Origin: Nitrospinota bacterium
GTDB lineage: Bacteria; JADFOP01
Length of the DNA: 64,000 nucleotides
Assembly: GCA_022562795.1 (NCBI GenBank)
Contig: JADFOP010000006.1
Coordinates: 1 to 64,000 of the forward strand
Direction of reading: 5' to 3'
Shown here: piece by piece, positions 1-64,000 of the stretch
How positions within the stretch are numbered: position 1 is the first letter of the stretch
Layout: each line of letters begins with the position of its first letter
The notes under the pieces: model-generated
The model's database searches: none
What the model was told of the DNA's origin: nothing
What the model saw: the letters and a program-made list of their open reading frames with translations, nothing else
Position numbers and translations under genes: made by a program

Positions 1-247
1 CGTTGCCGTCGGTATCCTCCTCCTGGCGGACCAATTGGCCTTGCTCGTATATGAACCAGACATCCGTCCGGCCGTCCCGGTCCTTATCCATCTCTTGGCG
101 GACGACCTTGCCCGCCTTGTAGAAGAACTTGACGTTAGGGCGCGAGGCTTGGGCCTCTACCTGACCGCACAGGAGTAAGAAGGTAAGCGGCAAGGCCAGA
201 AATGGGATGGCTCGTTTGAGGAGGAAGCCCTCGCCGACTCGTCTCAT
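1..247 (-). CDS. Exported acidic-repeat protein, N-terminal part (cut by window edge)
   Basis: The ATG at 247 opens a frame that runs off the left edge of the window, so only 82 residues are visible. It starts with a basic signal peptide (MRRVGEGFLLKRAIP, then a leucine-rich core ending near VEAQA), so the product is exported. The mature part shows two copies of a unit of about 20 residues: an aromatic pair with Tyr, a G-x-[LV]-V-R-Q-E turn, then an Asp-rich D-x-D-x-D-G or D-T-D-G loop, as in KDRDGRTDVW. Such units occur in exported repeat proteins of deltaproteobacteria-like genomes and may bind Ca2+; that is inference. It lies 27 bases after the TonB/TolA-like gene and should be the last visible gene of that operon. 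Function unknown. Confidence 0.75.
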   Translation of the reverse strand, partial: MRRVGEGFLLKRAIPFLALPLTFLLLCGQVEAQASRPNVKFFYKAGKVVRQEMDKDRDGRTDVWFIYEQGQLVRQEEDTDGN

Positions 248-274
248 AGTCGCCTCGTATCCGTGTGTGCCGCC

Positions 275-2155
275 TCAGTTATACCTGAATCCGCCCACGA
301 TGATTAGCCGATTGGTATTAAATTCGCGTGGCAAGGGAAGAAATGGAGAAGCTCGGCGCATCGCTTCCGTTGCCCCTCTATTTAGGACAATATGCCGTGA
401 CGGCGTAATGATGTTCACCCGGGAAACCGACCCGTCCCGTTCAATGGAGAACTGGATGCTCACCTTGCCCCCCAAGCCGGGCTCGGCATCGTCGGGGTAG
501 CGCCAGACCTCCAGAATGCGACGCCTCACCGAATCTAGATACTCCTTGAAGCGAGGGTCTTCGCTGTTCAAGGGAACGGTGATCTCCTCTTGGAATTCGG
601 TCGGCGCAGACCCGATTGGGCCAAGCTCAGCGACCTCCTCGAATGAGATCGGTTGGGTCGGAGAGACGGGACCCACCTCTCTGCCCAGGCGGGCTTCCAC
701 ATCTTGGGCCGTACGCCGATCATCCACCGGACGCGAGCTGGCGCCGAGCGCCCGACTTGAGGCCACTCCCTTCGGCGCCAACGGGCTGGCCGACTCCGGT
801 GCCGCCTCGGAGACCACCGAAGCAACTCGGCCGAGCACCTGTGGGGAGGGGGCTTGGTTAGGCGGCAGGGGGGGAGCCGCCGTGGGCGTCGACAGGCGGT
901 CGCTCACTTGAAACTCCTCGGGAAATGCCTCCGATAAGCTTGCGACACGCCCTTCCGTATCTGGAAGGGTCAGCACTTTGCTCTCCAGCGTACTGGGCCG
1001 GGTCGCCTTTGGGGTTTGCCGCCGGACGGTCTCGACTACAGTTGTAACCTCAGGGATCGTCTCGGGCAGTATCACCGGCTTTGTAGGCGCGGTGACCCTC
1101 GCCACCGTCTCTTTCGGGAGACGGGAGGGAGCGGCCCTGGGACGAGCTGCTTCAAGCCTGGAAGGGGCCAGCTTGGGAATTTTCGGAGCAGTAGGGGCCC
1201 TGAGGACAGCACGAGTAGCCTTGGCGACTAGCACCTTCTTGGGAGTGACGTATCTCTTGGTTGGGGTTGGCTTCGCAACGGGCCTGGGGGCCGGCCTGGG
1301 CCCTCGGGCCTTAACGACTTTGGTCTTCCGCTTGGTGGTCTTCTGAGTATCGACCTTCTTTTTCGTTTTGTCAATTTTCTTGGCCGGGGGCGGGGTGTCC
1401 ATAATACGAACATAGACAGGGGGTTTCCTCTCGGCCCTTTGGAGCATGGAATAATGGATAAGCGGCAGAAAGATGAGCAGGTGGACGATCGTGGATATGA
1501 ACACGTAGCCTCGGACCTCCGGGCGGCGGGCGAGGAGGTCTTGCTCTGTGAAAATTAAATGATCGGGCTCATAATCGGGAATGGAGGGTTTCTTCAGACG
1601 CTTGACTTGCGACTGGATGAGAGCCGTTACGCTCCCCCAGGCCCTTCCCCCCAGTTCTTGGATAACCCCAATTACCGTTGGGGCTTTTCGGAGCTTGAAG
1701 TCAGTAATCCCGCCTTTACTGGGATGAATCTTCGAAGGTTCCCTTGCGGCTGATGCTGCAGGACGGGGGAGTGGCTCGGCCTCCGATGGGGGTTGAGAAG
1801 TTTGTGGGGGCCTCTCTGCGGTGATAGGGGGAGCTGGGGTTTCCTGTGCTGGTTCAGGTTGTAGTTCTACTTTTGGTTCCGGTTCTGCCTCTACCCGCCC
1901 CTGCGGTTTCCTATCGAGAATGGGGTGTTTCTTGGGGCGCTTTAATCGCGGTTTGCTGAAGCCTGCTATGCCTTCCCAAGCCTTTCGCCCCAACTCCTGC
2001 AAGGCCCCAATTAGCGTTGGGAGTTTCCGGGGCTGGAGGTCGGCCACCTCCCTTTTGCTGGGACTCTCCGGGGAGAGTCTGGGAGGGAATGCCCTCGACC
2101 CTTCCCCCCGTGGAGCCGGCTCTTTTTCTCTGTTTGAATGAATGTTTTCAGCCAT
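275..2155 (-). CDS. TonB/TolA-family energy-transducing protein with duplicated N-terminal segment
   Basis: 626 residues. A long cytoplasmic region comes first, then one membrane segment at about 216-236 (YVFISTIVHLLIFLPLIHY), a very Pro/Ala/Lys-rich periplasmic spacer, and a C-terminal TonB/TolA-type domain at about 530-626 (DPRFKEYLDSVRRRILEVW, later KVSIQFSIERDGSVSRVNI). Proteins of this plan carry proton-motive-force energy from ExbBD/TolQR to the outer membrane, but no exbB/exbD or tolQ/tolR gene is visible here. An N-terminal extension of about 200 residues ahead of the membrane helix is unusual. It contains two diverged copies of one motif at about 39-81 and 152-194 (LRKxPTxIGxxQELGxxAW, then a Lys/Arg-rich tail). 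The gene sits in an operon with two upstream exported proteins. TonB versus TolA cannot be decided from sequence alone. Confidence 0.85.
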   Translation of the reverse strand: MAENIHSNREKEPAPRGEGSRAFPPRLSPESPSKREVADLQPRKLPTLIGALQELGRKAWEGIAGFSKPRLKRPKKHPILDRKPQGRVEAEPEPKVELQPEPAQETPAPPITAERPPQTSQPPSEAEPLPRPAASAAREPSKIHPSKGGITDFKLRKAPTVIGVIQELGGRAWGSVTALIQSQVKRLKKPSIPDYEPDHLIFTEQDLLARRPEVRGYVFISTIVHLLIFLPLIHYSMLQRAERKPPVYVRIMDTPPPAKKIDKTKKKVDTQKTTKRKTKVVKARGPRPAPRPVAKPTPTKRYVTPKKVLVAKATRAVLRAPTAPKIPKLAPSRLEAARPRAAPSRLPKETVARVTAPTKPVILPETIPEVTTVVETVRRQTPKATRPSTLESKVLTLPDTEGRVASLSEAFPEEFQVSDRLSTPTAAPPLPPNQAPSPQVLGRVASVVSEAAPESASPLAPKGVASSRALGASSRPVDDRRTAQDVEARLGREVGPVSPTQPISFEEVAELGPIGSAPTEFQEEITVPLNSEDPRFKEYLDSVRRRILEVWRYPDDAEPGLGGKVSIQFSIERDGSVSRVNIITPSRHIVLNRGATEAMRRASPFLPLPREFNTNRLIIVGGFRYN

Positions 2156-2287
2156 TGCCCTTAAAGATGGGAAGATGCCTAACCTGTTTCGGATTCCCGG
2201 AGGTAAGACCCGCGACTAAGACATCTATCGCAAATTCCATCTACGTCCACCCTCAATCCCAGATCCATGCAGCAGCAGTCTAACGAC

Positions 2288-2767
2288 TTATTTCGTACGA
2301 AGTTGATAGTGTCCCTCAATGACCTTATCGCCTTCCCGATGGTGGGGAGTCCAGATGTACTCGCGAATGATGCCCCGGCTATTGGTGGCCCCTTTGGCCT
2401 TGGGCGTTACCTGGTTATTGGGTCCCTTAGCCGCCTTAGCACTACTAGTTTTCTTAGACCCCAAAGCATTGCCCTTTTCGACCTCGATCCCCTCGGCCCT
2501 AACCCGCTCTCTAAGTACATTGAACTTCAGCTCGAGAATATCCCGTTTTCGCTTTTCCTCACGAATAGCCCGCTTGAGCGTGGATGTTTCATCGGCTGGG
2601 TCCTCGGTCCCTGAAGGCTGATTTGGGCTGTCCGGTCTCACAACGACGGTCTCTTGAGAGCGAGGCTCCCTCTCTACAAATGACGCATCAGCGGCGAGGG
2701 CTTGAGCAAAACCTCCGGCAATCCAACATACCATGACAACGCCTAAGGTGAATGTTCGGCCCAGCAC
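2288..2767 (-). CDS. Small exported hypothetical protein
   Basis: 159 residues, not recognised. The N-terminus is a clear signal peptide (MLGRTFTLGVVMVCWIAGGFAQALA) with a likely signal peptidase I site after ALA. Then comes a low-complexity acidic/Pro stretch, a charged helix at about 62-95 (LKRAIREEKRKRDILELKF) that could form a coiled coil, a Lys/Ala-rich linker, and a conserved-looking C-terminal block RGIIREYIWTPHHREGDKV. It lies 27 bases after the glycine-zipper lipoprotein gene and 132 bases before the TonB/TolA-like gene on the same strand, so it is probably co-transcribed and works in the periplasm or envelope. No enzymatic motif is visible. Confidence 0.7.
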   Translation of the reverse strand: MLGRTFTLGVVMVCWIAGGFAQALAADASFVEREPRSQETVVVRPDSPNQPSGTEDPADETSTLKRAIREEKRKRDILELKFNVLRERVRAEGIEVEKGNALGSKKTSSAKAAKGPNNQVTPKAKGATNSRGIIREYIWTPHHREGDKVIEGHYQLRTK

Positions 2768-2794
2768 CTCAATGGGCCTCCTGGCCTTTCCCTA

Positions 2795-3544
2795 TCACCA
2801 CCTCGTTAAACCAAGCTGCCGTTCCAGCTCAGCCCGCTCCTCCTCCAGATCCTTGATTTCCCTCTCTAACAACCCTTGGAGGTTGACATTTTCGATGCGC
2901 CTCGCGAGGTCAAATTCCTCTTTTTTGTCCCTTATCTCCCGCTCCACCACCTTTAGGCGTTCTTGCTTCTCGAATGTGGAAAGGGCTGCGATCCGTGTGC
3001 TGAGCTCTGGCGATGTAAGGGATGGGTAGGCGGCAGTGCCCTGGCGTTGGGCTCTCAAGCTGGCTAGCTCCTGCTCGAGCCTCCTCTGCTGCTCCCGTTG
3101 CCGTGCGAGCTCCTCCTCCAACCTGCGTTGGCGCTGTCGCTCACGTTCCATTTGGAGCTGCTGCTCCCTACTCACCTGCGGAGCCCTTAAGGTGGGGCTT
3201 GACGTGCCTCCATAGGTGCCGCTTCCATAGGTGCCGCCTCCATAGGTGCCGAGTTGCTGCTGCCGGTAGCGCTCCTGTTCGGAGAGCCTTCGCTGCTTGG
3301 CGGCCTCGGATTCTATGGCCTGGCCCAAAAGCGCACCGCTTAGGGCACCGATTCCAGTGCCGATAAGCGCCCCAGTCCCAGCATGGCCCGAAGCGCTCCC
3401 GATGAGTGCCCCCGCGCCAGCTCCGAGGGCGGCGCCTCCCAACGTCGTCTTTTCAGTCGTGGTGAACTCTCGCCCCGCGCATCCTGTCGCAAGCAGCAAT
3501 GCGCCGATGGCCAATAACACAATTACTCGATTCTTCTCTTTCAT
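2795..3544 (-). CDS. Glycine-zipper outer-membrane lipoprotein with coiled coil
   Basis: 249 residues. The lipoprotein signal ends in the lipobox LATGC (Cys22). A glycine-zipper block follows (GGAALGAGAGALIGSASGHAG and GALIGTGIGALSGALLG, about 36-75), of the YMGG/OmpA-like Gly-zipper type that inserts into or spans membranes. Next is a Gly/Tyr-rich linker with GTYGGGTYGSGTYGG repeats, then a long Gln/Arg/Glu coiled coil to the C-terminus. The upstream GGGAGG Shine-Dalgarno sequence ends 7-8 bases before the ATG. It is the first gene of the leftward operon and lies about 75 bases downstream of a good sigma70 promoter. Exact function unknown; a structural envelope role is likely. Confidence 0.8.
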   Translation of the reverse strand: MKEKNRVIVLLAIGALLLATGCAGREFTTTEKTTLGGAALGAGAGALIGSASGHAGTGALIGTGIGALSGALLGQAIESEAAKQRRLSEQERYRQQQLGTYGGGTYGSGTYGGTSSPTLRAPQVSREQQLQMERERQRQRRLEEELARQREQQRRLEQELASLRAQRQGTAAYPSLTSPELSTRIAALSTFEKQERLKVVEREIRDKKEEFDLARRIENVNLQGLLEREIKDLEEERAELERQLGLTRW

Positions 3545-3620
3545 GGTTCAAGTCCTCCCGGCGTGTGCTTGTTGGGGAGCGCTTTCATAATCAATGTGGC
3601 CCTGCGCCCGCCTTTTAGTT

Positions 3621-3649
3621 ATCCTATGGCCTTGTCGAGATTATGTCAA
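3621..3649 (-). promoter_or_regulatory. Sigma70-type promoter of the envelope operon
   Basis: On the minus strand the -35 box TTGACA (3649-3644) is followed by a 17-base spacer and the -10 box TAGGAT (3626-3621). It points to the glycine-zipper lipoprotein gene whose ATG is at 3544, leaving a leader of about 70 bases. Confidence 0.7.
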
Positions 3650-3941
3650 GATTATTCAAGCCCGCCTCCTTTTTAAAACAGACAATATATCAATAAGTTA
3701 TCATATCTATCCCGGGTGCAGTAATTGGGGGTTCACCCATTCTGCACACCTATTAGACGCAGAGGCTATCCAGTAGGTTGCACCTGTACGGCGAAGATGG
3801 GCAATGATAGGCTTTAATTGCCACGTGCCGAATTGCTCTACATAGGATTAATGCCCCTTCCCAGGATGACGCCGTTCTTGTTCTCGGTAAACCAGACTAT
3901 TCCATTTTAAATTGTCGAGTTCTTGGCTATCAACTTTTCCA

Positions 3942-3970
3942 TTGACATTATCTCCAGGGGCCGGTATAAA
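3942..3970 (+). promoter_or_regulatory. Sigma70-type promoter of the AsmA-family gene
   Basis: TTGACA (3942-3947), a 17-base spacer, and TATAAA (3965-3970) make a near-consensus vegetative promoter pointing at the ATG at 4092. The transcript would have a leader of about 115 bases in which I see no known riboswitch. Confidence 0.7.
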
Positions 3971-4091
3971 GATGTGGGGGTAATACTTTAGAGAATAATT
4001 CTTCGCGCCTGCACCTCTGATCTGGGGATCCGCGGGGTTAAGCTGCACCGACCTTTCAACATCGAGAGTTCGACACGAAACGTGGGAGTTT

Positions 4092-7000
4092 ATGCGGCTC
4101 TTTAAAAAAACCCTCATTCTGGCAGGCGCCTTCATCGCTATCCTTGTCGTCGTGGTAGCAGCGACGGCGTTTTTGGTTTCAGATATTGACCGCTACAAGC
4201 CGGCCATAGAGGCGCGCCTATCGGAAGCCACCGGGATGGAGGTAACCATCGCCCACATCCGCTTCGGTATCCTCCGAGGCGTTGCCTTTGAAGGCCACGA
4301 CGTCATAATCAAGAACCCCCAGCATCCGAAATCCTACCTTACAATAAAAAAGCTGAGTTTAGCCCTAAAGACCATGCCTTTACTAAGCAAACAGGTTATC
4401 GTAAAACGCCTCCGATTGGATAGGCCTGTCCTGCATGTGTCCACTGGCCCGGACCCCCAGGAGGTAGAGATCAAATCGTTGTTCACGAAGATTCTTGGAC
4501 TAGCTTCTCAGGCGGCTGAGCATGGGTTTTACTTCGAAGCTCGATCGGCGACGATTAAAGGTGGAGAGGTTCTCTTCTACGACGCTGAGGGTCAAGAAAC
4601 CGTCCTGGCCCACTTTAGGGACCTGGCAGTTAAGCTCTCAGGCCTCAAGACAATGGCTCCCACCCGGTACGCCCTATCCGGCCGACTCCTCTATAAGGAC
4701 AACTCAATGTCCTTCAACCTAAACGGGGTGACCAACGACTTGCCAGTCCGGTTTGACCCTGCCCTTGTATCAGTTGAAGGGACGGGTAGTATTCAGAATG
4801 TTCCAGGCCGATTGGTCAAAAGCTACTTGATGCCCCACGGGCCGGTGCAGGCCTTGGAGGGAACGTTCGACATCAGTACTACTTATCGAGGTAACCTGGG
4901 AGGCGGCATTGACGCAGAGGGCTACTGTCATTTTACCTCGCTCTACATCGATTATCCAAAGCTGTTCAAGGCCCCTCTTAAAGCCGACCAGGGGATTATC
5001 AACTACGCCCTAACCTTTAAGGATGATGACCTGAATGTCCATCGCTTCGAGATTGACTCTGAAGATGTAGCATTCAGGGGTTCTTTTTCCATTAACGATA
5101 TCACCTCCGGCAACGCCAAGTTCGCTGGCGAACTTTCCACCACTGCTATGTTGGCCAAGGACATCGTCCAGCTCCTTCCTTCCGGCTCCTCCCCAGAGGT
5201 AAAGGAGCTGGTCAAAGCCATGAATCCATCTGGCCAGATGGAAGTAAAACGCCTGGAGGTCAGTGGCCCCTTCCAAACCCTTCAAAGCGACAAGGAAATC
5301 GGTCCTATTGTGACTGCATCGGCCGACTTCGTGCTGAGGAATCTCGGCCTGACCTTCGGCCCCGACATGCCTCCCTTCAAAGACTGGATGGGGGAGATCA
5401 GTTACAACGGCCGAAAGGTCACCTTCCATGGGGTGGGGGGCCGTGTCGGTGAAGGGAGCCAGGTCGAGTCCCTGAACGGCACTATCCTAGATATAGCCAC
5501 GGAAAATCCCGTAGCCGACCTGACGATTGTAACCCGTCTTAAGGCGGGCGATTTTCGTAATCACATCCAAAGGTGGTTGAACAAAGAGTCCCCAATATTG
5601 TCAGAAGGGATCATCGTGGAAGGAGTCATGCACACCGACCTCTCCGTGGTCGGCCCCCTCAAGAGCCCGTCCAATCTGAACATCTCAGGAACTATCACCC
5701 TTGAGCGCATCTCAATCACCAATCCCTCTTCTGGGCTTAGCTTGCAGAATATTTCGGGAGTTCTAAGGGTAAAGCCAGACCGTATCGAGGTTGAAAATTT
5801 TACCATTTTTTACGGAGACCGCCCGATTCGCATCACTGGCAGTGTTCACAGCTATATGGAAGATGTTGTCAAGTTCAACGATATGACCGTTGACCTGGGT
5901 GAGGGGCTCCCGACTATAGAGAGCTTGCATGGTAGTCTCGACAAGCTCCAGCATTCGGTGGTTTTTGAGACCGACAAGCCCATAGCGTACCGCGATGGGC
6001 TCATGGAGGCCGTCCATGCCCGGATTTCCGACCTTAACACGGCCCCCCGTTTCGATCTCTACTTTAGGGGCGAGCTTCCCGCAAGCCAGGTATTTCAGCT
6101 GGCCACCTTGCTTTCCGTCTCCGATGAGCAGCGAAATCCCCTTCTTGAATCGCTTAGCGAAGCCTCGGGGAGAGTCGACCTGGCCCTCAACGCCTCTGGC
6201 CATCTGAGAAGCCTGCAGACCGAAACGACCTGGGCGGCACAGCTTTCCTTCGAGCAGATGACTTTCCCCCAGACACATCCTCTGGGCCGTATACGTTCCC
6301 TTTCGGGCATGCTCAATTTGACCCCCGACCTCCTTTCCATCATTACACTATCCGCCGCCATCGGGAAATCAGAAGTAACCCTCCACGGCTCAATCCAAGA
6401 CTACCTGGCCGACGAGCCCCTCGTCTCCTCCCTTACCGTGGAGTCATCGGGCCTCGAAATGGCCGATGCCCTAAGCCTTTTTGACTATCCCAAGGAGGAT
6501 TACGATGCAAGGGGCATCTTGACCGGTCACATCACTGCCTCGGGCCCTCTGCTCACTAGGCCCGATGCCACACGCTTTGACGGTTTGGTCAACCTCGCCA
6601 AGGGCTACCTCAACTTCGATCAAGTCCCTCCCCTTGAAGCCCTATCAGCTAAAATGAAATTTAAACAGGGCGAGGTGGTGCTCGAAGAGGCACGTTTCTT
6701 ATTCTTGGGCTCCCCGACCTCAGTCTCAGCCAACTTCAAGGGGTTTCGCAATCCCGTTATAACGGCACGCGCTCGCTTCGAGCATCTCGATTTAGACCGT
6801 TTGGCCCCGCCGCCGCTCGAGGGACAAAGCCCATGGCTACGGCTTTTCGACCGTGCCTTGGTCTTAAGCGAGCGCTCCCTCGATAATGACTTTTTACGCC
6901 GTTCCGCATTGAACCTCGAACTGGTGGTTGAGCGGGGCACCTTCCAGTCATCTACCTTCGGACCCCTAGCGAGCAAGGCGGTGCTCAAGAATCAAAGACT

Positions 7001-7790
7001 GACGGTGGAGCAGGTTGAAATCAACACAGCCCTTGGATTTATGAAAGGCGAGGGGTATTTGAATTTTTCCGGAACCGAGCCGACGATATTCGGCCTGAGA
7101 GGCGCGCTTCTTGATGCCGATGCGAAACGGATCGCTGAGACCTGGGGGCCTGACTGGGACGTGGTCACAGGGACTCTCAATGCAAGCACCAGCGTGCAGT
7201 GCTACGAGGAAGGATTAGACAGGGGCCTGTTGGGGTGCGTCCATGGCCATCTCTTGGTCCGACTGAATGACGGATACGTCCGAAAGACGGGTGTCATCGA
7301 GCCGTTGGCCGAGAAGCTCCAGTTTTCTAAGAGCTTCAAGCGGACCAGACGAGATACGGTGCCGGTCTTGCGCTATAAAACCATATTAGGAGACTTCGTC
7401 CTAAACGAGGGGCTACTTACCACCAACAATTTCGCCATTAATGGCTCAAAGATTAAGATTGCGACCGACGGCCAAGTCAACCTGTTCCACGACACTATGG
7501 ACCTCAAGGTGAGCGTATTGACCTACAACGCTATAAACCAAATCGTCCACAATATTCCAATCCTTAATCTCTTCGCAGAGGACAATAAAAGCCTCGTTGC
7601 GAGCTACTATGAGGTATCGGGCGGTGTTGGAGAGCCCCAGGTAATCTCCATTCCCAACAAGTCGATGGAAATGACACTCATCCGAACTTTCCATAAAATC
7701 TTCAAAGTGCCCCAGCGCATTATCATGGCGCCGATCGACCTTTTTAATCATCTCCCACCTCTAGGGAAGTCTTCCACCCGTTCTGATTAA
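4092..7790 (+). CDS. AsmA-family inner-membrane-anchored giant protein
   Basis: 1232 residues. The N-terminus is KK followed by one membrane helix (about 7-30, LILAGAFIAILVVVVAATAFLV), then DIDRYKPAIEARLSEATGMEV, the typical opening of AsmA-like proteins. The rest is long beta-rich periplasmic sequence. The C-terminal part (about 1095-1215: LNEGLLTTNNFAINGSKIKI, later GGVGEPQVI) matches the AsmA C-terminal domain. AsmA/YhdP/TamB-like proteins are thought to bridge inner and outer membrane and move phospholipid or help outer-membrane assembly; which member this is cannot be told from sequence. GGGAG ends a few bases before the ATG. It is transcribed alone and faces the enoyl-CoA hydratase gene across a 138-base gap that shows no obvious terminator hairpin. 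Confidence 0.85.
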   Translation: MRLFKKTLILAGAFIAILVVVVAATAFLVSDIDRYKPAIEARLSEATGMEVTIAHIRFGILRGVAFEGHDVIIKNPQHPKSYLTIKKLSLALKTMPLLSKQVIVKRLRLDRPVLHVSTGPDPQEVEIKSLFTKILGLASQAAEHGFYFEARSATIKGGEVLFYDAEGQETVLAHFRDLAVKLSGLKTMAPTRYALSGRLLYKDNSMSFNLNGVTNDLPVRFDPALVSVEGTGSIQNVPGRLVKSYLMPHGPVQALEGTFDISTTYRGNLGGGIDAEGYCHFTSLYIDYPKLFKAPLKADQGIINYALTFKDDDLNVHRFEIDSEDVAFRGSFSINDITSGNAKFAGELSTTAMLAKDIVQLLPSGSSPEVKELVKAMNPSGQMEVKRLEVSGPFQTLQSDKEIGPIVTASADFVLRNLGLTFGPDMPPFKDWMGEISYNGRKVTFHGVGGRVGEGSQVESLNGTILDIATENPVADLTIVTRLKAGDFRNHIQRWLNKESPILSEGIIVEGVMHTDLSVVGPLKSPSNLNISGTITLERISITNPSSGLSLQNISGVLRVKPDRIEVENFTIFYGDRPIRITGSVHSYMEDVVKFNDMTVDLGEGLPTIESLHGSLDKLQHSVVFETDKPIAYRDGLMEAVHARISDLNTAPRFDLYFRGELPASQVFQLATLLSVSDEQRNPLLESLSEASGRVDLALNASGHLRSLQTETTWAAQLSFEQMTFPQTHPLGRIRSLSGMLNLTPDLLSIITLSAAIGKSEVTLHGSIQDYLADEPLVSSLTVESSGLEMADALSLFDYPKEDYDARGILTGHITASGPLLTRPDATRFDGLVNLAKGYLNFDQVPPLEALSAKMKFKQGEVVLEEARFLFLGSPTSVSANFKGFRNPVITARARFEHLDLDRLAPPPLEGQSPWLRLFDRALVLSERSLDNDFLRRSALNLELVVERGTFQSSTFGPLASKAVLKNQRLTVEQVEINTALGFMKGEGYLNFSGTEPTIFGLRGALLDADAKRIAETWGPDWDVVTGTLNASTSVQCYEEGLDRGLLGCVHGHLLVRLNDGYVRKTGVIEPLAEKLQFSKSFKRTRRDTVPVLRYKTILGDFVLNEGLLTTNNFAINGSKIKIATDGQVNLFHDTMDLKVSVLTYNAINQIVHNIPILNLFAEDNKSLVASYYEVSGGVGEPQVISIPNKSMEMTLIRTFHKIFKVPQRIIMAPIDLFNHLPPLGKSSTRSD

Positions 7791-7928
7791 TCTTAAAGAG
7801 CCTCACCCGGTGTAACCTCATAATAATCTGTTGTATACATCCCAATAATTAATGCATTACTTTATGTTATGTTTGCTGGGGCCAGGGCTACAGTACCCTC
7901 GGTAACCTCTGTCTAACCAAGTATCAAC

Positions 7929-8723
7929 TCATGCTCCGGTGAACTTGGGTTTACGTTTCTCGAGGAAGGCGCCAATCCCTTCGTGGATGTCATTGGTGGC
8001 CGCCGTCTGGGCGAATAGGCTGGCCTCAAGATTGAGCCCTTCGTCCACCGTCATGTTGAGCCCCCTGGTTACGCCCTCAAGGCTGGTGCGGACTGCCACG
8101 GGGGGCTTCTCGGCTATCGTCGCGGCGAGCTTTCTCGCTTCTTCCAGGAGGGAGTCGGGCGGGACGACGGCGTTTACGAGACCGATTTCCAAGGCCTCCT
8201 GGGCGGAAATCATCTCCCCGGTGAGAATCATCTTCAAGGCCCTTTTACGACCCACGAGACGCGCCAGGCGCTGGGTGCCGCCGAAACAGGGCGGGAAGCC
8301 GAGGTTGACCTCTGGCTGGCCGAAGCGGGCCGTCTCGCTTGCGATCGCCAGGGGCACGGCTTCGGTCATCTCGCAGCCCGCACCCAGGGCGTAGCCGTTA
8401 ACTGCCGCTATGATGGGCTTAGGGAAGCGCTCCATCCTGCTCAGGAGGCCCTGCCCTCTTCGGACGAACTCTCTGAGCGCCGGCTCGACCCCGGCCTTGA
8501 CGCTCTCGTAAAACTCACCAATATCCCCCCCGGCGATAAAGGCTTTATCACCGGCTCCCGTTATGATGAGCACCCGGACCTCTGGGTCGGCCTCGATCCG
8601 ATCGAGAAGTGCTGTGAGCTCATCCATGGTGGCATACGTCATGGCGTTCATCTTTTCGGGCCGGTTGATGGTAATGAGTCCGACTCCATCGGCGGCCTCG
8701 TAGAGCAAGGTTTCGGTAGTCAT
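7929..8723 (-). CDS. Enoyl-CoA hydratase/isomerase family protein
   Basis: 264 residues, the usual crotonase length. The oxyanion-hole segments are present (FIAGGDI, 62-68, and NGYALGAG, 109-116). Both catalytic glutamates of true hydratases appear to be kept: Glu118 in GCEM and Glu138 in GQPEVNLG. Two usual patterns differ: EAVPLAIAS replaces the common ACDIxIAS, and PPCFGGTQ replaces IPGFGGTQ, so substrate range may differ. The expected reaction is hydration of 2-trans-enoyl-CoA in fatty-acid or amino-acid breakdown. A strong AGGAGG lies 6 bases before the ATG. The gene stands alone, with 135 bases between it and the end of the M16 peptidase gene upstream. Confidence 0.9.
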   Translation of the reverse strand: MTTETLLYEAADGVGLITINRPEKMNAMTYATMDELTALLDRIEADPEVRVLIITGAGDKAFIAGGDIGEFYESVKAGVEPALREFVRRGQGLLSRMERFPKPIIAAVNGYALGAGCEMTEAVPLAIASETARFGQPEVNLGFPPCFGGTQRLARLVGRKRALKMILTGEMISAQEALEIGLVNAVVPPDSLLEEARKLAATIAEKPPVAVRTSLEGVTRGLNMTVDEGLNLEASLFAQTAATNDIHEGIGAFLEKRKPKFTGA

Positions 8724-8858
8724 AATGGCCTCCTCTTTCTCGTTAGAACACGATTAATTAGTTTAAGACTTCCAAGGTATCAAACATTTCATAGGAGCCC
8801 CAGGGGCCGGCCGGGTCCCTTTCGAAAGCGCATGTGTAATGGAGAATGGCTGCTCGGT

Positions 8859-11537
8859 CTACTGAGGGGGCTTGACCACCGCAAGGACGTAGCTCTCAAG
8901 GGTCAGGTACTGGCGGGCAACCCGTTGAAGGTCCTCGGATGTGACGGAGAGAATTTTTTCGGGATAGGTGCCGACATCCTCGTAACCGATACCGTAGAGC
9001 TCCATTAGTGCCAAACTCTCGGCCTGAGATGCGTTGGTCTGGTGGCGGAGCTCGTACCTTCCGACAATGGAGCGTTTGGCGGCCTCCAGCTCCTCAGCCC
9101 CTACGGGCTCTTCCACCAGGCGCTTAAGCTCCCGGCGGATTCCAGCCACGGCCTCCTTCAGTTTCTCCGGGCTCGTGCCGAGGTAGACGGCAATAAAACC
9201 CGGGTCGAGATTAGCTCTGGCAAAGCCCGTCAGAGCATAAGCCAGGCTGCGTTTGTCTCGAAGCTCAACGAAGAGCCGGCCGGTTTGGCCCGAGAGAACC
9301 CCCTCCAGCACATCGAGCGGATATCGTTCAGGCGAGTCCAGGCGCACACCGGGAAACCCAAGGAACACATGGGCTTGGCGTTTGGGTCTCTCCAGGGTTG
9401 CATTCTTTATAGTGCTGAGGCGGGCTAGGCCAGGGAACTCTGGTGGGGTGGAACTATTGCCTCCAAGGCCCCCAAAAAGCCGCTTGACGACCCCGCGTAC
9501 GGCTCCCGCTTTCACATCACCTACCACTGCCAAGACGAGATGTTTTGGCGCAAGGCTACTATTGTAAAACTGTAGGATGTCGCCACGGGTGAGTGAGCCG
9601 ATGGAGGCCTCCGTCCCCAAAGTATCCATGGCGTAGGGATGGCCGTCGTAGAGGGTTCGGCTGAAGAGCATGAGGGATTCGTGGAATAGGTCGTCGCGCC
9701 GCTGGGCAATGGCCGCCAAGGTCTCGGCTTTTTTCTTCTTCACCTCCTCAGGGTCGAAGGCGGGGGTGAGCATAGCCTCGGCCACCAAGTCCAAGCCCCG
9801 CTCCCAGTCCACGCTTAAGAACTCTGCGGCGAGCCCAAAGCTGTTGCGCCCGCTGAAGCCCTCCATGCGCCCCGCCGTGGACTCCACGGCCGCCGCCATC
9901 TCGGCGGCGGTGTGGTGAGCTGAGCCGTGGGTCAACAAGAGAGAGGTCAGGCGGCTAACGCCGTTGGTCTCGGAGGTCTCGTAACGCAGCCCCCCCATAA
10001 TGGCCGCCCTGATAGCCACCGTCGGCACTGCGTGGTTTTCTTTTACGAGCAATGTGAGACCGTTTTCGAAAACCGTCTTATTGACAGCGGCCTTCCGGGC
10101 CTCGGTATCGGCTGCGGCCTCTTCCATCGCCTTCATGGTTAGGCTTTCCAGGCGTGCCTCATCCACGTCGCTGGACGTCTCGTTCGGGAGCAACAATGCG
10201 ACAGTACAATTTGCTGGTTTCAGATAGCTCCTGGCCACCCGCTTGATATCGGCTGGGACGAGGGCTTTAACCCGATCGACGTACCTCTGCGCCGCTTTGA
10301 CGTCGCCCATCAGGCTCTCGAAATAGCCGAGGCTTCGGGCCTGACCCCGCATGGTCTCCTGGTCATAGACGAACTCGCTGACCAGGTTGATTTTGGCTCT
10401 GTCAAGCTCCTCACCGGTCGGGCCTTCATGGGCCACTCGGAAAAGCTCAGTCATGATGGAACCGAGAGCCATCTCCGCCTTAGCCGGATCGAGCACCGCC
10501 GTTGCAACCAGCAGCCCGGGGTCGCGGGGGGTGAGGGCGTAGCTTGAGACCTCGTGAACGAGCTGCCGGTCTTCCTTCACACGACGGAAGAGACGTGAGC
10601 TCTCGCCCTGGCCGAGTATGAAGGCCAAGGCATCGAGGGCGTGTGTCGAGGGGTCGCTCGCCCCGGGGATGTGAAAGGCGACGGCAAGGCGGGCTTTGGC
10701 GGCAGAGTATTTAAAAACCACACCCCGAAATCTTTCCTGCGGCGGCTCAATGGGAAGATCTCTAATGGGAGGCTCTCCCACAGGCCACCCCTTGGAGCCG
10801 AAATGAAGCTTTACCAATGCGGTGACAGCCGACACGTCGATGTCGCCTACGATGACGAGAAAAATGTTTTGTGGTCTGTACCACCGTTGGTAGAATGCCA
10901 TCAGCTCAGGCCTGGTAAAGGTCTTGAAAGTCTCCTCGTAGCCAATCACCGGCCGCCGATAGGGGTGGACCATGAATGCTCTTTCGGAAAGGCGCCGATA
11001 GACCTCTCGGGCGGGCCGATCCCTCGCGCGCTTAAACTCCTCGAGGATGACCTGGCTCTCTTTGCGCAACTCCTCCCCATCGAGGGTAGAGCGCTGTATG
11101 GCATCGGCGAGCACTTCCAGCCCCTCCGGAAGGTCTCGGCTGGCCATCTCGAGATGGTAGACGGTGTGGTCGTACGACGTGAAGGCGTTTATCGTCCCCC
11201 CGCGGGACTCGACAGCCCGAGCGACCTCCCCTAGCCCCCGGCGCTCCGTACCCTTAAAGAGCATGTGCTCGAGCACGTGAGCCATTCCCGCTTGGGCGTC
11301 TAGCTCTTGAGCGCTGCCTACTCGCACCCACGCCTGGATAGCTACGACGGGAGCGGCGTGGTTTTCCCGGAGGATGACTCTCAAACCATTTGGCAGGCTA
11401 AAGGTATGTAAATCAGAGAAGAGGCTCGTCTTTTGGGGTGAGGCATGAACAATGGGGGCAGTCAGGAGGAGCCCGGCGAAGAGTGCAACCGCCCACCCCG
11501 CAGCAAGAGACGATATAGGAGCTTGGTGCTTTTTCAT
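8859..11537 (-). CDS. Double-domain M16 zinc metallopeptidase (pitrilysin family), exported
   Basis: 892 residues from the ATG at 11537, which has GGAG 8 bases upstream and gives a clean signal peptide (MKKHQAPISS, then an Ala/Leu core to HAS). A GTG at 11558 would add seven residues with no good ribosome site. The first M16 half carries the inverted zinc motif HVLEH (His87, Glu90, His91) and the third ligand Glu167 in ESQVILEEF. The second half (from about 470, GLTLLVKENHAVPTVAIRA) repeats the fold but lacks HxxEH, as is normal for the inactive partner domain. The predicted product is a periplasmic peptidase. It follows htrA by about 40 bases in the lgt operon, so a shared role in envelope protein quality control is reasonable inference. 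Confidence 0.93.
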   Translation of the reverse strand: MKKHQAPISSLAAGWAVALFAGLLLTAPIVHASPQKTSLFSDLHTFSLPNGLRVILRENHAAPVVAIQAWVRVGSAQELDAQAGMAHVLEHMLFKGTERRGLGEVARAVESRGGTINAFTSYDHTVYHLEMASRDLPEGLEVLADAIQRSTLDGEELRKESQVILEEFKRARDRPAREVYRRLSERAFMVHPYRRPVIGYEETFKTFTRPELMAFYQRWYRPQNIFLVIVGDIDVSAVTALVKLHFGSKGWPVGEPPIRDLPIEPPQERFRGVVFKYSAAKARLAVAFHIPGASDPSTHALDALAFILGQGESSRLFRRVKEDRQLVHEVSSYALTPRDPGLLVATAVLDPAKAEMALGSIMTELFRVAHEGPTGEELDRAKINLVSEFVYDQETMRGQARSLGYFESLMGDVKAAQRYVDRVKALVPADIKRVARSYLKPANCTVALLLPNETSSDVDEARLESLTMKAMEEAAADTEARKAAVNKTVFENGLTLLVKENHAVPTVAIRAAIMGGLRYETSETNGVSRLTSLLLTHGSAHHTAAEMAAAVESTAGRMEGFSGRNSFGLAAEFLSVDWERGLDLVAEAMLTPAFDPEEVKKKKAETLAAIAQRRDDLFHESLMLFSRTLYDGHPYAMDTLGTEASIGSLTRGDILQFYNSSLAPKHLVLAVVGDVKAGAVRGVVKRLFGGLGGNSSTPPEFPGLARLSTIKNATLERPKRQAHVFLGFPGVRLDSPERYPLDVLEGVLSGQTGRLFVELRDKRSLAYALTGFARANLDPGFIAVYLGTSPEKLKEAVAGIRRELKRLVEEPVGAEELEAAKRSIVGRYELRHQTNASQAESLALMELYGIGYEDVGTYPEKILSVTSEDLQRVARQYLTLESYVLAVVKPPQ

Positions 11538-11578
11538 GGATCGTCTCCAGCAAGCCACAAGGTGTTGGTTTTCATTCT

Positions 11579-12951
<1,373 letters not shown>

Positions 12952-12952
<1 letters not shown>

Positions 12953-13581
12953 CACCGTTTCCTTTCAGAGACCTCGAGGGTAGATCTGCCCATTATTATG
13001 CCATATTGAGCTGGGGCCTCCACGAGTTTTTTCAGCGCATCGATCATCGATTGGTTGCTCCAGCTGCGGGCCCCCTCGGCCCGGCCGATCACGCGCCCTT
13101 GTCCGTCAATGAGGATCGAGGTAGGAACGACCCGTACGTTGTAACCCTCCGAGACCTCCCCCCATAGATCTAGGAGCACGGGGACCGACGGGGAGTACTC
13201 TTGGACGAAAGCCTCAATGGAAGGCTTTTGCGCGACATCGATAGCAACGGCGAGAACCGTAAAGGGCTCGGCATGCAATGCTCTCTGGAGCTTTCCCAGC
13301 TCCGCCACCTCAAAAGGCGCAGGGGGACTCCAGGTGGCCCAGAAATGGAGCAGGAGCAGGCGGCCCTTATAATCACCGAGGTCCGAAGTTTCTCCCTCTA
13401 TGGTGGAGAGGGCGAAGGGGGAAGCCTCTGTAGGCGGCATCACCGTCTCGAATCCCACCTCTTCGAGCAGTTTCCCTAGCGCTGACCCTTGCTCCTTGGC
13501 GTAGGCGGGAATCAAGGCGCAGAGGACAAGGACGAGAGCAAGGCAGGTCTTCAGGCGATGTCGGCCCTTTTGAGCTCCCAT
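12952..13581 (-). CDS. TlpA/AhpC-TSA-fold protein lacking the CxxC active site
   Basis: 209 residues. Signal peptide with KGRHRLK before a hydrophobic core ending at AYA (about 28). The thioredoxin-like fold is clear: LGDYKGRLLLLHFWATWSPP, then VLAVAIDV, VPVLLDLWG, and the cis-Pro region VVPTSILIDGQGRVIGRAEG. Where a TlpA protein has WCxxC, this one reads W84-S85-P86-P87-A88; both redox cysteines are gone and the DNA at about 13338-13350 is unambiguous. It therefore cannot work as a thiol reductase through this site; a binding or chaperone-like role is inferred. Its start overlaps the end of lgt by 31 bases and its stop overlaps the htrA start. Confidence 0.85.
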
Positions 13582-14333
13582 AGTCGCTCCTTCACAATAT
13601 AACCCCCAGCTAACGCTATGATCAGAAGGCTCACAACGTGCGCGGCCCTATATGGGCCCAACATCAGGCTGTCGGCCCGAAAAAAGCTTACGACATAGCG
13701 GCCCGTCGAGTATAGCACCAGGTAGAGAGAAAAGAGAAATCCGTCTTTGGCTGGCCGAAGCCGGAGGCGATACAAAAAAACAAATATCATTAGGTTCAAC
13801 ACCATCTCGTAGAGCATGGTTGGGTGGATGGGTATATGGGGAAACTCCTGACCCGCAATGCTATAGCCAGGAAAGATAACGCCCCACGGCATAGACGTCG
13901 GCACCCCGTGGGCATCGCCGTTCATGAAGTTGCCGAAGCGGCCGAAAGCCTGGCCCAAAATCAAGGTGGGGGCGGCTACGTCGCTCATGAGGAGAAATGG
14001 TAGGTTGTGGCGGCGGACAAACCACCACCCGGCAAGCACGCCCCCGGCAAGCCCCCCGTGGATGGCGAGCCCCCCGTGCCAGATGGCGGGGATTTCTTTC
14101 CAGTTCTGGCCGTAGAAATCCCAATTAAATGCCACGTAATAAGCTCGGGCCCCCAGTATCCCCGCAGCCACAGCAATGAGAACGAAATTTGCCACGTCGT
14201 CGTCGGTGATGGGAAGCCCTCGCCTCCTAACATCGCGCCTGACCAAGGCCAAGCCCACCAATATGGCGACGGCGTACATAAGGCCGTAGTAGCGAATGGT
14301 GAGGGGGCCGATCTGAATCAGAATCGGGTTCAT
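13551..14333 (-). CDS. lgt: Prolipoprotein diacylglyceryl transferase
   Basis: 260 residues, seven-helix inner-membrane enzyme. It moves the diacylglyceryl group of phosphatidylglycerol to the lipobox cysteine of prolipoproteins. Diagnostic blocks: HGGLAIHGG (about 88-96 from the GTG at 14339), the Lgt signature GRFGNFMNGDAHGVPT (about 132-147), and the late TGRYVVSFFR arginine motif. In the signature, Asp takes the place often held by Glu. The frame can start at GTG 14339 or ATG 14333; AGGTGA overlaps this spot, so the exact start is uncertain. At least six predicted lipoproteins or their signals appear in this window, so its substrates are all around. It is the first gene of the lgt/TlpA-like/htrA/M16 run. 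Confidence 0.95.
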   Translation of the reverse strand: MNPILIQIGPLTIRYYGLMYAVAILVGLALVRRDVRRRGLPITDDDVANFVLIAVAAGILGARAYYVAFNWDFYGQNWKEIPAIWHGGLAIHGGLAGGVLAGWWFVRRHNLPFLLMSDVAAPTLILGQAFGRFGNFMNGDAHGVPTSMPWGVIFPGYSIAGQEFPHIPIHPTMLYEMVLNLMIFVFLYRLRLRPAKDGFLFSLYLVLYSTGRYVVSFFRADSLMLGPYRAAHVVSLLIIALAGGYIVKERLWELKRADIA

Positions 14334-14440
14334 TCTCACCTGATTCGGTGTCGGGCGTTCTTAAGACCTACAAAGAAGACGCCCCCAGGTGGGCGGCGTG
14401 GCGGAAGTCCTGCAAGTTTAATTGTTCGTTAGCCGGCTGT

Positions 14441-15241
14441 TTAGACTTTTAATGGGCTCTCGGAGCGAACCTCAAAAAGCATATCCATAATTTCATCACT
14501 GTCGAGAGCCGTTACGGCGCAGACGAGCAAGCCTCCTTCGTGCCACATCAAAACATTATAGCCCTTGTACGTGTCGATGAAAAGGGCTCTTCCTTTAAAC
14601 ATGCGCTTGCGGGATGAGGCAGGCATAGGGGCGTGGCTATCCATAGCAATAAGGGATACCCGCCCCCCTTTCCAGCTATACTGTATGGAGGCGGCCTCCT
14701 CCCCATCCATCTTCATAAACCGCCCTCCGAGCAGCCCCAACTTGATTCGAGCGACCAAAGAGGGAGGCAGAAGGAATGAGGTGTGCTCGTTCAACCAACT
14801 CCAGAGCGCTTGCCGGTCTGATGTCATCATATCCGTTTTAGCAGTCGAAGAGAGCGATCGGCGATGGTCCGCCAGAATCAAGGCGTACATGGGCTCTTGA
14901 GCTTTAAAGAGACCGCCCGACCAGAGAATGACCCCTGCGACGAGGGCCGCTGCAGCCAGGCCAGCCGCAATGAGCCCATGGGGCCGGCCGCGTAGAAGCA
15001 GTGAAATGGGGGATCGTTCTTCCTGCCTGATTCCTTGGACGACCCGTTCTCTAAGTTGTAAGGAGACCTGAGGCCTGGGGGCCTCGCGAAGGGCCCGTTT
15101 GAGCTCCTCGAGCTCCTCCAATTGGGCCGAGCATGTGTGGCACGACTCCACGTGACGCTGCACGGCCGCAGCCTCTGAAGAGGAGAGCTCGTTATCGACA
15201 TAGGCGTCCAGGAGGTCTTGGACGTCGCTGCATTCCTTCAT
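14441..15241 (-). CDS. Anti-sigma-factor-like membrane protein with zinc finger
   Basis: 266 residues. The N-terminal zf-HC2 domain has the zinc pattern His30-x3-Cys34-x2-Cys37 (HVESCHTC), preceded by LLDAYVDNELSSSEA, typical of anti-sigma factors. One membrane helix at about 88-108 (PHGLIAAGLAAAALVAGVIL) places the finger in the cytoplasm and about 150 residues outside. The outer part resembles the C-terminal region of RsgI/ChrR-unrelated anti-sigma proteins only in general layout and I cannot name it. Such proteins hold an ECF sigma factor inactive, but no sigma gene lies next to it: the next gene upstream is the selenoprotein. It is 101 bases upstream of lgt. Confidence 0.8.
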   Translation of the reverse strand: MKECSDVQDLLDAYVDNELSSSEAAAVQRHVESCHTCSAQLEELEELKRALREAPRPQVSLQLRERVVQGIRQEERSPISLLLRGRPHGLIAAGLAAAALVAGVILWSGGLFKAQEPMYALILADHRRSLSSTAKTDMMTSDRQALWSWLNEHTSFLLPPSLVARIKLGLLGGRFMKMDGEEAASIQYSWKGGRVSLIAMDSHAPMPASSRKRMFKGRALFIDTYKGYNVLMWHEGGLLVCAVTALDSDEIMDMLFEVRSESPLKV

Positions 15242-15385
15242 TTCTCACATTCTCCGACCAGGCATAAAATGTCTATAATAATAACAGTCTTATTGCAAAC
15301 CTATTCCCCGCGAATGCTCGAAACGGTTTTCCTTGGTGAGGAATTGACTGCAGGCAAGGATAGGGGGTATTCAATTACTTTCTGA

Positions 15386-16168
15386 TTACTTGTCTTCAGA
15401 TGAAATTAGGCTCTCAATTTCTGCTCTAAAACGAGAATAGGGATAAGCTCCCCGGATCACCTTATGGACCTTGATCGTCGGCTTGTTCGGCTCGGTCAGG
15501 CCGATGAAGAAGGTGGGGGTCCCTTTGACTCCGGCTTTCCCTCCGTCCGCGATATCCTTGCGGATCTCCGCCGTGTATTTTCCGTTAGCGAGACAGGGCT
15601 GAAATTTGCTGATATCCAACCCAAGGGCCTCGGCATGGCCCGATAAATCCTCCGGTCCCAGGGCCCTTTGGTTGGCAAAGAGCCGGGCGTGCATCTCCCA
15701 ATATTTGCCTTGCTCGGCGGAGCAGTTGGCGGCCTCGGCCGCTTTGAAGGCATTGGGGTGAAGTTGCTTAATCGGAAAATCCCGGAAAACGTACTTGACC
15801 TTGCCCGTCTCGATGTACTCCTTCTCGATCTTGGGCAACGTCTCACGGACGTGCCGGGCGCAAAACGGTCATTGGTAGTCTGAGAAATCGATGATGGTCA
15901 CCTCCGCGTTTTTTTCGCCCAGGAAGGGATCATCATCGACGCTGACGACGACGTTTTCCGGCTCTGGGGGTGGGATCGCCCCGACTCGTTGCAGGGCGGC
16001 TTTAATCTCCTTTAGCTCCTTCTCCGCCGTCTCCTGGCCTTTCTTAAGAGCCTCGACCTCTTTTTTAAGGGCCTCGATCTCACCACGGGGCTGTTCACAT
16101 CCGGATAGAGGAATAAGGAGGACCAGAAGACTCAGCCCAAGCACGACGGTGAGCAATCTATTCATCAT
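15386..16168 (-). CDS. DsbA-like selenocysteine lipoprotein (in-frame UGA = Sec100)
   Basis: 260 residues if the TGA at 15871-15869 is read as selenocysteine. Read as stop it leaves two useless halves. The ATG at 16168 (a second at 16165) gives a lipoprotein signal with lipobox LSGC (Cys24), a charged coiled coil (about 27-62), then a DsbA/Thioredoxin_4 domain: TIIDFSDYQ-U-PFCARHVRE puts Sec100 where the first Cys of CPFC belongs, with resolving Cys103; cis-Pro218 lies in GVKGTPTFFIG. The sequence stays in the same frame with intact family motifs on both sides of the TGA. A SECIS-like hairpin follows it. Expected role: thiol-disulfide exchange in the periplasm, anchored to a membrane. A plain nonsense mutation or base-call error is the alternative. 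selA/B/D are not in the window. Confidence 0.85.
15834..15871 (-). promoter_or_regulatory. Bacterial SECIS-like hairpin after the UGA codon
   Basis: The UGA is at 15871-15869. After 13 bases, GGCACGUC (15855-15848) pairs with GACG (15842-15839) and UGCC (15837-15834), with U15838 bulged and the loop CGUGA (15847-15843). The stem has 8 Watson-Crick pairs. The apical loop starts 22 nt after the UGA and has a G in its first two bases, as the published bacterial SECIS model requires; a bulged U is also a feature of the E. coli fdhF element, there on the other side of the stem. The hairpin lies inside the coding sequence, as expected in bacteria. Confidence 0.75.
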
Positions 16169-16236
16169 GCCCTTTATAATATTATCTAAAGTCAGGCAGG
16201 GCAAGCCCTAAGGGGCTAGCTTTCCCTTACAGGAAC

Positions 16237-16263
16237 GAGGGACAGCCTTTATGGCTGTCCCTC
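16237..16263. repeat. Perfect 11-bp inverted repeat (REP-like hairpin)
   Basis: GAGGGACAGCC (16237-16247), loop TTTAT, GGCTGTCCCTC (16253-16263). No T-run follows on either side, so it is not a classic terminator. Short GTCCCT/AGGGAC echoes continue to about 16330, ending in GCCCT-ATC-AGGGC. It lies between recO (ends 16430) and the selenoprotein gene (starts 16168). The GGGACAG/CTGTCCC type of palindrome is common among REP elements moved by RAYT transposases; that link is inference. Confidence 0.6.
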
Positions 16264-16429
16264 ATGTTTAAGATGGTTTGTCCCTATCCGTGCACAGTCC
16301 CTGTAAAGACGGGGTTCGGCCCTATCAGGGCGGTCGTGACTTATGGATCTGGAAGGAGCGGCGTTTTCGTTGCCGGCACGCAGAGCTCCTTTGGCCTCTT
16401 AGTGTCCAATTGCAGGGGCCAAATAGGAA

Positions 16430-17173
16430 CTACGTTTCCACGAGGAGGGCGGCCGATTTTAGCCGGCGATCGAGATGCTGGTTGAGGTGCGCCTCCACCA
16501 CACGGTCGATCTCGGCCTTCAAGGGGGCCGTGAGCTTCAGGCGCCTAAGCTGCTGCCACGATAGCTCCCCTAGGAGCCGAAGATGTCGTATCGCCCCATG
16601 GCTTAGGGAGAGACCATCCCGCTCAGGCGCCCGGCATGCCTCGCAGAGGCACCCCCCAAGGCCAGGGTTGAAGGCTGCCAGGTCATTCTCCCCTCGGCAG
16701 ACCACGCAAGCGTTTAGAGACGGGCCATAGCCGAGGGCCGCGAGAAAACGCCAGGTGCAACCCAAGCGGACCAGGTCGCCGTCGCCTCCCTCGTCCATCG
16801 CCCGAAGCGCCCCGGCCAGCTGCTCAAAACAAGCCGGCACGGGAGAGCCCTCCTTGAGCATCGTATCGGCGAGCTCCGCCAGGTAGAGGCCGCGGATTAG
16901 CAGGTCGTAATCGCTCCTAAGATTTCCGAAAGGCTCCAGCAGCTCGCACTGGTTGAGACGCGCCAATGAGGAGCGCTGGGGCTGGATGAAATAAATCATC
17001 TCTACTATGGATAAGGACTCCAGAGTCCCGGCGAGGCGGCTTTTGGGCCGGCGGGCCCCCTTTGCGACTGCCTTGACCTTGCCACGGCCCAGAGTGAGGA
17101 AGGTGATTATCTTATCCGCGCCCGAAAGGTCTTGGTGCCTGAGCACTATAGCTTTTTCGCGATAGACCGGCAT
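16430..17173 (-). CDS. recO: DNA repair protein RecO
   Basis: 247 residues, the family length. It begins with the OB-fold N-terminus (YREKAIVLRHQDLSGADKII, then GKVKAVAKGARRPKSRLAG). The helical C-terminal part holds a four-cysteine zinc site: Cys156-x2-Cys159 and Cys177-x2-Cys180. RecO works with RecR to load RecA onto SSB-coated DNA in gap repair. It starts 13 bases after the era stop and is almost certainly co-transcribed with era, a pairing found in many bacteria. Confidence 0.92.
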   Translation of the reverse strand: MPVYREKAIVLRHQDLSGADKIITFLTLGRGKVKAVAKGARRPKSRLAGTLESLSIVEMIYFIQPQRSSLARLNQCELLEPFGNLRSDYDLLIRGLYLAELADTMLKEGSPVPACFEQLAGALRAMDEGGDGDLVRLGCTWRFLAALGYGPSLNACVVCRGENDLAAFNPGLGGCLCEACRAPERDGLSLSHGAIRHLRLLGELSWQQLRRLKLTAPLKAEIDRVVEAHLNQHLDRRLKSAALLVET

Positions 17174-17186
17174 AGGGATTGTCGCC

Positions 17187-18104
17187 TTAGCTATATCCCA
17201 GGCGGCGGAGCGCTGAAGAGTCTCTGCTCCAGTTCTTCCGCACCTTGACCAATAGCTTCAAATAGAGCTTGGCTCCGAAAAGCGCCTCAAGGTCTTCCCG
17301 TGCCGAGCTGCCGACCCGCTTTAGCATCGACCCGCCCTTGCCGATGACGATGCCCTTCTGGCTATCCCGCTCGACGTAAATGATGGCCTCCACCTTGAGG
17401 AGGTTTCGCTCCTCCTCCCATTCCATCTCATCAACCACCACCGCCGTCGCATATGGGATCTCCTGATGGGTCAAGTTTGTGATCTTCTCTCGGATGAACT
17501 CTGCGATGATGAAGGGCTCCGGCTGATCGGTAACCATGTCCAGAGGAAAATATTGTGGGCCCTCGTCCAGGTGGCTAGGCAGCGCCGCCAGGAGCGGCCC
17601 GACCCCCTCGCCCGTAAGGGCGCTGATGGGAACAATGTCCACAAAGGGATGGTGCTCTTTAATTTGGTCGATGAGCTCGAGGAGCGTTTCCTTCCTGGCC
17701 AGCAGGTCAATCTTGTTGAGGACGGCGACTACGGGAGTTTCGACCTCTTCCAAAAGGTTGAGAATCCGCTCGTCATCCGGGGCAAGGGGGGCTGAGGCGT
17801 CGATGACCCATAGGATCGCGTCCACCTCCTTGAGGGTCCCCGTGGCGACCCGGACCATATACTCGTTGAGGAGCTTCGGGGGATCGTGGATTCCCGGGGT
17901 GTCGATGAATACAACTTGGGCCTCCGGCAGGTGGGCCACCCCTGTGATTCGGTTTCGGGTCGTCTGGGGCTTGTCGGAAATAATGGCGATCTTTTTCTCG
18001 CAGAAGCGGTTGAGCAGGAGAGACTTGCCCACATTGGGCCGCCCGATTATGGCGACAAAGCCCGACCGGAAACCGGGTTCGGCTTTCAATGTCGGCTCGA
18101 CCAC
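17187..18104 (-). CDS. era: GTPase Era, 16S rRNA processing
   Basis: 305 residues. G1 GRPNVGKS, G3 DTPGIH, G4 NKID and G5 SAL are all present, followed by a C-terminal KH domain with GKGGSMLKRVG. Era binds the 3' end of 16S rRNA and helps 30S assembly at the inner membrane. I prefer the GTG at 18104, which has TAGGAG 6 bases upstream and gives the normal Era length; an ATG at 18140 adds 12 residues but has no visible ribosome site. It heads a pair with recO; aspS lies upstream on the same strand, so read-through from aspS is possible. Confidence 0.95.
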   Translation of the reverse strand: MVEPTLKAEPGFRSGFVAIIGRPNVGKSLLLNRFCEKKIAIISDKPQTTRNRITGVAHLPEAQVVFIDTPGIHDPPKLLNEYMVRVATGTLKEVDAILWVIDASAPLAPDDERILNLLEEVETPVVAVLNKIDLLARKETLLELIDQIKEHHPFVDIVPISALTGEGVGPLLAALPSHLDEGPQYFPLDMVTDQPEPFIIAEFIREKITNLTHQEIPYATAVVVDEMEWEEERNLLKVEAIIYVERDSQKGIVIGKGGSMLKRVGSSAREDLEALFGAKLYLKLLVKVRKNWSRDSSALRRLGYS

Positions 18105-18192
18105 GCTGGCTCCTAACGGCTCGGAGACTACGCTCCTCATGGGAGCGAGCGACCGTACCAGAGGTCCAAACTCCCTGTCAACCCAACCCGCC

Positions 18193-19971
18193 TCAGGAGG
18201 GCTTTTTCAGCCGGAGATGGAGCTCATCGAGCTGAGAGGCATCTACTGTTGAGGGGGCATCAACCATGAGGTCGACGGCATTTTGGGTCTTCGGGAAAGC
18301 GATGACGTCCCGTATCGAGTTCACCCCGGCCATGAGCATGATGATCCGGTCAAGCCCCAAGGCTATCCCCCCGTGGGGCGGGGCCCCATACTCCAGGGCC
18401 TCCAGCAAGAAACCGAATTTCTCCTCAGCCTCGGTCGGCCCGATGTCGATCGCCGCGAAGAGGCGCTCCTGGATCTCCCGGCGGTGGTTTCGGATGCTGC
18501 CGCCGCCGATCTCTTCACCGTTTAAGACCAGATCGTACGCCTTGGCGCGCACCCGAGCAGGGTCGGTCTCCAGGAGATGCAAATCCTCCTCCCTCGGAGC
18601 GGTAAAGGGATGGTGCATAGCATAGTACCGCCCATCCTCCTCGTGGTACTCGAGGAGAGGAAAATCCAGGACCCAGCATGGCTGGTAGTCCTCGGGAGGG
18701 ATTAGGCCGAGCCTGTGGCCAAGGGCTAGGCGGAGGGCGCCCAGGGATTTGCTGGCAACCTGAGCCTCGTCTGCCACCATGAGCACAAGGTCGCCGGATG
18801 CGGCCTCGACGGCCGAGGCGATGTTCTTCAGCGATCCCTCGCTGAAAAATTTCTCCAGAGGAGATTTGATCCCATCGGGGGTCACCTTCATCCAGGCCAG
18901 CCCCCGGGCTCCGTATCCCTGCACCTCTCCGTTGAGGTCGTCCAGTTCCTTTCGCGAAAGGCCGGCCTGTCCAGGCAAAGATAGGCCCTTGACCCGGCCG
19001 GCTCCTGTTAATACCTCGTTGAAGATGTCGAAGGAGCCTCCCTCAACGATGTCGGAGACATCCATGATGGGCATGCCGAATCGAAGGTCGGGCGCGTCGG
19101 TGCCGTAGCGCTCCATGGACTCCGCGAAGGCGAGGCGGGGGAAAGGGGTCGCGAGCTCCCTGCCCATGACTTCATGAAAGATATGGGCCATCATCGACTC
19201 GGTAAGGGCTAAGACGCCTTCTTGATCAATGAAGGAGCACTCTACGTCGATTTGGGAGAACTCCGGCTGCCTGTCTGCCCGGAGGTCTTCGTCGCGAAAG
19301 CACCTGACGATTTGGAAATATTTCTCGTATCCAGCCACCATGAGGATCTGCTTGAATATCTGTGGCGATTGAGGCAGAGCGAAAAACTTTCCTGGGTTGA
19401 CTCGGCTGGGGACGAGGTAGTCCCGTGCGCCTTCGGGAGTGCTTCTGGTAAGAAAGGGGGTTTCGATCTCCAAGAAGCCCTGGCTGTCGAAGAAATCCCG
19501 TACGGCCTTCGTTGTCCTGTGGCGCAGCTTCATGATGCGCTGCTGATCGGGCCTTCTGAGATCGAGGTAGCGGTACTTATACCTCACGATATCGCCGACT
19601 TCGGCCCCCTCCTCGATGAGGAACGGGAGCGGTTTGGATGGGTTGAGAATTTCGAGACGGCTGACGTTGACTTCAACAGCTCCCGTGGCGAGCTTGGGGT
19701 TGACCATGCCCTCCGGGCGGGCTACGACCTCGCCCTCTACCGCAAGGACGAACTCGTTGCGGATGGCCTTGGCCTCCTGGTGAGCGGGGGCATCGACCTC
19801 GGAGTCAAAAACCACTTGAGTTATGTCTTCCCGGTCACGGAGGTCCACAAAGATGAGCCCCCCGTGGTCGCGCCGTCGGTGAGCCCAACCGGCCAACACC
19901 ACTGATGCGCCTACGTCCGCCTCTGTGAGCTCCCCACAGTGGTGAGTCCGCCTGAGCCAAAACTCGCTCAC
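18193..19971 (-). CDS. aspS: Aspartyl-tRNA synthetase, bacterial type
   Basis: 592 residues. N-terminal OB-fold anticodon domain (VVLAGWAHRRRDHGGLIFVDLRD), the class II catalytic core with motif 2 (FRDEDLRADRQPEFSQID) and motif 3 (GGIALGLDRIIMLM), and the inserted GAD domain of bacterial enzymes between them (about 290-420). It charges tRNA-Asp. Whether it is discriminating or also charges tRNA-Asn cannot be told here. A promoter lies just upstream (20025-20052). Confidence 0.96.
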   Translation of the reverse strand: MSEFWLRRTHHCGELTEADVGASVVLAGWAHRRRDHGGLIFVDLRDREDITQVVFDSEVDAPAHQEAKAIRNEFVLAVEGEVVARPEGMVNPKLATGAVEVNVSRLEILNPSKPLPFLIEEGAEVGDIVRYKYRYLDLRRPDQQRIMKLRHRTTKAVRDFFDSQGFLEIETPFLTRSTPEGARDYLVPSRVNPGKFFALPQSPQIFKQILMVAGYEKYFQIVRCFRDEDLRADRQPEFSQIDVECSFIDQEGVLALTESMMAHIFHEVMGRELATPFPRLAFAESMERYGTDAPDLRFGMPIMDVSDIVEGGSFDIFNEVLTGAGRVKGLSLPGQAGLSRKELDDLNGEVQGYGARGLAWMKVTPDGIKSPLEKFFSEGSLKNIASAVEAASGDLVLMVADEAQVASKSLGALRLALGHRLGLIPPEDYQPCWVLDFPLLEYHEEDGRYYAMHHPFTAPREEDLHLLETDPARVRAKAYDLVLNGEEIGGGSIRNHRREIQERLFAAIDIGPTEAEEKFGFLLEALEYGAPPHGGIALGLDRIIMLMAGVNSIRDVIAFPKTQNAVDLMVDAPSTVDASQLDELHLRLKKPS

Positions 19972-20024
19972 TAGTCCTCCTCCCCCAGGGAGTAAACCTT
20001 AAGCCCCTTAAAAACAAGGGAATA

Positions 20025-20052
20025 ATTATAGATAAGCGGACTCTGGAGTCAA
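20025..20052 (-). promoter_or_regulatory. Sigma70-type promoter of aspS
   Basis: Minus strand: TTGACT (20052-20047), 16-base spacer, consensus TATAAT (20030-20025). The transcript would start about 45 bases ahead of the aspS start codon. A small hairpin CCCTT-gttttt-AAGGG lies in that leader (about 20004-20020). The rest of the gap up to 20214 shows nothing I can name. Confidence 0.75.
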
Positions 20053-20214
20053 GAACGTTTGCCAGGCCGCATTGTGCAGGAGATCAGTCCAACGTCGGCT
20101 ATCAGTCCGCCGGTCGGGCTTCAATTAGCCGCTTGGTGGAGTGGTCCTAACGGCCGTACCCAGTCTATCGCAGGAGGGGCATCGCCAGAAGTACTCCCGA
20201 ACGGAAGCCCGGCA

Positions 20215-20568
20215 CTACTTCGACTCAACAGCTACCCCCTCTTTCGATGAGGCCTCGGTCTTAGAAGCAGGCAGGGGTTCGGCCAGAGGGAGATTGCGGA
20301 GCGAAACGAGTTCCTTTTCCATCTCTCGAATGACCCGGTCGCGCTTTCGCACCTCATACAAGAAGTGAAAGCGCTCTCCGATGGCGAACAGGGCCGCAAG
20401 AATGGCTCCCATCACAACGGCAGCAAGCAAAACCACGTAGAGGGGAACGGGAGGTGTAGCGTAGCCATAGTAGTACTTAAGCACGACGGGCTCGCTGTTG
20501 TTTACGGCGAATGAGGCCAGAACCACCAAAACAATGAGGCCGATGATTAGCTTAAAAGTCCTTACCAT
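20215..20568 (-). CDS. LapA-domain inner-membrane protein
   Basis: 117 residues. Two membrane helices (about 6-24, LIIGLIVLVVLASFAVN, and 43-64, LYVVLLAAVVMGAILAALFA) with the intervening NNSEPVVLKYYYG that marks the LapA (DUF1049) family, then a basic coiled-coil tail. In E. coli LapA/LapB proteins control LPS synthesis through FtsH; here no lapB is adjacent, so the role is uncertain. AAAGGAAG lies before the ATG. It is the last gene of the long run that starts at murJ, 70 bases after the HIT gene. Confidence 0.8.
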   Translation of the reverse strand: MVRTFKLIIGLIVLVVLASFAVNNSEPVVLKYYYGYATPPVPLYVVLLAAVVMGAILAALFAIGERFHFLYEVRKRDRVIREMEKELVSLRNLPLAEPLPASKTEASSKEGVAVESK

Positions 20569-20638
20569 AACTTGCTTCCTTTGGACTTGGGGACGGCGTC
20601 ACCCAACACCCTCATTGGGCGCTTCCGGAGGCCCGCCA

Positions 20639-21130
20639 TCATTCAAGGCTTATGCTCCCGAAGTAGGGCCGCAGATGTTCGTAGGTGCTTTGAATATGTT
20701 CCGAGATGACCTTGGTGTCCGAAATCACAGGCATAAAGTTGGTGTCCCCCTGCCAGCGGGGTACCACATGGAGGTGGACGTGATCAACGATCCCCGCACC
20801 GGCCACCCTACCCAGGTTGATGCCAACGTTGATTCCATCTGGGGCGAAAGCTTCACGCAGACCCTTGAGGGCCTTCTGTGTCACCAGCGAGCACTCCAAG
20901 AGTGTTTGCTCGTCGAGATCTGTGTAATCGGCCACATGAGCAAACGGGGCAATCATGAGGTGGCCGTTAGAATATGGGTAGAGGTTCATCACCACGTAGG
21001 TGTGGCTTCCCCGAAAGAGAATGTGGTGAGCGGCGTCATCCCCCGCCACAGCCACCTCACATAAAACACACCCATCATCCGGGTAGCGTTTTATATATTC
21101 CATTCGCCACGGTGCCCAAAGTCGTTCCAT
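20639..21130 (-). CDS. HIT-family nucleotide hydrolase/phosphorylase
   Basis: 163 residues. The histidine triad is HVHLHVVPRW (His117, His119, His121). The opening MERLWAPWRMEYI and the CVLC pair (Cys21, Cys24) are typical of the bacterial branch that resembles AP4A phosphorylase and Fhit-like proteins. Expected activity: cleavage of dinucleoside polyphosphates or adenylated compounds in the cytoplasm. It starts 17 bases after the ybeY stop. Confidence 0.9.
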   Translation of the reverse strand: MERLWAPWRMEYIKRYPDDGCVLCEVAVAGDDAAHHILFRGSHTYVVMNLYPYSNGHLMIAPFAHVADYTDLDEQTLLECSLVTQKALKGLREAFAPDGINVGINLGRVAGAGIVDHVHLHVVPRWQGDTNFMPVISDTKVISEHIQSTYEHLRPYFGSISLE

Positions 21131-21147
21131 CGTCCATGCAGCTCCAG

Positions 21148-21591
21148 TTAATCCCCTCTCGAAAGCAGCCCAAGCAATTCCGCCTCCTTGAGGGTCATCG
21201 CCGCGGCTTGTTCTGCTGAGTCCTCGTGGTCATAGCCTATCAGGTGCAGCAAGCCATGAATGAGGAGAGCGTCCATCTCATTCTCAAGGGAATGTCCTGC
21301 TTCCTCAGCCTGGGCAGCGGCCCGCTCGACAGAAATGACCACATCGCCCAGCAGCGGTGGATGGGGGATGTCAGCGCGGTCTTCGTCCATCGGAAAGGCC
21401 AAAACATCGGTCGAATCTTCGACCCGGCGCCACTGTGCATTTAGTGACGCGATGGTCGTGTTATCGACCAAAACGATGGAGAGCTCGGCCTCCTTACAGT
21501 CCAAGGCGTTTAAGAGGAGGCGGGCCTTCTGCCTCATCGTCCTCAGATCGATCGGAACGATGGTCTGCTGATTTAATACCGCTACCCCCAC
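21148..21591 (-). CDS. ybeY: Endoribonuclease YbeY (rRNA maturation)
   Basis: 147 residues. The zinc site is complete: HGLLHLIGYDHE gives His112, His116 and His122. The GTG at 21591 is supported by a GAGGAGGAGG run just upstream and by the typical opening VAVLNQQ. It acts in 16S rRNA 3'-end processing and ribosome quality control. Its first 98 bases overlap the end of the HD-hydrolase gene in another frame, a longer overlap than the usual 4 bases. The order phoH, HD hydrolase, ybeY is conserved in many bacteria. Confidence 0.94.
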   Translation of the reverse strand: MGVAVLNQQTIVPIDLRTMRQKARLLLNALDCKEAELSIVLVDNTTIASLNAQWRRVEDSTDVLAFPMDEDRADIPHPPLLGDVVISVERAAAQAEEAGHSLENEMDALLIHGLLHLIGYDHEDSAEQAAAMTLKEAELLGLLSRGD

Positions 21592-24046
21592 TTGCCTCCT
21601 CCTCGCTACCCGCGAACACCTGCTCGGGCATTTCCTTCTCTTCTGGGTAATCTATACGATGATGGTATATGCCGATCAGGGTTCGGGTAAAGCTATCAAC
21701 TATCTTGTTCAAATCCTTAAGTGTCAGGTCGCACTCGTCCAGCTGAGCATCGGCGAATTTGTTGTTTACAATCTTTCGGACCAGTCCCTCGATGCGAGAA
21801 GGGGTAGGATCCGTAACGGTCCGGGCAGCGGCCTCGACGCTGTCGGCCAGGTGAACTATGCCCGCCTCCTTGGTCTGAGGCTTCGGCCCGGGATAGCGGT
21901 AGTCCTCCTCTTTGATCTCCTGAATAGATGGGTCTTGCTGTTTCTTCGCCTTATCATAAAAATAAGTGATTAAGCTCGTGCCGTGGTGTTGGGGGATAAC
22001 ATCAATAATTTTTTCTGGGAGCTTGTTCTCGCGGGCAAGTTCGATTCCATCCTTGACGTGCGATGTGATGATAAGAGTGCTCATCGAGGGGGAGAGCTTC
22101 TTGTGCTTGCTCTCCTTGCCCATGAGATTTTCCACGAAGTATTCCGGCTTTTTGATTTTCCCTATATCGTGAAAGTACGAGCTTACCCTCGCAAAGAGGC
22201 TATTGGCCCCAATGGCCTCGGACGCCCCCTCGGCCAGGTTGCCCACAATAATACTGTGATGGTAGGTGCCTGGCGCCTGCATCATAAGCTTCCGCAAGAG
22301 AGGATGGTTGAGGTCACTCAACTCCAGCAACTTAATATCGGAGGTGACGTTGAATAGCGCCTCTAACATCGGCAAAAATGCGGAGACCAGCACCGCAGCC
22401 ATAAGACCCCCGACGAAGCCCATCATGATGTCAATAAACCCTATGGCACTAAAGATTGTTCCCGAGTAGAGATCCAAGGCCAAAATGGTCAATATATTGA
22501 CGCCCCCGATGAAAAGACCCGCCACTAGAATCGAGGAGCGGCGCTTGTACTCGTTGGCCCAAAGGACTGCAACCAGGCTCGAGAATAGACATACCAACGG
22601 ATAGCTCAAACCCTCTTGAATCATGAACCCAATGAAGAAGGTGAGGATTACGCTGAACACCAAAGCCACCTCCTTCTCGAGAAGGATGACCAGGAGCATC
22701 GCGCCTATGGCGTAAGGAATCGCGAAAAAATATGAGGTGTGCGGAACTGCACCGAGGCTCGTTCCAATAGCCTTGGCAAAAATGATGCTGACCTTGACTA
22801 GCAGGACGTTGCCCACCAGCACAAGGCTGATGAGCAGAAGGTCTTTGGTGGACTTCAACGTTGCTGGGGTGAATTTGTAGAAAGCGGCCACCAACATGGC
22901 CAACAAGAGAAAAGTCAGCAGGTGAGCGCCACCAATAGCATGTATAGTCGAGCGATTTTCTTGCTGCAAGGCAAGTTGTCTGAGTTTGGCCAGATGCTCT
23001 TCTCGGACCCGCTCACCCTCTCGGAGAATCATCTCCCCCTTCTTGACCTGAAAAAGCACCGGCTTGACCGCGGTGATAGCCTCCTTTTTTTGCTTCTCGG
23101 TCTCTAGCTTGTTGAAGGTGAGGTTGGGCCGGATCATGGAAGCAGCCAAGCGGGTTACTAATGAACGATTGCCCCGGGTGGTTTCAGGGAACAATCGCAG
23201 GGCGGCCGCCCTGATGGCGCTTTCGAGCGACTTAATGTCTATAGTCGCTGAGAAATCGGTCAGGACTCGTGTCTCTTGCGAACCAACCTCTTGGACTATA
23301 ATGCCTTGCTTGCCCTGTTGGAGCAATAATGGTTTGTTGGCCACAACGCCCTTGCGCATAACCTCCGCCATCACCTGGATACCGGCCTCTTGAAGCGCGG
23401 GGTCAAAATGGCGGGCCACCAATGCCGTGACCTCTTCCTGGGGAAGCTGCACGCCAAGAATTTTTTGGAATTGCTCTATTTTCATAGCAAAGAGAGGGCT
23501 TTTCTCAATGACGGAGATGTCGAGTGAATGCCCACTAGAGCCCAGTGGCGGCTGCTTAGGGATGAGCAGCCCTTCGGGCTTCACCGCAGGGGGCAAAGCT
23601 ACCTCCGGGGCGCGTGTAAGATAGGCCTTCTGTATTGTGCCAAAGGCCCTATTCAGTCTAGCGCTAACCTCCTCAATGACTTTGATGTCGAAATCGTAGA
23701 CGGGTAAGAGCTTGGTGACTGCTTCCTCGCGCTTGGCGAGGGTCGAGGCCTCATCGACGACGAGGAAATCCTCCGTGGCCTTGACATCGCCGAGGGCAAC
23801 ATCTCCTACGTTATAAGTTTTGGGCGGCAAGGTTACGTAGGGAACCAACAGCATGGCCAGAACTATCACTAGGACAACCGGGAGCACCAGCTTAATCCGC
23901 TGTTCTCCGGCCTTAAGCCGCGCAGCTACTCCCTTATGGCCACGCGCCCCCTTCTTGCCTTTTTTATTCCTCCCTGCGAGGACCATTAAGGTGCTTTGGC
24001 GTCTCCGGTCTTCTTGCCGTCTTTTCTCAATGTCCGAAACGCCCAT
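21494..24046 (-). CDS. 7TM-HD family membrane phosphohydrolase (PgpH-like, probable c-di-AMP phosphodiesterase)
   Basis: 850 residues. One N-terminal membrane helix (about 50-70), a large extracytoplasmic 7TMR-HDED domain, about seven membrane helices (about 385-565), and a cytoplasmic HD domain with HHSIIVGNLAE, FHDIGKIKKPEYF and later DVIPQHHGT. Gram-positive PgpH of this architecture hydrolyses c-di-AMP; assigning that substrate here is inference from the family. The ATG at 24046 has GGGAG 9 bases upstream; a GTG at 24055 is less likely because it sits inside that site. It follows phoH by 32 bases and overlaps ybeY. Confidence 0.88.
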   Translation of the reverse strand: MGVSDIEKRRQEDRRRQSTLMVLAGRNKKGKKGARGHKGVAARLKAGEQRIKLVLPVVLVIVLAMLLVPYVTLPPKTYNVGDVALGDVKATEDFLVVDEASTLAKREEAVTKLLPVYDFDIKVIEEVSARLNRAFGTIQKAYLTRAPEVALPPAVKPEGLLIPKQPPLGSSGHSLDISVIEKSPLFAMKIEQFQKILGVQLPQEEVTALVARHFDPALQEAGIQVMAEVMRKGVVANKPLLLQQGKQGIIVQEVGSQETRVLTDFSATIDIKSLESAIRAAALRLFPETTRGNRSLVTRLAASMIRPNLTFNKLETEKQKKEAITAVKPVLFQVKKGEMILREGERVREEHLAKLRQLALQQENRSTIHAIGGAHLLTFLLLAMLVAAFYKFTPATLKSTKDLLLISLVLVGNVLLVKVSIIFAKAIGTSLGAVPHTSYFFAIPYAIGAMLLVILLEKEVALVFSVILTFFIGFMIQEGLSYPLVCLFSSLVAVLWANEYKRRSSILVAGLFIGGVNILTILALDLYSGTIFSAIGFIDIMMGFVGGLMAAVLVSAFLPMLEALFNVTSDIKLLELSDLNHPLLRKLMMQAPGTYHHSIIVGNLAEGASEAIGANSLFARVSSYFHDIGKIKKPEYFVENLMGKESKHKKLSPSMSTLIITSHVKDGIELARENKLPEKIIDVIPQHHGTSLITYFYDKAKKQQDPSIQEIKEEDYRYPGPKPQTKEAGIVHLADSVEAAARTVTDPTPSRIEGLVRKIVNNKFADAQLDECDLTLKDLNKIVDSFTRTLIGIYHHRIDYPEEKEMPEQVFAGSEEEASGGSGIKSADHRSDRSEDDEAEGPPPLKRLGL

Positions 24047-24078
24047 CGGAGTCACTCCCTCTCGAAATCCCCGCTACG

Positions 24079-25110
24079 TCAGCTTACTCTTTCTTGACGG
24101 GAATCATGGCGCTCATAAGCCTTGACAATCTCCTGGACGAGATCGTGTCGTACCACATCTTTCTCTGAGAAGTAGACGAACCGGATTCCATCAACGTTTT
24201 CCAAGACTTCCTGGATATTAATTAACCCGGAGCGCTTTTCTTCGGGGAGATCGACCTGGGTGATGTCTCCCGTTATCACGACCTTGGATAGGAAACCCAT
24301 GCGAGTCAAAAACATCTTCATCTGCTCGCTGGTCGAATTCTGTGCCTCGTCGAGGATGATGAAGGAATCGTTCAGCGTCCGCCCCCGCATGTAGGCCAAC
24401 GGGGCAATCTCGATTGAGCCCTTTTCAATAAGACGCTGCGCCTCATCGAACTCCAGCATGTCGTATAGCGCATCGTAAAGGGGCCTAAGATATGGACTCA
24501 CCTTATCTGCAATGTCGCCGGGTAAAAATCCGAGCTTCTCACCTGCTTCCACGGCCGGGCGAGTCAGGATGATACGGGCGAATTTTTTACTCTTCAAACC
24601 ATTAACGGCCATTGCCATTGCTAGGTAAGTCTTCCCGGTCCCAGCCGGACCAATTCCGATGACGATGTCGTTACTCCGCATTGCTGCTACGTAGTCGCGC
24701 TGGATGAGGCTTTTCGGAGTGATGAAGCGCTTCCGGGACGGTACATCGATCCGTTCGCTGAAAATCGTGGTAATGTCGACCTCAGGATCATCCCGCAGAA
24801 TGCGAAGGAGATACTTCAAGTCATTGTTCTGGAGCGGATAGCCCCCTTCCACCAAGTTGTAGAGGTCGCCTAAGAGCCGTTCCACCAGCTGGGTGGCATT
24901 CTCCGACCCCTTGATGGTGAGCGTCGACCCTTTGGTGGTCACTCGCACATCGAAGGATTTTTCTATCAACCGAAGATGTTTATCCTTGATACCGTAAAGA
25001 TCGGGGATATATCGGCCGTCCTTTAACGTCAATGACCGGATGGATGCACCTCCTAATAGGGGCGGGCGGATAACTGATAGCCCCTCGGTTTCTCTTCGAA
25101 TTATTACCAC
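24079..25110 (-). CDS. ybeZ: PhoH-like ATPase
   Basis: 343 residues, matching YbeZ. A KH-like N-terminal segment (about 42-70) is followed by the P-loop ATPase with Walker A GPAGTGKT (154-161), [20 protein letters not shown], and Walker [10 protein letters not shown]. YbeZ partners YbeY in rRNA work. The start is probably the GTG at 25110, with AGGAG only 3 bases upstream. A stronger AGGAGGTG sits at about 25046-25053, but no common start codon follows it at the right distance. It is 26 bases downstream of glnD. Confidence 0.93.
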
Positions 25111-25136
25111 AAACTCCTGAACAATACAATGGCGCC

Positions 25137-27833
25137 TTAGGCAATCTCGCCCTTCTCGAGAACACCAAGAAGAGTTTCCCGAATGTGGGCGATGCGCGTA
25201 TCGTCGAAGATTTTCTCCTTATCCAAGTCTGTTACATAAAAAACATTTATCGCCCTGCTGGCCTCGGTCGAGATCTTGGCAAGGTAGATATCGAGATTCA
25301 GCTTCACCATTTCCCGCGTCACTAGATAAAGCAAACCCAAGCGGTCGCGGGCCTTCATCTCGATGACCGTGTGCGTATCGGAAATCCGGTTGTTAATCTC
25401 GACACTGGCTCCCACGGGCCGCCCCAGGAAGCGCTTGTCCGTCACGTACTGTGTGCGACGGGAAAGGAGAGCCTCCACCGTCTCCTTGCCGGCAATCATG
25501 TCCCTCAAGTTGCCCTCGAGGGCTTGCCAGACCGACTCGTCGGTCACACAGCCGCCTTCGAGGCGGTCGACCTGTAGGGTGTCAATGGCAATGTTGTCCT
25601 GGCGGGTGAAGACCTGGGCCCCTAAAATATTGATGTTCTTTGAGGTTAGGGCCCCCGCTATCTCAGATAAGATGCCTGTGCGGCCCGTGGTACAGACCAG
25701 AACCTCAGAGTAGCCAAACTGTTGGTTGTGCCAGTGTTCCATGGCCAGCCCTTCCTGGGCGATCATCTTTTCGGCGAGCTGAATGTGGAGGACGATCCGA
25801 TCAGGCGGAGTGGAGGCAACGTATTTATAAGGCATGGCTTGAAAATAAGCCTCAATGGCCTCCGGGGAAACGTCGTAAGCCAGTTCACGAGCCACCAACT
25901 CACGAAGACGCTCCAAGAGTGCCTCACCGGTGAGTCTCTCTTCGGGCTCGTGGGTCAAATAATCCTTGGCCCGGTGGTATAGGTCCCACAGGAGAGCCCC
26001 CTTCCACGCCGTCCATGCCTCGGGAGCCACGGCGCTGATGTCAGCATACGTAAGAAGGTAAAGGAGTTTGAGGTTCTCCAGCGAGCCCACAGCATCGCTA
26101 AAGTCCTTAACAATTCGCTCTTCATGCATATCCCGGCGTTGGGCGGCCCTGTTCATTAGCAAATGGTTGGCCACAAGGAATATAACCTGCTGGGCGGCCT
26201 TCTCCCCCATCGGCCAGCGATCTAGAACCTCTCGGGCTATCTCTACCCCCCGCTCAATATGACCTGCTGCCCCTTCGCTCTTACCAATGTCATGTAAAAG
26301 CAAGGCCATCTTGAGCACAGAAGGTCTCTCCAGGCCACGGTAGATGGCCCTTAATTCCTTGAGGCTTGAAGATGTTGAATCCTTCAGCTCCTCCAAATTT
26401 CGAACTGCCTGTAACGTGTGCTCGTCAGCCGTATACCTATGGAACACATCATATTGGGGCAAGAATGTCAGGTCGCCATACTCCGGCAGTATGACTCCTA
26501 GGAGGCCCACTTCATGCATTAAGCGAAGGACCCGTTCAGCTCCGTCATTATCCAGCAGACCATAAAAGAGATTTCGGACCTCCATGGAACTACGGAAACA
26601 GTCGTCGATGAATCCCAGGTGACGCCTGATGAGCCCTCGTAGGCTCTCATGAGGAAGCAGGTTATTTTTCTGGCACAACTCGAAAGCCCGAAGCATAAGT
26701 ATGGGGCGGTCTTCGATCTGCATTGCCGCCACATGGTTCATGTGCAGCTCTCCCTCTCTAGAGACAAAGCCGTCACCCAGGTCTTTTGACTTAACCCGTT
26801 CCCAGGCTTTCGTCAGGCCCTTTTTGGGGGGTTGGCAGCGGGACAGGAGGAGTTCAGAGAATTGTTTAATCCTCGAGGCCTGATGATAGTAGTCTTGCAT
26901 CAACCTCTCAACGGCAAGGCGAGGGCCTTGGTCTTCAAAACCCAAATGGTCGGCCACCCGACGCTGGAGCTCCACGGCAAGGACGTCCTCCCTCGCGTCC
27001 TGCAGGTAGTGGAGCTCGTTTCGAACCTTTAAGAGAAAATTGTACGCCTCCCGGGTTACCTTATAAGCCTCCGCGTCGATGAGGCCCGCACCATAGCATT
27101 CGTCAAGAGTGGAGAAGCCAAAGCGTGCCGTTGCCAGCCACAAAGCGAGGTGGTAGTCACGAAGCCCTCCTACTCCCTCCTTTACGTTTGGCTCAAGAAG
27201 TGTGACCAGATTTTCGTGTCGCTTATAGCGTTGGTCTCGCCATTCGATTCTCTGCCGTATGAAGGCATCGACCGCTTTCTCGATCACCTGCTTCCGGAAG
27301 GCCTGTTGGAAGTCACCGTAGAGCGGATGACTCCCGGCAAGATAGCGGCCTTCCAACATGGCCGTACGAGCAGAGAGGTCCTTTCTGCCTAGGCTGATGC
27401 ACTCGGGAATAGTCCTCACACTGTGGCCCACCTGAAAGCCACTGTCCCAGAGAAGCGTCAAGATTTCGTTCACAATGTCCTCTAAGGACACAGAGGACGG
27501 GCGGCGAAGGAAGAGAATATCCACATCGGAGTAAGGGCAAAGCTCTCCCCGCCCATAGCCCCCCGTAGCCACCAGAGCTAGGGGGAGGTCAATACCATCT
27601 GGGCTATATCCATGGTGGCGGACGGCCAGGCTGAAGATCTCAGTGACCACCTGGTCAGCAAAGAGGGTGAGGAGGCCAGTGACCTCAATGCCGCTTGCTC
27701 CAGAGCGGTGTAGGGCCTTGACACGATCCTTTTCACGACGGACCCGTTCCTTGACAGTCTCGACATACTCCTTCCTCTGTCTTGGGCTGGCAAAGACACT
27801 CTCTGGGTTAAGCTGTGTTATTGGCAATTCCAT
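25137..27833 (-). CDS. glnD: [Protein-PII] uridylyltransferase / uridylyl-removing enzyme
   Basis: 898 residues. Nucleotidyltransferase motif GGYGRGELCPYSDVDILFL at 91-109 with the metal-binding Asp103 and Asp105. An HD hydrolase domain follows (about 510-545, MALLLHDIGKSEGAAGH), then two ACT domains at the C-terminus (about 695-770 and 810-890; glutamine sensing). GlnD uridylylates PII when glutamine is low and removes UMP when it is high. glnB, glnA and ntr genes are not in the window. It sits between xerD and phoH in one same-strand run. Confidence 0.95.
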   Translation of the reverse strand: MELPITQLNPESVFASPRQRKEYVETVKERVRREKDRVKALHRSGASGIEVTGLLTLFADQVVTEIFSLAVRHHGYSPDGIDLPLALVATGGYGRGELCPYSDVDILFLRRPSSVSLEDIVNEILTLLWDSGFQVGHSVRTIPECISLGRKDLSARTAMLEGRYLAGSHPLYGDFQQAFRKQVIEKAVDAFIRQRIEWRDQRYKRHENLVTLLEPNVKEGVGGLRDYHLALWLATARFGFSTLDECYGAGLIDAEAYKVTREAYNFLLKVRNELHYLQDAREDVLAVELQRRVADHLGFEDQGPRLAVERLMQDYYHQASRIKQFSELLLSRCQPPKKGLTKAWERVKSKDLGDGFVSREGELHMNHVAAMQIEDRPILMLRAFELCQKNNLLPHESLRGLIRRHLGFIDDCFRSSMEVRNLFYGLLDNDGAERVLRLMHEVGLLGVILPEYGDLTFLPQYDVFHRYTADEHTLQAVRNLEELKDSTSSSLKELRAIYRGLERPSVLKMALLLHDIGKSEGAAGHIERGVEIAREVLDRWPMGEKAAQQVIFLVANHLLMNRAAQRRDMHEERIVKDFSDAVGSLENLKLLYLLTYADISAVAPEAWTAWKGALLWDLYHRAKDYLTHEPEERLTGEALLERLRELVARELAYDVSPEAIEAYFQAMPYKYVASTPPDRIVLHIQLAEKMIAQEGLAMEHWHNQQFGYSEVLVCTTGRTGILSEIAGALTSKNINILGAQVFTRQDNIAIDTLQVDRLEGGCVTDESVWQALEGNLRDMIAGKETVEALLSRRTQYVTDKRFLGRPVGASVEINNRISDTHTVIEMKARDRLGLLYLVTREMVKLNLDIYLAKISTEASRAINVFYVTDLDKEKIFDDTRIAHIRETLLGVLEKGEIA

Positions 27834-27900
27834 GAGAAATCATCCGGGGGTATTGTAGCTTTGAGTAATCTATTCCTTTAAAATATGAATGTCAAAGCGT

Positions 27901-28788
27901 TTAGGCCCTAGGATGAAAACGGTCATAGAGGGTGCGAACCCTTTCTTTAAGCACGTGGGTGTAAATCTCAGTAGTTGCGATGTTTGCGTGGCCCAACATC
28001 TCCTGGACCGTCCGTAGGTCTGCTCCATGCTCCAGCAGATGAGTGGCGAAGGAGTGACGCAAATGGTGCGGGCTGAGCTCGGGGGAGAGGCCCGCCTGGC
28101 GGGCGTAGGCCTTTAGGCGCTTCCAGAAACCCTGGCGGCTGAGAAGCCGCCCGCGCCGCGATACAAAGCAATGGGGAGATGAGCGACCACGCAGTAGCGC
28201 GCCACGGGCCTCCGATAAATAGCGTCGAAGGGCCTCGGAGGCGTAATCCCCCAAAGGGATGAAGCGCTCCTTCTTGCCCTTTCCGATGGTTCTTACAAAG
28301 TTGCGATCGAGATTGATATCATTGAGGCTTAGCGCCACTAGCTCGCTCACCCGAAGGCCCGTAGCGTACAAAAGCTCCAGCATGGCCAAGTCTCTCAGGC
28401 CCTCCAGGGTTGTCGTATTTGGCTGGTCCAGGAGCCGCCTGACCTCCTCTTCGTGCAGGTAACGGGGAAGCCTCTTTTCCGGCCGCCACGACTCGACCTC
28501 CTCAACCGGATCGTTCACTATTATTCTCTCGCCCACTAAATAACGAAAGAATTGTCTAAGGCTGACCAGATGTCGGGCCAAGGAGCGGCTCGAAAGGCCA
28601 TTGGCCTGGAGGTGACTCAAGTAAAGCACGATTGTGCCTCGGTCAACCAACAACAGATCCTGCATCGTCGAAATATTCTCCGTCTCAAGGAAGCGCGACA
28701 GATCGCGCATATAGCTCTCCACTGTATTTTTCGCCAGGTAGCGCTCCACTACCATATACTGAACATATTGATCTATGAGGCTATCCAT
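27901..28788 (-). CDS. xerD: Tyrosine recombinase XerD-type
   Basis: 295 residues, the XerC/XerD length. SAM-like N-terminal domain (about 4-90) and the catalytic set Arg146 (TGLRVSEL), Lys170 (GKGKKERFIPLG), His241 and Arg244 (HHLRHSFATH), His267 (LGHANI), and nucleophile Tyr276 (TEIYTHV). It resolves chromosome dimers at dif. No integron or phage context is present, so a housekeeping role is most likely. XerC versus XerD is a family-level guess, and no dif site was recognised. Confidence 0.9.
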   Translation of the reverse strand: MDSLIDQYVQYMVVERYLAKNTVESYMRDLSRFLETENISTMQDLLLVDRGTIVLYLSHLQANGLSSRSLARHLVSLRQFFRYLVGERIIVNDPVEEVESWRPEKRLPRYLHEEEVRRLLDQPNTTTLEGLRDLAMLELLYATGLRVSELVALSLNDINLDRNFVRTIGKGKKERFIPLGDYASEALRRYLSEARGALLRGRSSPHCFVSRRGRLLSRQGFWKRLKAYARQAGLSPELSPHHLRHSFATHLLEHGADLRTVQEMLGHANIATTEIYTHVLKERVRTLYDRFHPRA

Positions 28789-28845
28789 AGTTAATATCCA
28801 TTCTTAAGAATTATATCATAAGGCCCTATGCTGTAAAGTGAAAAA

Positions 28846-30411
28846 TCAGGTCTTTACATACCTCTCTCGAAAGATCCTGTACAAAAAGGAAAGCTCTTCG
28901 CACTTAAGAGCATAGGAGCATGCGATGTAGACGGCAACGCCAACCAAGATGACCATGGCTAGAGACGATACGCGCTCCACACCACTCGCGGCCTGGGCTA
29001 TCCAGCGGTGAGCCATCCAGGCAGCAGAGAGACCCATGACGGCGGAAGAGGCAGTCAGCTTCAATGTGGAGGCAAGAATGCGCTGCCCCCCAAGGCGTCC
29101 AACTCGCCTTTTGAAGATGATCAGAAGGGCGAAGACGTTGAACAGCGAAGCCAGAGAGGTCGCAAGGGCCAGGCCTCCGTGCTTCAGGGGACCCATGAGC
29201 AGAAGGCTCAGCACGATGTTCAAGCCCACTGCGCATACCCCAATCTTCATAGGGGTGGTCGTATCCTCCATGGAATAGAAGGCGGGTACGATAACCTTGA
29301 CTCCGGCAAAAGCGCACAGACCTATGGCGTAGAAGAGTAGCGCGAACGCAGAGCCCTGAGTCGAGGCGGCAGTGAACTGGCCACGCTCGAAGAGAGTCTG
29401 CACGATGGGGTGGCGCAGAATAATCAGTCCCACCGTGGCTGGAATGGTGATGAAGAGAACCAGACGGATGGCGAAGCTCAGTGTTTCGACAAATCGCTCC
29501 ATTTCACGTCGGGCTGCCTGGGCAGAAAGGGTCGGCAGCACGGCAATGCCCATAGCGATGCCAAAGACACCGAGAGGGAACTGGACCAGCCGGTTTCCAT
29601 AGTAAAGGTATGAGACGCTCCCCTCGGCCAACAGGCTGGCCAGTAGTGTGTCCACCACGAGGTTAATTTGCATGGCCGCGAGGCCCAGAATCGTCGGCAG
29701 CAAGAGTCGGCTTACCCGCACGACGCCGGGATGAATAAGTTTCTTCGGCCTGGCGGGACGAAAGCCTCGCGACGCCAAGGCCGGCACTTGCACGAGCATC
29801 TGGAGCGCCCCTCCCACCACCACACCGTAGGCCAAACCCATCACCGGCGGGTCGAGCACAGGACACAGGGTAAAAATCGAGGTGATGACAGCGATGTTAA
29901 ATAGTGCCGGACCAATGGCCGGAGTGAAGAAATGTTGGAGGGAGTTCAGGATGCCCATCTGGAGGGCCGCCATCCCCATGAAGAGGGCGAATGGAAACAT
30001 CACGCGGGTGAGCGAGACGGTGAGCCCGAACTTCACCAGGGTTCGAAAACCAGGAGCGATTACAGCGACCAGCCACCATGTGCCCAGCATCCCCGCCAGC
30101 ACGATGGAAGTAAGGATAGCCGCCACAATCCACGTGGCGCTCTGGGCCATAGCCCACGCCTCGTCCTTCTCTCCTTTCTCCCAGTAGCCGGTGAAGACCG
30201 GGATGAATGAGGCCGCCAAAGTCCCCTCGCCCATAAATCGCCGAAGCAGGTTGGGGATCCTAAGAGCAACAAAGAAGGCGTCGGCGGCCATTCCCGATCC
30301 GAAGAGCTGGGCGATGAAGATATCCCGTGCGAAACCAAGCAACCTGCTTATCATTGTGGCTCCGCCGACCACTCCTGCGGCGGTGGCCACTTGCCGCTCG
30401 GGAGTCGTCAC
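28846..30411 (-). CDS. murJ: Lipid II flippase MurJ
   Basis: 521 residues and about 14 membrane helices. It opens with AAGVVGGATMISRLLGFARDI and the MurJ signature ADAFFVALRIPNLLRRFMGEGTLAASFIPVF. It moves lipid II across the inner membrane for peptidoglycan synthesis. A TTG at 30459 would extend the frame, but the GTG at 30411 has GGGGAGG 5-6 bases upstream and gives the normal MurJ length. It is the first gene of the leftward run ending at the lapA-like gene and diverges from rpsT. Confidence 0.94.
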   Translation of the reverse strand: MTTPERQVATAAGVVGGATMISRLLGFARDIFIAQLFGSGMAADAFFVALRIPNLLRRFMGEGTLAASFIPVFTGYWEKGEKDEAWAMAQSATWIVAAILTSIVLAGMLGTWWLVAVIAPGFRTLVKFGLTVSLTRVMFPFALFMGMAALQMGILNSLQHFFTPAIGPALFNIAVITSIFTLCPVLDPPVMGLAYGVVVGGALQMLVQVPALASRGFRPARPKKLIHPGVVRVSRLLLPTILGLAAMQINLVVDTLLASLLAEGSVSYLYYGNRLVQFPLGVFGIAMGIAVLPTLSAQAARREMERFVETLSFAIRLVLFITIPATVGLIILRHPIVQTLFERGQFTAASTQGSAFALLFYAIGLCAFAGVKVIVPAFYSMEDTTTPMKIGVCAVGLNIVLSLLLMGPLKHGGLALATSLASLFNVFALLIIFKRRVGRLGGQRILASTLKLTASSAVMGLSAAWMAHRWIAQAASGVERVSSLAMVILVGVAVYIACSYALKCEELSFLYRIFRERYVKT

Positions 30412-30513
30412 GAGCGCCTCCCCTCCTTGCCCCTGGATAGAAAAATCGGTTGACTCCAACGGAGACGTATGTTAGAAGTCCTATCGCTGCAGAAGTCGTA
30501 AGGAGGACCCACC

Positions 30514-30795
30514 GTGGCCGTAGTACATAAATCGACCATCAAGCGGGCCAGGCAGAATTTGAAGAGGCGTGCTCGCAACCAGCGAGTCATTTCACGGATG
30601 AAGACTGAGTCCAAGAAAGTTTTGGAAGCCGTCAAGGCAGGAGACCCGGAGGGAGCCCGAGCCGCTCTCAATGTCGCCGTACCAGTCATCGCCAAAGCGG
30701 CCGGCAAGGGAATGCTCCACCGTCGAACGGCGAGCCGAAAAGTCAGCCGCCTCACAAAGAGAGTTAACGAGCTAGAAACCAAGAGCGCCACTTAG
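30514..30795 (+). CDS. rpsT: 30S ribosomal protein S20
   Basis: 93 residues, basic and helical: HKSTIKRARQNLKRRARNQ at the start and HRRTASRKVSRL near the end are typical S20. The start is GTG at 30514 with a strong AAGGAGG 7 bases upstream. It is a single rightward gene in a long leftward block; the promoter should lie in the 102-base gap to murJ, where TTGACT (30450-30455) with TTAGAA 16 bases further on is only a weak candidate. Its TAG overlaps the holA TAA tail to tail (4 bases). Confidence 0.95.
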   Translation: MAVVHKSTIKRARQNLKRRARNQRVISRMKTESKKVLEAVKAGDPEGARAALNVAVPVIAKAAGKGMLHRRTASRKVSRLTKRVNELETKSAT

Positions 30796-31940
30796 CCCTC
30801 GACCATTTCTTCCTTCCCTGAAGCGCAGAGGTCCATAACGAGGGTCTCGAGCGCCCGCCTATCACTCGTCCCACCGCCCTTCAGCTCCTCGTCAGCCTGA
30901 AGCAGCCGGTGCAAGCCGCGAGAGAGGCTCGCTTCCGAGAACCGCCCCGCCGTCTCGCGAAGCTCCCTCAGCCGTTGCCCGTGCCACCTCGAAAGCTCCT
31001 TGACGGGGTTCTTCACGGTCAGGTTATAGGTCTCCAGGTCGGACAGGCCTTTTGCGAGACTATCCTTCACCAACCAGATCCTACGGACCTGCCAGGCCAG
31101 CGTGCCTAGGATGGGAAGAGGCTGGAGGGGCCCCTGCCCGTCGCCGACGCTCAACAACGTCTCCAAAAGATTAAGGGCGGCCTCCACGTCTTGACGACCG
31201 ATCGCATCGGTAAGCTCAAAGACGCTCCGCTCCCGCCTGCCTACCACCAGCCGCTCAATAACCTCCACCGTTACATCCGAGCCTTCTGAGCCATACTCGG
31301 CCAGCTTATCAAGCTCGCGGGCGAGGCGCTGCAAATCGGGGCCGACCTCTTCCACCAAATAAGCGGCCCCCTCCCGGGAGAGGTTGCATCCAAGATCGCC
31401 GGCCCGCTCCCGCACCCACCGGGTTGCCGCATCATGGCTGTAAGTTTTGCACTCGACGAACGCCCCCATGGCTCGGAAACGCCGGACGATGGGCAGGCGG
31501 CCATCTACATTCCTGCCGACGAAAATTAGGTGAGTCGTGGGGTTTGGGTTTTCTAGATATTCCAAGAGACTCTGGCGGCACGCCTCAAGCTGGCCACCGG
31601 CTTCTGTCTCTTCCAAGGACTTCTCTTCGCCGGGCTCCTCCGACGAGGCGGCCCTCCGTGGTGGGCTGAAGAGGCCTTGCCAGGCTTCAACCCGCCGAAC
31701 GACGACGAGGCGCCGAGAGCCGAACAAGGGAATGGTTCGGGCCTCGTCCAAGACCTCCTCAACTTCCACCTGGTCGGCGTAGAGCCTGACAAGGCCGAAC
31801 TCCCGCTCCTCTGGGGGCAGGAGGCTCTCGAGAAGGGCCCGTAAGGCCTCCTCCGCCAGATAGGTATCGGGGCCGGAGACTAAGTAAGCGGGGCGGTGAG
31901 TCCCAGCCTTTAGCTCACGCCCAAGTTGTGCGACATCCAT
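30792..31940 (-). CDS. holA: DNA polymerase III delta subunit
   Basis: 382 residues. The AAA+-like N-terminus PAYLVSGPDTYLAEEALRALLES, the mid-segment HLIFVGRNVDGR, and GPDLQRLARELDKLAEYG match HolA, which opens the beta clamp within the clamp loader. A Glu/Pro-rich insertion at about 95-125 (AASSEEPGEEKSLEETEAGG) is longer than in E. coli. It follows the lptE-like gene by 9 bases; leuS, lptE and holA form a common gene order. Confidence 0.92.
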   Translation of the reverse strand: MDVAQLGRELKAGTHRPAYLVSGPDTYLAEEALRALLESLLPPEEREFGLVRLYADQVEVEEVLDEARTIPLFGSRRLVVVRRVEAWQGLFSPPRRAASSEEPGEEKSLEETEAGGQLEACRQSLLEYLENPNPTTHLIFVGRNVDGRLPIVRRFRAMGAFVECKTYSHDAATRWVRERAGDLGCNLSREGAAYLVEEVGPDLQRLARELDKLAEYGSEGSDVTVEVIERLVVGRRERSVFELTDAIGRQDVEAALNLLETLLSVGDGQGPLQPLPILGTLAWQVRRIWLVKDSLAKGLSDLETYNLTVKNPVKELSRWHGQRLRELRETAGRFSEASLSRGLHRLLQADEELKGGGTSDRRALETLVMDLCASGKEEMVEG

Positions 31941-31949
31941 GGGTTGAGC

Positions 31950-32483
31950 CTAAAATCTCTCTAAAACGAGGTTCAAAAGCTGGCCTGCCAATTCCTCGGC
32001 CGCCACCTGACGGCTGGCCACCTTGGCCGCCTCCCGCGAGACGATGGCCGAGGAGACGGCGAACTCCTCGCGGGCAGAGAAGCTCTGGTCGAGGAGAACC
32101 TTATCCTTGACGAGGTCCTTGAAGGAAACGTGAACGCCTATGACCACTCGGTACTGGGTGACTCGATCAAAAGAGTCGAATGCCACCGGGTCCAGGAAGT
32201 AGTTCTCTAGCTTGCCTTCCAACAGGGCTGTCGCCTCGGCTCTGCCAACCACTTTCAGGCGGCCGTCTCGTATGAACTCTCGGCGGATGGCGCTGGTGAT
32301 CTCTTTTTCGATCTCCGGCTCGAGAGTATGATTGGCAAAGATAGGGATGGCGACGGAGGTGATGTGAGCAGGGAGCCCGCCGGAACCTCTTCCCACGACT
32401 CCATAACCACAGCCGTTGAGAAGGGTTGCTGCCAGTACTATCCCTAGGAGAATGGAGCTTCCTGCAGGCCGCTGAGACCTCAT
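31950..32483 (-). CDS. lptE: LPS-assembly lipoprotein LptE-like
   Basis: 177 residues. Lipobox LLNGC (Cys25), then [21 protein letters not shown] and [21 protein letters not shown], the usual LptE layout. The protein sits at the outer membrane as the plug of the LptD channel. It is encoded between leuS and holA, as in many Gram-negatives; the leuS stop overlaps its start by 4 bases (ATGA). lptD is not in the window. Confidence 0.88.
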
Positions 32484-34978
32484 CCCACAACTATATTGGC
32501 TAGCCGGTCCGGGACCACGACCACCTTCTTGAGCTTCTTGCCGGCGATCCAGGGCTGAACCTTCGTATCGGCCAGGGCGGCGGCCTCTATCTCCTCGGAA
32601 GGAGTGCCGGCTGGCAGGTTGATTCGGCTCCGGAGCTTGCCGTTGACCTGCACCACGATGAGGACTTCCTCAGCCCGAACGAGCGCCGCATCGTAATTAG
32701 GCCATGCGGCCTGGGACACATCGCCTTGGGCGAGGCGCTCCCACAGCTCCGACATCGCGTGCGGCGCGAAGGGGGTGAACAGGAGGACAAGGGACGTAAT
32801 CGTCTCCTTTAGCACCATCAGGGAGCGCTCGTCGGTCAGATCGAAGGTAGTCTTGTAGCAGGTGTTGACCAGCTCCATCAAGGACGCGATTGCCGTATTG
32901 AAGCGGAAACGCCCCTGTATGTCATCGGTGACTTTCCTAATCGTCCGGTGGGTGGCTCTTCGGAGCGCATCTAAGGGTTCTGGCAAATCGACTAGGCGTT
33001 CGTCCTCAACCTCTACGGAGGAGACCGCCTCGGCATGTTCGGTGACAAAGCGCCAGACCCGCAGGAGAAACCGGTGCGCCCCGGCGACACCGGCGTCGTT
33101 CCATTCAAGCTCCTTCTCCGGAGGAGAGGCGAATAGGATAAAGAGCCTACAGGTGTCGGCCCCATAGCGGGCGACGATTTCATCGGGGGAGACGGTGTTG
33201 CCACGGGACTTGCTCATGACCGCTCCGTCTTTAGTCACCATGCCCTGGGAGAGCAGGCGGGCGAAGGGCTCGTCGGTATCAATCAGCCCCAGGTCGCGCA
33301 GCACTCTGGTGTAGAAACGCGCATAGAGCAGATGGAGGACGGCGTGTTCGATCCCGCCGATGTACTGGTCCACGGACATCCAGTATCGGGCCGCCTCATG
33401 GTCAAAGGGCCCGTCGGAGAACTGCGGGGAGGTGTAGCGCAGGAAATACCAGGAAGAATCGACGAAGGTGTCCATCGTGTCCGTCTCACGTTGGGCCGCT
33501 TCCCCGCAGGACGGACAGGCGACGTTTAGGAACGTCTCCAGATTGTTCAAGGGCGATATGCCGGTGAGGGCGCTTTCCAACTCCAGGGGCAGGATGACAG
33601 GGAGGTCCTTTTCGGGGACCGGCACGGTCCCGCAGGCGTCGCAGTATATGATGGGAATGGGGGTGCCCCAGTAACGCTGGCGCGAGATGCCCCAGTCGCG
33701 CAGGCGGTAGGTGATGGCTTTGTGCCCGATGCCCGCCTCCTCGAAGTGATCGGCGATGGCCTCGCAAGCCTGGGGGCTATCCATTCCGCTGAAGGGCCCG
33801 CAATTGACCAGAACCCCTTCGTGCACGTACGCCTCAGTCATGGTCGCCTCGTCGAGGCCACCCTCCGGGGGGTTGATGACGACACGAACGTGGATGTCGT
33901 TCTGGCGGGCGAACTCGAGGTCGCGCTGATCGTGAGCGGGGACCGCCATAATGGCCCCTGTACCGTAGTCCATCAGAACGAAGCTGGCAATCCAGATGGG
34001 GATTTTCTCCTTGGTCATTGGGTTGAGAGCGTAGCGGCCCGTGAATAAGCCCCGCTTCTCCCCAGTCTCGGCGACGCGGAGGATGCGGTCCTCCTTGGCG
34101 CACTCAGCTATGAACTCCAGAGCTTCCCGTTCCCGGTCGGAGCCGGCAATAATCTGGCGGCTCAAGGGGTGTTCAGGGGCAAGGACCATGAAGGTGGCGC
34201 CGTAGACGGTATCCTGACGCGTCGTGTAGACTCGAATCGCCTCCGTACCGTTACAAGCCTCGAGCAGGGGAAAGTCAATCTCCGCGCCATAAGACTTCCC
34301 GATCCAGTTGCGCTGCATGGTGAGGACGCGCTCGGGCCAACCCTCCCTGAGGTCCTCCAACCCTCCCAGAAGCTCCTCGGCGTAGTCCGTAATCTTGAAG
34401 AACCACTGGTCCAATTCCCGAAATGTGACCTCGCTATCGCATCGCCAGCACCTTCCCGCCTCGACCTGCTCGTTGGCCAGGACGGTCTTGCATCGGTCAC
34501 ACCAGTTGACCGTCGAAAGCCTCTTGTATGCCAAGCCCATCTCATACATCTTGAGGAAAATCCACTGGTTCCAGCGATAGTAGGTCGGATCGCAGGTTGC
34601 CACCTCCCTGTCCCAATCGTAGGACAACCCGAGGGCCTTGAGCTGGCGCCGCATCGTCGAGATGTTCTCTTGCGTCCAGGTGTTGGGGTGAATCCCACGC
34701 TCGATGGCCGCGTTCTCGGCGGGCAGGCCGAAGGCGTCCCACCCCATCGGGTGGAGCACTGTATAGCCCTTCATCATGAGGTATCGGGCCAGGACGTCGC
34801 CTATAACGTAGTTGCGGGCGTGGCCCATGTGAATCTCGCCCGAGGGGTAGGGAAACATCTCCAAGACGTAATACTTCGGCTTGGAGGAATCCTCCTCAGT
34901 CTTGAAGCGCTGGGCCTCTTCCCAGCAGGCCTGCCACTTCGCCTCGATTGATTTTGCAATGTAGCGGTTGTCAGTCAT
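32480..34978 (-). CDS. leuS: Leucyl-tRNA synthetase
   Basis: 832 residues from the ATG at 34978, which matches the family start ([16 protein letters not shown]); an in-frame ATG at 35038 would add 20 residues that do not look like LeuRS, though no strong ribosome site is visible for either. HMGH (50-53), the CP1 editing domain with [20 protein letters not shown], and the VMSKSRGN form of KMSKS are present. A zinc-type Cys cluster occurs in [15 protein letters not shown]. It charges tRNA-Leu and edits mischarged tRNA. Confidence 0.96.
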
Positions 34979-35125
34979 GGCCCGCGACGGGCTATTGAGG
35001 AATATGGGGAGACCGCCTGCAGACGCGCTACCCATCATCCCATCAGGGAATTAACAACGGTGGGGTCTCGCTGGTCGCCCCGTTCAATACCACACTTGCG
35101 ACGAGCTTGGCAACCCCGACGGAAC

Positions 35126-35860
35126 CTAAAGGCCGTGGCTCAGCCTCTTAGCGAAGGCGGGCGGAAGGCCGGCCTTGAGAATCTTTTCCCCGGCCGTCTC
35201 GATATCGTAATCCACCCGATGCAGCTCAAGGGCGCCCGCAGCGTGGTCGTAGACCGCATAGGCTGCCCTCGGGTCTCCGTCGCGAGGCTGGCCCACGCTG
35301 CCAACATTGATTATGTAGCGGTAGCCGATTTTCATCCGCAGCCGGTCAAAGTGAACGCCGGCCATCTCCCCGTTGGGGTTCTGCGCGAATGCGGTGGGGC
35401 AGTGAGTATGGCCCACGAAACAACACCTGGTGGTGAAGGCCGCAAACTCATCCAGCGCATCGGCCGGGTCAAATAGGTATTCCCAGGCCTCGGGCATGCT
35501 AGGTGTAGCGTGGACTAACGTCGCCCCTTCCCCAAAGAGGGTCATGGTCAACGGCAGAGCTTCGAGGTATGGGATATGATCTTTTTCAAGCATCCGGGCG
35601 GTCCATTGAATCGCCTTGCGGGCAAAGGGGTTGAAAGATGAGACATCGGTCAGGCCGACGGCGCCGCGGTCGTGGTTGCCCGCCACAACCACCTCTGCCG
35701 TTTCTCGAATCCTATCACAGCAGGGGTTTGGGTCGGCTCCATAGCCAACAATATCACCGAGGCAAACAACCCGGTCGACCGACTCATCGGAGAGGTGCTC
35801 GAGGACGGCCTCAAGGGCTTCGAGGTTGGCATGGACGTCAGCGAGGATGGCGATCCTCAC
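35126..35860 (-). CDS. Calcineurin-like metallophosphoesterase (YfcE/MJ0936-like)
   Basis: 244 residues. Metal-binding motifs in order: DVHANLEA (7-14), GDIVGYG, GNHD, and GHTHCPT with a later NVGSVGQPRD. This group includes small phosphodiesterases with broad activity on c-NMPs or bis-pNPP; the natural substrate is unknown. The GTG start overlaps the preceding stop in a GTGA. It closes the riboflavin/nusB operon and lies 148 bases before the leuS start, on the same strand. Confidence 0.88.
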   Translation of the reverse strand: MRIAILADVHANLEALEAVLEHLSDESVDRVVCLGDIVGYGADPNPCCDRIRETAEVVVAGNHDRGAVGLTDVSSFNPFARKAIQWTARMLEKDHIPYLEALPLTMTLFGEGATLVHATPSMPEAWEYLFDPADALDEFAAFTTRCCFVGHTHCPTAFAQNPNGEMAGVHFDRLRMKIGYRYIINVGSVGQPRDGDPRAAYAVYDHAAGALELHRVDYDIETAGEKILKAGLPPAFAKRLSHGL

Positions 35861-36411
35861 CCCTCGTCCTCCAAAACCAGGTCGAACTCACGACCATACG
35901 TCCCAGCCATGGCCTGTAGCCAGATCGGCGCTTCTCGCACAAGGAGTGCGAAGCTCTCAGGCTCCTCCTCGACTATGCGGATGGCTTCATCCCGCCCGCT
36001 GGCCTGAAGCAGACCCCTCAGCGTCGAGGCCGCCGCATCCTGGTAGGAGATAGCCTCCAGCTCACGCCCCATCACTCCAAGGCTCCAGCCTCCAAACTTT
36101 AGCTTCGCCACGTCAGCCGCCGCCAAGGCAACGGCCTTTTGCAACTTATCAGGGTTCATGGCCGAAGCCGGCCCAAACCCGAACAGCAGCACCCGTTCCG
36201 CCCCCACCCTGTCGGCCCCACCGATCAAGTGCTTCTGGCCAAGCTGCCCCGTGAGGCTCCCATCTAAAACCAATCTCGCAATAGCGCCGTCCAGGCGCCA
36301 GTCGCACCATGCCGTATGGCCCCTGGTGGGGAGCCTGTCGCTGAATAGTGAGAGGAGCAGCAAGGGGGTTAGGAGGTCGGTGAATGGGCGGCGTGCCAGG
36401 ATTAATCGCAC
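35857..36411 (-). CDS. Stand-alone leucyl-aminopeptidase N-terminal (M17_N) domain protein
   Basis: 184 residues. The pattern of the N-terminal, macro-domain-like part of cytosol aminopeptidases is seen: TPLLLLSLFSD, WRLDGAIARLVLDGSLTGQLGQ, then ERVLLFGFGPASAMNPDKL. No catalytic M17 domain follows: the frame ends at 184 residues and no remnant lies next to it. So it is not a peptidase; a ligand-binding role is possible. The start is a GTG with GGAG 8 bases upstream, inside the end of nusB (10-base overlap), and its stop overlaps the phosphoesterase start by 4 bases. Confidence 0.75.
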   Translation of the reverse strand: MRLILARRPFTDLLTPLLLLSLFSDRLPTRGHTAWCDWRLDGAIARLVLDGSLTGQLGQKHLIGGADRVGAERVLLFGFGPASAMNPDKLQKAVALAAADVAKLKFGGWSLGVMGRELEAISYQDAAASTLRGLLQASGRDEAIRIVEEEPESFALLVREAPIWLQAMAGTYGREFDLVLEDEG

Positions 36412-36863
36412 GGAGACGTCTCCTCCTCGACCTCCTTTTCGATACGAGCCCGCAGGGCCTGGTCTAAGATACCATTGACAAAGGCCGCGGAGTCGGCCGT
36501 GGAGAACTTCTTGGCTATCTCGATGGCTTCGTTGACGGTCGCCTTGGGCGGGATGTCGAGCCGGAAGAGGAGCTCGTAGAGTGCGAGCCTAAGGATGCTT
36601 CGGTCCACGGTGCTCATCCGCTCTAGGCTCCAGTGAGTGGACCAGCGGCGAATTTCTGCGTCGATGGCCTCCCGCTCCTTGACCGTCCCCTCGACAAGCT
36701 CCAAACAGAAGGCATCGAGGACGAGAGGCGCGTCGGCTACCGTGCGATACGATTCCAAGAGGTCCGCAATGTTTTGCTCCGTCATGTCCCACTGGTAGAG
36801 GAGTTTGACGGCAACCTCCCGCGATTCGCGTCGGCTGGTGGTGGAATCGGATTCATAGCTCAT
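36402..36863 (-). CDS. nusB: Transcription antitermination protein NusB
   Basis: 153 residues from the ATG at 36863; the frame stays open 30 codons further up, through the end of ribH, but those residues are Arg-rich and unlike NusB. All-helical protein with [14 protein letters not shown]-like opening and [17 protein letters not shown], then [27 protein letters not shown], the NusB signature. It binds boxA RNA with NusE/S10. It overlaps ribH by 11 bases. ribH-nusB is a widespread pair. Confidence 0.94.
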
Positions 36864-37317
36864 CGTTAAGGCTCGCCATCTCAACGGCCGCCATCGCCGC
36901 CTCGAAGCCCTTGTTGTCGGAATTGCCGCCAGCCCGCTCAATTGCCTGCTCAATGTTATCAGTCGTGAGCAGGCCGAAGACTACGGGCATGCTGAACTCC
37001 ATGCTCAATTGGGAAATACCTTTGGCCGCCTCGCCGGCGATGTAGTCAAAGTGAGGCGTCTCACCCCGGATGACCGCTCCAAGACAAATAACCGCATCGA
37101 AGTCGCCGCTGGCGGACAGCCATTTAGCTGCCAGTGGAATCTCGAAGGCGCCGGGCACCCGGACCACGCTTATGTCCTCGTCGGCCACCCCCGTACGCGC
37201 CAGGGCGTCGAGGGCTCCCTCCAAGAGCCGGGAGGTGATGAAATCGTTGAAGCGGCTGACGACGATGCCCATCTTTTTTCCGTCGCCCTTAGGCTTCCCT
37301 TCGATGTATCGCGGCAT
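36853..37317 (-). CDS. ribH: 6,7-dimethyl-8-ribityllumazine synthase
   Basis: 154 residues. [37 protein letters not shown], and [21 protein letters not shown] carry the substrate-binding residues of lumazine synthase, including the phosphate-binding GAVIRGET and the His of HFDYI. It makes lumazine from the RibB product and the RibD product; lumazine then goes to RibE. It starts 21 bases after the ribBA stop. Confidence 0.96.
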
Positions 37318-37338
37318 TGACTAAGCCCCTGCGGTTCT

Positions 37339-38541
37339 CTAGAGGTTCTCGATGAGGTGGCCTAGCTTGGAACGCTTGGCGGCCAAGTAACGGACGTTCG
37401 TATCGCGCGGCGCCATGACGAGCGGCTCGCGCTCGACCACCTCCAGGCCGTAGCCGGCCAGCCCGACGATTTTGCGCGGGTTGTTCGTCAAGAGCCGGAT
37501 CTTCTTGAGCCCCAAATCCACTAAAATTTGGGCCCCGATCCCATAATCCCTGAGATCGTCCTTGAAGCCCAGGGTCTCGTTGGCCTCTACCGTATCGAGG
37601 CCCTCGTCCTGGAGCTCGTAGGCCTTTAGTTTATTGAGGAGACCGATCCCTCGGCCTTCTTGCTGGAGGTATAAGAGGACCCCGCTCCCTGCCTCGGAAA
37701 TCATCCTTAAGGCCGCCTGGAGCTGCTCGCCGCAGTCGCAGCGATGGGAGCCAAAGACATCTCCCGTGAGGCACTGGGAGTGTAGCCGCACCAGCACCGG
37801 GCGCTCGATGTCAATCTCTCCTCGTATGAGAGCCAGGTGCGTCTGGTCGTGAATCGTATTCTTGTAGGCCACCGCATTGAAGTCCCCTAAATCCGTGGGG
37901 ATGGTGGTCCGGGCGGCGACCGAAACGAATGACTCGGTGCGCATCCGGTAGGCGATAAGGTCCTTGACGGAGCACATTTTGAGGTCGTGCTCCTCGGCGA
38001 AGCGCTCCAGCTCGGGAACGCGGGCCATGGTCCCGTCTTCGTTTAGAATTTCACAGATAACCCCTGCCGGAAAGAGGCCCGCCAGGCGAGCCAGATCAAC
38101 GGCCCCTTCGGTGTGGCCGGATCTAACGAGGACCCCTCCATTTCTGGCCCTGAGGGGGAAGACGTGGCCCGGCCTGGTGAGGTCCTGGGGGCTCGCGCCC
38201 AAATCAATGGCCGTGAGGATTGTCCGGTACCGGTCGTAGGCGGAAATACCTGTAGTGACTCCTTCGCGCGCGCTGATCGATACGGTGAAAGCCGTGTGGA
38301 AGTGAGCGCTGTTATCATCGACCATCTGAGGCAGCTTGAGCTCCTCGACCCGCCCGGGAGTTAGGGCAAGGCATATGAGGCCGCCACCGTTTTTAATCGC
38401 GAAATTTATGGCATCCGGGGTGACCTTCTCGGCAGCGATCACCAGGTCACCCTCATTTTCCCGGTCTTCGTCGTCAACGAGAATAATAATCTTGCCCAAG
38501 CGGATATCCTCGAGGATTTCCTCGATGGGACGAAATGACAT
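37339..38541 (-). CDS. ribBA: Bifunctional 3,4-dihydroxy-2-butanone-4-phosphate synthase / GTP cyclohydrolase II
   Basis: 400 residues. The RibB half (1-200) has DDEDRENEGDLV and the RibA half has the zinc site SQCLTGDVFGSHRCDCGEQL and the active-site LYLQQEGRGIGLLNKLKAY. It makes both precursors of the pathway, from ribulose 5-phosphate and GTP. The ATG at 38541 is chosen because GGGAGGTG sits about 7 bases upstream; a GTG at 38550 falls inside that site. Likely controlled with the operon by the FMN riboswitch. Confidence 0.95.
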   Translation of the reverse strand: MSFRPIEEILEDIRLGKIIILVDDEDRENEGDLVIAAEKVTPDAINFAIKNGGGLICLALTPGRVEELKLPQMVDDNSAHFHTAFTVSISAREGVTTGISAYDRYRTILTAIDLGASPQDLTRPGHVFPLRARNGGVLVRSGHTEGAVDLARLAGLFPAGVICEILNEDGTMARVPELERFAEEHDLKMCSVKDLIAYRMRTESFVSVAARTTIPTDLGDFNAVAYKNTIHDQTHLALIRGEIDIERPVLVRLHSQCLTGDVFGSHRCDCGEQLQAALRMISEAGSGVLLYLQQEGRGIGLLNKLKAYELQDEGLDTVEANETLGFKDDLRDYGIGAQILVDLGLKKIRLLTNNPRKIVGLAGYGLEVVEREPLVMAPRDTNVRYLAAKRSKLGHLIENL

Positions 38542-38555
38542 GAAGCACACCTCCC

Positions 38556-39215
38556 TTATTCAGCGAAACCGTGCTGGACTAGAAAATCCTTCGTGATGCC
38601 AGTAGAGCCCGAGACCTCATCACTGAAACGCTCGGCGACGAAGCGCTCGACGTACTTACCAATGATGTCTGCTTCTATGTTGACGGCCTTCCCCACCTTG
38701 GCCGCTCCGAGAGTTGTGACCTCCTCAGTATGGGGGATGAGGGCCACGCTGAAACTGCTCTCTGTATGGGCCGCTACCGTGAGGCTAACGCCGTCCACAG
38801 CCACCGAGCCCTTAGGCACGATGTAGCGCATCACCTCTTGCGGGGCCTCAATGGTCACCCAGAGGGAGTTGGCCTCGGGCCGGATATCAGAGATCACCCC
38901 TACGCCGTCGATGTGGGCGGTCACGAGGTGGCCCCCAAGGCGGGCCCCAAGGCGCATGGGCAGCTCCAGATTGCACCTGCCGCCGACCTTCTTGTAGCCC
39001 AAGGTGGTGCGGCGAAGCGTCTCGGCGGAGAGGTCGAGCGCGACGTTGGTCTCGCTAACCTCCACCGCCGTCAGGCAGACTCCATCGACGGCCAGGCTTT
39101 GGCCGACTTCCAGCTCCTTCGCCAAAACCCCAGTGCTTACGACAAACCGCACGCCGTCATCGCGGCGAGTAATCGCCTCGATGGCGCCCTGCTCTTCAAT
39201 CAGCCCGGTGAACAT
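38556..39215 (-). CDS. ribE: Riboflavin synthase alpha chain
   Basis: 219 residues in two similar lumazine-binding barrels. It begins MFTGLIEEQGAI and has GQSLAVDGVCLTAV in the first barrel and KGSVAVDGVSLTVA in the second. It dismutates two lumazines to riboflavin. GAGGAGG lies before the ATG. It follows ribD by 12 bases and precedes ribBA by 14. Confidence 0.96.
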   Translation of the reverse strand: MFTGLIEEQGAIEAITRRDDGVRFVVSTGVLAKELEVGQSLAVDGVCLTAVEVSETNVALDLSAETLRRTTLGYKKVGGRCNLELPMRLGARLGGHLVTAHIDGVGVISDIRPEANSLWVTIEAPQEVMRYIVPKGSVAVDGVSLTVAAHTESSFSVALIPHTEEVTTLGAAKVGKAVNIEADIIGKYVERFVAERFSDEVSGSTGITKDFLVQHGFAE

Positions 39216-39227
39216 CGTCCTCCTCGC

Positions 39228-40340
39228 TCAGCGCCGCTTCACCACCGATGCCTCGACGTGGAGGTCGCCCTCCACCTCCTCAATGCGCAGGTCCTTTAGG
39301 CGCCAGGCCTCTTTTATGGATCCCGCCCCGAGGCCGTCCAGGAGTGTCGGGGCTTCCCGCCCTCCAATTAGCATCGGTGCGATAACGACGTGCAATCGGT
39401 CTACTAGGCCCGCCTCTAACATCGAGGCGTTTAGCTGGCCCCCGCCCTCGAGCAGGAGGTTTAAGACCTCTCTTTCGGCGAGCTTCTCCATGAGGGCAGG
39501 CATGTCGACGCGCCCATCCCGCTCGGGCAGGACGAGGACTTCGCGGCCCAAGGCCTCGACGGCTTCCCTGCGCTCCATGGGCGCCTTGGCTGTGGTTGCC
39601 ACAAGGGTCTTCACCTCCGGCCGCTCGGTCAATAGGCGGCTGGTCGGAGGGATTCGCAAAGCGCTGTCCACCACAACTCTGAGTGGATTGCGCACATCGC
39701 CCTCGAGAAGCCGGACGGTCAGCTCGGGGTCGTCCCGGACCACAGTTTCCGCTCCCACCATGACGGCGTCGACTTCGTTTCGTAGCGCGTGGGTCCGCCG
39801 ACGGGAAGCCTCGGTGGAAATCCAACGGCTATCTCCCCGGTAGGTCGCAATCTTGCCGTCGAGGCTCACGGCCGCCTTCAGAATAACGAAGGGCCGCCGC
39901 TCCGTCATCCAAGTGACGTACGCCTCGTTGAGGCGACGACACTCCTCCTCAAGGATGCCCGCCTCCACGGGAACCCCTGCGTCCACCAAGCTTCTTACGC
40001 CCCGGCCCGCAACCTGGGGGTTGACATCGCGCGTTCCGATAATCACCCGAGCGACCCCCGCCTCCAAGATGGCGTCTACACACGGAGGGGTACGGCCGTA
40101 CTGGACGCAGGGCTCCAGCGTCACGTAAAGGGTCGCCCCGGCCGCATCCGACCCCGCGGCACTGAGCGCATTCGCCTCGGCATGGGGCTCGCCGGCCCGC
40201 GCGTGAAAGCCCTCGCCCACGATCCGGCCTTCCTTGAGGAGAAGGGCCCCCACCATGGGGTTGGGGCTCGTTCGCCCCCGCCCTCTCTGGGCCAGCTCAA
40301 GGGCCCGGCGCATCCACTTTTCGTGTTCCTCGCGCATCAT
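39228..40340 (-). CDS. ribD: Bifunctional diaminohydroxyphosphoribosylaminopyrimidine deaminase / reductase
   Basis: 370 residues from the ATG at 40340 (or the next codon). The deaminase half has the zinc site His53-Ala-Glu55 with Cys78 and Cys87 in EPCVQYGRTPPC; the common EPCxHxGRTPPC carries His where this has Gln80. The reductase half follows from about 145 (PFVILKAAVSLDGKIATYRGDS, later NLLLEGGGQLNASML). It does steps two and three of riboflavin synthesis. The upstream frame (to 40394) is open but runs through the terminator hairpin and is not coding. Its start codon sits directly after the riboswitch expression platform. Confidence 0.95.
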   Translation of the reverse strand: MMREEHEKWMRRALELAQRGRGRTSPNPMVGALLLKEGRIVGEGFHARAGEPHAEANALSAAGSDAAGATLYVTLEPCVQYGRTPPCVDAILEAGVARVIIGTRDVNPQVAGRGVRSLVDAGVPVEAGILEEECRRLNEAYVTWMTERRPFVILKAAVSLDGKIATYRGDSRWISTEASRRRTHALRNEVDAVMVGAETVVRDDPELTVRLLEGDVRNPLRVVVDSALRIPPTSRLLTERPEVKTLVATTAKAPMERREAVEALGREVLVLPERDGRVDMPALMEKLAEREVLNLLLEGGGQLNASMLEAGLVDRLHVVIAPMLIGGREAPTLLDGLGAGSIKEAWRLKDLRIEEVEGDLHVEASVVKRR

Positions 40341-40372
40341 AAAAAATCCCCGACGCCGCTGGGGCGTTGGGG
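40341..40372 (-). terminator. Intrinsic terminator of the FMN riboswitch
   Basis: In the transcript, CCCC (40372-40369) pairs with GGGG (40351-40348) and ACGCC (40367-40363) with GGCGU (40357-40353), around an A-C mismatch and the loop CCAGC, followed by A and six U (40347-40341). The ribD ATG comes straight after the U-run, and the GGGGA of the stem is the only Shine-Dalgarno-like sequence, so the same hairpin could also hide the ribosome site. Confidence 0.85.
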
Positions 40373-40435
40373 TGGCAGACAACACAACGCACACCGGTCA
40401 GCAGCGTCTCCCTCTGGACCGGCTCCGGTCACCTG

Positions 40436-40560
40436 CCACCTTCTCCCATCCCGACTCTCACGGTCGGCTCCGGAATTCCACCGGATCAACCCCGCTGGGA
40501 GTTAGCGGGGGTCGCGGGCTCTTGCCGCCGGTAGGGAATTTCGCCCTGCCCCGAAGGTGG
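40436..40560 (-). promoter_or_regulatory. FMN riboswitch (RFN element)
   Basis: The minus strand carries the conserved RFN blocks in order: CGGGGCAGGG, GAAATTCCCTACCGGCGG, AGCCCGCGA, then CCGGTGGAATTCCGGAGCCG and GATGGGAGAAGG. Stem P1 is CCACCTTC (40560-40553) with GAAGGTGG (40443-40436). FMN binding should favour the terminator hairpin ahead of ribD and shut down the operon. Confidence 0.95.
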
Positions 40561-40595
40561 TGTCTTATCCCTATGTTTACTACTTCTCTAGAATC

Positions 40596-40625
40596 AATAT
40601 ATCCTGATATCTATTGTTTTGTCAA
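40596..40625 (-). promoter_or_regulatory. Sigma70-type promoter of the riboflavin operon
   Basis: Minus strand: consensus TTGACA (40625-40620), 18-base spacer, TATATT (40601-40596). It lies in the gap after the Nudix gene and just upstream of the FMN riboswitch, so the transcript starts with a short leader and then the aptamer. Confidence 0.8.
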
Positions 40626-40663
40626 GGGAGTTGCTTTGGCTAAGGACCTGAAAACAGTGGAAC

Positions 40664-41116
40664 TTATCTGCCTTCGGCCTCACGACGGTCAATCTCAAGC
40701 GCCTTGGCGATCACCTCGACGGCGCCCTCTGTCATCTCAAGCCCCTCGAGCTGCTCGATCTCGAACCAGCGGGCCTCATCCACATCCGAGGCCCCAAGCG
40801 GCTCGTCCGGAAGCGCCGTGCAGAGGTAATCGACCAGAATGTAGTGGTAGCGAACCCGCTCGGCGTCGTCGTAGATGACGCGGTCCACCACCTCGACAAG
40901 AGGACCCACCTCCACAGTAAGGCCCGTCTCCTCGCGGATCTCCCTTTGGAGAGCTTCGCCAAGGGACTCGCCCACCTCCACAAGGCCCCCCGGGAAGCTC
41001 CAGCGCCCTTGAGCGGGCTCGCGGCCACGCTTCACCAGGAGAACCCGGCGTCGGCCCTGGTCGAAAATAATGGCCCCGACGCCAACCATGGGGTGTGCGG
41101 GATATTCGCGGCTCAA
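40664..41116 (-). CDS. Nudix hydrolase (probably ADP-ribose pyrophosphatase type)
   Basis: 150 residues. The Nudix box GGLVEVGESLGEALQREIREETGL is complete. The opening SREYPAHPMVGVGAIIFD is typical of a common bacterial group whose members often hydrolyse ADP-ribose or related sugar nucleotides; the substrate is not proven by sequence. A TTG at 41116 is my start choice (GGGA 8 bases upstream, giving SREYP at the N-terminus); another TTG at 41128 and an ATG at 41089 are possible. It is 91 bases after ppdK. Confidence 0.88.
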   Translation of the reverse strand: MSREYPAHPMVGVGAIIFDQGRRRVLLVKRGREPAQGRWSFPGGLVEVGESLGEALQREIREETGLTVEVGPLVEVVDRVIYDDAERVRYHYILVDYLCTALPDEPLGASDVDEARWFEIEQLEGLEMTEGAVEVIAKALEIDRREAEGR

Positions 41117-41207
41117 TATATTTCCCAAGAAACGCCGAAAGCCGCCCCGTTAGAGGGCGGTGGCACGGCTCATGGATGAATGGCGTGCTTCTTCTCGTCC
41201 GAGGCGC

Positions 41208-43865
41208 TCAGCGGGAAGCCTTGATGGCCGCCTGGGCGGCCGCCAGGCGGGCGACGGGAATACGGTATGGGGAGCAAGAGACATAATTTAGCCCCACCTT
41301 ATGGCAAAACTCAATGCTGGCAGGCTCGCCACCATGCTCTCCGCAGATGCCTATCTTGAGGTCCGGCCGGGCCGAGCGACCCCGCCTGACCCCAATCTCT
41401 ATCATCTCTCCGACCCCTTCGACATCAATGGTCGAAAACGGGTCGGCCTCGAGGATGCCCTGCTCCACGTAGAAGGGGAGGAACTTCCCGATGTCGTCCC
41501 GGCTGTAGCCGAACATCATCTGGGTCATGTCATTGGTGCCGAAAGAGAAAAAATCGGCGTACTCGGCGATTTTGTCGGCGATCAACGAGGCCCGTGGAAT
41601 CTCAATCATAGTACCTACCGTGTAACGGATGCGCGTCTTGGCCTTCTTGAGCACCTCCTCGGCAACGCGCACGGTGTTTTCCCTCATGATGGCCATCTCG
41701 CCCAAAGTCCCGGTGAGAGGTATCATAATTTCCGGCCGGACCCGGCGCCCCTTTTTCTTGAGCTTCAGAGCCGCCTCCATGATTGCCCGGACCTGCATGT
41801 CATAGATGGCGGGGAATGTGATACCGAGGCGACAGCCCCGATGGCCCAGCATGGGGTTGAACTCGTGATGAGACTCCACCGCGTGAAGGTAATTTTCCAG
41901 CTGCTCTATTCGCTTTTTACGAATAGCTTTACGTGACTTTTCTTTATAAAGCTCTTCAAGTAAATCCTCCCGGCGGGGCAAAAACTCGTGGAGGGGAGGG
42001 TCGAGGAGGCGTATGACCACAGGGCGGCCTTTCATTACGGTGAAAATGCCCTCGAAGTCCTTGCGCTGCATGGGCAAAAGCTTTTTCAGAATAGCGGCCC
42101 GCTCTTGGCCATTCTCCGCCAAAATCATCTGGCGCACCAGGGGCAAACGCTCGTCAGTGAAGAACATGTGCTCGGTGCGGGCGAGGCCGATGCCTTGGGC
42201 GCCGAAACGCAGGGCCGTCCCGGCATCCTTCGGGGTGTCGGCGTTGGCCCACACCTCCAGATGGCGGACCTTGTCGGCCCACTTCATGAACGTCTCAAAA
42301 TCTCTGCTCAAGGTGGGCTCAATGAGAGGAACCTTGCCGAGGATAATGTCCCCGGTGGCGCCGTTAATGGAGATCCAATCGCCCTCCTTTACCTCATAGC
42401 CGTTGACCCGCATCCGGCCCTTTTTCTCGTCCACTTTGAGAGCGCTGCAGCCCACGACGACGCACTTGCCCATGCTCCGGCCGACCACGGCCGCGTGGCT
42501 TGTCAGTCCGCCGGTTGCCGTCAGAATGCCCTGGGAGGCGGCCATGCCCCCCACATCCTCGGGCGAGGTCTCGTTCCGGACCAGAATGACTTTTTTCCCA
42601 TGGGCCCCCCACGCTCCGGCCTTACGGGAGCTAAAGGCGACCTGCCCGACGGCCGCCCCTGAGGAGCCGGGCAGACCACGGGCAACCGGTGTATAGGTGG
42701 CCTCTGGGTCGAACATAGGATGCAGCAGCTGGTCGAGCTGCTGAGGGTCGATGCGCATCAAGGCCTCTCGCTCGTCGATTAAGCCTTCTTTGACCATGTC
42801 CACGGCAATCTTGATGGCGGCTTGGGCCGTGCGCTTTCCCGTCCGGGTCTGGAGCAGATGGAGCTCGCCCTCCTGGATGGTGAACTCGATATCCTGCATA
42901 TCTTTATAGTGGCGCTCCAGGCGGCCGTGAATATCCTCCAGTTGGTTGTACACTTTGGGCATCTGGCGTTTCAATTTGCTAATAGGCAGGGGGGTTCGAA
43001 TCCCGGCGACGACATCCTCGCCCTGGGAGTTGATAAGATACTCCCCGTAGAAGCGATTTGCCCCCGTGGCCGGGTCTCTCGTGAACGCCACACCGGAGCC
43101 GGAGGTCTTTCCCAGGTTTCCAAAGACCATGGCTTGAACGTTGACGCCGGTCCCCCATTCTTCAGGAATATTGTTAAGGCGCCGATATGTGACGGCTCGG
43201 GGATTATCCCAAGACTCGAAGACGGCATTGATGGCCATCTTTAACTGCTCTAAGGGATTTTTGGGGAAAGTCTTGTTATTAAAGCTTTTGACCAAGGCCT
43301 CATAGCTGAAGGAAACCTCCTTGAGGTCCTCGGCCGTAAGCTCCGTATCAAGGGTGACGCCCCTCTCCTGCTTCTTGGCAGAGATTATGTCCTCGAAATG
43401 GTGGTGGGCGATATCCATCACCACCACGGCGAACATATTAATGAGGCGGCGGAAGCTATCGTAGGCGAAGCGGGGATTGGCGCTCCGTCGGGCTAAGCCG
43501 TCCACCGTGGCGTTATTGAGCCCGATGTTGAGCACCGTATCCATCATTCCGGGCATCGAGACCCGGGCGCCAGAGCGCACAGACAGCAGCAAGGGGTTAT
43601 CGGGATCGCCGAATCGTTGCTTCGTGACGCGCTCCAGCCGGGCTAAGGCCTTTTCAACCTGATCCCACATCCCGCCAGGGGCCTTCTTATGGCGATGGTA
43701 GTGGACACACGCCTCGGTGGTTATGGTATACCCAGGGGGGACGGGAATGCCCAGATTGGCCATCTCGGCCAAATTGGCCCCCTTCCCCCCCAGGAGATTT
43801 TTCATCCCTGCATTTCCTTCGGTTTTGCCCGCCCCGAAGAAATAGATATACTTTGCTTGGCCCAT
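41208..43865 (-). CDS. ppdK: Pyruvate, phosphate dikinase
   Basis: 885 residues, the bacterial PPDK length. N-terminal ATP-grasp part opens with GGKGANLAEMANLGIPVPPGY, the swivelling phosphohistidine domain has GGLTSHAAVVGRSMGK, and the C-terminal TIM barrel ends in GICGEHGGEPASIEFCHKVG with the catalytic Cys. It interconverts pyruvate + ATP + Pi and PEP + AMP + PPi. The ATG at 43865 has GGGAG 8 bases upstream; one at 43871 is too close. A PPDK regulatory kinase/phosphatase gene is not adjacent. Confidence 0.96.
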   Translation of the reverse strand: MGQAKYIYFFGAGKTEGNAGMKNLLGGKGANLAEMANLGIPVPPGYTITTEACVHYHRHKKAPGGMWDQVEKALARLERVTKQRFGDPDNPLLLSVRSGARVSMPGMMDTVLNIGLNNATVDGLARRSANPRFAYDSFRRLINMFAVVVMDIAHHHFEDIISAKKQERGVTLDTELTAEDLKEVSFSYEALVKSFNNKTFPKNPLEQLKMAINAVFESWDNPRAVTYRRLNNIPEEWGTGVNVQAMVFGNLGKTSGSGVAFTRDPATGANRFYGEYLINSQGEDVVAGIRTPLPISKLKRQMPKVYNQLEDIHGRLERHYKDMQDIEFTIQEGELHLLQTRTGKRTAQAAIKIAVDMVKEGLIDEREALMRIDPQQLDQLLHPMFDPEATYTPVARGLPGSSGAAVGQVAFSSRKAGAWGAHGKKVILVRNETSPEDVGGMAASQGILTATGGLTSHAAVVGRSMGKCVVVGCSALKVDEKKGRMRVNGYEVKEGDWISINGATGDIILGKVPLIEPTLSRDFETFMKWADKVRHLEVWANADTPKDAGTALRFGAQGIGLARTEHMFFTDERLPLVRQMILAENGQERAAILKKLLPMQRKDFEGIFTVMKGRPVVIRLLDPPLHEFLPRREDLLEELYKEKSRKAIRKKRIEQLENYLHAVESHHEFNPMLGHRGCRLGITFPAIYDMQVRAIMEAALKLKKKGRRVRPEIMIPLTGTLGEMAIMRENTVRVAEEVLKKAKTRIRYTVGTMIEIPRASLIADKIAEYADFFSFGTNDMTQMMFGYSRDDIGKFLPFYVEQGILEADPFSTIDVEGVGEMIEIGVRRGRSARPDLKIGICGEHGGEPASIEFCHKVGLNYVSCSPYRIPVARLAAAQAAIKASR

Positions 43866-44073
43866 CAACATGCTCCCAACGAGCCCTCGAGCAGCTCCTG
43901 ATATCTCCTATCGGTTGTTGAGTAAAGAAGGTTTCGCGCTGTTGAATGCAGTGACCGCTCCCCCGACCGATTCTAATGAGCTAGTGAACCGGGCAATTTT
44001 GATGAACAGCGCAACCGATTGAAATTGCTAGCTCTCACAGCATCCCGCGCTGGGGAAGGGAGGGTCACCACCC

Positions 44074-44565
44074 TCAGCCTTTGGTCACCATTTCTTCTGC
44101 TTCGATCGATAAGTTCCGATAGGAGGTCGAATCGGGGTATACGATCTCGCCACTCCGGAGCTCGGCCCACCTCTGGCCATCTCCGTCAATCCCCGATTTT
44201 CCCACAATCGCGACTTTGCGTTGCCCGCTAACAATCCGGCGAGCGAGTATCACGGACTCGAGCGCCTCGACCTCGCTCATCACCTGGTCCAGTTGTTTAA
44301 GCTCTGTGACCTCAATGGCGAAGTTCATGTGCGCCCGCTCGTCGCCGGTCGTTTTGATAACGCACTCGGAGATGTTGACCTGGCAAGCGGCGATAGCGTC
44401 GGCGACTTCGGCCAAGACCCCCGGTTTGTCCCCCGTCTCGACCAGAATACTCACCGTACGGGGCTCCTTCTTCTCAACACCCTCCCCGGCGTCAAGACTC
44501 CTCTCGGCGTTCCCCTCCATTTCGCCAATTTCAATGACGTCTCCCGCCCGCCAATTTCGACTCAT
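44074..44565 (-). CDS. Stand-alone ACT-domain protein
   Basis: 163 residues. A low-complexity acidic N-terminus (1-35) precedes one ACT domain at about 37-110: VSILVETGDKPGVLAEVADA, NISECVIKTT, FAIEVTELKQLDQVMSEVEAL, the same plan as the C-terminal ACT domain of RelA/SpoT. About 50 uncharacterised residues follow. No enzyme domain is attached. It should sense a small molecule, often an amino acid, but the ligand and target are unknown. GGAGG stands just before the ATG. It lies between the FAH-family gene and ppdK, with 208 bases to ppdK. Confidence 0.75.
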   Translation of the reverse strand: MSRNWRAGDVIEIGEMEGNAERSLDAGEGVEKKEPRTVSILVETGDKPGVLAEVADAIAACQVNISECVIKTTGDERAHMNFAIEVTELKQLDQVMSEVEALESVILARRIVSGQRKVAIVGKSGIDGDGQRWAELRSGEIVYPDSTSYRNLSIEAEEMVTKG

Positions 44566-44584
44566 GGTAATTCCTCCAAAACCC

Positions 44585-44611
44585 TTCCCGCTACCAGTGC
44601 GAACGCGGGAA
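44585..44611. other. Hairpin in the leader of the ACT gene
   Basis: TTCCCGC (44585-44591) and GCGGGAA (44605-44611) form a 7-bp stem with a 13-base loop, about 20-45 bases upstream of the ACT gene start. There is no adjacent T-run. A second small hairpin CTGGCG-TTCC-CGCCAG is at 44714-44729. Nothing else is recognised in the 232-base gap. Confidence 0.35.
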
Positions 44612-44797
44612 TCTCAGCACACTTTTTTCTATCTATTCCTACTGCAAATATGGAGCCATTGAAAGCGAAACGCAAAGAAATTTCCCACTCCACTTGGAAG
44701 GCTGAGAACCTCCCTGGCGTTCCCGCCAGCGCAGCCGTCTGAAAAATCCTCTTCTTTTATTCGAATTGTCGCCATGGGGAAGGGACGAGCCAGCGGC

Positions 44798-45556
44798 TCA
44801 GGCCGCCACTACGGGGTTTCTGAGCGTACCGACTCCCTCGACAGTCACGGCCACCTCGTCCCCCGCTTGAAGGGGGCCTATCCCGCTTGGGGTGCCCGTG
44901 GCGATGACATCGCCCGGCAGGAGGCTCATGACGTGCGATATGAAGCTCACCAAATCCTCGGCGGCACGGATGAAATCCTTAGTATTCGAGTCTTGACGCA
45001 CCTCCCCGTTGACCTCGGTTCGGATGGCCAGGCTGTTTATGTCAAGACCCGACGCGACGCCCGGCCCAAGAGGGCAGAAAGTATCAAATCCTTTGGCCCT
45101 GGTCCACTGACCGTCTTTGGACTGAAGGTCCCGGGCCGTAACGTCGTTGATGCAGGTCACACCAAGGAGGTAGTCTGCCACCTCCTCTGGCGCCACTGCG
45201 TGCATGGGACGCCCTACGACGATCGCCACCTCCCCTTCGTAGTCCACCCGACCCACCCCTTCTGGGAGATGGATGGCCTCTCCCGGACCTATAACTGTCG
45301 TGGAGGGTTTCAGGCTGATGAGAGGCTCCTCGGGTGTCTCCCATCCGAGCTCCTCTATGTGAGCCCGGTACATCAGGCCCACAACAACAACCTTCGACGG
45401 TTTGGTGGGCGCCAGCAGCGTTACCTCTTCGAGGGGCAATGTCCGGCCGGTCTCAGCATAATGCCCAAGGTAGGAGCCGTAAATCTCGGTAATGACTCCA
45501 TCGCGCAAGATTCCCATCCGCTCGTGAGCGCCGCGGCGATACCGGACGAACAGCAT
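44798..45556 (-). CDS. Fumarylacetoacetate hydrolase family protein
   Basis: 252 residues from the ATG at 45556, which has GGAG 7 bases upstream (a TTG at 45568 is possible). The FAH signature is clear: VDYEGEVAIVVGRPM, GVTCINDVTARDLQ, RAKGFDTFCPLGPGV, and LLPGDVIATGTPSGIGPLQAGD. The metal site is likely the two Glu/Asp of YEGE and the Asp of NDVTARD. Members act on 2-oxo or acylpyruvate substrates in aromatic or sugar-acid breakdown; none of those pathways is visible here, so the substrate is open. Confidence 0.9.
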   Translation of the reverse strand: MLFVRYRRGAHERMGILRDGVITEIYGSYLGHYAETGRTLPLEEVTLLAPTKPSKVVVVGLMYRAHIEELGWETPEEPLISLKPSTTVIGPGEAIHLPEGVGRVDYEGEVAIVVGRPMHAVAPEEVADYLLGVTCINDVTARDLQSKDGQWTRAKGFDTFCPLGPGVASGLDINSLAIRTEVNGEVRQDSNTKDFIRAAEDLVSFISHVMSLLPGDVIATGTPSGIGPLQAGDEVAVTVEGVGTLRNPVVAA

Positions 45557-45738
45557 CAATTTCTCCAATCATACGGCTCTCTCTGCAATGAGAACCACAA
45601 CGAAAGATATCGCAAAGCCAGGACCACCTGCTAAGGGGAGGAGGGATGCGGCGATGGGCGGCGCAATGAAAAGCGGCGGGCCGGGGCCCTATGCCAGGCG
45701 CGGCGCATTTGGGCCCGTGGCTCTTTTAAGGAGACGAC

Positions 45739-47817
45739 TCAAGCTGCCTTAAGCTTGCTGAAATCCGCCAGCCGGGAGAAGAGCTCCGCCACCTGGCCGA
45801 GCAGGGCTATTCGGTTCGCCCGCACCGCCTTATCCTTATCCATGACCAAAACCTCGTCAAAAAAGCGGTCTATGACGGGCCGTAGCTTTGCGAGCTGGGC
45901 GAGCGCTTCCTTGTACCGGCCTTTCGCTTCAGCTTTTGTCACCGCCGCGGCCACCTGCCGGGTCATTTGGTAGAGCCGCTTCTCCGCAGGCTCTTTTAAG
46001 CGCCTCGGGGCGAGCGAGCCGGGCTTTTGGGAGGTCGCGAGAATGTTTATGACCCGCTTGAAGGCTGTGGTTATGGCCTTGAAGTCCTTCTGCTTGCGCC
46101 ATGCCGAGAGAGCCTCCACCCTCCTCGCCGAATCCACCACATCGTCGAACCCAAGGGCGAGCACGGCGTCGACGGTGTCGGGCTGGAAATTACGCTGCTG
46201 GGTCATAAGGAAGGCGAAGCGTCCCCTTAGGAAGTCCAGGACATCCTGGGAAACCTTCTGGGACGGCAGCTCTACTTTCTTGCCAAGCTGTCCAATGGCC
46301 TTCTTGATAAGTTCCTGGAGGGAGATGCGAAATCCCCTGTCCAGGAGAATGGTGACGATGCCCGCCCCTTGGCGGCGAAGGGCGTATGGGTCGCCGGCGC
46401 TGGTGGGTGTCACGCCGATGCCGAAGTTTCCGCAGATTGTGTCGATCTTGTCGGCAACGGAGACGACGGCCCCGCTGAAGGTCTTGGGCAGTTCATCGCC
46501 GACAAATTTCGGCAGGTAATGATCGTAAATGCCTTGATAAACTTCCTTTTTCTCGCCCTGAAGCCGGGCGTACTCCCGGCCCATCAGGCCCTGAAGCTCG
46601 GGAAACTCGTAAATCATGCTTGTTTCAAGGTCGGCCTTTGAGAGCCACGCCACCTGGGAGACGTCTTTAGCCTTCTTTGCGCCGTCGAGCTTTCGGGCCA
46701 ACCATGCGGCGACCTTCTCAAAACGCTCCACTTTCTCGTAGCTAGTTCCGAGCTTCGACTGATAGAGGACGTCTTTTAGGGCCTCTACGAAGTCCCCGAG
46801 GGGTTTCTTCCGGTCCTCGATGTAGAAGAAGTCCGCATCAGCGAGCCGGGCCCTAAGGACGTACTCGTTGCCCCGGGCCACCTCCTTTGGACGCCTGGCC
46901 TTGGTGTTGTTCACCGTGATGAAATAGGGCATGAGCTTGCCTTTGGCGTCAACGACGGCGAAATACCTCTGGTGGCTCCGCATGCAGGTGATAAGCACTT
47001 GGTCGGGAAGCTGGAGAAAACGATCGTCGAAGGAGCCCAAGACGGCCGAGGGCTCTTCGACCAGGAAGGCCACCTCCTCCAGAAGATCCTCGTCGTCGAT
47101 GAGGTGGCCGCCGTGGCGCTTGGCGAGCTGAGTGACCTGGCGGCGGATCATGGCCTTCCGCTCCTCGTGGTCCACGACCACGTGACGGGCCTTGGCGTCT
47201 TTAAGATACTTGGACAAGCTCGTCACCTTGAACTCGCCGGGGGCGAGGAAGCGGTGGCCGCGTGAGCGGTTTCCGCTGGTGACGGCCCCGTAGCTGAAGG
47301 GGATGACCTTGCCGCCCAGGACGGCGACAATCCAGTGTACCGGTCGAGCGAAGCGCACATCGTAGTTGCCCCAACGCATTTGCTTGGCAAAGGGTATGGA
47401 GTCGATGATACGCGGCAGAAGCTCTTGGAGGGCGGGCATCGCCGACTTGCCCTTCGTCTTCCTCCGCACGCAGACGTAATCGCCCCGGTCGGTCTTGACG
47501 ATCTTAAGGTCCTTGACACTGACTTTCTGGCTCCGGGCAAATCCTTGGGCCGCCTTGGTGGGCCGGCCCTTATCGTCATAGGCGATGCGCTTTGCAGGGC
47601 CGATGACCTCTTCGGTGACATCGGCGGTTTTGTCCGCAACCGCCTTAACACAGCAAAAAAGCCTTCGAGGGGTGCCCGTCACTACCATCTCGCCGTGTGC
47701 GATGCCATTGTCCCGAAGCCCCCGTGTGATGGAGCGCCTCAGATAATCGAACGCGGGCTCCATAAAACCGGTCGGAATCTCTTCAGTCCCGATCTCCAAG
47801 ATGAGCTCTTTCGTCAT
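45739..47817 (-). CDS. glyS: Glycyl-tRNA synthetase beta subunit
   Basis: 692 residues. Opens with LILEIGTEEIPTGFMEPAFD and continues with the HD-like and anticodon-binding regions (ADKIDTICGNFGIGVTPTSAGDPYALRRQGAGI, a classic GlyS block split by me for length) to the C-terminal DALR-like helices. With GlyQ it forms the alpha2beta2 bacterial enzyme. It follows glyQ by 54 bases. Confidence 0.95.
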   Translation of the reverse strand: MTKELILEIGTEEIPTGFMEPAFDYLRRSITRGLRDNGIAHGEMVVTGTPRRLFCCVKAVADKTADVTEEVIGPAKRIAYDDKGRPTKAAQGFARSQKVSVKDLKIVKTDRGDYVCVRRKTKGKSAMPALQELLPRIIDSIPFAKQMRWGNYDVRFARPVHWIVAVLGGKVIPFSYGAVTSGNRSRGHRFLAPGEFKVTSLSKYLKDAKARHVVVDHEERKAMIRRQVTQLAKRHGGHLIDDEDLLEEVAFLVEEPSAVLGSFDDRFLQLPDQVLITCMRSHQRYFAVVDAKGKLMPYFITVNNTKARRPKEVARGNEYVLRARLADADFFYIEDRKKPLGDFVEALKDVLYQSKLGTSYEKVERFEKVAAWLARKLDGAKKAKDVSQVAWLSKADLETSMIYEFPELQGLMGREYARLQGEKKEVYQGIYDHYLPKFVGDELPKTFSGAVVSVADKIDTICGNFGIGVTPTSAGDPYALRRQGAGIVTILLDRGFRISLQELIKKAIGQLGKKVELPSQKVSQDVLDFLRGRFAFLMTQQRNFQPDTVDAVLALGFDDVVDSARRVEALSAWRKQKDFKAITTAFKRVINILATSQKPGSLAPRRLKEPAEKRLYQMTRQVAAAVTKAEAKGRYKEALAQLAKLRPVIDRFFDEVLVMDKDKAVRANRIALLGQVAELFSRLADFSKLKAA

Positions 47818-47871
47818 ATTTCTCGTCCCCCCTCCACCAATCAGACCGTTCTATAGCAGGTCTGCCTTCGG

Positions 47872-48768
47872 CTATGCTTTTATGAGTTCGGCCCACACGC
47901 CCTTCTCTATAAGCGGGTAGCCCATCTCTTCGCGCTGTTTGACGTAGCCCTCGGCGCATCCGCGCGCCAGTTCCCGGACACGCCCGATGTAACTCGTCCG
48001 CTCATTAACACTGATGGCCCCCCGGGCGTCGAGCAGGTTGAAGACGTGCGAGCACTTGAGACAGTAATCGTAGGCGGGCCAGATGAGGTTCTTGCCCAGC
48101 AATTGCTTGGACTCCGCCTCAAACATTTCGAAGAGCTGGAAGAGCATCTGGGCATTACTCTCCTCAAAATTATAGACGCACCACTCGTACTCGCTCTGCT
48201 TGTGGACATCGCCGTACGTTAGGCCCTGGGTCCATTCCAAATCGAAAATGTTGTCTATATCCTGCAGGTACATTGCGATGCGCTCGATTCCGTAGGTGAG
48301 CTCGCCGCTTATGGGCTTGAGGTCGATGCCGCCACACTGCTGGAAGTAGGTAAACTGAGTGATTTCCATCCCGTCGAGCCAGACCTCCCATCCGAGACCC
48401 CAGGCGCCGAGGGTGGGGCTTTCCCAGTCGTCCTCGACGAAGCGGATGTCGTGCTCCAGCGGATCGATACCGAACGCCTTCAGGCTATTGAGGTAGAGCT
48501 CCTGAAGGTCGTCGGGGCTGGGCTTCAGAATCACCTGGTACTGATAGTAGTGCTGGAGGCGGCTGGGGTTTTCGGCGTAGCGGCCATCGGTGGGCCGGCG
48601 AGAGGGCTCGACATAGGCCACGTTCCACGGCTCAGGCCCCAGGGCCCGAAGGAATGTGGCGGGGTTCATCGTGCCGGCGCCGATCTCCAGATCGTACGGC
48701 TGCTGGATAATGCAGCCGTAGTCGTGCCAGTATTGCTCGAGGGCCAAGACCAGTTCCTGGTATGTCAT
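47872..48768 (-). CDS. glyQ: Glycyl-tRNA synthetase alpha subunit
   Basis: 298 residues. The class II catalytic subunit: [57 protein letters not shown] and [19 protein letters not shown] are diagnostic. It binds Gly and ATP and charges tRNA-Gly together with GlyS. The ATG at 48768 has GGAGGAAG about 5 bases upstream; an upstream in-frame ATG (48798) lies inside the leader repeats and is unlikely. Confidence 0.95.
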
Positions 48769-48782
48769 GGTTTCTTCCTCCC

Positions 48783-48890
48783 GCCGAGAGCGGAACACCT
48801 CCCGTCCCGTCCGGCCGTTTTCCGGGCTCCTGCCGAGAGCGGAACGGATTCCGTCCCGCCCGGCGTTTTCCGCGAATTTCCGCGAATTTC
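48783..48890 (-). repeat. Tandem repeats in the glyQ leader
   Basis: Two copies of a unit with a 49-base period lie at 48783-48831 and 48832-48877, sharing GCCGAGAGCGGAAC and a GTCCCGyCCGG..GTTTTCCG block (plus-strand reading). Next to them a decamer CGCGAATTTC is repeated twice (48871-48890). They lie directly upstream of the glyQ ribosome site. I do not recognise a known riboswitch; each unit can form small GC hairpins. Confidence 0.7.
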
Positions 48891-48977
48891 CGAATAAGCT
48901 AATTTTATATGACGTCCGCTCATGCTTGTTTAAACCTCGCGCAGGCCCGAGCTCATAACGCCGTGCCCCGCAGAGGC

Positions 48978-50210
48978 CTACTCCCCGCCGGCCGGCGGGG
49001 AGGCCTCCTCGAAGGCCTCGTGGAGCACCCGGACGGCCTCATCGGAGAATTTCTCCTCCACAATACAGGAGACCTTAATCTCCGAGGTGGAGATCATTAT
49101 AATGTTTATTCCCTCGTTGGCCAACGTGCGGAACATCCGAGCAGCCACCCCCGGGGCGCTCCGCATGCCAGCCCCCACGATCGAGACCTTCACGATGCCC
49201 GTATCGAGGGTCGTATCGCGGGCCCCGATCTCTTTGGCCACCTCCCGCATCAGCTTCTGGGTGCGTTCGGCATCGTCCCGGCTCACAGTGAAGGAGATGT
49301 CGGTGAGGCCCTCCTCGGAGATGTTCTGGACAATCATATCCACCACTACGTTGTGCTCGGCCACGGTCTCGAAGATAATCGCGGCGATGCCGGGTCGGTC
49401 GGGCACCCCAAGGATGGTCACCTTCGCCTGGTCCTTGCTAGATGTGACGCCGGCCACCGTCACCTCTTCCATGCCGGGCTGCCTCTCAACCACCATAGTA
49501 CCCTCCCCCGCCCCGAAGGCGGATTTTACCAGAATGGGCACCCCGTAGCGTTTGCCGAACTCCACGCTCCTGGCGTGGAGCACCTTCGCCCCCAGGCTCG
49601 CCAGCTCCAGCATTTCGTCGTAGAAGATGGTCTTCAACCGCCGGGCCGATGGGACGACGCTCGGGTCGGCCGTATAGATGCCGTCGACATCGGTGTAGAT
49701 TTCACAGACTTCAGCCCCGGTGGCCGCCGCCAGGGCTACGGCCGTCGTATCGGAGCCACCCCGGCCGAGGGTCGTCACATCGTCGTTGAGGCTGATGCCC
49801 TGAAAGCCTGCCACCACGCAGATGCAGCCTTCCTCCAGGGTCCGGCGGACTTTGTCAGCATCGGCGCTGATGATGCGTGCGTTCGTATGATTGGTATCGG
49901 TTATAATCCCCACCTGGCGGCCCGTCAAGGATTTGGCCTTATAGCCCATGCTTTGCAGGGCCAAGGTCAGCAGACTGATGGAGATGCGCTCGCCGTTGGC
50001 GATGAGCTGATCGATCTCCCGGCCGTCGGGCTCGTCCGTCAGCTTAAGGGCCATATCGAGGAGCCGGTCGGTCTCTCCCTCCATGGCTGATAGAACCACC
50101 ACGACCTGGTCGCCCCCGTCAACCCTCGCCGCGACCTGTTTCGCTACTTCACGTATTTTCTGAAGGTCGCCAACGGAAGTGCCTCCATATTTTTGAACTA
50201 CGAGCGCCAT
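48978..50210 (-). CDS. lysC: Aspartokinase
   Basis: 410 residues from the ATG at 50210 (GGGAG just upstream). Kinase motif [11 protein letters not shown] at the N-terminus and [15 protein letters not shown] at about 143-157, then two ACT domains at the C-terminus (about 265-335 and 345-405), so feedback inhibition by lysine and/or threonine is expected. It phosphorylates aspartate at the head of the aspartate family. It begins 1 base after the apgM stop, so the two are almost surely co-translated. Confidence 0.95.
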
Positions 50211-50211
50211 C

Positions 50212-51417
50212 TTACTCCCTATCATGCCTCAAGAAATAGGCCATAATGGTATGGCCCTCCGGAAAATGCCGGGAGCCCTCTTCACGACATGCCTCGGTGT
50301 ATCGCTCCACAGCGTCGCCGGGCCGGGTCGAGTCCCAAAGGGCGTACGGTACCGGTTCGGCCACATGGGTCTTCAAGGAGACGGGCGTGGGGTGGTCCGG
50401 GCAGAGGAGAACCCGGAACGGCCCCATGGCTTCGAGCCCCTCCAGAAGGGGCGCCACGAGTAGGCGGTCGAAGTCCTCCAGGGCCTCGACCTTCTTTTTC
50501 GCATCTCCAAGGTGTCCCGCCTCGTCGAACGCCTCCACGTGGACGTAGACGAAATCTTTCTCGCTGAGAGCATCCAGGGCGTAGTCAGCCTTGCCCCGGT
50601 AGTTTGTATCGAGGTAGCCGGTCGCCCCGGGCACGGCGATGAATTCTAGGCCCGCCAGCAGCCCTATCCCCTTGACGAGATCGACCCCCGAGATGACTGC
50701 GCCCTCCACCCCATAGCGCTCCTTGAATGGCTCTAGCCTGGGTGCCCTGCCCTGCCCCCAAAGCCATATAGAATTGGCCGCCTTCTCGCCCCTTTCCTCC
50801 CGGCTCCGGTTGACAGGATGGGCCTTCAGGAGCATCTGGGCGCTGGTCATCAGCTCAATCAGAGGCCCGGTGCCTTCACCCTTTGGCAGATAGGGAGCGA
50901 CGGGCTGGTCGGAGATGTCATGGGGCGGGGTCAGGACCATCCCATCGTGCCCCTCGCGCCAGACCAGAAGGTGGCGGTAGCTTACCCCGGGGTAGAGCCT
51001 AAAGGTCTCGTTGCCAAGCTCCTGGGCCAGGGTCGAGATGAGCGCCTCGGCATCCTCGGTGGAGATATGGCCCGCGCTGTAGTCCTCCATGACCAGGGCG
51101 TCGGCGTCAAAGCCCAGGGTGACGAGATTGCATCGGAAGGCGACATCCTCCGGGGCAAGAGCGACACCCATGGCGGCCGCCTCCAGGGGCGAGCGCCCCG
51201 TGTAGCTGGTCTTCGGATCGTAGCCGAAGACGGACAGGTTGCCGACATCGCTCCCGGGCGGCATGCCCTCGGGGATGGTGCGCAGGGAGCCGGTGATGCC
51301 GTTCCTTGCAATGGCGTCCAGCGAGGGGATGTGGGCCGCCTCAAGAGGGGTGCGCCCGCCCAGCTCTTCGCAGGGGTGGTCGCTCGCTCCGTCGGCCAAC
51401 AGCACACAGTATTTCAT
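50212..51417 (-). CDS. apgM: 2,3-bisphosphoglycerate-independent phosphoglycerate mutase, ApgM (archaeal) type
   Basis: 401 residues from the ATG at 51417. [25 protein letters not shown] and the catalytic Ser in [14 protein letters not shown] mark the alkaline-phosphatase-like ApgM family; later [27 protein letters not shown] and LLCPDHPTP carry metal ligands. It normally interconverts 3- and 2-phosphoglycerate. In threonine operons of deltaproteobacteria-like genomes such genes are often annotated as possible homoserine kinases; since no thrB is seen between hom and thrC here, that reading is plausible but unproven. Confidence 0.92.
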
Positions 51418-51439
51418 AGAGCGGGTTCCCTCTCTCTTT

Positions 51440-52498
51440 TCAAAGCTGCAAGATCTCAGCGACGGCATCGACGTCGGGCAGAACTGTCCGGGGCTCGGGA
51501 GAGACGGCCTGGGCCAATCCGATGTCCTTGAGGCCGTGGCCCGTCAAGGTGCATACCACTACGTCGCCGTCTTGAAAGTAACCCTTGGCGGCGTATTTTA
51601 CGACACCCGCAAGGGCGGCCGCCGAGGACGGTTCACAGAAGATGCCCTCCCGGCTGGCGATGAGACGGTACGCCTCGATGATCTCCTCGTCGCTGACCAT
51701 GTCGATGAGGCCCCCGCTGTCCTCCGCGGCCTCGACGGCTTCTTTCCAGCTGGCCGGGTTGCCGATGCGGATGGCGGTGGCGAGGGTCTCAGGGCTCTCG
51801 ACAACCTGACCCCTCACGATGGGGGCCGCTCCCTCAGCTTGAAAGCCCATCATGACGGGTGTTCGGGACACGCGGCCCGCCTCAGCATACTCCACATAGC
51901 CTCGCCAGTTGGCGGTGATGTTTCCCGCGTTTCCAACGGGCAAGATATGGTAGGTCGGCGCTGTCCCCCCCAGCTGGTCGCAGACCTCGAAGGCCGCGGT
52001 TTTCTGGCCCTCGATCCGGTGCGGGTTCAGGGAATTGACCAGGGTGATGGGGTATCGCTCCACAATCTCCAAGACGATGCCGAGCGCATCATCGAAGCTC
52101 CCCTTGACCTGGATGACCGTGGCATGGTGGATTAGGGCCTGGACGAATTTGCCGACGGCAATCTTGCCCTCGGGCACCACCACGATGGCCCGAAGGTTTC
52201 CCCTGACGGCGTAGGCCGCCGCCGAGGCCGACGTGTTGCCCGTCGATGCGCAGATGACAGCCGTAGAGCCCTCCTCAACCGCCTTGCTCACGGCCACAGT
52301 CATTCCGCGGTCCTTGAATGATCCTGTCGGGTTGACTCCCTCGTACTTAACGTAGAGCTCCAAGTTGACCCCGAGCAGCTCGACGAAGCGGCGAAGCTGG
52401 ATGAGGGGCGTGTTGCCCTCATTGAGAGTGATGACCGGGGTAGCCTCCGTCACCGGCAGGAACTCTCGATAGCGTTCAATGACTCCTCGCCAGCGCAT
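51440..52498 (-). CDS. thrC: Threonine synthase
   Basis: 352 residues, the short bacterial form. PLP-binding lysine is in NPTGSFKDRGM (about 59-69), with CASTGNTSASAAAYA and the glycine-rich PVGNAGNITANW phosphate cup. It turns O-phosphohomoserine into threonine. It starts 22 bases after the hom stop and ends 22 bases before apgM. Confidence 0.95.
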   Translation of the reverse strand: MRWRGVIERYREFLPVTEATPVITLNEGNTPLIQLRRFVELLGVNLELYVKYEGVNPTGSFKDRGMTVAVSKAVEEGSTAVICASTGNTSASAAAYAVRGNLRAIVVVPEGKIAVGKFVQALIHHATVIQVKGSFDDALGIVLEIVERYPITLVNSLNPHRIEGQKTAAFEVCDQLGGTAPTYHILPVGNAGNITANWRGYVEYAEAGRVSRTPVMMGFQAEGAAPIVRGQVVESPETLATAIRIGNPASWKEAVEAAEDSGGLIDMVSDEEIIEAYRLIASREGIFCEPSSAAALAGVVKYAAKGYFQDGDVVVCTLTGHGLKDIGLAQAVSPEPRTVLPDVDAVAEILQL

Positions 52499-52520
52499 TC
52501 TCGCCTCGTGCCTCCTCCGC

Positions 52521-53846
52521 CTATTCCATAGCCTCTGAGGCCAAGGTGTTCTCGACCCGGATTAGCATGCTCGGGCCAGCGACCACATCGAGACCGTCAA
52601 TCGCTTTCAGGGCGATTTGCATAGCCCCCTCTTTGGCTTGATGGGTCATCAGGACAACTGGCACGGCCCCCTCCTTGCGGCGTCCCCGCTGAATGACCGA
52701 AGAGATGCTGATGCCGTTATCACCCAGAATGCCTGAGACCTGAGAAAGGACGCCGGGCTGGTCCTCTGCCATGACGCGAAGGTAGTACTCTGTCACGATA
52801 TCATTGACATCGCTTATCGGCAGCGGAAGCAACGCTTCGGGCGGGTAGGACATTGGGGGGACCCGCCCCGCGCTCCCCTTGAGTATGTTTCGGCAGATGT
52901 CGATGATGTCGCCCACGACCGCGCTCGCCGTCGGTAACGAGCCCGCCCCACGCCCGATGAATATAGTGCTCCCCACGGCGTCGCCCTCAACGTGGACCGC
53001 GTTTAGGACGCCGTCAACGGTCGAGAGGATATTGGTGGTCGGGACCATTGTCGGATGGACCCTCACTTCCACCTTGCCGTCCATCTCCTTGGCGATGGCC
53101 AGCAGCTTGATCCGGTAGCCGAACTCCCGGGCGAACTCAATATCCACCGGCTCGATGCGGCGGATGCCCTCGGTGAAGACCTTTTCCTCCGGCACGGGGG
53201 TGCCGAACGCCAGCGAGGCCAAGATAGCCAATTTGTGGGCCGAATCGATGCCGTCTATATCGAAGCTCGGGTCTGCTTCAGCGTATCCCTTCTCCTGGGC
53301 CTCGCGCAAGACCTCCTCGAAGGGGCGCCCCTCGTCCGTCATCTTCGAGAGAATGTAGTTGCCCGTCCCGTTGATGATGCACGAGATGGAGCGAATGCGG
53401 TCGGCGGAGAAGCCCTCCTTGATGGCCCTGATGATGGGGATACCACCCCCCACACTCGCCTCAAAGCCTACGTCGAGGCCCCGTCGCCCGGCCGCTTCGA
53501 ATATCTCCAATCCGTTGCGTGCGAGCAAGGCTTTATTCGCCGTCACCACGTGCTTGCCATGCTCAAGGGCCTGGAGCAAGAGGGTGCGGGCGGGCTCGTA
53601 GCCTCCGATGAGCTCCACCACAATCTCGATCGACTCGTCCTTTACCACCTCCTGGGCGTTCGTGGTCAGGAGAGTCGGGTCCACCTCCACAGGGCGGGGC
53701 CGATCGAGGTCGAGATCGCTAATACGCGTCAGTTCAATGCCCGCTCCTAAGCGTTGACGAATGACGTCCTGATTGGTCTGGAGAACTTGGGCCACCCCGC
53801 ACCCGACGGTCCCTAGGCCGAGCAGGCCCACGCGAAATGTGCGCAC
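52521..53846 (-). CDS. hom: Homoserine dehydrogenase with C-terminal ACT domain
   Basis: 441 residues. NAD(P)-binding GLLGLGTVGCGVAQVL at 8-23, the catalytic region CIINGTGNYILSKM with FEEVLREAQEKGYAEADPSFDIDGIDSAHK (abbreviated block), and an ACT domain from about 358 (DQPGVLSQVSGILGDNGI) for threonine feedback. It reduces aspartate semialdehyde to homoserine. The start is GTG at 53846 with GGGAG 8 bases upstream. Confidence 0.95.
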   Translation of the reverse strand: MRTFRVGLLGLGTVGCGVAQVLQTNQDVIRQRLGAGIELTRISDLDLDRPRPVEVDPTLLTTNAQEVVKDESIEIVVELIGGYEPARTLLLQALEHGKHVVTANKALLARNGLEIFEAAGRRGLDVGFEASVGGGIPIIRAIKEGFSADRIRSISCIINGTGNYILSKMTDEGRPFEEVLREAQEKGYAEADPSFDIDGIDSAHKLAILASLAFGTPVPEEKVFTEGIRRIEPVDIEFAREFGYRIKLLAIAKEMDGKVEVRVHPTMVPTTNILSTVDGVLNAVHVEGDAVGSTIFIGRGAGSLPTASAVVGDIIDICRNILKGSAGRVPPMSYPPEALLPLPISDVNDIVTEYYLRVMAEDQPGVLSQVSGILGDNGISISSVIQRGRRKEGAVPVVLMTHQAKEGAMQIALKAIDGLDVVAGPSMLIRVENTLASEAME

Positions 53847-53870
53847 GGATGAACTCCCACCGACTGGTAA

Positions 53871-55037
53871 TTAAAGAGCTTCTTTGATGCCTTTAATCGC
53901 TTGCCGCGTGCGATGGACGTTTTCCACCAAGGCAAAGCGGACGTGTTCGTCGCCGAACGGGCCGAAACCTACGCCAGGAGCGATCGCCACATTGGCCTTC
54001 TCCACCAGAAACTTGGCGAACTCCAGCGAACCCGCCTTCTTATGCTCGGACGGTATCTCAGCCCAGAGAAACATCGTGGCCTGTGGTTTTTCCACCTTCC
54101 ACCCTATTCGATTGAGGCCATCGCACAGAATATCACGCCGCGTCCGGTAGGTCTCCCTTATCTCTTTCACCACCGAAGGAGGGCTGTTGAGAGCGATGAT
54201 GCTGGCAATCTGGATGGGCTGAAAAATTCCGTAGTCGAGGTAGCTTTTCATGCGGGTCAAGGCGCCGATAATCTGAGAGTTGCCCACGGCGAAGCCAACC
54301 CGCCAGCCAGGCATGTTATAGCTCTTAGAGAGGCTGAAGAACTCGACCCCGACATCCTTTGCGCCGGGAACCTGCAGCATGCTCGGAGGCTCGTAGCCGT
54401 CGTATCCGAGATCGGCGTAAGCAAAATCGTGGATGACGATAATGTTGTTCTCCTGGGCGAAGTCCACTATCCGCTCGAAGAATTCCAGGTCTACACAGGC
54501 GGTGGTTGGGTTATGGGGGAAATTGATGATAAGCACCTTGGGCCGCGGCCACAAAGTCTTGAACGTCCGCTCCATATCCTCGAAGAAGTCATGGTCGCGC
54601 GAGACTGGGATGTTGACCACATTACCGTTTGCGATGATGATCCCGTAGCTGTGAATCGGGTAGGTGGGTGCGGGGACCATGACCAAATCCCCCAGCCCGA
54701 TGATCGAAAGCGAAAGGTGGGCGATTCCCTCCTTGCTGCCTATCGTCACGACCGCTTCGGATTCGGGGTCGAGCTCCACATCGTAGCGCCGGGCATACCA
54801 CTGGCAGATGGCATCTCGTAGCTTCGTAATCCCTCGGGAGGCCGAATATCGGTGGTTCTTGCCCTTCTCGACCGCCTCAAGGAGCTTGTCCACGATGTGG
54901 CTGGGAGTGGGCTGGTCGGGATTCCCCATCCCAAAATCGATAATGTCGTGCCCAGCCCTCCGAGCCTTCATCTTCAGCTCGTCGACAATGGAAAATACGT
55001 ATGGTGGTAGGCGCTTGATGCGTTGGAAATCAAACAT
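53871..55037 (-). CDS. alaC: Class I aminotransferase, AlaC-like
   Basis: 388 residues. The PLP lysine is in [19 protein letters not shown] (Lys near 235), with [17 protein letters not shown] and the C-terminal substrate Arg in HVRFALVEN. Closest in pattern to E. coli AlaC/YfdZ, an alanine/glutamate aminotransferase, and to genes placed ahead of hom-thrC in deltaproteobacteria, where it may supply aspartate. Start ATG with GGAG 5-6 bases upstream. The 200-base gap upstream is AT-rich; TTGACA is at 55200-55195 but no matching -10 box is convincing. Confidence 0.88.
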
Positions 55038-55237
55038 GAAAACTCCAGACCCTAAATTGCGCCGGACCGGCCCGGCTTAAATGCCTGTTGGGCCGACCCT
55101 CGCTCTACTTGAGGTAAGGCATGACTAAGAGCCTAGGGAGGCGCCCGCTAGAATAAAAAGTCAACCCCTTTTTGTAATAAATAAATGCAATGAATGTCAA
55201 GGAATATGGCGGACGGCCCTCTCCTGGACCAGGGGCC

Positions 55238-55975
55238 TCAATATGTGTAGAGGTTGCCGTAGGGCCGGTGGCTGATAGGAATCAGCTTAATGAAGGGCTC
55301 ACCCATCACTTCGTCTAGGTCGAGCTCAAAATCGTCACAGTACTCCTGAAGGATATCGTTGAGGAGCGTGAAGTCCTCTTCGTCGAGCTCGAGGATGCCA
55401 ACTTCCGCGCCGACCTGGTGCTCGGCCACCTGACCGCGAACGTAAATGACTCCGCCGTGCATGCCCGTTCCCAGATAGGGCCCAGCGATAGGGGTATCTT
55501 CCGAGCGATCGAGACCCAGGAGAATAAGGACGCCCCCGGCCATATACTCCCCCAGAAAAGACCCCGCCACGCCCCCAATGACCAGGTACGGGACCTGGTC
55601 GAGGAAGCCCTTCATGTGGATTCCAACCCGGTAGCCCACGTTGCCGCGAACGAAAATTTTGCCGCCCCGCATCCCGTATCCGAGCACATCGCCGGCATTG
55701 CCACGGACAACAATCTTTCCGCTGTTCATGGTGTTTCCTACCCCGTCTTGGGCGTTGGAATCACAGATGACGAGCGGCCCGTCCATGAAAGCGCCGAGGT
55801 CATTCCCCGGCACCCCGTTAATGTGGATGGTGACGGGAGTGGAGATGCCGTCGGCAATGTAGCGCTGGCCGTTGACATTCTCCAGGAAGAACTCGTCCTT
55901 GCCCTGGTCAACCAGGACTTTGAGCCGTTCGTTGAGGTCTCTGTAATAGACCCCTTTAGCCTCGAGGACAACCAT
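55238..55975 (-). CDS. Glutamate synthase GXGXG-domain protein (GltB C-terminal domain alone)
   Basis: 245 residues. Repeated G-x-G-N/G turns: DGVGNTMNSGKIVVRGNAGD, GYGMRGGKIFVRGNVGYR, IGGVAGSFLGEYMAGGVLI, and TGMHGGVIYVRGQV form the right-handed beta helix found at the end of the large glutamate synthase subunit. In that enzyme it props up the ammonia channel. Detached copies occur in archaea and some bacteria, also with formylmethanofuran-dehydrogenase-like proteins. The glutamine amidotransferase gene lies 132 bases upstream. The FMN/FeS synthase domain is not in the window. Confidence 0.88.
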   Translation of the reverse strand: MVVLEAKGVYYRDLNERLKVLVDQGKDEFFLENVNGQRYIADGISTPVTIHINGVPGNDLGAFMDGPLVICDSNAQDGVGNTMNSGKIVVRGNAGDVLGYGMRGGKIFVRGNVGYRVGIHMKGFLDQVPYLVIGGVAGSFLGEYMAGGVLILLGLDRSEDTPIAGPYLGTGMHGGVIYVRGQVAEHQVGAEVGILELDEEDFTLLNDILQEYCDDFELDLDEVMGEPFIKLIPISHRPYGNLYTY

Positions 55976-56107
55976 GGGGCTTGCTCCCCCCCTCCTCTCT
56001 GTATGAGCCGATCATCTAAGGTGGGCTCAGGTTCTGATATGGGCTACGGAGTGTTCGTCCTAGGCTCCGCGGCAGAAGCGTAGAGGCAGGCTGGTCCTTG
56101 CTAGCCT

Positions 56108-57235
56108 TCAAACCGCCACGTCAGGATCTAGCTCAACGATAACGGGGTCCCCTGCCCGGGGCGCCCAAGCTTCATCCAAGTCCGGGACGATCTCGCGAAT
56201 CGCGCTCTCCTCGCTGGCCATGATCGTCAAGTCCCCCTTGATCCCGCAGACAAGGGGACGCAGCTTAATCCGGTCGTTGAGCCCGATGAGCCCCCGGCTG
56301 TATGCGAAGAGAAAGGCGTAGGGGCCGTTGAGCAGCCCGCTTCCGTAAACCATCCTCAAGTTGGTGAGCGCTTCCCTTTCGCCCTTTTCCAGCATGTCAA
56401 TATCATCCCAGAAGGGAGCCGCCAAGGCCAAACAGGCGATCCGGTGCGGGAGGCCGTGCTTGCGAATCATGAGGTCTAGCATGTAGGCGATGACCTCGGT
56501 GTCGGTCAAGAGGGCTAAGCGGTAGCCGTACATCTCCAGGTAGCGCTTGTTGATACCGTAGCTTGATATCTCCCCATTGTGAACGATGGACCAATCAAGC
56601 AGTGTGAATGGGTGAGCGCCGCCCCACCAGCCGGGAGTGTTCGTGGGGAAACGGTTGTGGGCAGTCCAAAGGTACGCCCGGTACTCGTCGATCCGGAAGA
56701 ACTCGGCCACCTGCTCGGGAAACCCTACGCCCTTGAATACCCCCATGTTCTTGCCGCTGGAGAAGACGAAGGCCCCGGTAATATCTAAGTTGATGTGCAT
56801 GACGGTCCTGACGACGATATCGTCGTCACCCATCCCCTCCATGCCCCTGCGTTCGAGATCTTCCACGCGCTCGTGAGGTGCGACGAAGTAGCGTTTGAGC
56901 AGGGGGCTGTCTTTAATCGAGGCGATCGGGCGGACGGGGATCGTCTCTTGGTGCTTGATCAAGAGGTACTCGTTCAGAAATTCCTCGGTCTCATGGACGC
57001 TTGAGATTCCCTCGAACATGATATGGAGGGCGTAGTAGTCCTTGAACTCAGGGTAAATCCCGTAGGCCGCAAAGCCCGACCCCAGGCCATTGCCCCGGTC
57101 GCGCTGGTGGCATATGGACCTGATGATGAGATCACCGTCTATGAGCTCTCCCCGGCGGTGGATGATTCCCGTCATCCCGCAGCTGGAGATATCTTTCTCA
57201 TAACGATGCGAAAATCTGTCCCTGTCCCATCGCAC
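56108..57235 (-). CDS. Class II glutamine amidotransferase (GltB N-terminal domain alone)
   Basis: 375 residues. The nucleophile is Cys19 in ISSCGMTGIIHRRGE; no start codon stands right before it, so an 18-residue propeptide should be removed, as in glutamate synthase. Substrate residues fit: YLWTAHNRFPTNTPGWWGGAHPF carries the Arg and Asn/Gly of the glutaminase pocket and HNGEISSYG follows. It would release ammonia from glutamine for the partner synthase domain. The start is GTG at 57235 with GGGAGGGG upstream; an out-of-frame ATG at 57230 can be ignored. Promoter at 57399-57427. Confidence 0.88.
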   Translation of the reverse strand: MRWDRDRFSHRYEKDISSCGMTGIIHRRGELIDGDLIIRSICHQRDRGNGLGSGFAAYGIYPEFKDYYALHIMFEGISSVHETEEFLNEYLLIKHQETIPVRPIASIKDSPLLKRYFVAPHERVEDLERRGMEGMGDDDIVVRTVMHINLDITGAFVFSSGKNMGVFKGVGFPEQVAEFFRIDEYRAYLWTAHNRFPTNTPGWWGGAHPFTLLDWSIVHNGEISSYGINKRYLEMYGYRLALLTDTEVIAYMLDLMIRKHGLPHRIACLALAAPFWDDIDMLEKGEREALTNLRMVYGSGLLNGPYAFLFAYSRGLIGLNDRIKLRPLVCGIKGDLTIMASEESAIREIVPDLDEAWAPRAGDPVIVELDPDVAV

Positions 57236-57398
57236 GGCTTTGCCCCTCCCTCACAGGAGTGATAGGGCCGCATCCACTTTGAGGCCTGGCCAAGGTATAT
57301 ATACCCTTCGCTCCCCTTCTCCTAACAATGTGTCGAGTGAAGATTTTCCCGACAAGAGCGAGGCGGGAGAACCCGGGAAGACCCCATTTAAACTCTTT

Positions 57399-57427
57399 AT
57401 GCTACTGAGCGTCACCTATACTGTCAA
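57399..57427 (-). promoter_or_regulatory. Sigma70-type promoter of the amidotransferase gene
   Basis: Minus strand: TTGACA (57427-57422), 17-base spacer, TAGCAT (57404-57399). The leader of about 160 bases contains the perfect palindrome GGTATATATACC at 57294-57305, a possible protein-binding site. Confidence 0.65.
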
Positions 57428-57452
57428 TCATTATTTTTGAGGCCCAACGTCA

Positions 57453-58142
57453 TTAGCGACGCTCAGGCTCACGGATAACAAGGGTCGGGTAGAGAAGTTT
57501 CTTTTGAAGGCGGCGCCCTATGAGGGCGGCTTCCTTCCGAGACTCGTATGGGCCCACCCTGACCTGGTGGGGCTTAGGAGCGTTCCTTGCGGTTAGGGCT
57601 TTGGCCCTGTAGCCCTGCCGTCGAAGCTCTTGTGTCAGGCGGCGTGCATTCTCCTTGTATTGGAATGCCGCGACCTGGACGAAGTAACGTCGAGAAGGCT
57701 TCACGCCCTTCGGGCGGACGGTTTTTGGAGGGCTCGTCGGAAGAGGCTTAGCAAGCACCGGAGCGGCCTTTTTAGACACAATAGCTTCGAGGGGCGGAGG
57801 GGCCTCGCCTGTCGGCTTGAAGGGGACGAAGGTCTCCCCATCCCGAGGAGAGCCCTCTTTGAGTGTTTCGAAGAAGGTGAGTTGATCGGACTTCCCAGTC
57901 GCCCGTTCTCCGGAACGCGTTTCTTTAGGTGCCGTCTTTTTCGAAGGGGCGGCCAATGAGAGGACGCGAGTCGTCTCCGGCGGCGACGCGGTGGTCTTGG
58001 GCCTCGCCAGGGGTCCAAGAAAGGCCCCCACTACCACCCCGACACCGAAGAGGACACAGCCTCCCACGGCCAAGCTCACACCGGAGCGGCGGGCCCGTCG
58101 CCTTGGGATCGCTGGGGCTCTGGTCTTGCGCTGAGCGGCCAC
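57453..58142 (-). CDS. SPOR-domain membrane protein
   Basis: 229 residues. A basic cytoplasmic N-terminus (RKTRAPAIPRRRARR) is followed by one membrane helix at about 22-44 (VSLAVGGCVLFGVGVVVGAF), a Pro/Lys-rich spacer, and a C-terminal SPOR domain at about 150-225 (RRYFVQVAAFQYKENARRL, VRVGPYESRKEAALIGRRL). SPOR domains bind denuded septal peptidoglycan, so a division role is likely. Start is a GTG at 58142, 3 bases after the argS stop. Confidence 0.88.
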   Translation of the reverse strand: MAAQRKTRAPAIPRRRARRSGVSLAVGGCVLFGVGVVVGAFLGPLARPKTTASPPETTRVLSLAAPSKKTAPKETRSGERATGKSDQLTFFETLKEGSPRDGETFVPFKPTGEAPPPLEAIVSKKAAPVLAKPLPTSPPKTVRPKGVKPSRRYFVQVAAFQYKENARRLTQELRRQGYRAKALTARNAPKPHQVRVGPYESRKEAALIGRRLQKKLLYPTLVIREPERR

Positions 58143-58145
58143 CGG

Positions 58146-59828
58146 CTACATTGCCTCCGGCGCCGACACACCCAGCAGCCCCAGAGCGTTGGCCAGCACC
58201 TGCCTTACGGCTTGGACGAGCACGATCCTCGCTGCCGTGAGGGCCTTATCAGGCCCTAAAACGCGGAAGGCCGGCTCGGTGTTCCCGAGATTGTAATACT
58301 GATGAAACTGTGCGGCCAACTCTTGGAGATAAAAGACCAGCCGATGGGGCTCGTAGGCCTGCGCCGCATCGACCACGAGCTCCTCGAAGCGGAGCAGCGT
58401 CACCATGAGGGCCCGCTCCTGCGGCATTTGCAGGGGCTCCAAGTCTGCGGAGGCCGTCTCGGGCAACGCCACCCGTCGAGTGAGAGCTTCCCGCATGATG
58501 CTGCAGATGCGGGCATGGGCATACTGGACGTAAAAGACCGGATTCTCCGACGTCTTCTGCTTGGCCAGCTCAAGATCGAAGTCGAGGTGGCTGTCGGAGC
58601 TGCGCATGAGAAAGAAGAAGCGAGCGGCGTCTCGCCCAACCTCGTCCATCACCTCCCGGAGAGTGACAAACTCCCCGGCCCGGGTGCTCATAGCCACGGG
58701 CTCTCCTCCCCGAAGGAGGGTCACGAACTGAACGAGCACGATATGCAGTGAATCAGGATCGTGCCCCAACGCCTTCATGGCTGCACTAATCCGCGGAATG
58801 TGACCGTGGTGGTCGGCGCCCCATACGTCAATTACCGTCTTGAATCCCCGCTCGTACTTCTCCTGGTGATAGGCAATGTCGCTGGCTAGATATGTGGGCC
58901 GTCCATCCTCTCGCACAACCACCCGGTCCTTCTCGTCGCCGAGGGCGCTGGATTTGAACCACCGAGCCCCATCCCGCTCGTAGAGGTAGCCCGCCTCTTC
59001 CAATGCGTCAAGTGCCCGGTCCACCCGGCCGGACTTAAAGAGACTATCCTCGCTGAACCAACGGTCGTAGGCGACACCGAAGTCCCCTAAATCGGCCTCG
59101 ATGCCACCAAGGAGTGTCTCGGCGGCGAATGCGGTGAAGGTCGGCAAGACAGCGCTCTTATCTTTGTCGAGGTGAGCGGGCCCGTCGCGCTCGATGATAC
59201 GGCGGGCGATGTCGGATATATAGGCCCCTTTGTAGCCGTCATCTGGTAGGGGTTCGTCTCTGCCCAGCTCCTGGCAGTAGCGGCCGTAGGTGGAGAGGCC
59301 GAGCGCATCCATTTGAGATCCAACGTCATTGATATAGTACTCTTTTTGGACTGCAAACCCGGCAGCTTCGAGCATGGAAGCCAGAACGTCGCCCACGGCC
59401 GCACCTCGACCATGACCCACGTGGAGAGGGCCTGTCGGATTTGCGCTTACGAACTCCACCTGTACAGGGCGTCCCCGGCCGACGCTCGAGCGGCCGTAAT
59501 CTGGCCCAGCAACTAAGATTGCCCTTAAGCCATCTCTAAGAAGGGCGCCCGCAAGACGGAAATTGATGAAACCCGGCCCCGCCACCTCGACTGATTCGAA
59601 GACATCGCGATGGGTCTCCAGACGAGGCTGGATCGCTTCGGCCAGATCTCTAGGGGATTTCCGGAGAGGACGGGCGAGCACTAGGGCCACGTTGGTGGCA
59701 AGGTCGCCGTGGCTAGGGTCTTTCGGCCGTTCCACGACGAACGTCCCCGCTTCAACAGGAGGCCTCTCCCCAACCAATCCAGCCTCTTCCAGGGCCTCCT
59801 CCACAATGGTCCGCACCCGCGTTCTCAT
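58146..59828 (-). CDS. argS: Arginyl-tRNA synthetase
   Basis: 560 residues from the ATG at 59828 (GAGGTG upstream); the frame is open to 59930, but the added 34 residues do not look like ArgRS. Add-1 domain at the N-terminus, the HVGH form of HIGH in NPTGPLHVGHGRGAAVGD, the degenerate KMSK region MSTRAGEFVTLREVMDEVG, and a DALR anticodon domain at the end (ITLLRFEELVVDAAQAYEPH-like). Needs tRNA for activation, as a family rule. It precedes the SPOR gene by 3 bases. Confidence 0.95.
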   Translation of the reverse strand: MRTRVRTIVEEALEEAGLVGERPPVEAGTFVVERPKDPSHGDLATNVALVLARPLRKSPRDLAEAIQPRLETHRDVFESVEVAGPGFINFRLAGALLRDGLRAILVAGPDYGRSSVGRGRPVQVEFVSANPTGPLHVGHGRGAAVGDVLASMLEAAGFAVQKEYYINDVGSQMDALGLSTYGRYCQELGRDEPLPDDGYKGAYISDIARRIIERDGPAHLDKDKSAVLPTFTAFAAETLLGGIEADLGDFGVAYDRWFSEDSLFKSGRVDRALDALEEAGYLYERDGARWFKSSALGDEKDRVVVREDGRPTYLASDIAYHQEKYERGFKTVIDVWGADHHGHIPRISAAMKALGHDPDSLHIVLVQFVTLLRGGEPVAMSTRAGEFVTLREVMDEVGRDAARFFFLMRSSDSHLDFDLELAKQKTSENPVFYVQYAHARICSIMREALTRRVALPETASADLEPLQMPQERALMVTLLRFEELVVDAAQAYEPHRLVFYLQELAAQFHQYYNLGNTEPAFRVLGPDKALTAARIVLVQAVRQVLANALGLLGVSAPEAM

Positions 59829-59926
59829 GGACACCTCACTTACCCTGCACGAATCGGGCGCTTGAAAAGAGATTTCGCGGTGAGCACGAAGGATAATGAG
59901 ACAGGCCGGCCGTAAGGCCGTAGACG

Positions 59927-60595
59927 TCATTTGAGGATGCGGGCAATGACCTCATCCCAATTGACATTGGTCGCGTCGTCTTTGGTAATGGGGGACATGT
60001 CTCGAAACTTTTTCGCCTCCTTGAAATTGCTGAAGGCGCTCACCCTGGGCTTGCGGGCTTTCCCGCGCCTGCGACGTCCTGCCGCCGCGAGTCCACGGCG
60101 TGGCTTAGTAACCTTGAAACGCTTAATGGCTCGTTGCTGGCGGCGAGAGGCATCGTGGATTTTTTCCGCCGTCTCGCGCAGCTCAATGGCGCATTGCTCC
60201 AAGTTCTTCACAAGATCTCCAAGAAGGTCGCCCTCGGGCTGGCTGGGCGGGTCAGTCCCGGGAAGATTGCTCGCGGCGCGGTAGACGGCAAACTTTTTGG
60301 GATCCAAGCGTTGGGCCCGAACCATGGCAGCGTGAGCCTCCGTATGCCGCCCCTGGTGATAGATCGCAACTCCCAAATAGAGGTGGGCAAGAAAGTGCCC
60401 GTCCTGGCGGGCCAGCACGCGGGAGAAGGCCGCCTCGGCCTCAGCCCATCGAGATTCATTAATGGCCCTGACCCCCGCCTGAAAGTGTCGGCGGACGGTA
60501 TGGTCAAGGGATTGGCGGCGCTGGAGAAGGGAGAAGCGAAGAGAATTCCAAAGGGCCCGTATGCTGCTCCACAACCCCCCAGCCCTTCGAGCCAT
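59927..60595 (-). CDS. TPR-repeat protein
   Basis: 222 residues. Two to three TPR-type units: FQAGVRAINESRWAEAEAAF, FLAHLYLGVAIYHQGRHTEA and HAAMVRAQRLDPKKFAVYRA (about 38-110). A helical middle and a very basic segment (RRGLAAAGRRRRGKARKPR, about 163-183) come next, so nucleic-acid binding is possible. No signal peptide is clear. It is the first gene of the set with argS, 98 bases away, and diverges from ccdA. Confidence 0.75.
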   Translation of the reverse strand: MARRAGGLWSSIRALWNSLRFSLLQRRQSLDHTVRRHFQAGVRAINESRWAEAEAAFSRVLARQDGHFLAHLYLGVAIYHQGRHTEAHAAMVRAQRLDPKKFAVYRAASNLPGTDPPSQPEGDLLGDLVKNLEQCAIELRETAEKIHDASRRQQRAIKRFKVTKPRRGLAAAGRRRRGKARKPRVSAFSNFKEAKKFRDMSPITKDDATNVNWDEVIARILK

Positions 60596-60683
60596 GTCTC
60601 CGGCCTCCTACATCGAATGCGGATTAAAACATATGATACCAATTCGATGGGCGGAGCGTCAAGGGGGCTGGGAGCAATTTCCC

Positions 60684-60712
60684 TTGAAACCCCCGATGAG
60701 ACGCCATATTAT
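60684..60712 (+). promoter_or_regulatory. Sigma70-type promoter of ccdA
   Basis: TTGAAA (60684-60689), exactly 17 bases, TATTAT (60707-60712). The ccdA ATG is at 60756, so the leader is about 35-40 bases and contains the GAGGGG ribosome site. Confidence 0.7.
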
Positions 60713-60755
60713 TGAAGCGCTCAACAGCGCGGAGCTGACCGAGGGGCAAAACAAT

Positions 60756-61502
60756 ATGGAAGGTGGCGCCAACTTATCGATTCTTATAGCCCTAGGCGCG
60801 GGGCTTCTCTCGTTCCTCTCGCCTTGCGTCCTTCCCCTCTTCCCGAGCTATCTCTCGCTCATCACCGGCACCAGCCTCACAGACCTCGAAGCCTCCCACG
60901 ACCAGCGGATGGTGCGATGGGCGGTCATCGGCAACTCCCTGGCTTTCATCTCAGGGTTCTCGGCAATCTTCATCGCCCTAGGCGCCTCCTTTAGCCTCGC
61001 TGGCCGGTTGCTCCTCATCTATCAAGACATTTTCCGCACCCTGGGCGGCATTCTCATCGTGTTTTTCGGCATCTACATTACTGGCATCTTGAAGATCCCC
61101 GCCCTCGCCCGCTATTATCAGCTTTCGCCACGTGAAAAACCCACCGGCTACATCGGAAGCGGGTTAGTGGGAGCGACCTTCGCCGTCGCGTGGACGCCGT
61201 GTGTGGGCCCCATCCTTGGGGCCATTCTCCTGCTGGCCTCGACCCAAGAGACCGTCAGGGCGGGAGTCGTCATGCTGATAGCTTACTCGGCGGGCCTAGC
61301 GATTCCGTTCTTCCTGAGTGCCCTTGCCGTCAACTCCTTCTTCGCCTTCTCCCGCACCTTCCGCCGCTACATCCAGGGCGTCCACATCACCGGGGGCCTG
61401 ATCCTCATTGCCGTCGGACTCTTGTTGATCACCAACTACTTCACCATCCTGAACGCCTATGCGCTGAAGCTCACCCCGAAGTGGCTGATCCAGTACCTCT
61501 AG
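60756..61502 (+). CDS. ccdA: Cytochrome c biogenesis protein CcdA (DsbD membrane-domain type)
   Basis: 248 residues from the ATG at 60756 (GAGGGG 10 bases upstream). The frame is open from 60561, but the extra 65 residues precede the promoter and are not CcdA-like. Six membrane helices; redox Cys are in LSFLSPCVLPLFPSY and in AWTPCVGPILGAI. It takes electrons from cytoplasmic thioredoxin to periplasmic TlpA/ResA/DsbD-like partners; the convergent TlpA-like gene 30 bases away is the natural partner, and the selenoprotein could be another. Placement is family-level. Confidence 0.93.
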   Translation: MEGGANLSILIALGAGLLSFLSPCVLPLFPSYLSLITGTSLTDLEASHDQRMVRWAVIGNSLAFISGFSAIFIALGASFSLAGRLLLIYQDIFRTLGGILIVFFGIYITGILKIPALARYYQLSPREKPTGYIGSGLVGATFAVAWTPCVGPILGAILLLASTQETVRAGVVMLIAYSAGLAIPFFLSALAVNSFFAFSRTFRRYIQGVHITGGLILIAVGLLLITNYFTILNAYALKLTPKWLIQYL

Positions 61503-61531
61503 CCAGGGGTAGGCTCGCCCAATCACACGAT

Positions 61532-62161
61532 CTACTGCGCGGTGCGGGACGTGGGTTTTAGTGCCGAACGACCTGAACCGGGCCCGGAAGCTCCTTCGGC
61601 CTGCTCGACAAGCTTAACGATTCGCTGAACGGTGACCTCATCGGCCCAGTTGCGTCCGCCGATGACCCGCTCGGTTATTACCCCGCTCCCATCGATGAGA
61701 AAGCTCTCGGGGACTCCGTTCGTCCCATAAAGGCGGGTTATCCGACCTCGGGGGTCCAGGAGAATGGGGAAAGGCAGGTTGAACTCATCCTTGAATAACT
61801 TTACGCTTCGCGCATCTCTGTCAATGGAGATAGCGAGAATCACAAACCGCCTGCCCCGGAGGTGATCGTAGAGCCGCTCCAGGGAGGGCATCTCATCCCT
61901 GCAAGGCACACACCAAGTGGCCCATATGTTGATAAGCACCACCTGGCCGCGGAAATCCTCCAGAGCCACGGTCTCGCCCTCGATCGTCTTAAAGGCGAAG
62001 TCCTGCGCCTTGATGCCCTTGCCCATAGGCTGAAAGACCTCCGTATCGGGCCACTTCAAAACGAGCACAATTGCTACCGTAGCGAGGATCGCAACGACGA
62101 CCAAGGCCAATCTGGCTCTGCTGGCTGACCGAGGTAATCGCGCGGCCTCTTGTTCTTTCAT
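61532..62161 (-). CDS. TlpA/ResA-like thioredoxin, membrane anchored
   Basis: 209 residues from the ATG at 62161 (GGGGAG just upstream). One membrane helix at about 20-38 (LALVVVAILATVAIVLVL) anchors a thioredoxin domain with the normal WCVPC active site in IWATWCVPCRDEMPSLERLY and the cis-Pro region GVPESFLIDGSGVI. A reductant of periplasmic disulfides, for example in cytochrome c maturation. It faces ccdA tail to tail with 29 bases between, no terminator seen. Confidence 0.92.
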   Translation of the reverse strand: MKEQEAARLPRSASRARLALVVVAILATVAIVLVLKWPDTEVFQPMGKGIKAQDFAFKTIEGETVALEDFRGQVVLINIWATWCVPCRDEMPSLERLYDHLRGRRFVILAISIDRDARSVKLFKDEFNLPFPILLDPRGRITRLYGTNGVPESFLIDGSGVITERVIGGRNWADEVTVQRIVKLVEQAEGASGPGSGRSALKPTSRTAQ

Positions 62162-62250
62162 AGCTCCCCATCCCTGGATGAAAAAGGCAGCTCCTGCCCT
62201 TGCCAATAATGGATTGTAGCCCCACCCCACGCTCTCTGGCCAAAGAAGAC

Positions 62251-62280
62251 TTGACAGAGGCCCGACCCGCCTCTTATATT
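62251..62280 (+). promoter_or_regulatory. Sigma70-type promoter of the bamD-like gene
   Basis: TTGACA (62251-62256), then TATATT (62275-62280) with an 18-base spacer, or TTATAT at 62274 with 17. The ATG lies at 62350, so the leader is about 65 bases. Confidence 0.7.
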
Positions 62281-62349
62281 GTGATACCCTGTAAAATAAG
62301 GGGTTTGTGGTAAACTTGCAACCGTTGGCCTTATACGAGAGACCCCTTC

Positions 62350-63141
62350 ATGAGGCCCTCTTTCCACGCTCTTCTTCTTTCGCCCCCACTTAAGGTAGCT
62401 TTTTCCCTTTGCCTCGTGACCATTATGGCCTCCGGTTGCGGCTTTTTCCATAAGGAACCAACTCCGACCGAGCCATCGGCGCTTCTCTCATTTGGCCAAG
62501 AGAAACTGGCAGAGAAGCGTTTCTCGAAGGCCAAAGAACAATTCGAGCGGGTTCTCGAGACCACATCCGACAATGAACTTCGCCTCCAGGCCCTAATCAA
62601 CCTTGCCGACACCCTCTACAAGAATGCCGAGTACGAAGAGGCTCGTTTTCAATACAGAAAGTTTCTCGAGCTGTACCCCGTCCATCCCCTGGCACCGAGG
62701 GCTCAATTCCAGCTCGCCATGTGCAGCTTCGCGGAAATCAAGACCCCCGACCGCGACCAGGCGATTACCCTCGAGGCCCTCCGCCAGTTTGAGCGATTTC
62801 TCCAATCCTACCCAGACCATCCCCTCGCGTCTGAAGCCGAGCAACGTCATGCCTTTTGCATCAATCGCCTGGCTGAGCACGACCTACTGGTTGCCCGATT
62901 CTATTACAAGCTAGGAAAGTACCACTCCGCGATAAACCGCCTCTCGGCCCTCCTGGACAGTTATCCCGACTTTGCCCAGAACGACAAGGCTCTCTACCTC
63001 TTGGGCCAGTCGTACGAAGAAGAGGAGAGCCTTGAAAAAGCCCAGGCGGCTTTCGTTCGCCTAGTCAATGAACATCCCGACAGCGGCTATGCTTCGAGTG
63101 CAAAGAGGGCTCTAAGAAAGTGGCGAAAGAAAGGAGGATGA
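62350..63141 (+). CDS. bamD: BamD-like outer-membrane assembly lipoprotein
   Basis: 263 residues. Lipobox MASGC (Cys30), then TPR-like helical repeats: GQEKLAEKRFSKAKEQFERV, YEEARFQYRKFLELYPVHPL, YKLGKYHSAINRLSALLDSYPDFAQ, and EKAQAAFVRLVNEHPDSGYA. The spacing fits BamD/ComL, the partner of BamA. CpoB/YbgF is a less likely alternative because the coiled coil is missing. It is the first gene before hsp20, but the 167-base gap holds a separate promoter. Confidence 0.88.
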   Translation: MRPSFHALLLSPPLKVAFSLCLVTIMASGCGFFHKEPTPTEPSALLSFGQEKLAEKRFSKAKEQFERVLETTSDNELRLQALINLADTLYKNAEYEEARFQYRKFLELYPVHPLAPRAQFQLAMCSFAEIKTPDRDQAITLEALRQFERFLQSYPDHPLASEAEQRHAFCINRLAEHDLLVARFYYKLGKYHSAINRLSALLDSYPDFAQNDKALYLLGQSYEEEESLEKAQAAFVRLVNEHPDSGYASSAKRALRKWRKKGG

Positions 63142-63222
63142 AAGGAACTAAGAACGGCGAACACAGCAAGAACTTAATTGTCCAGTTTCCCAGAGGCTAA
63201 AGAGGTTCGGGACGAAATAGAC

Positions 63223-63252
63223 CTTGACAATACCAGACTCATATATCATAAT
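63223..63252 (+). promoter_or_regulatory. hsp20 promoter overlapped by a HAIR-like HspR operator
   Basis: TTGACA (63224-63229) and CATAAT (63247-63252) are 17 bases apart. CTTGACA-N7-ACTCATA (63223-63243) matches the HAIR consensus CTTGAGT-N7-ACTCAAG at 10 of 14 fixed positions and covers the promoter. The next regulator gene, 63799, is of the HspR type. Confidence 0.65.
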
Positions 63253-63308
63253 ATGAAATAAAGCAACCTGCACGCTATTTCCGCCTTGCTGGCGCGAAGG
63301 TAAGTGCG

Positions 63309-63728
63309 ATGACAAATAACCTCCGGCCCATATTTCAGGACCTTCTCACGATTCAGGAGCAAATGAACAGCCTTTTTGGCGATATTTCACTTAAGACCCA
63401 AAACACTCCGCCCCCATCAGAGAGTTTCTCACCTCCCGTAGATATTTACGAGACGGCCGGCGAGGTCATCCTGGTGGCTGAGGTCCCCGGCATGAAAGAA
63501 GATGAGGTCGAGCTCGAAATCACCGACAACCTGCTCACCCTCAAGGGCGATCGGAAGCTCGAGCGCGGAAGTCCCGAAGATTCCATACATTTTTTGGAAC
63601 GGTCCCACGGTTCATTCGTTCGAACCTTTACCCTGCCCGGCACGGTGCAGCAGGACAAGGCCAAAGCGACTCTCAAAGACGGGCTCCTCAAGGTGGTTTT
63701 GCCCAAGGTGAAGGTCGCCTCCCAATGA
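63309..63728 (+). CDS. Small heat-shock protein, Hsp20/alpha-crystallin family
   Basis: 139 residues. The alpha-crystallin domain spans about 38-130: PPVDIYETAGEVILVAEVPGM, VELEITDNLLTLKGDRKLE, ERSHGSFVRTFTLPGTVQQD, and ATLKDGLLKVVLPK. An ATP-independent holdase that binds unfolding proteins. It is followed 70 bases later by the HspR-like gene, and the HAIR-like site upstream suggests repression by it in unstressed cells. Confidence 0.94.
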   Translation: MTNNLRPIFQDLLTIQEQMNSLFGDISLKTQNTPPPSESFSPPVDIYETAGEVILVAEVPGMKEDEVELEITDNLLTLKGDRKLERGSPEDSIHFLERSHGSFVRTFTLPGTVQQDKAKATLKDGLLKVVLPKVKVASQ

Positions 63729-63798
63729 GGTTGAGATCGAGAAGGATAGAAAGGCAAGTGAGTGTCCGGGCTGTTGCATTCCAAGGAGAATCGCTACC

Positions 63799-64000
63799 AT
63801 GGTGAGGACCAATGAGCCCGTCTTCATGATCAGCATTGTGGCGCATATGCTTAGCATCCATCCGCAAACGCTGCGCCTCTACGAACGGGAGGGGTTCATC
63901 AAACCATCCCGAACCCTTGGCAACACGCGCCTCTACTCTCAAGACGATGTCGAGGAGATTCGCACCGTTCTCCGGCTCACCCGGGAACTGGGTGTCAATC
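63799..64000 (+). CDS. hspR: HspR-like MerR-family regulator, N-terminal part (cut by window edge)
   Basis: The ATG at 63799 (GGAG 9-10 bases upstream) opens a frame that runs off the window after 67 residues. VFMISIVAHMLSIHPQTLRL and YEREGFIKPSRTLGNTRLYS give a MerR helix-turn-helix of the HspR group, where the phrase HPQTLRxYExxGxxxPSRT is typical. HspR represses heat-shock genes through HAIR boxes, often together with DnaK. A C-terminal part lies outside the window. Confidence 0.85.
   Translation, partial: MVRTNEPVFMISIVAHMLSIHPQTLRLYEREGFIKPSRTLGNTRLYSQDDVEEIRTVLRLTRELGVN

Follow-up and report, generated by a model that had tools for sequence, protein, structure and literature searches.

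Is the TGA that interrupts a DsbA-like gene on the minus strand of the window (the whole 64-kb stretch of DNA analyzed here) a stop codon, an error, or a codon for selenocysteine (Sec)? An earlier note on this DNA favored Sec, and we assign a probability of about 0.95 to the reading that 15386–16168 is a true selenoprotein gene, with a Sec-decoded UGA and an exported, probably lipidated product of the DsbA type that acts in thiol/disulfide exchange. The selenoprotein reading itself is almost certainly real, and it is supported computationally by how the gene is built, by conservation of the codon and continued constraint beyond the UGA, and by a SECIS hairpin, tRNA-Sec and selD, and the fold. 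The gene is a clean natural example of an envelope disulfide catalyst with Sec as its nucleophile, from a clade whose Sec and Cys forms interchange; strict annotation breaks genes of this kind into two halves. A 2026 review describes the functions of bioinformatically found selenoproteins of this sort as largely uncharacterized in its relevant passages (PMC13188914). The paired Sec and Cys orthologs of this clade could be used to test what Sec contributes to extracytoplasmic disulfide exchange.

One reading frame with a single internal stop

Positions 16168–15386 of the minus strand form one frame of 260 codons with a terminal TAA, in which the TGA at 15871–15869 is the only internal stop, just as expected from the earlier description of two same-frame halves joined only by a TGA. 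The upstream half ends in DFSDYQ and the downstream half begins PFCARHVRETLPKIEKEY, giving a read-through translation of ...TIIDFSDYQ-U-PFCARHVRETLPK... in which the TGA codon encodes predicted Sec100, the first residue of a U-P-F-C motif, and the codon at 15860–15862 encodes Cys103, the resolving cysteine. When the 260-residue read-through protein was searched against Pfam, Thioredoxin_4 (PF13462) matched residues 78–224 with an E-value of 1.5e-33 and DSBA (PF01323) matched at 4.9e-17, both across the UGA; the Thioredoxin_4 match of the downstream half by itself was 1.7e-20, compared to 1.5e-33 for the read-through protein. The protein thus has the features that define a DsbA-like/Thioredoxin_4 protein: Pfam scores above the gathering cut-off, a U/CxxC site, and a cis-Pro. 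The 64-kb window holds 13 in-frame TGAs flanked on either side by long open frames, and in our judgment only that at 15871–15869 connects two parts of a single protein family. At the other end of the gene, the second ATG (16165) may be the true start, because AAAGGG lies just 1 nt ahead of the first ATG.

The TGA is shared by orthologs from at least three lineages

We scanned the contigs of genomes for DsbA relatives and read the codon in the residue-100 column at the 80 loci recovered. TGA stands at this codon in L017, L019, both genes of L021, and L022; most of the other loci have TGC or TGT. L017 and G002:C541 are one and the same contig, from the only congener compared (G002), and its product is 65% identical to the window protein. 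A search of 396 genomes of Acidobacteriota, the phylum of G004, added ten distinct TGA orthologs (L125, L126, L127, L128, L132, L135, L139, L140, L141, and L142). In total, 16 distinct orthologs carry TGA at the Sec100 codon, in the same alignment column, and they come from at least three lineages: the same genus, Acidobacteriota, and Syntrophaceae. One homolog in the scan, in L032 (JAHFUJ010000162.1, near 3001), is joined in frame to a PAPYCASSEHS-like repeat tract that replaces its active-site half, perhaps by misassembly or repeat expansion.

Across all 144 gene copies extracted, the codon was TGA in 21 (a count that includes duplicates of the same gene and two paralogs of a second type, that of the DsbA gene on contig C14), TGC in 81, TGT in 39, and something else in 3. 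The non-TGA copies therefore have TGC or TGT in 120 of 123 cases and never TAA/TAG, TGG, or GGN; the three other codons, two GCA and one TAT, come from divergent or poorly aligned copies. The alignment of homologs proposed in the earlier note thus places Cys in this column, and the suggestion that the TGA replaces the first Cys of CPFC holds up. An in-frame UGA aligned with a conserved Cys of homologs is one of the marks of a bacterial selenoprotein. For genome-wide reassignment of TGA, for example to Trp or Gly, we found nothing in support; the aligned residue is Cys in homologs and never Trp or Gly, and a tRNA-Sec with a UCA anticodon is present, so we regard reassignment as extremely improbable.

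On a tree built from 89 domains, 6 changes are needed to explain the Sec label, and Cys genes are interspersed among the Sec genes. The Cys gene L123 sits beside the pair formed by the window gene and its congener, and L129, L134, L136, and L148 fall inside Sec groups. A phage tblastn search returned weak partial matches only.

The sequence after the TGA evolves as coding sequence

Compared to its congener ortholog, the window gene has dN/dS values of 0.29/1.03 upstream of the TGA (75 codons) and 0.18/0.95 downstream (155 codons), and the downstream differences number 27, 25, and 64 at codon positions 1, 2, and 3, respectively. The sister pairs L125/L126, L125/L128, L125/L132, and L141/L142 show the same pattern of constraint. 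This purifying selection downstream of the TGA indicates that the part after the stop is translated. In the TGA orthologs examined, the frame is open on either side of the TGA. Hence the signs of decay in related strains that would have spoken against Sec are missing, with purifying selection wherever it was measured; in the window gene, dN is lower than dS both before and after the TGA.

These data also bear on whether the TGA is a sequencing or assembly error, or the mark of an ordinary nonsense-mutated DsbA gene. The window does come from a single draft assembly, but the same TGA stands in 15 other distinct orthologs, the congener's included, and both the downstream constraint and the Sec-specific hairpin described below argue against such an origin, leaving it a negligible probability.

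A bSECIS hairpin follows the UGA in Sec genes

Comparative folding of the 16 TGA genes revealed a hairpin at +17 to +31 after the UGA in most of them. In the window gene its core, ACGUC-CGUGA-GACGU (15838–15852, minus strand), consists of a 5-bp stem and a 5-nt loop spaced 21 nt from the UGA; the CGUGA loop (15843–15847) starts at +22 and has G as its second base, followed by U. The bSECIS model, as given in passages of the 2026 review, calls for a loop of 3–9 nt, a stem of 4–16 bp, a G in the first two loop bases, and a distance of 16–37 nt from the UGA (PMC13188914), and the hairpin agrees with it on loop, stem, G position, and spacing, the features compared. When the first 80 nt were folded as a lone sequence, a different hairpin came out (z = −0.97), which was set aside in favor of the structure from the comparative fold. 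An Rfam search of 300 bp around the UGA gave chance matches only.

The hairpin is far commoner in Sec genes than in Cys genes. A contiguous stem of at least 4 bp is present in 14 of 16 Sec genes, with shortened stems in L021_0 and L141_0, versus 4 of 120 Cys genes (Fisher p = 8e-14, with no correction for shared ancestry). None of the 120 Cys genes has the loop sequence CGTGA, and CGT is the loop's Arg codon in 15 of 16 Sec genes versus 1 of the 17 Cys genes with Arg at that position. For the stem, 96% of cells are paired, compared to 15–43% when the partners are slid. Two compensatory pair changes were found, U-A for C-G in L021b and C-G for U-A in L140. The peptide across the L140 hairpin is altered as well, from VRET to AREV, so what was conserved is the pairing in the RNA, not the peptide.

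Selenocysteine machinery in the genome and its congener

The earlier note had asked for Sec machinery in the rest of the genome, and part of it is present in the assembly. The window's own genome (G000) encodes a tRNA-Sec (77.6 bits) with a TCA anticodon, which reads UGA; it shares flanks with the tRNA-Sec of the congener, which differs at 1 of 94 positions. G000 also has a Sec-type selD, whose product starts SHGGGUACKL and which contains its own in-frame TGA. This selD is split: the N-terminal part runs off contig C27 (G000:C27:1-696) and the C-terminal part lies at the end of C45, so Sec genes are poorly assembled in G000. On C45 the C-terminal part (G000:C45:15928-17041) shares one open frame with a PAS-type kinase, probably through chimeric assembly.

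A family search of the 97.1%-complete, 84-contig G000 assembly did not find selA or selB, and its contig ends and small contigs yielded neither gene. In the congener, selA and selB are adjacent (C277:5976-7343 and 7373-9259) and divergent from scpA, and a tRNA-Sec is present too. The region upstream of scpA in G000 (C34) holds other genes, and therefore selA/selB are not at the congener's location. These absences, from the assembly and from the equivalent location, are what one would expect of a recently dead selenoprotein, in which SelA/SelB have been lost and the UGA terminates translation to leave a 99-residue lipoprotein stub in a gene that still looks intact. Against that history, all three UGA genes (the window gene, selD, and a second DsbA gene on C14), the hairpins tested, and the tRNA-Sec are intact, and the split of selD across C27 and C45 shows that a Sec gene can be broken up in this assembly. 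We consider a dead gene very unlikely. Given the intact state of tRNA-Sec and of all three UGA genes, we infer that selA/selB lie in a gap of the G000 assembly, and we retain the functional selenoprotein as the preferred reading. Searches of G004 and G006, which both have TGA-DsbA genes, gave no tRNA-Sec and only tRNA-Ser-like best matches, likely due to incompleteness.

The second UGA-DsbA gene of G000 (L113, ~4000–5149; G000:C14:22639-23079 and just after) encodes a U-P-H-C motif, has its own hairpin at +22 with a GGUCCG loop, and is kept in the congener (L106 in G002). In G000 it overlaps a gene for a MauE/DoxX-family membrane protein (PF07291, 8.8e-22), a possible redox partner.

Architecture and relatives of the protein

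The protein is predicted to begin with a signal peptide (16097–16168, minus strand) that ends in a lipobox. By inspection, residues 21–24 (LSGC) after the hydrophobic signal match the lipoprotein pattern L-[ASTVI]-[GAS]-C, with Cys24 as the predicted lipidation site. For AlphaFold2 we used 31 sequences, from the window and the loci. The monomer model of the window protein has a mean pLDDT of 92.4 overall and comprises a signal helix, a helix of residues 28–61 (15986–16087), and then a DsbA-type domain, which Pfam, the model, and structural matches place at residues 78–257 (15398–15937). The helix is a probable coiled-coil, and orthologs have a similar helix sequence. Positions 100 and 103, Thr217, Pro218, and Trp157-Glu158-Met159 are invariant in the 31-row alignment; Thr217-Pro218 (15515–15520) form the cis-Pro loop. 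Both landmarks previously cited as intact, Cys24 in LSGC and cis-Pro218 in GTPTFF, are as described.

By sequence and fold, the closest solved structures are Wolbachia alpha-DsbA1 (3f4r), Bacillus BdbD (3eu3), and Corynebacterium DsbA/TsdA (4pwo, 7unn), the last with C. diphtheriae as a source among the best PDB matches. These proteins are ~23–30% identical to the window protein, which differs from them by Sec100 and by the N-terminal helix that follows its signal peptide. ScsC and BcfH (ranks 10, 20–21, and 29–32) also have a thioredoxin fold and can be aligned with most of the query, N-terminal helices included, at 18–22% identity. ScsC and BcfH are trimeric isomerases; the query was modeled as a monomer.

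DsbA-like selenoproteins as such have been known since 2005, and the window protein is a well-supported additional one. The earlier statement that Sec occurs in DsbA-type proteins agrees with relevant sections of the surveys of the Sargasso Sea in 2005, which reported DsbA-like UxxC selenoproteins (PMC1088965), and of the Global Ocean Sampling data in 2008, which reported DsbA 1–3 (PMC2398784); the 2026 review lists a 'DsbA-like protein form 1' (PMC13188914). As far as these sections describe them, the 'DsbA 1' and other DsbA-like UxxC selenoproteins share with the window protein a PF01323-type domain, Sec as the first residue of UxxC, widespread Cys homologs, and a SECIS just downstream, a likeness by description; neither a lipobox nor an N-terminal helix is mentioned in the same sections (PMC1088965, PMC2398784, PMC13188914).

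The further suggestion that a lipoprotein with a coiled-coil and Sec may be undescribed has lost ground. An existing NCBIfam entry, NF041057, is called Rcas_1661 family thioredoxin-like (seleno)lipoprotein, listed as DsbG-like in a section of the review (PMC13188914), which is likewise a thioredoxin-like lipoprotein with optional Sec and is the best NCBIfam match of the window protein (residues 42–223). The score of 134.7 bits falls below the cut-off of 190, and the window protein is therefore a relative of this equivalog rather than a member. In addition, the Nitrospirota Cys homologs L069 and L073–L076 have lipobox and helix together. Most TGA orthologs have the N-terminal helix and lack a lipobox; the sites in the congener and the others are mostly of the AxA/AQ type.

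Proposed function

In the thioredoxin superfamily, the first residue of CxxC acts as nucleophile, and redox behavior is tuned by the residue that precedes the cis-Pro. We propose that tRNA-Sec and SelB would decode UGA codon 100 as Sec, directed by the bSECIS inside the coding sequence 17–31 nt downstream. The product would be exported, probably lipidated at Cys24, and the N-terminal helix would hold the DsbA-type domain off the membrane. There, the protein may carry out thiol/disulfide exchange on exported proteins, Sec100 serving as the nucleophile and Cys103 resolving, with the cis-Pro of the thioredoxin fold (Thr-Pro218) expected to line the active site. In this scheme we infer actual Sec insertion, lipidation at Cys24, the direction of electron flow, and the substrates; oxidase and isomerase activity are about equally likely. 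A search of the protein's own genome for a VKOR partner found none. A more specific proposal strikes us as rather doubtful: that the protein is a seleno-disulfide isomerase of the cell envelope, anchored by lipid and oligomeric through its coiled-coil like ScsC, and that it represents the Sec form in a clade of helix-stalk DsbA proteins with several switches between Sec and Cys, with lipobox and Sec combined in this species.

The congener copy lies among other genes, including transporter-like genes and a glutamate-dehydrogenase-like gene; since the neighborhood differs, gene context offers no functional clue. In the window, the region downstream of the selenoprotein gene (11579–15241, minus strand) encodes a zf-HC2 (anti-sigma-like) protein, Lgt, a TlpA-like protein, and a trypsin/PDZ (HtrA-like) protease. 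Lgt is the enzyme that lipidates lipoproteins. In the TlpA/redoxin-like protein (12952–13581, minus strand), the usual CxxC site reads WSPPAP, so that neither active-site cysteine seems to remain. Elsewhere in the window, an FMN riboswitch was detected at 40434–40562 (minus strand, 114.1 bits).
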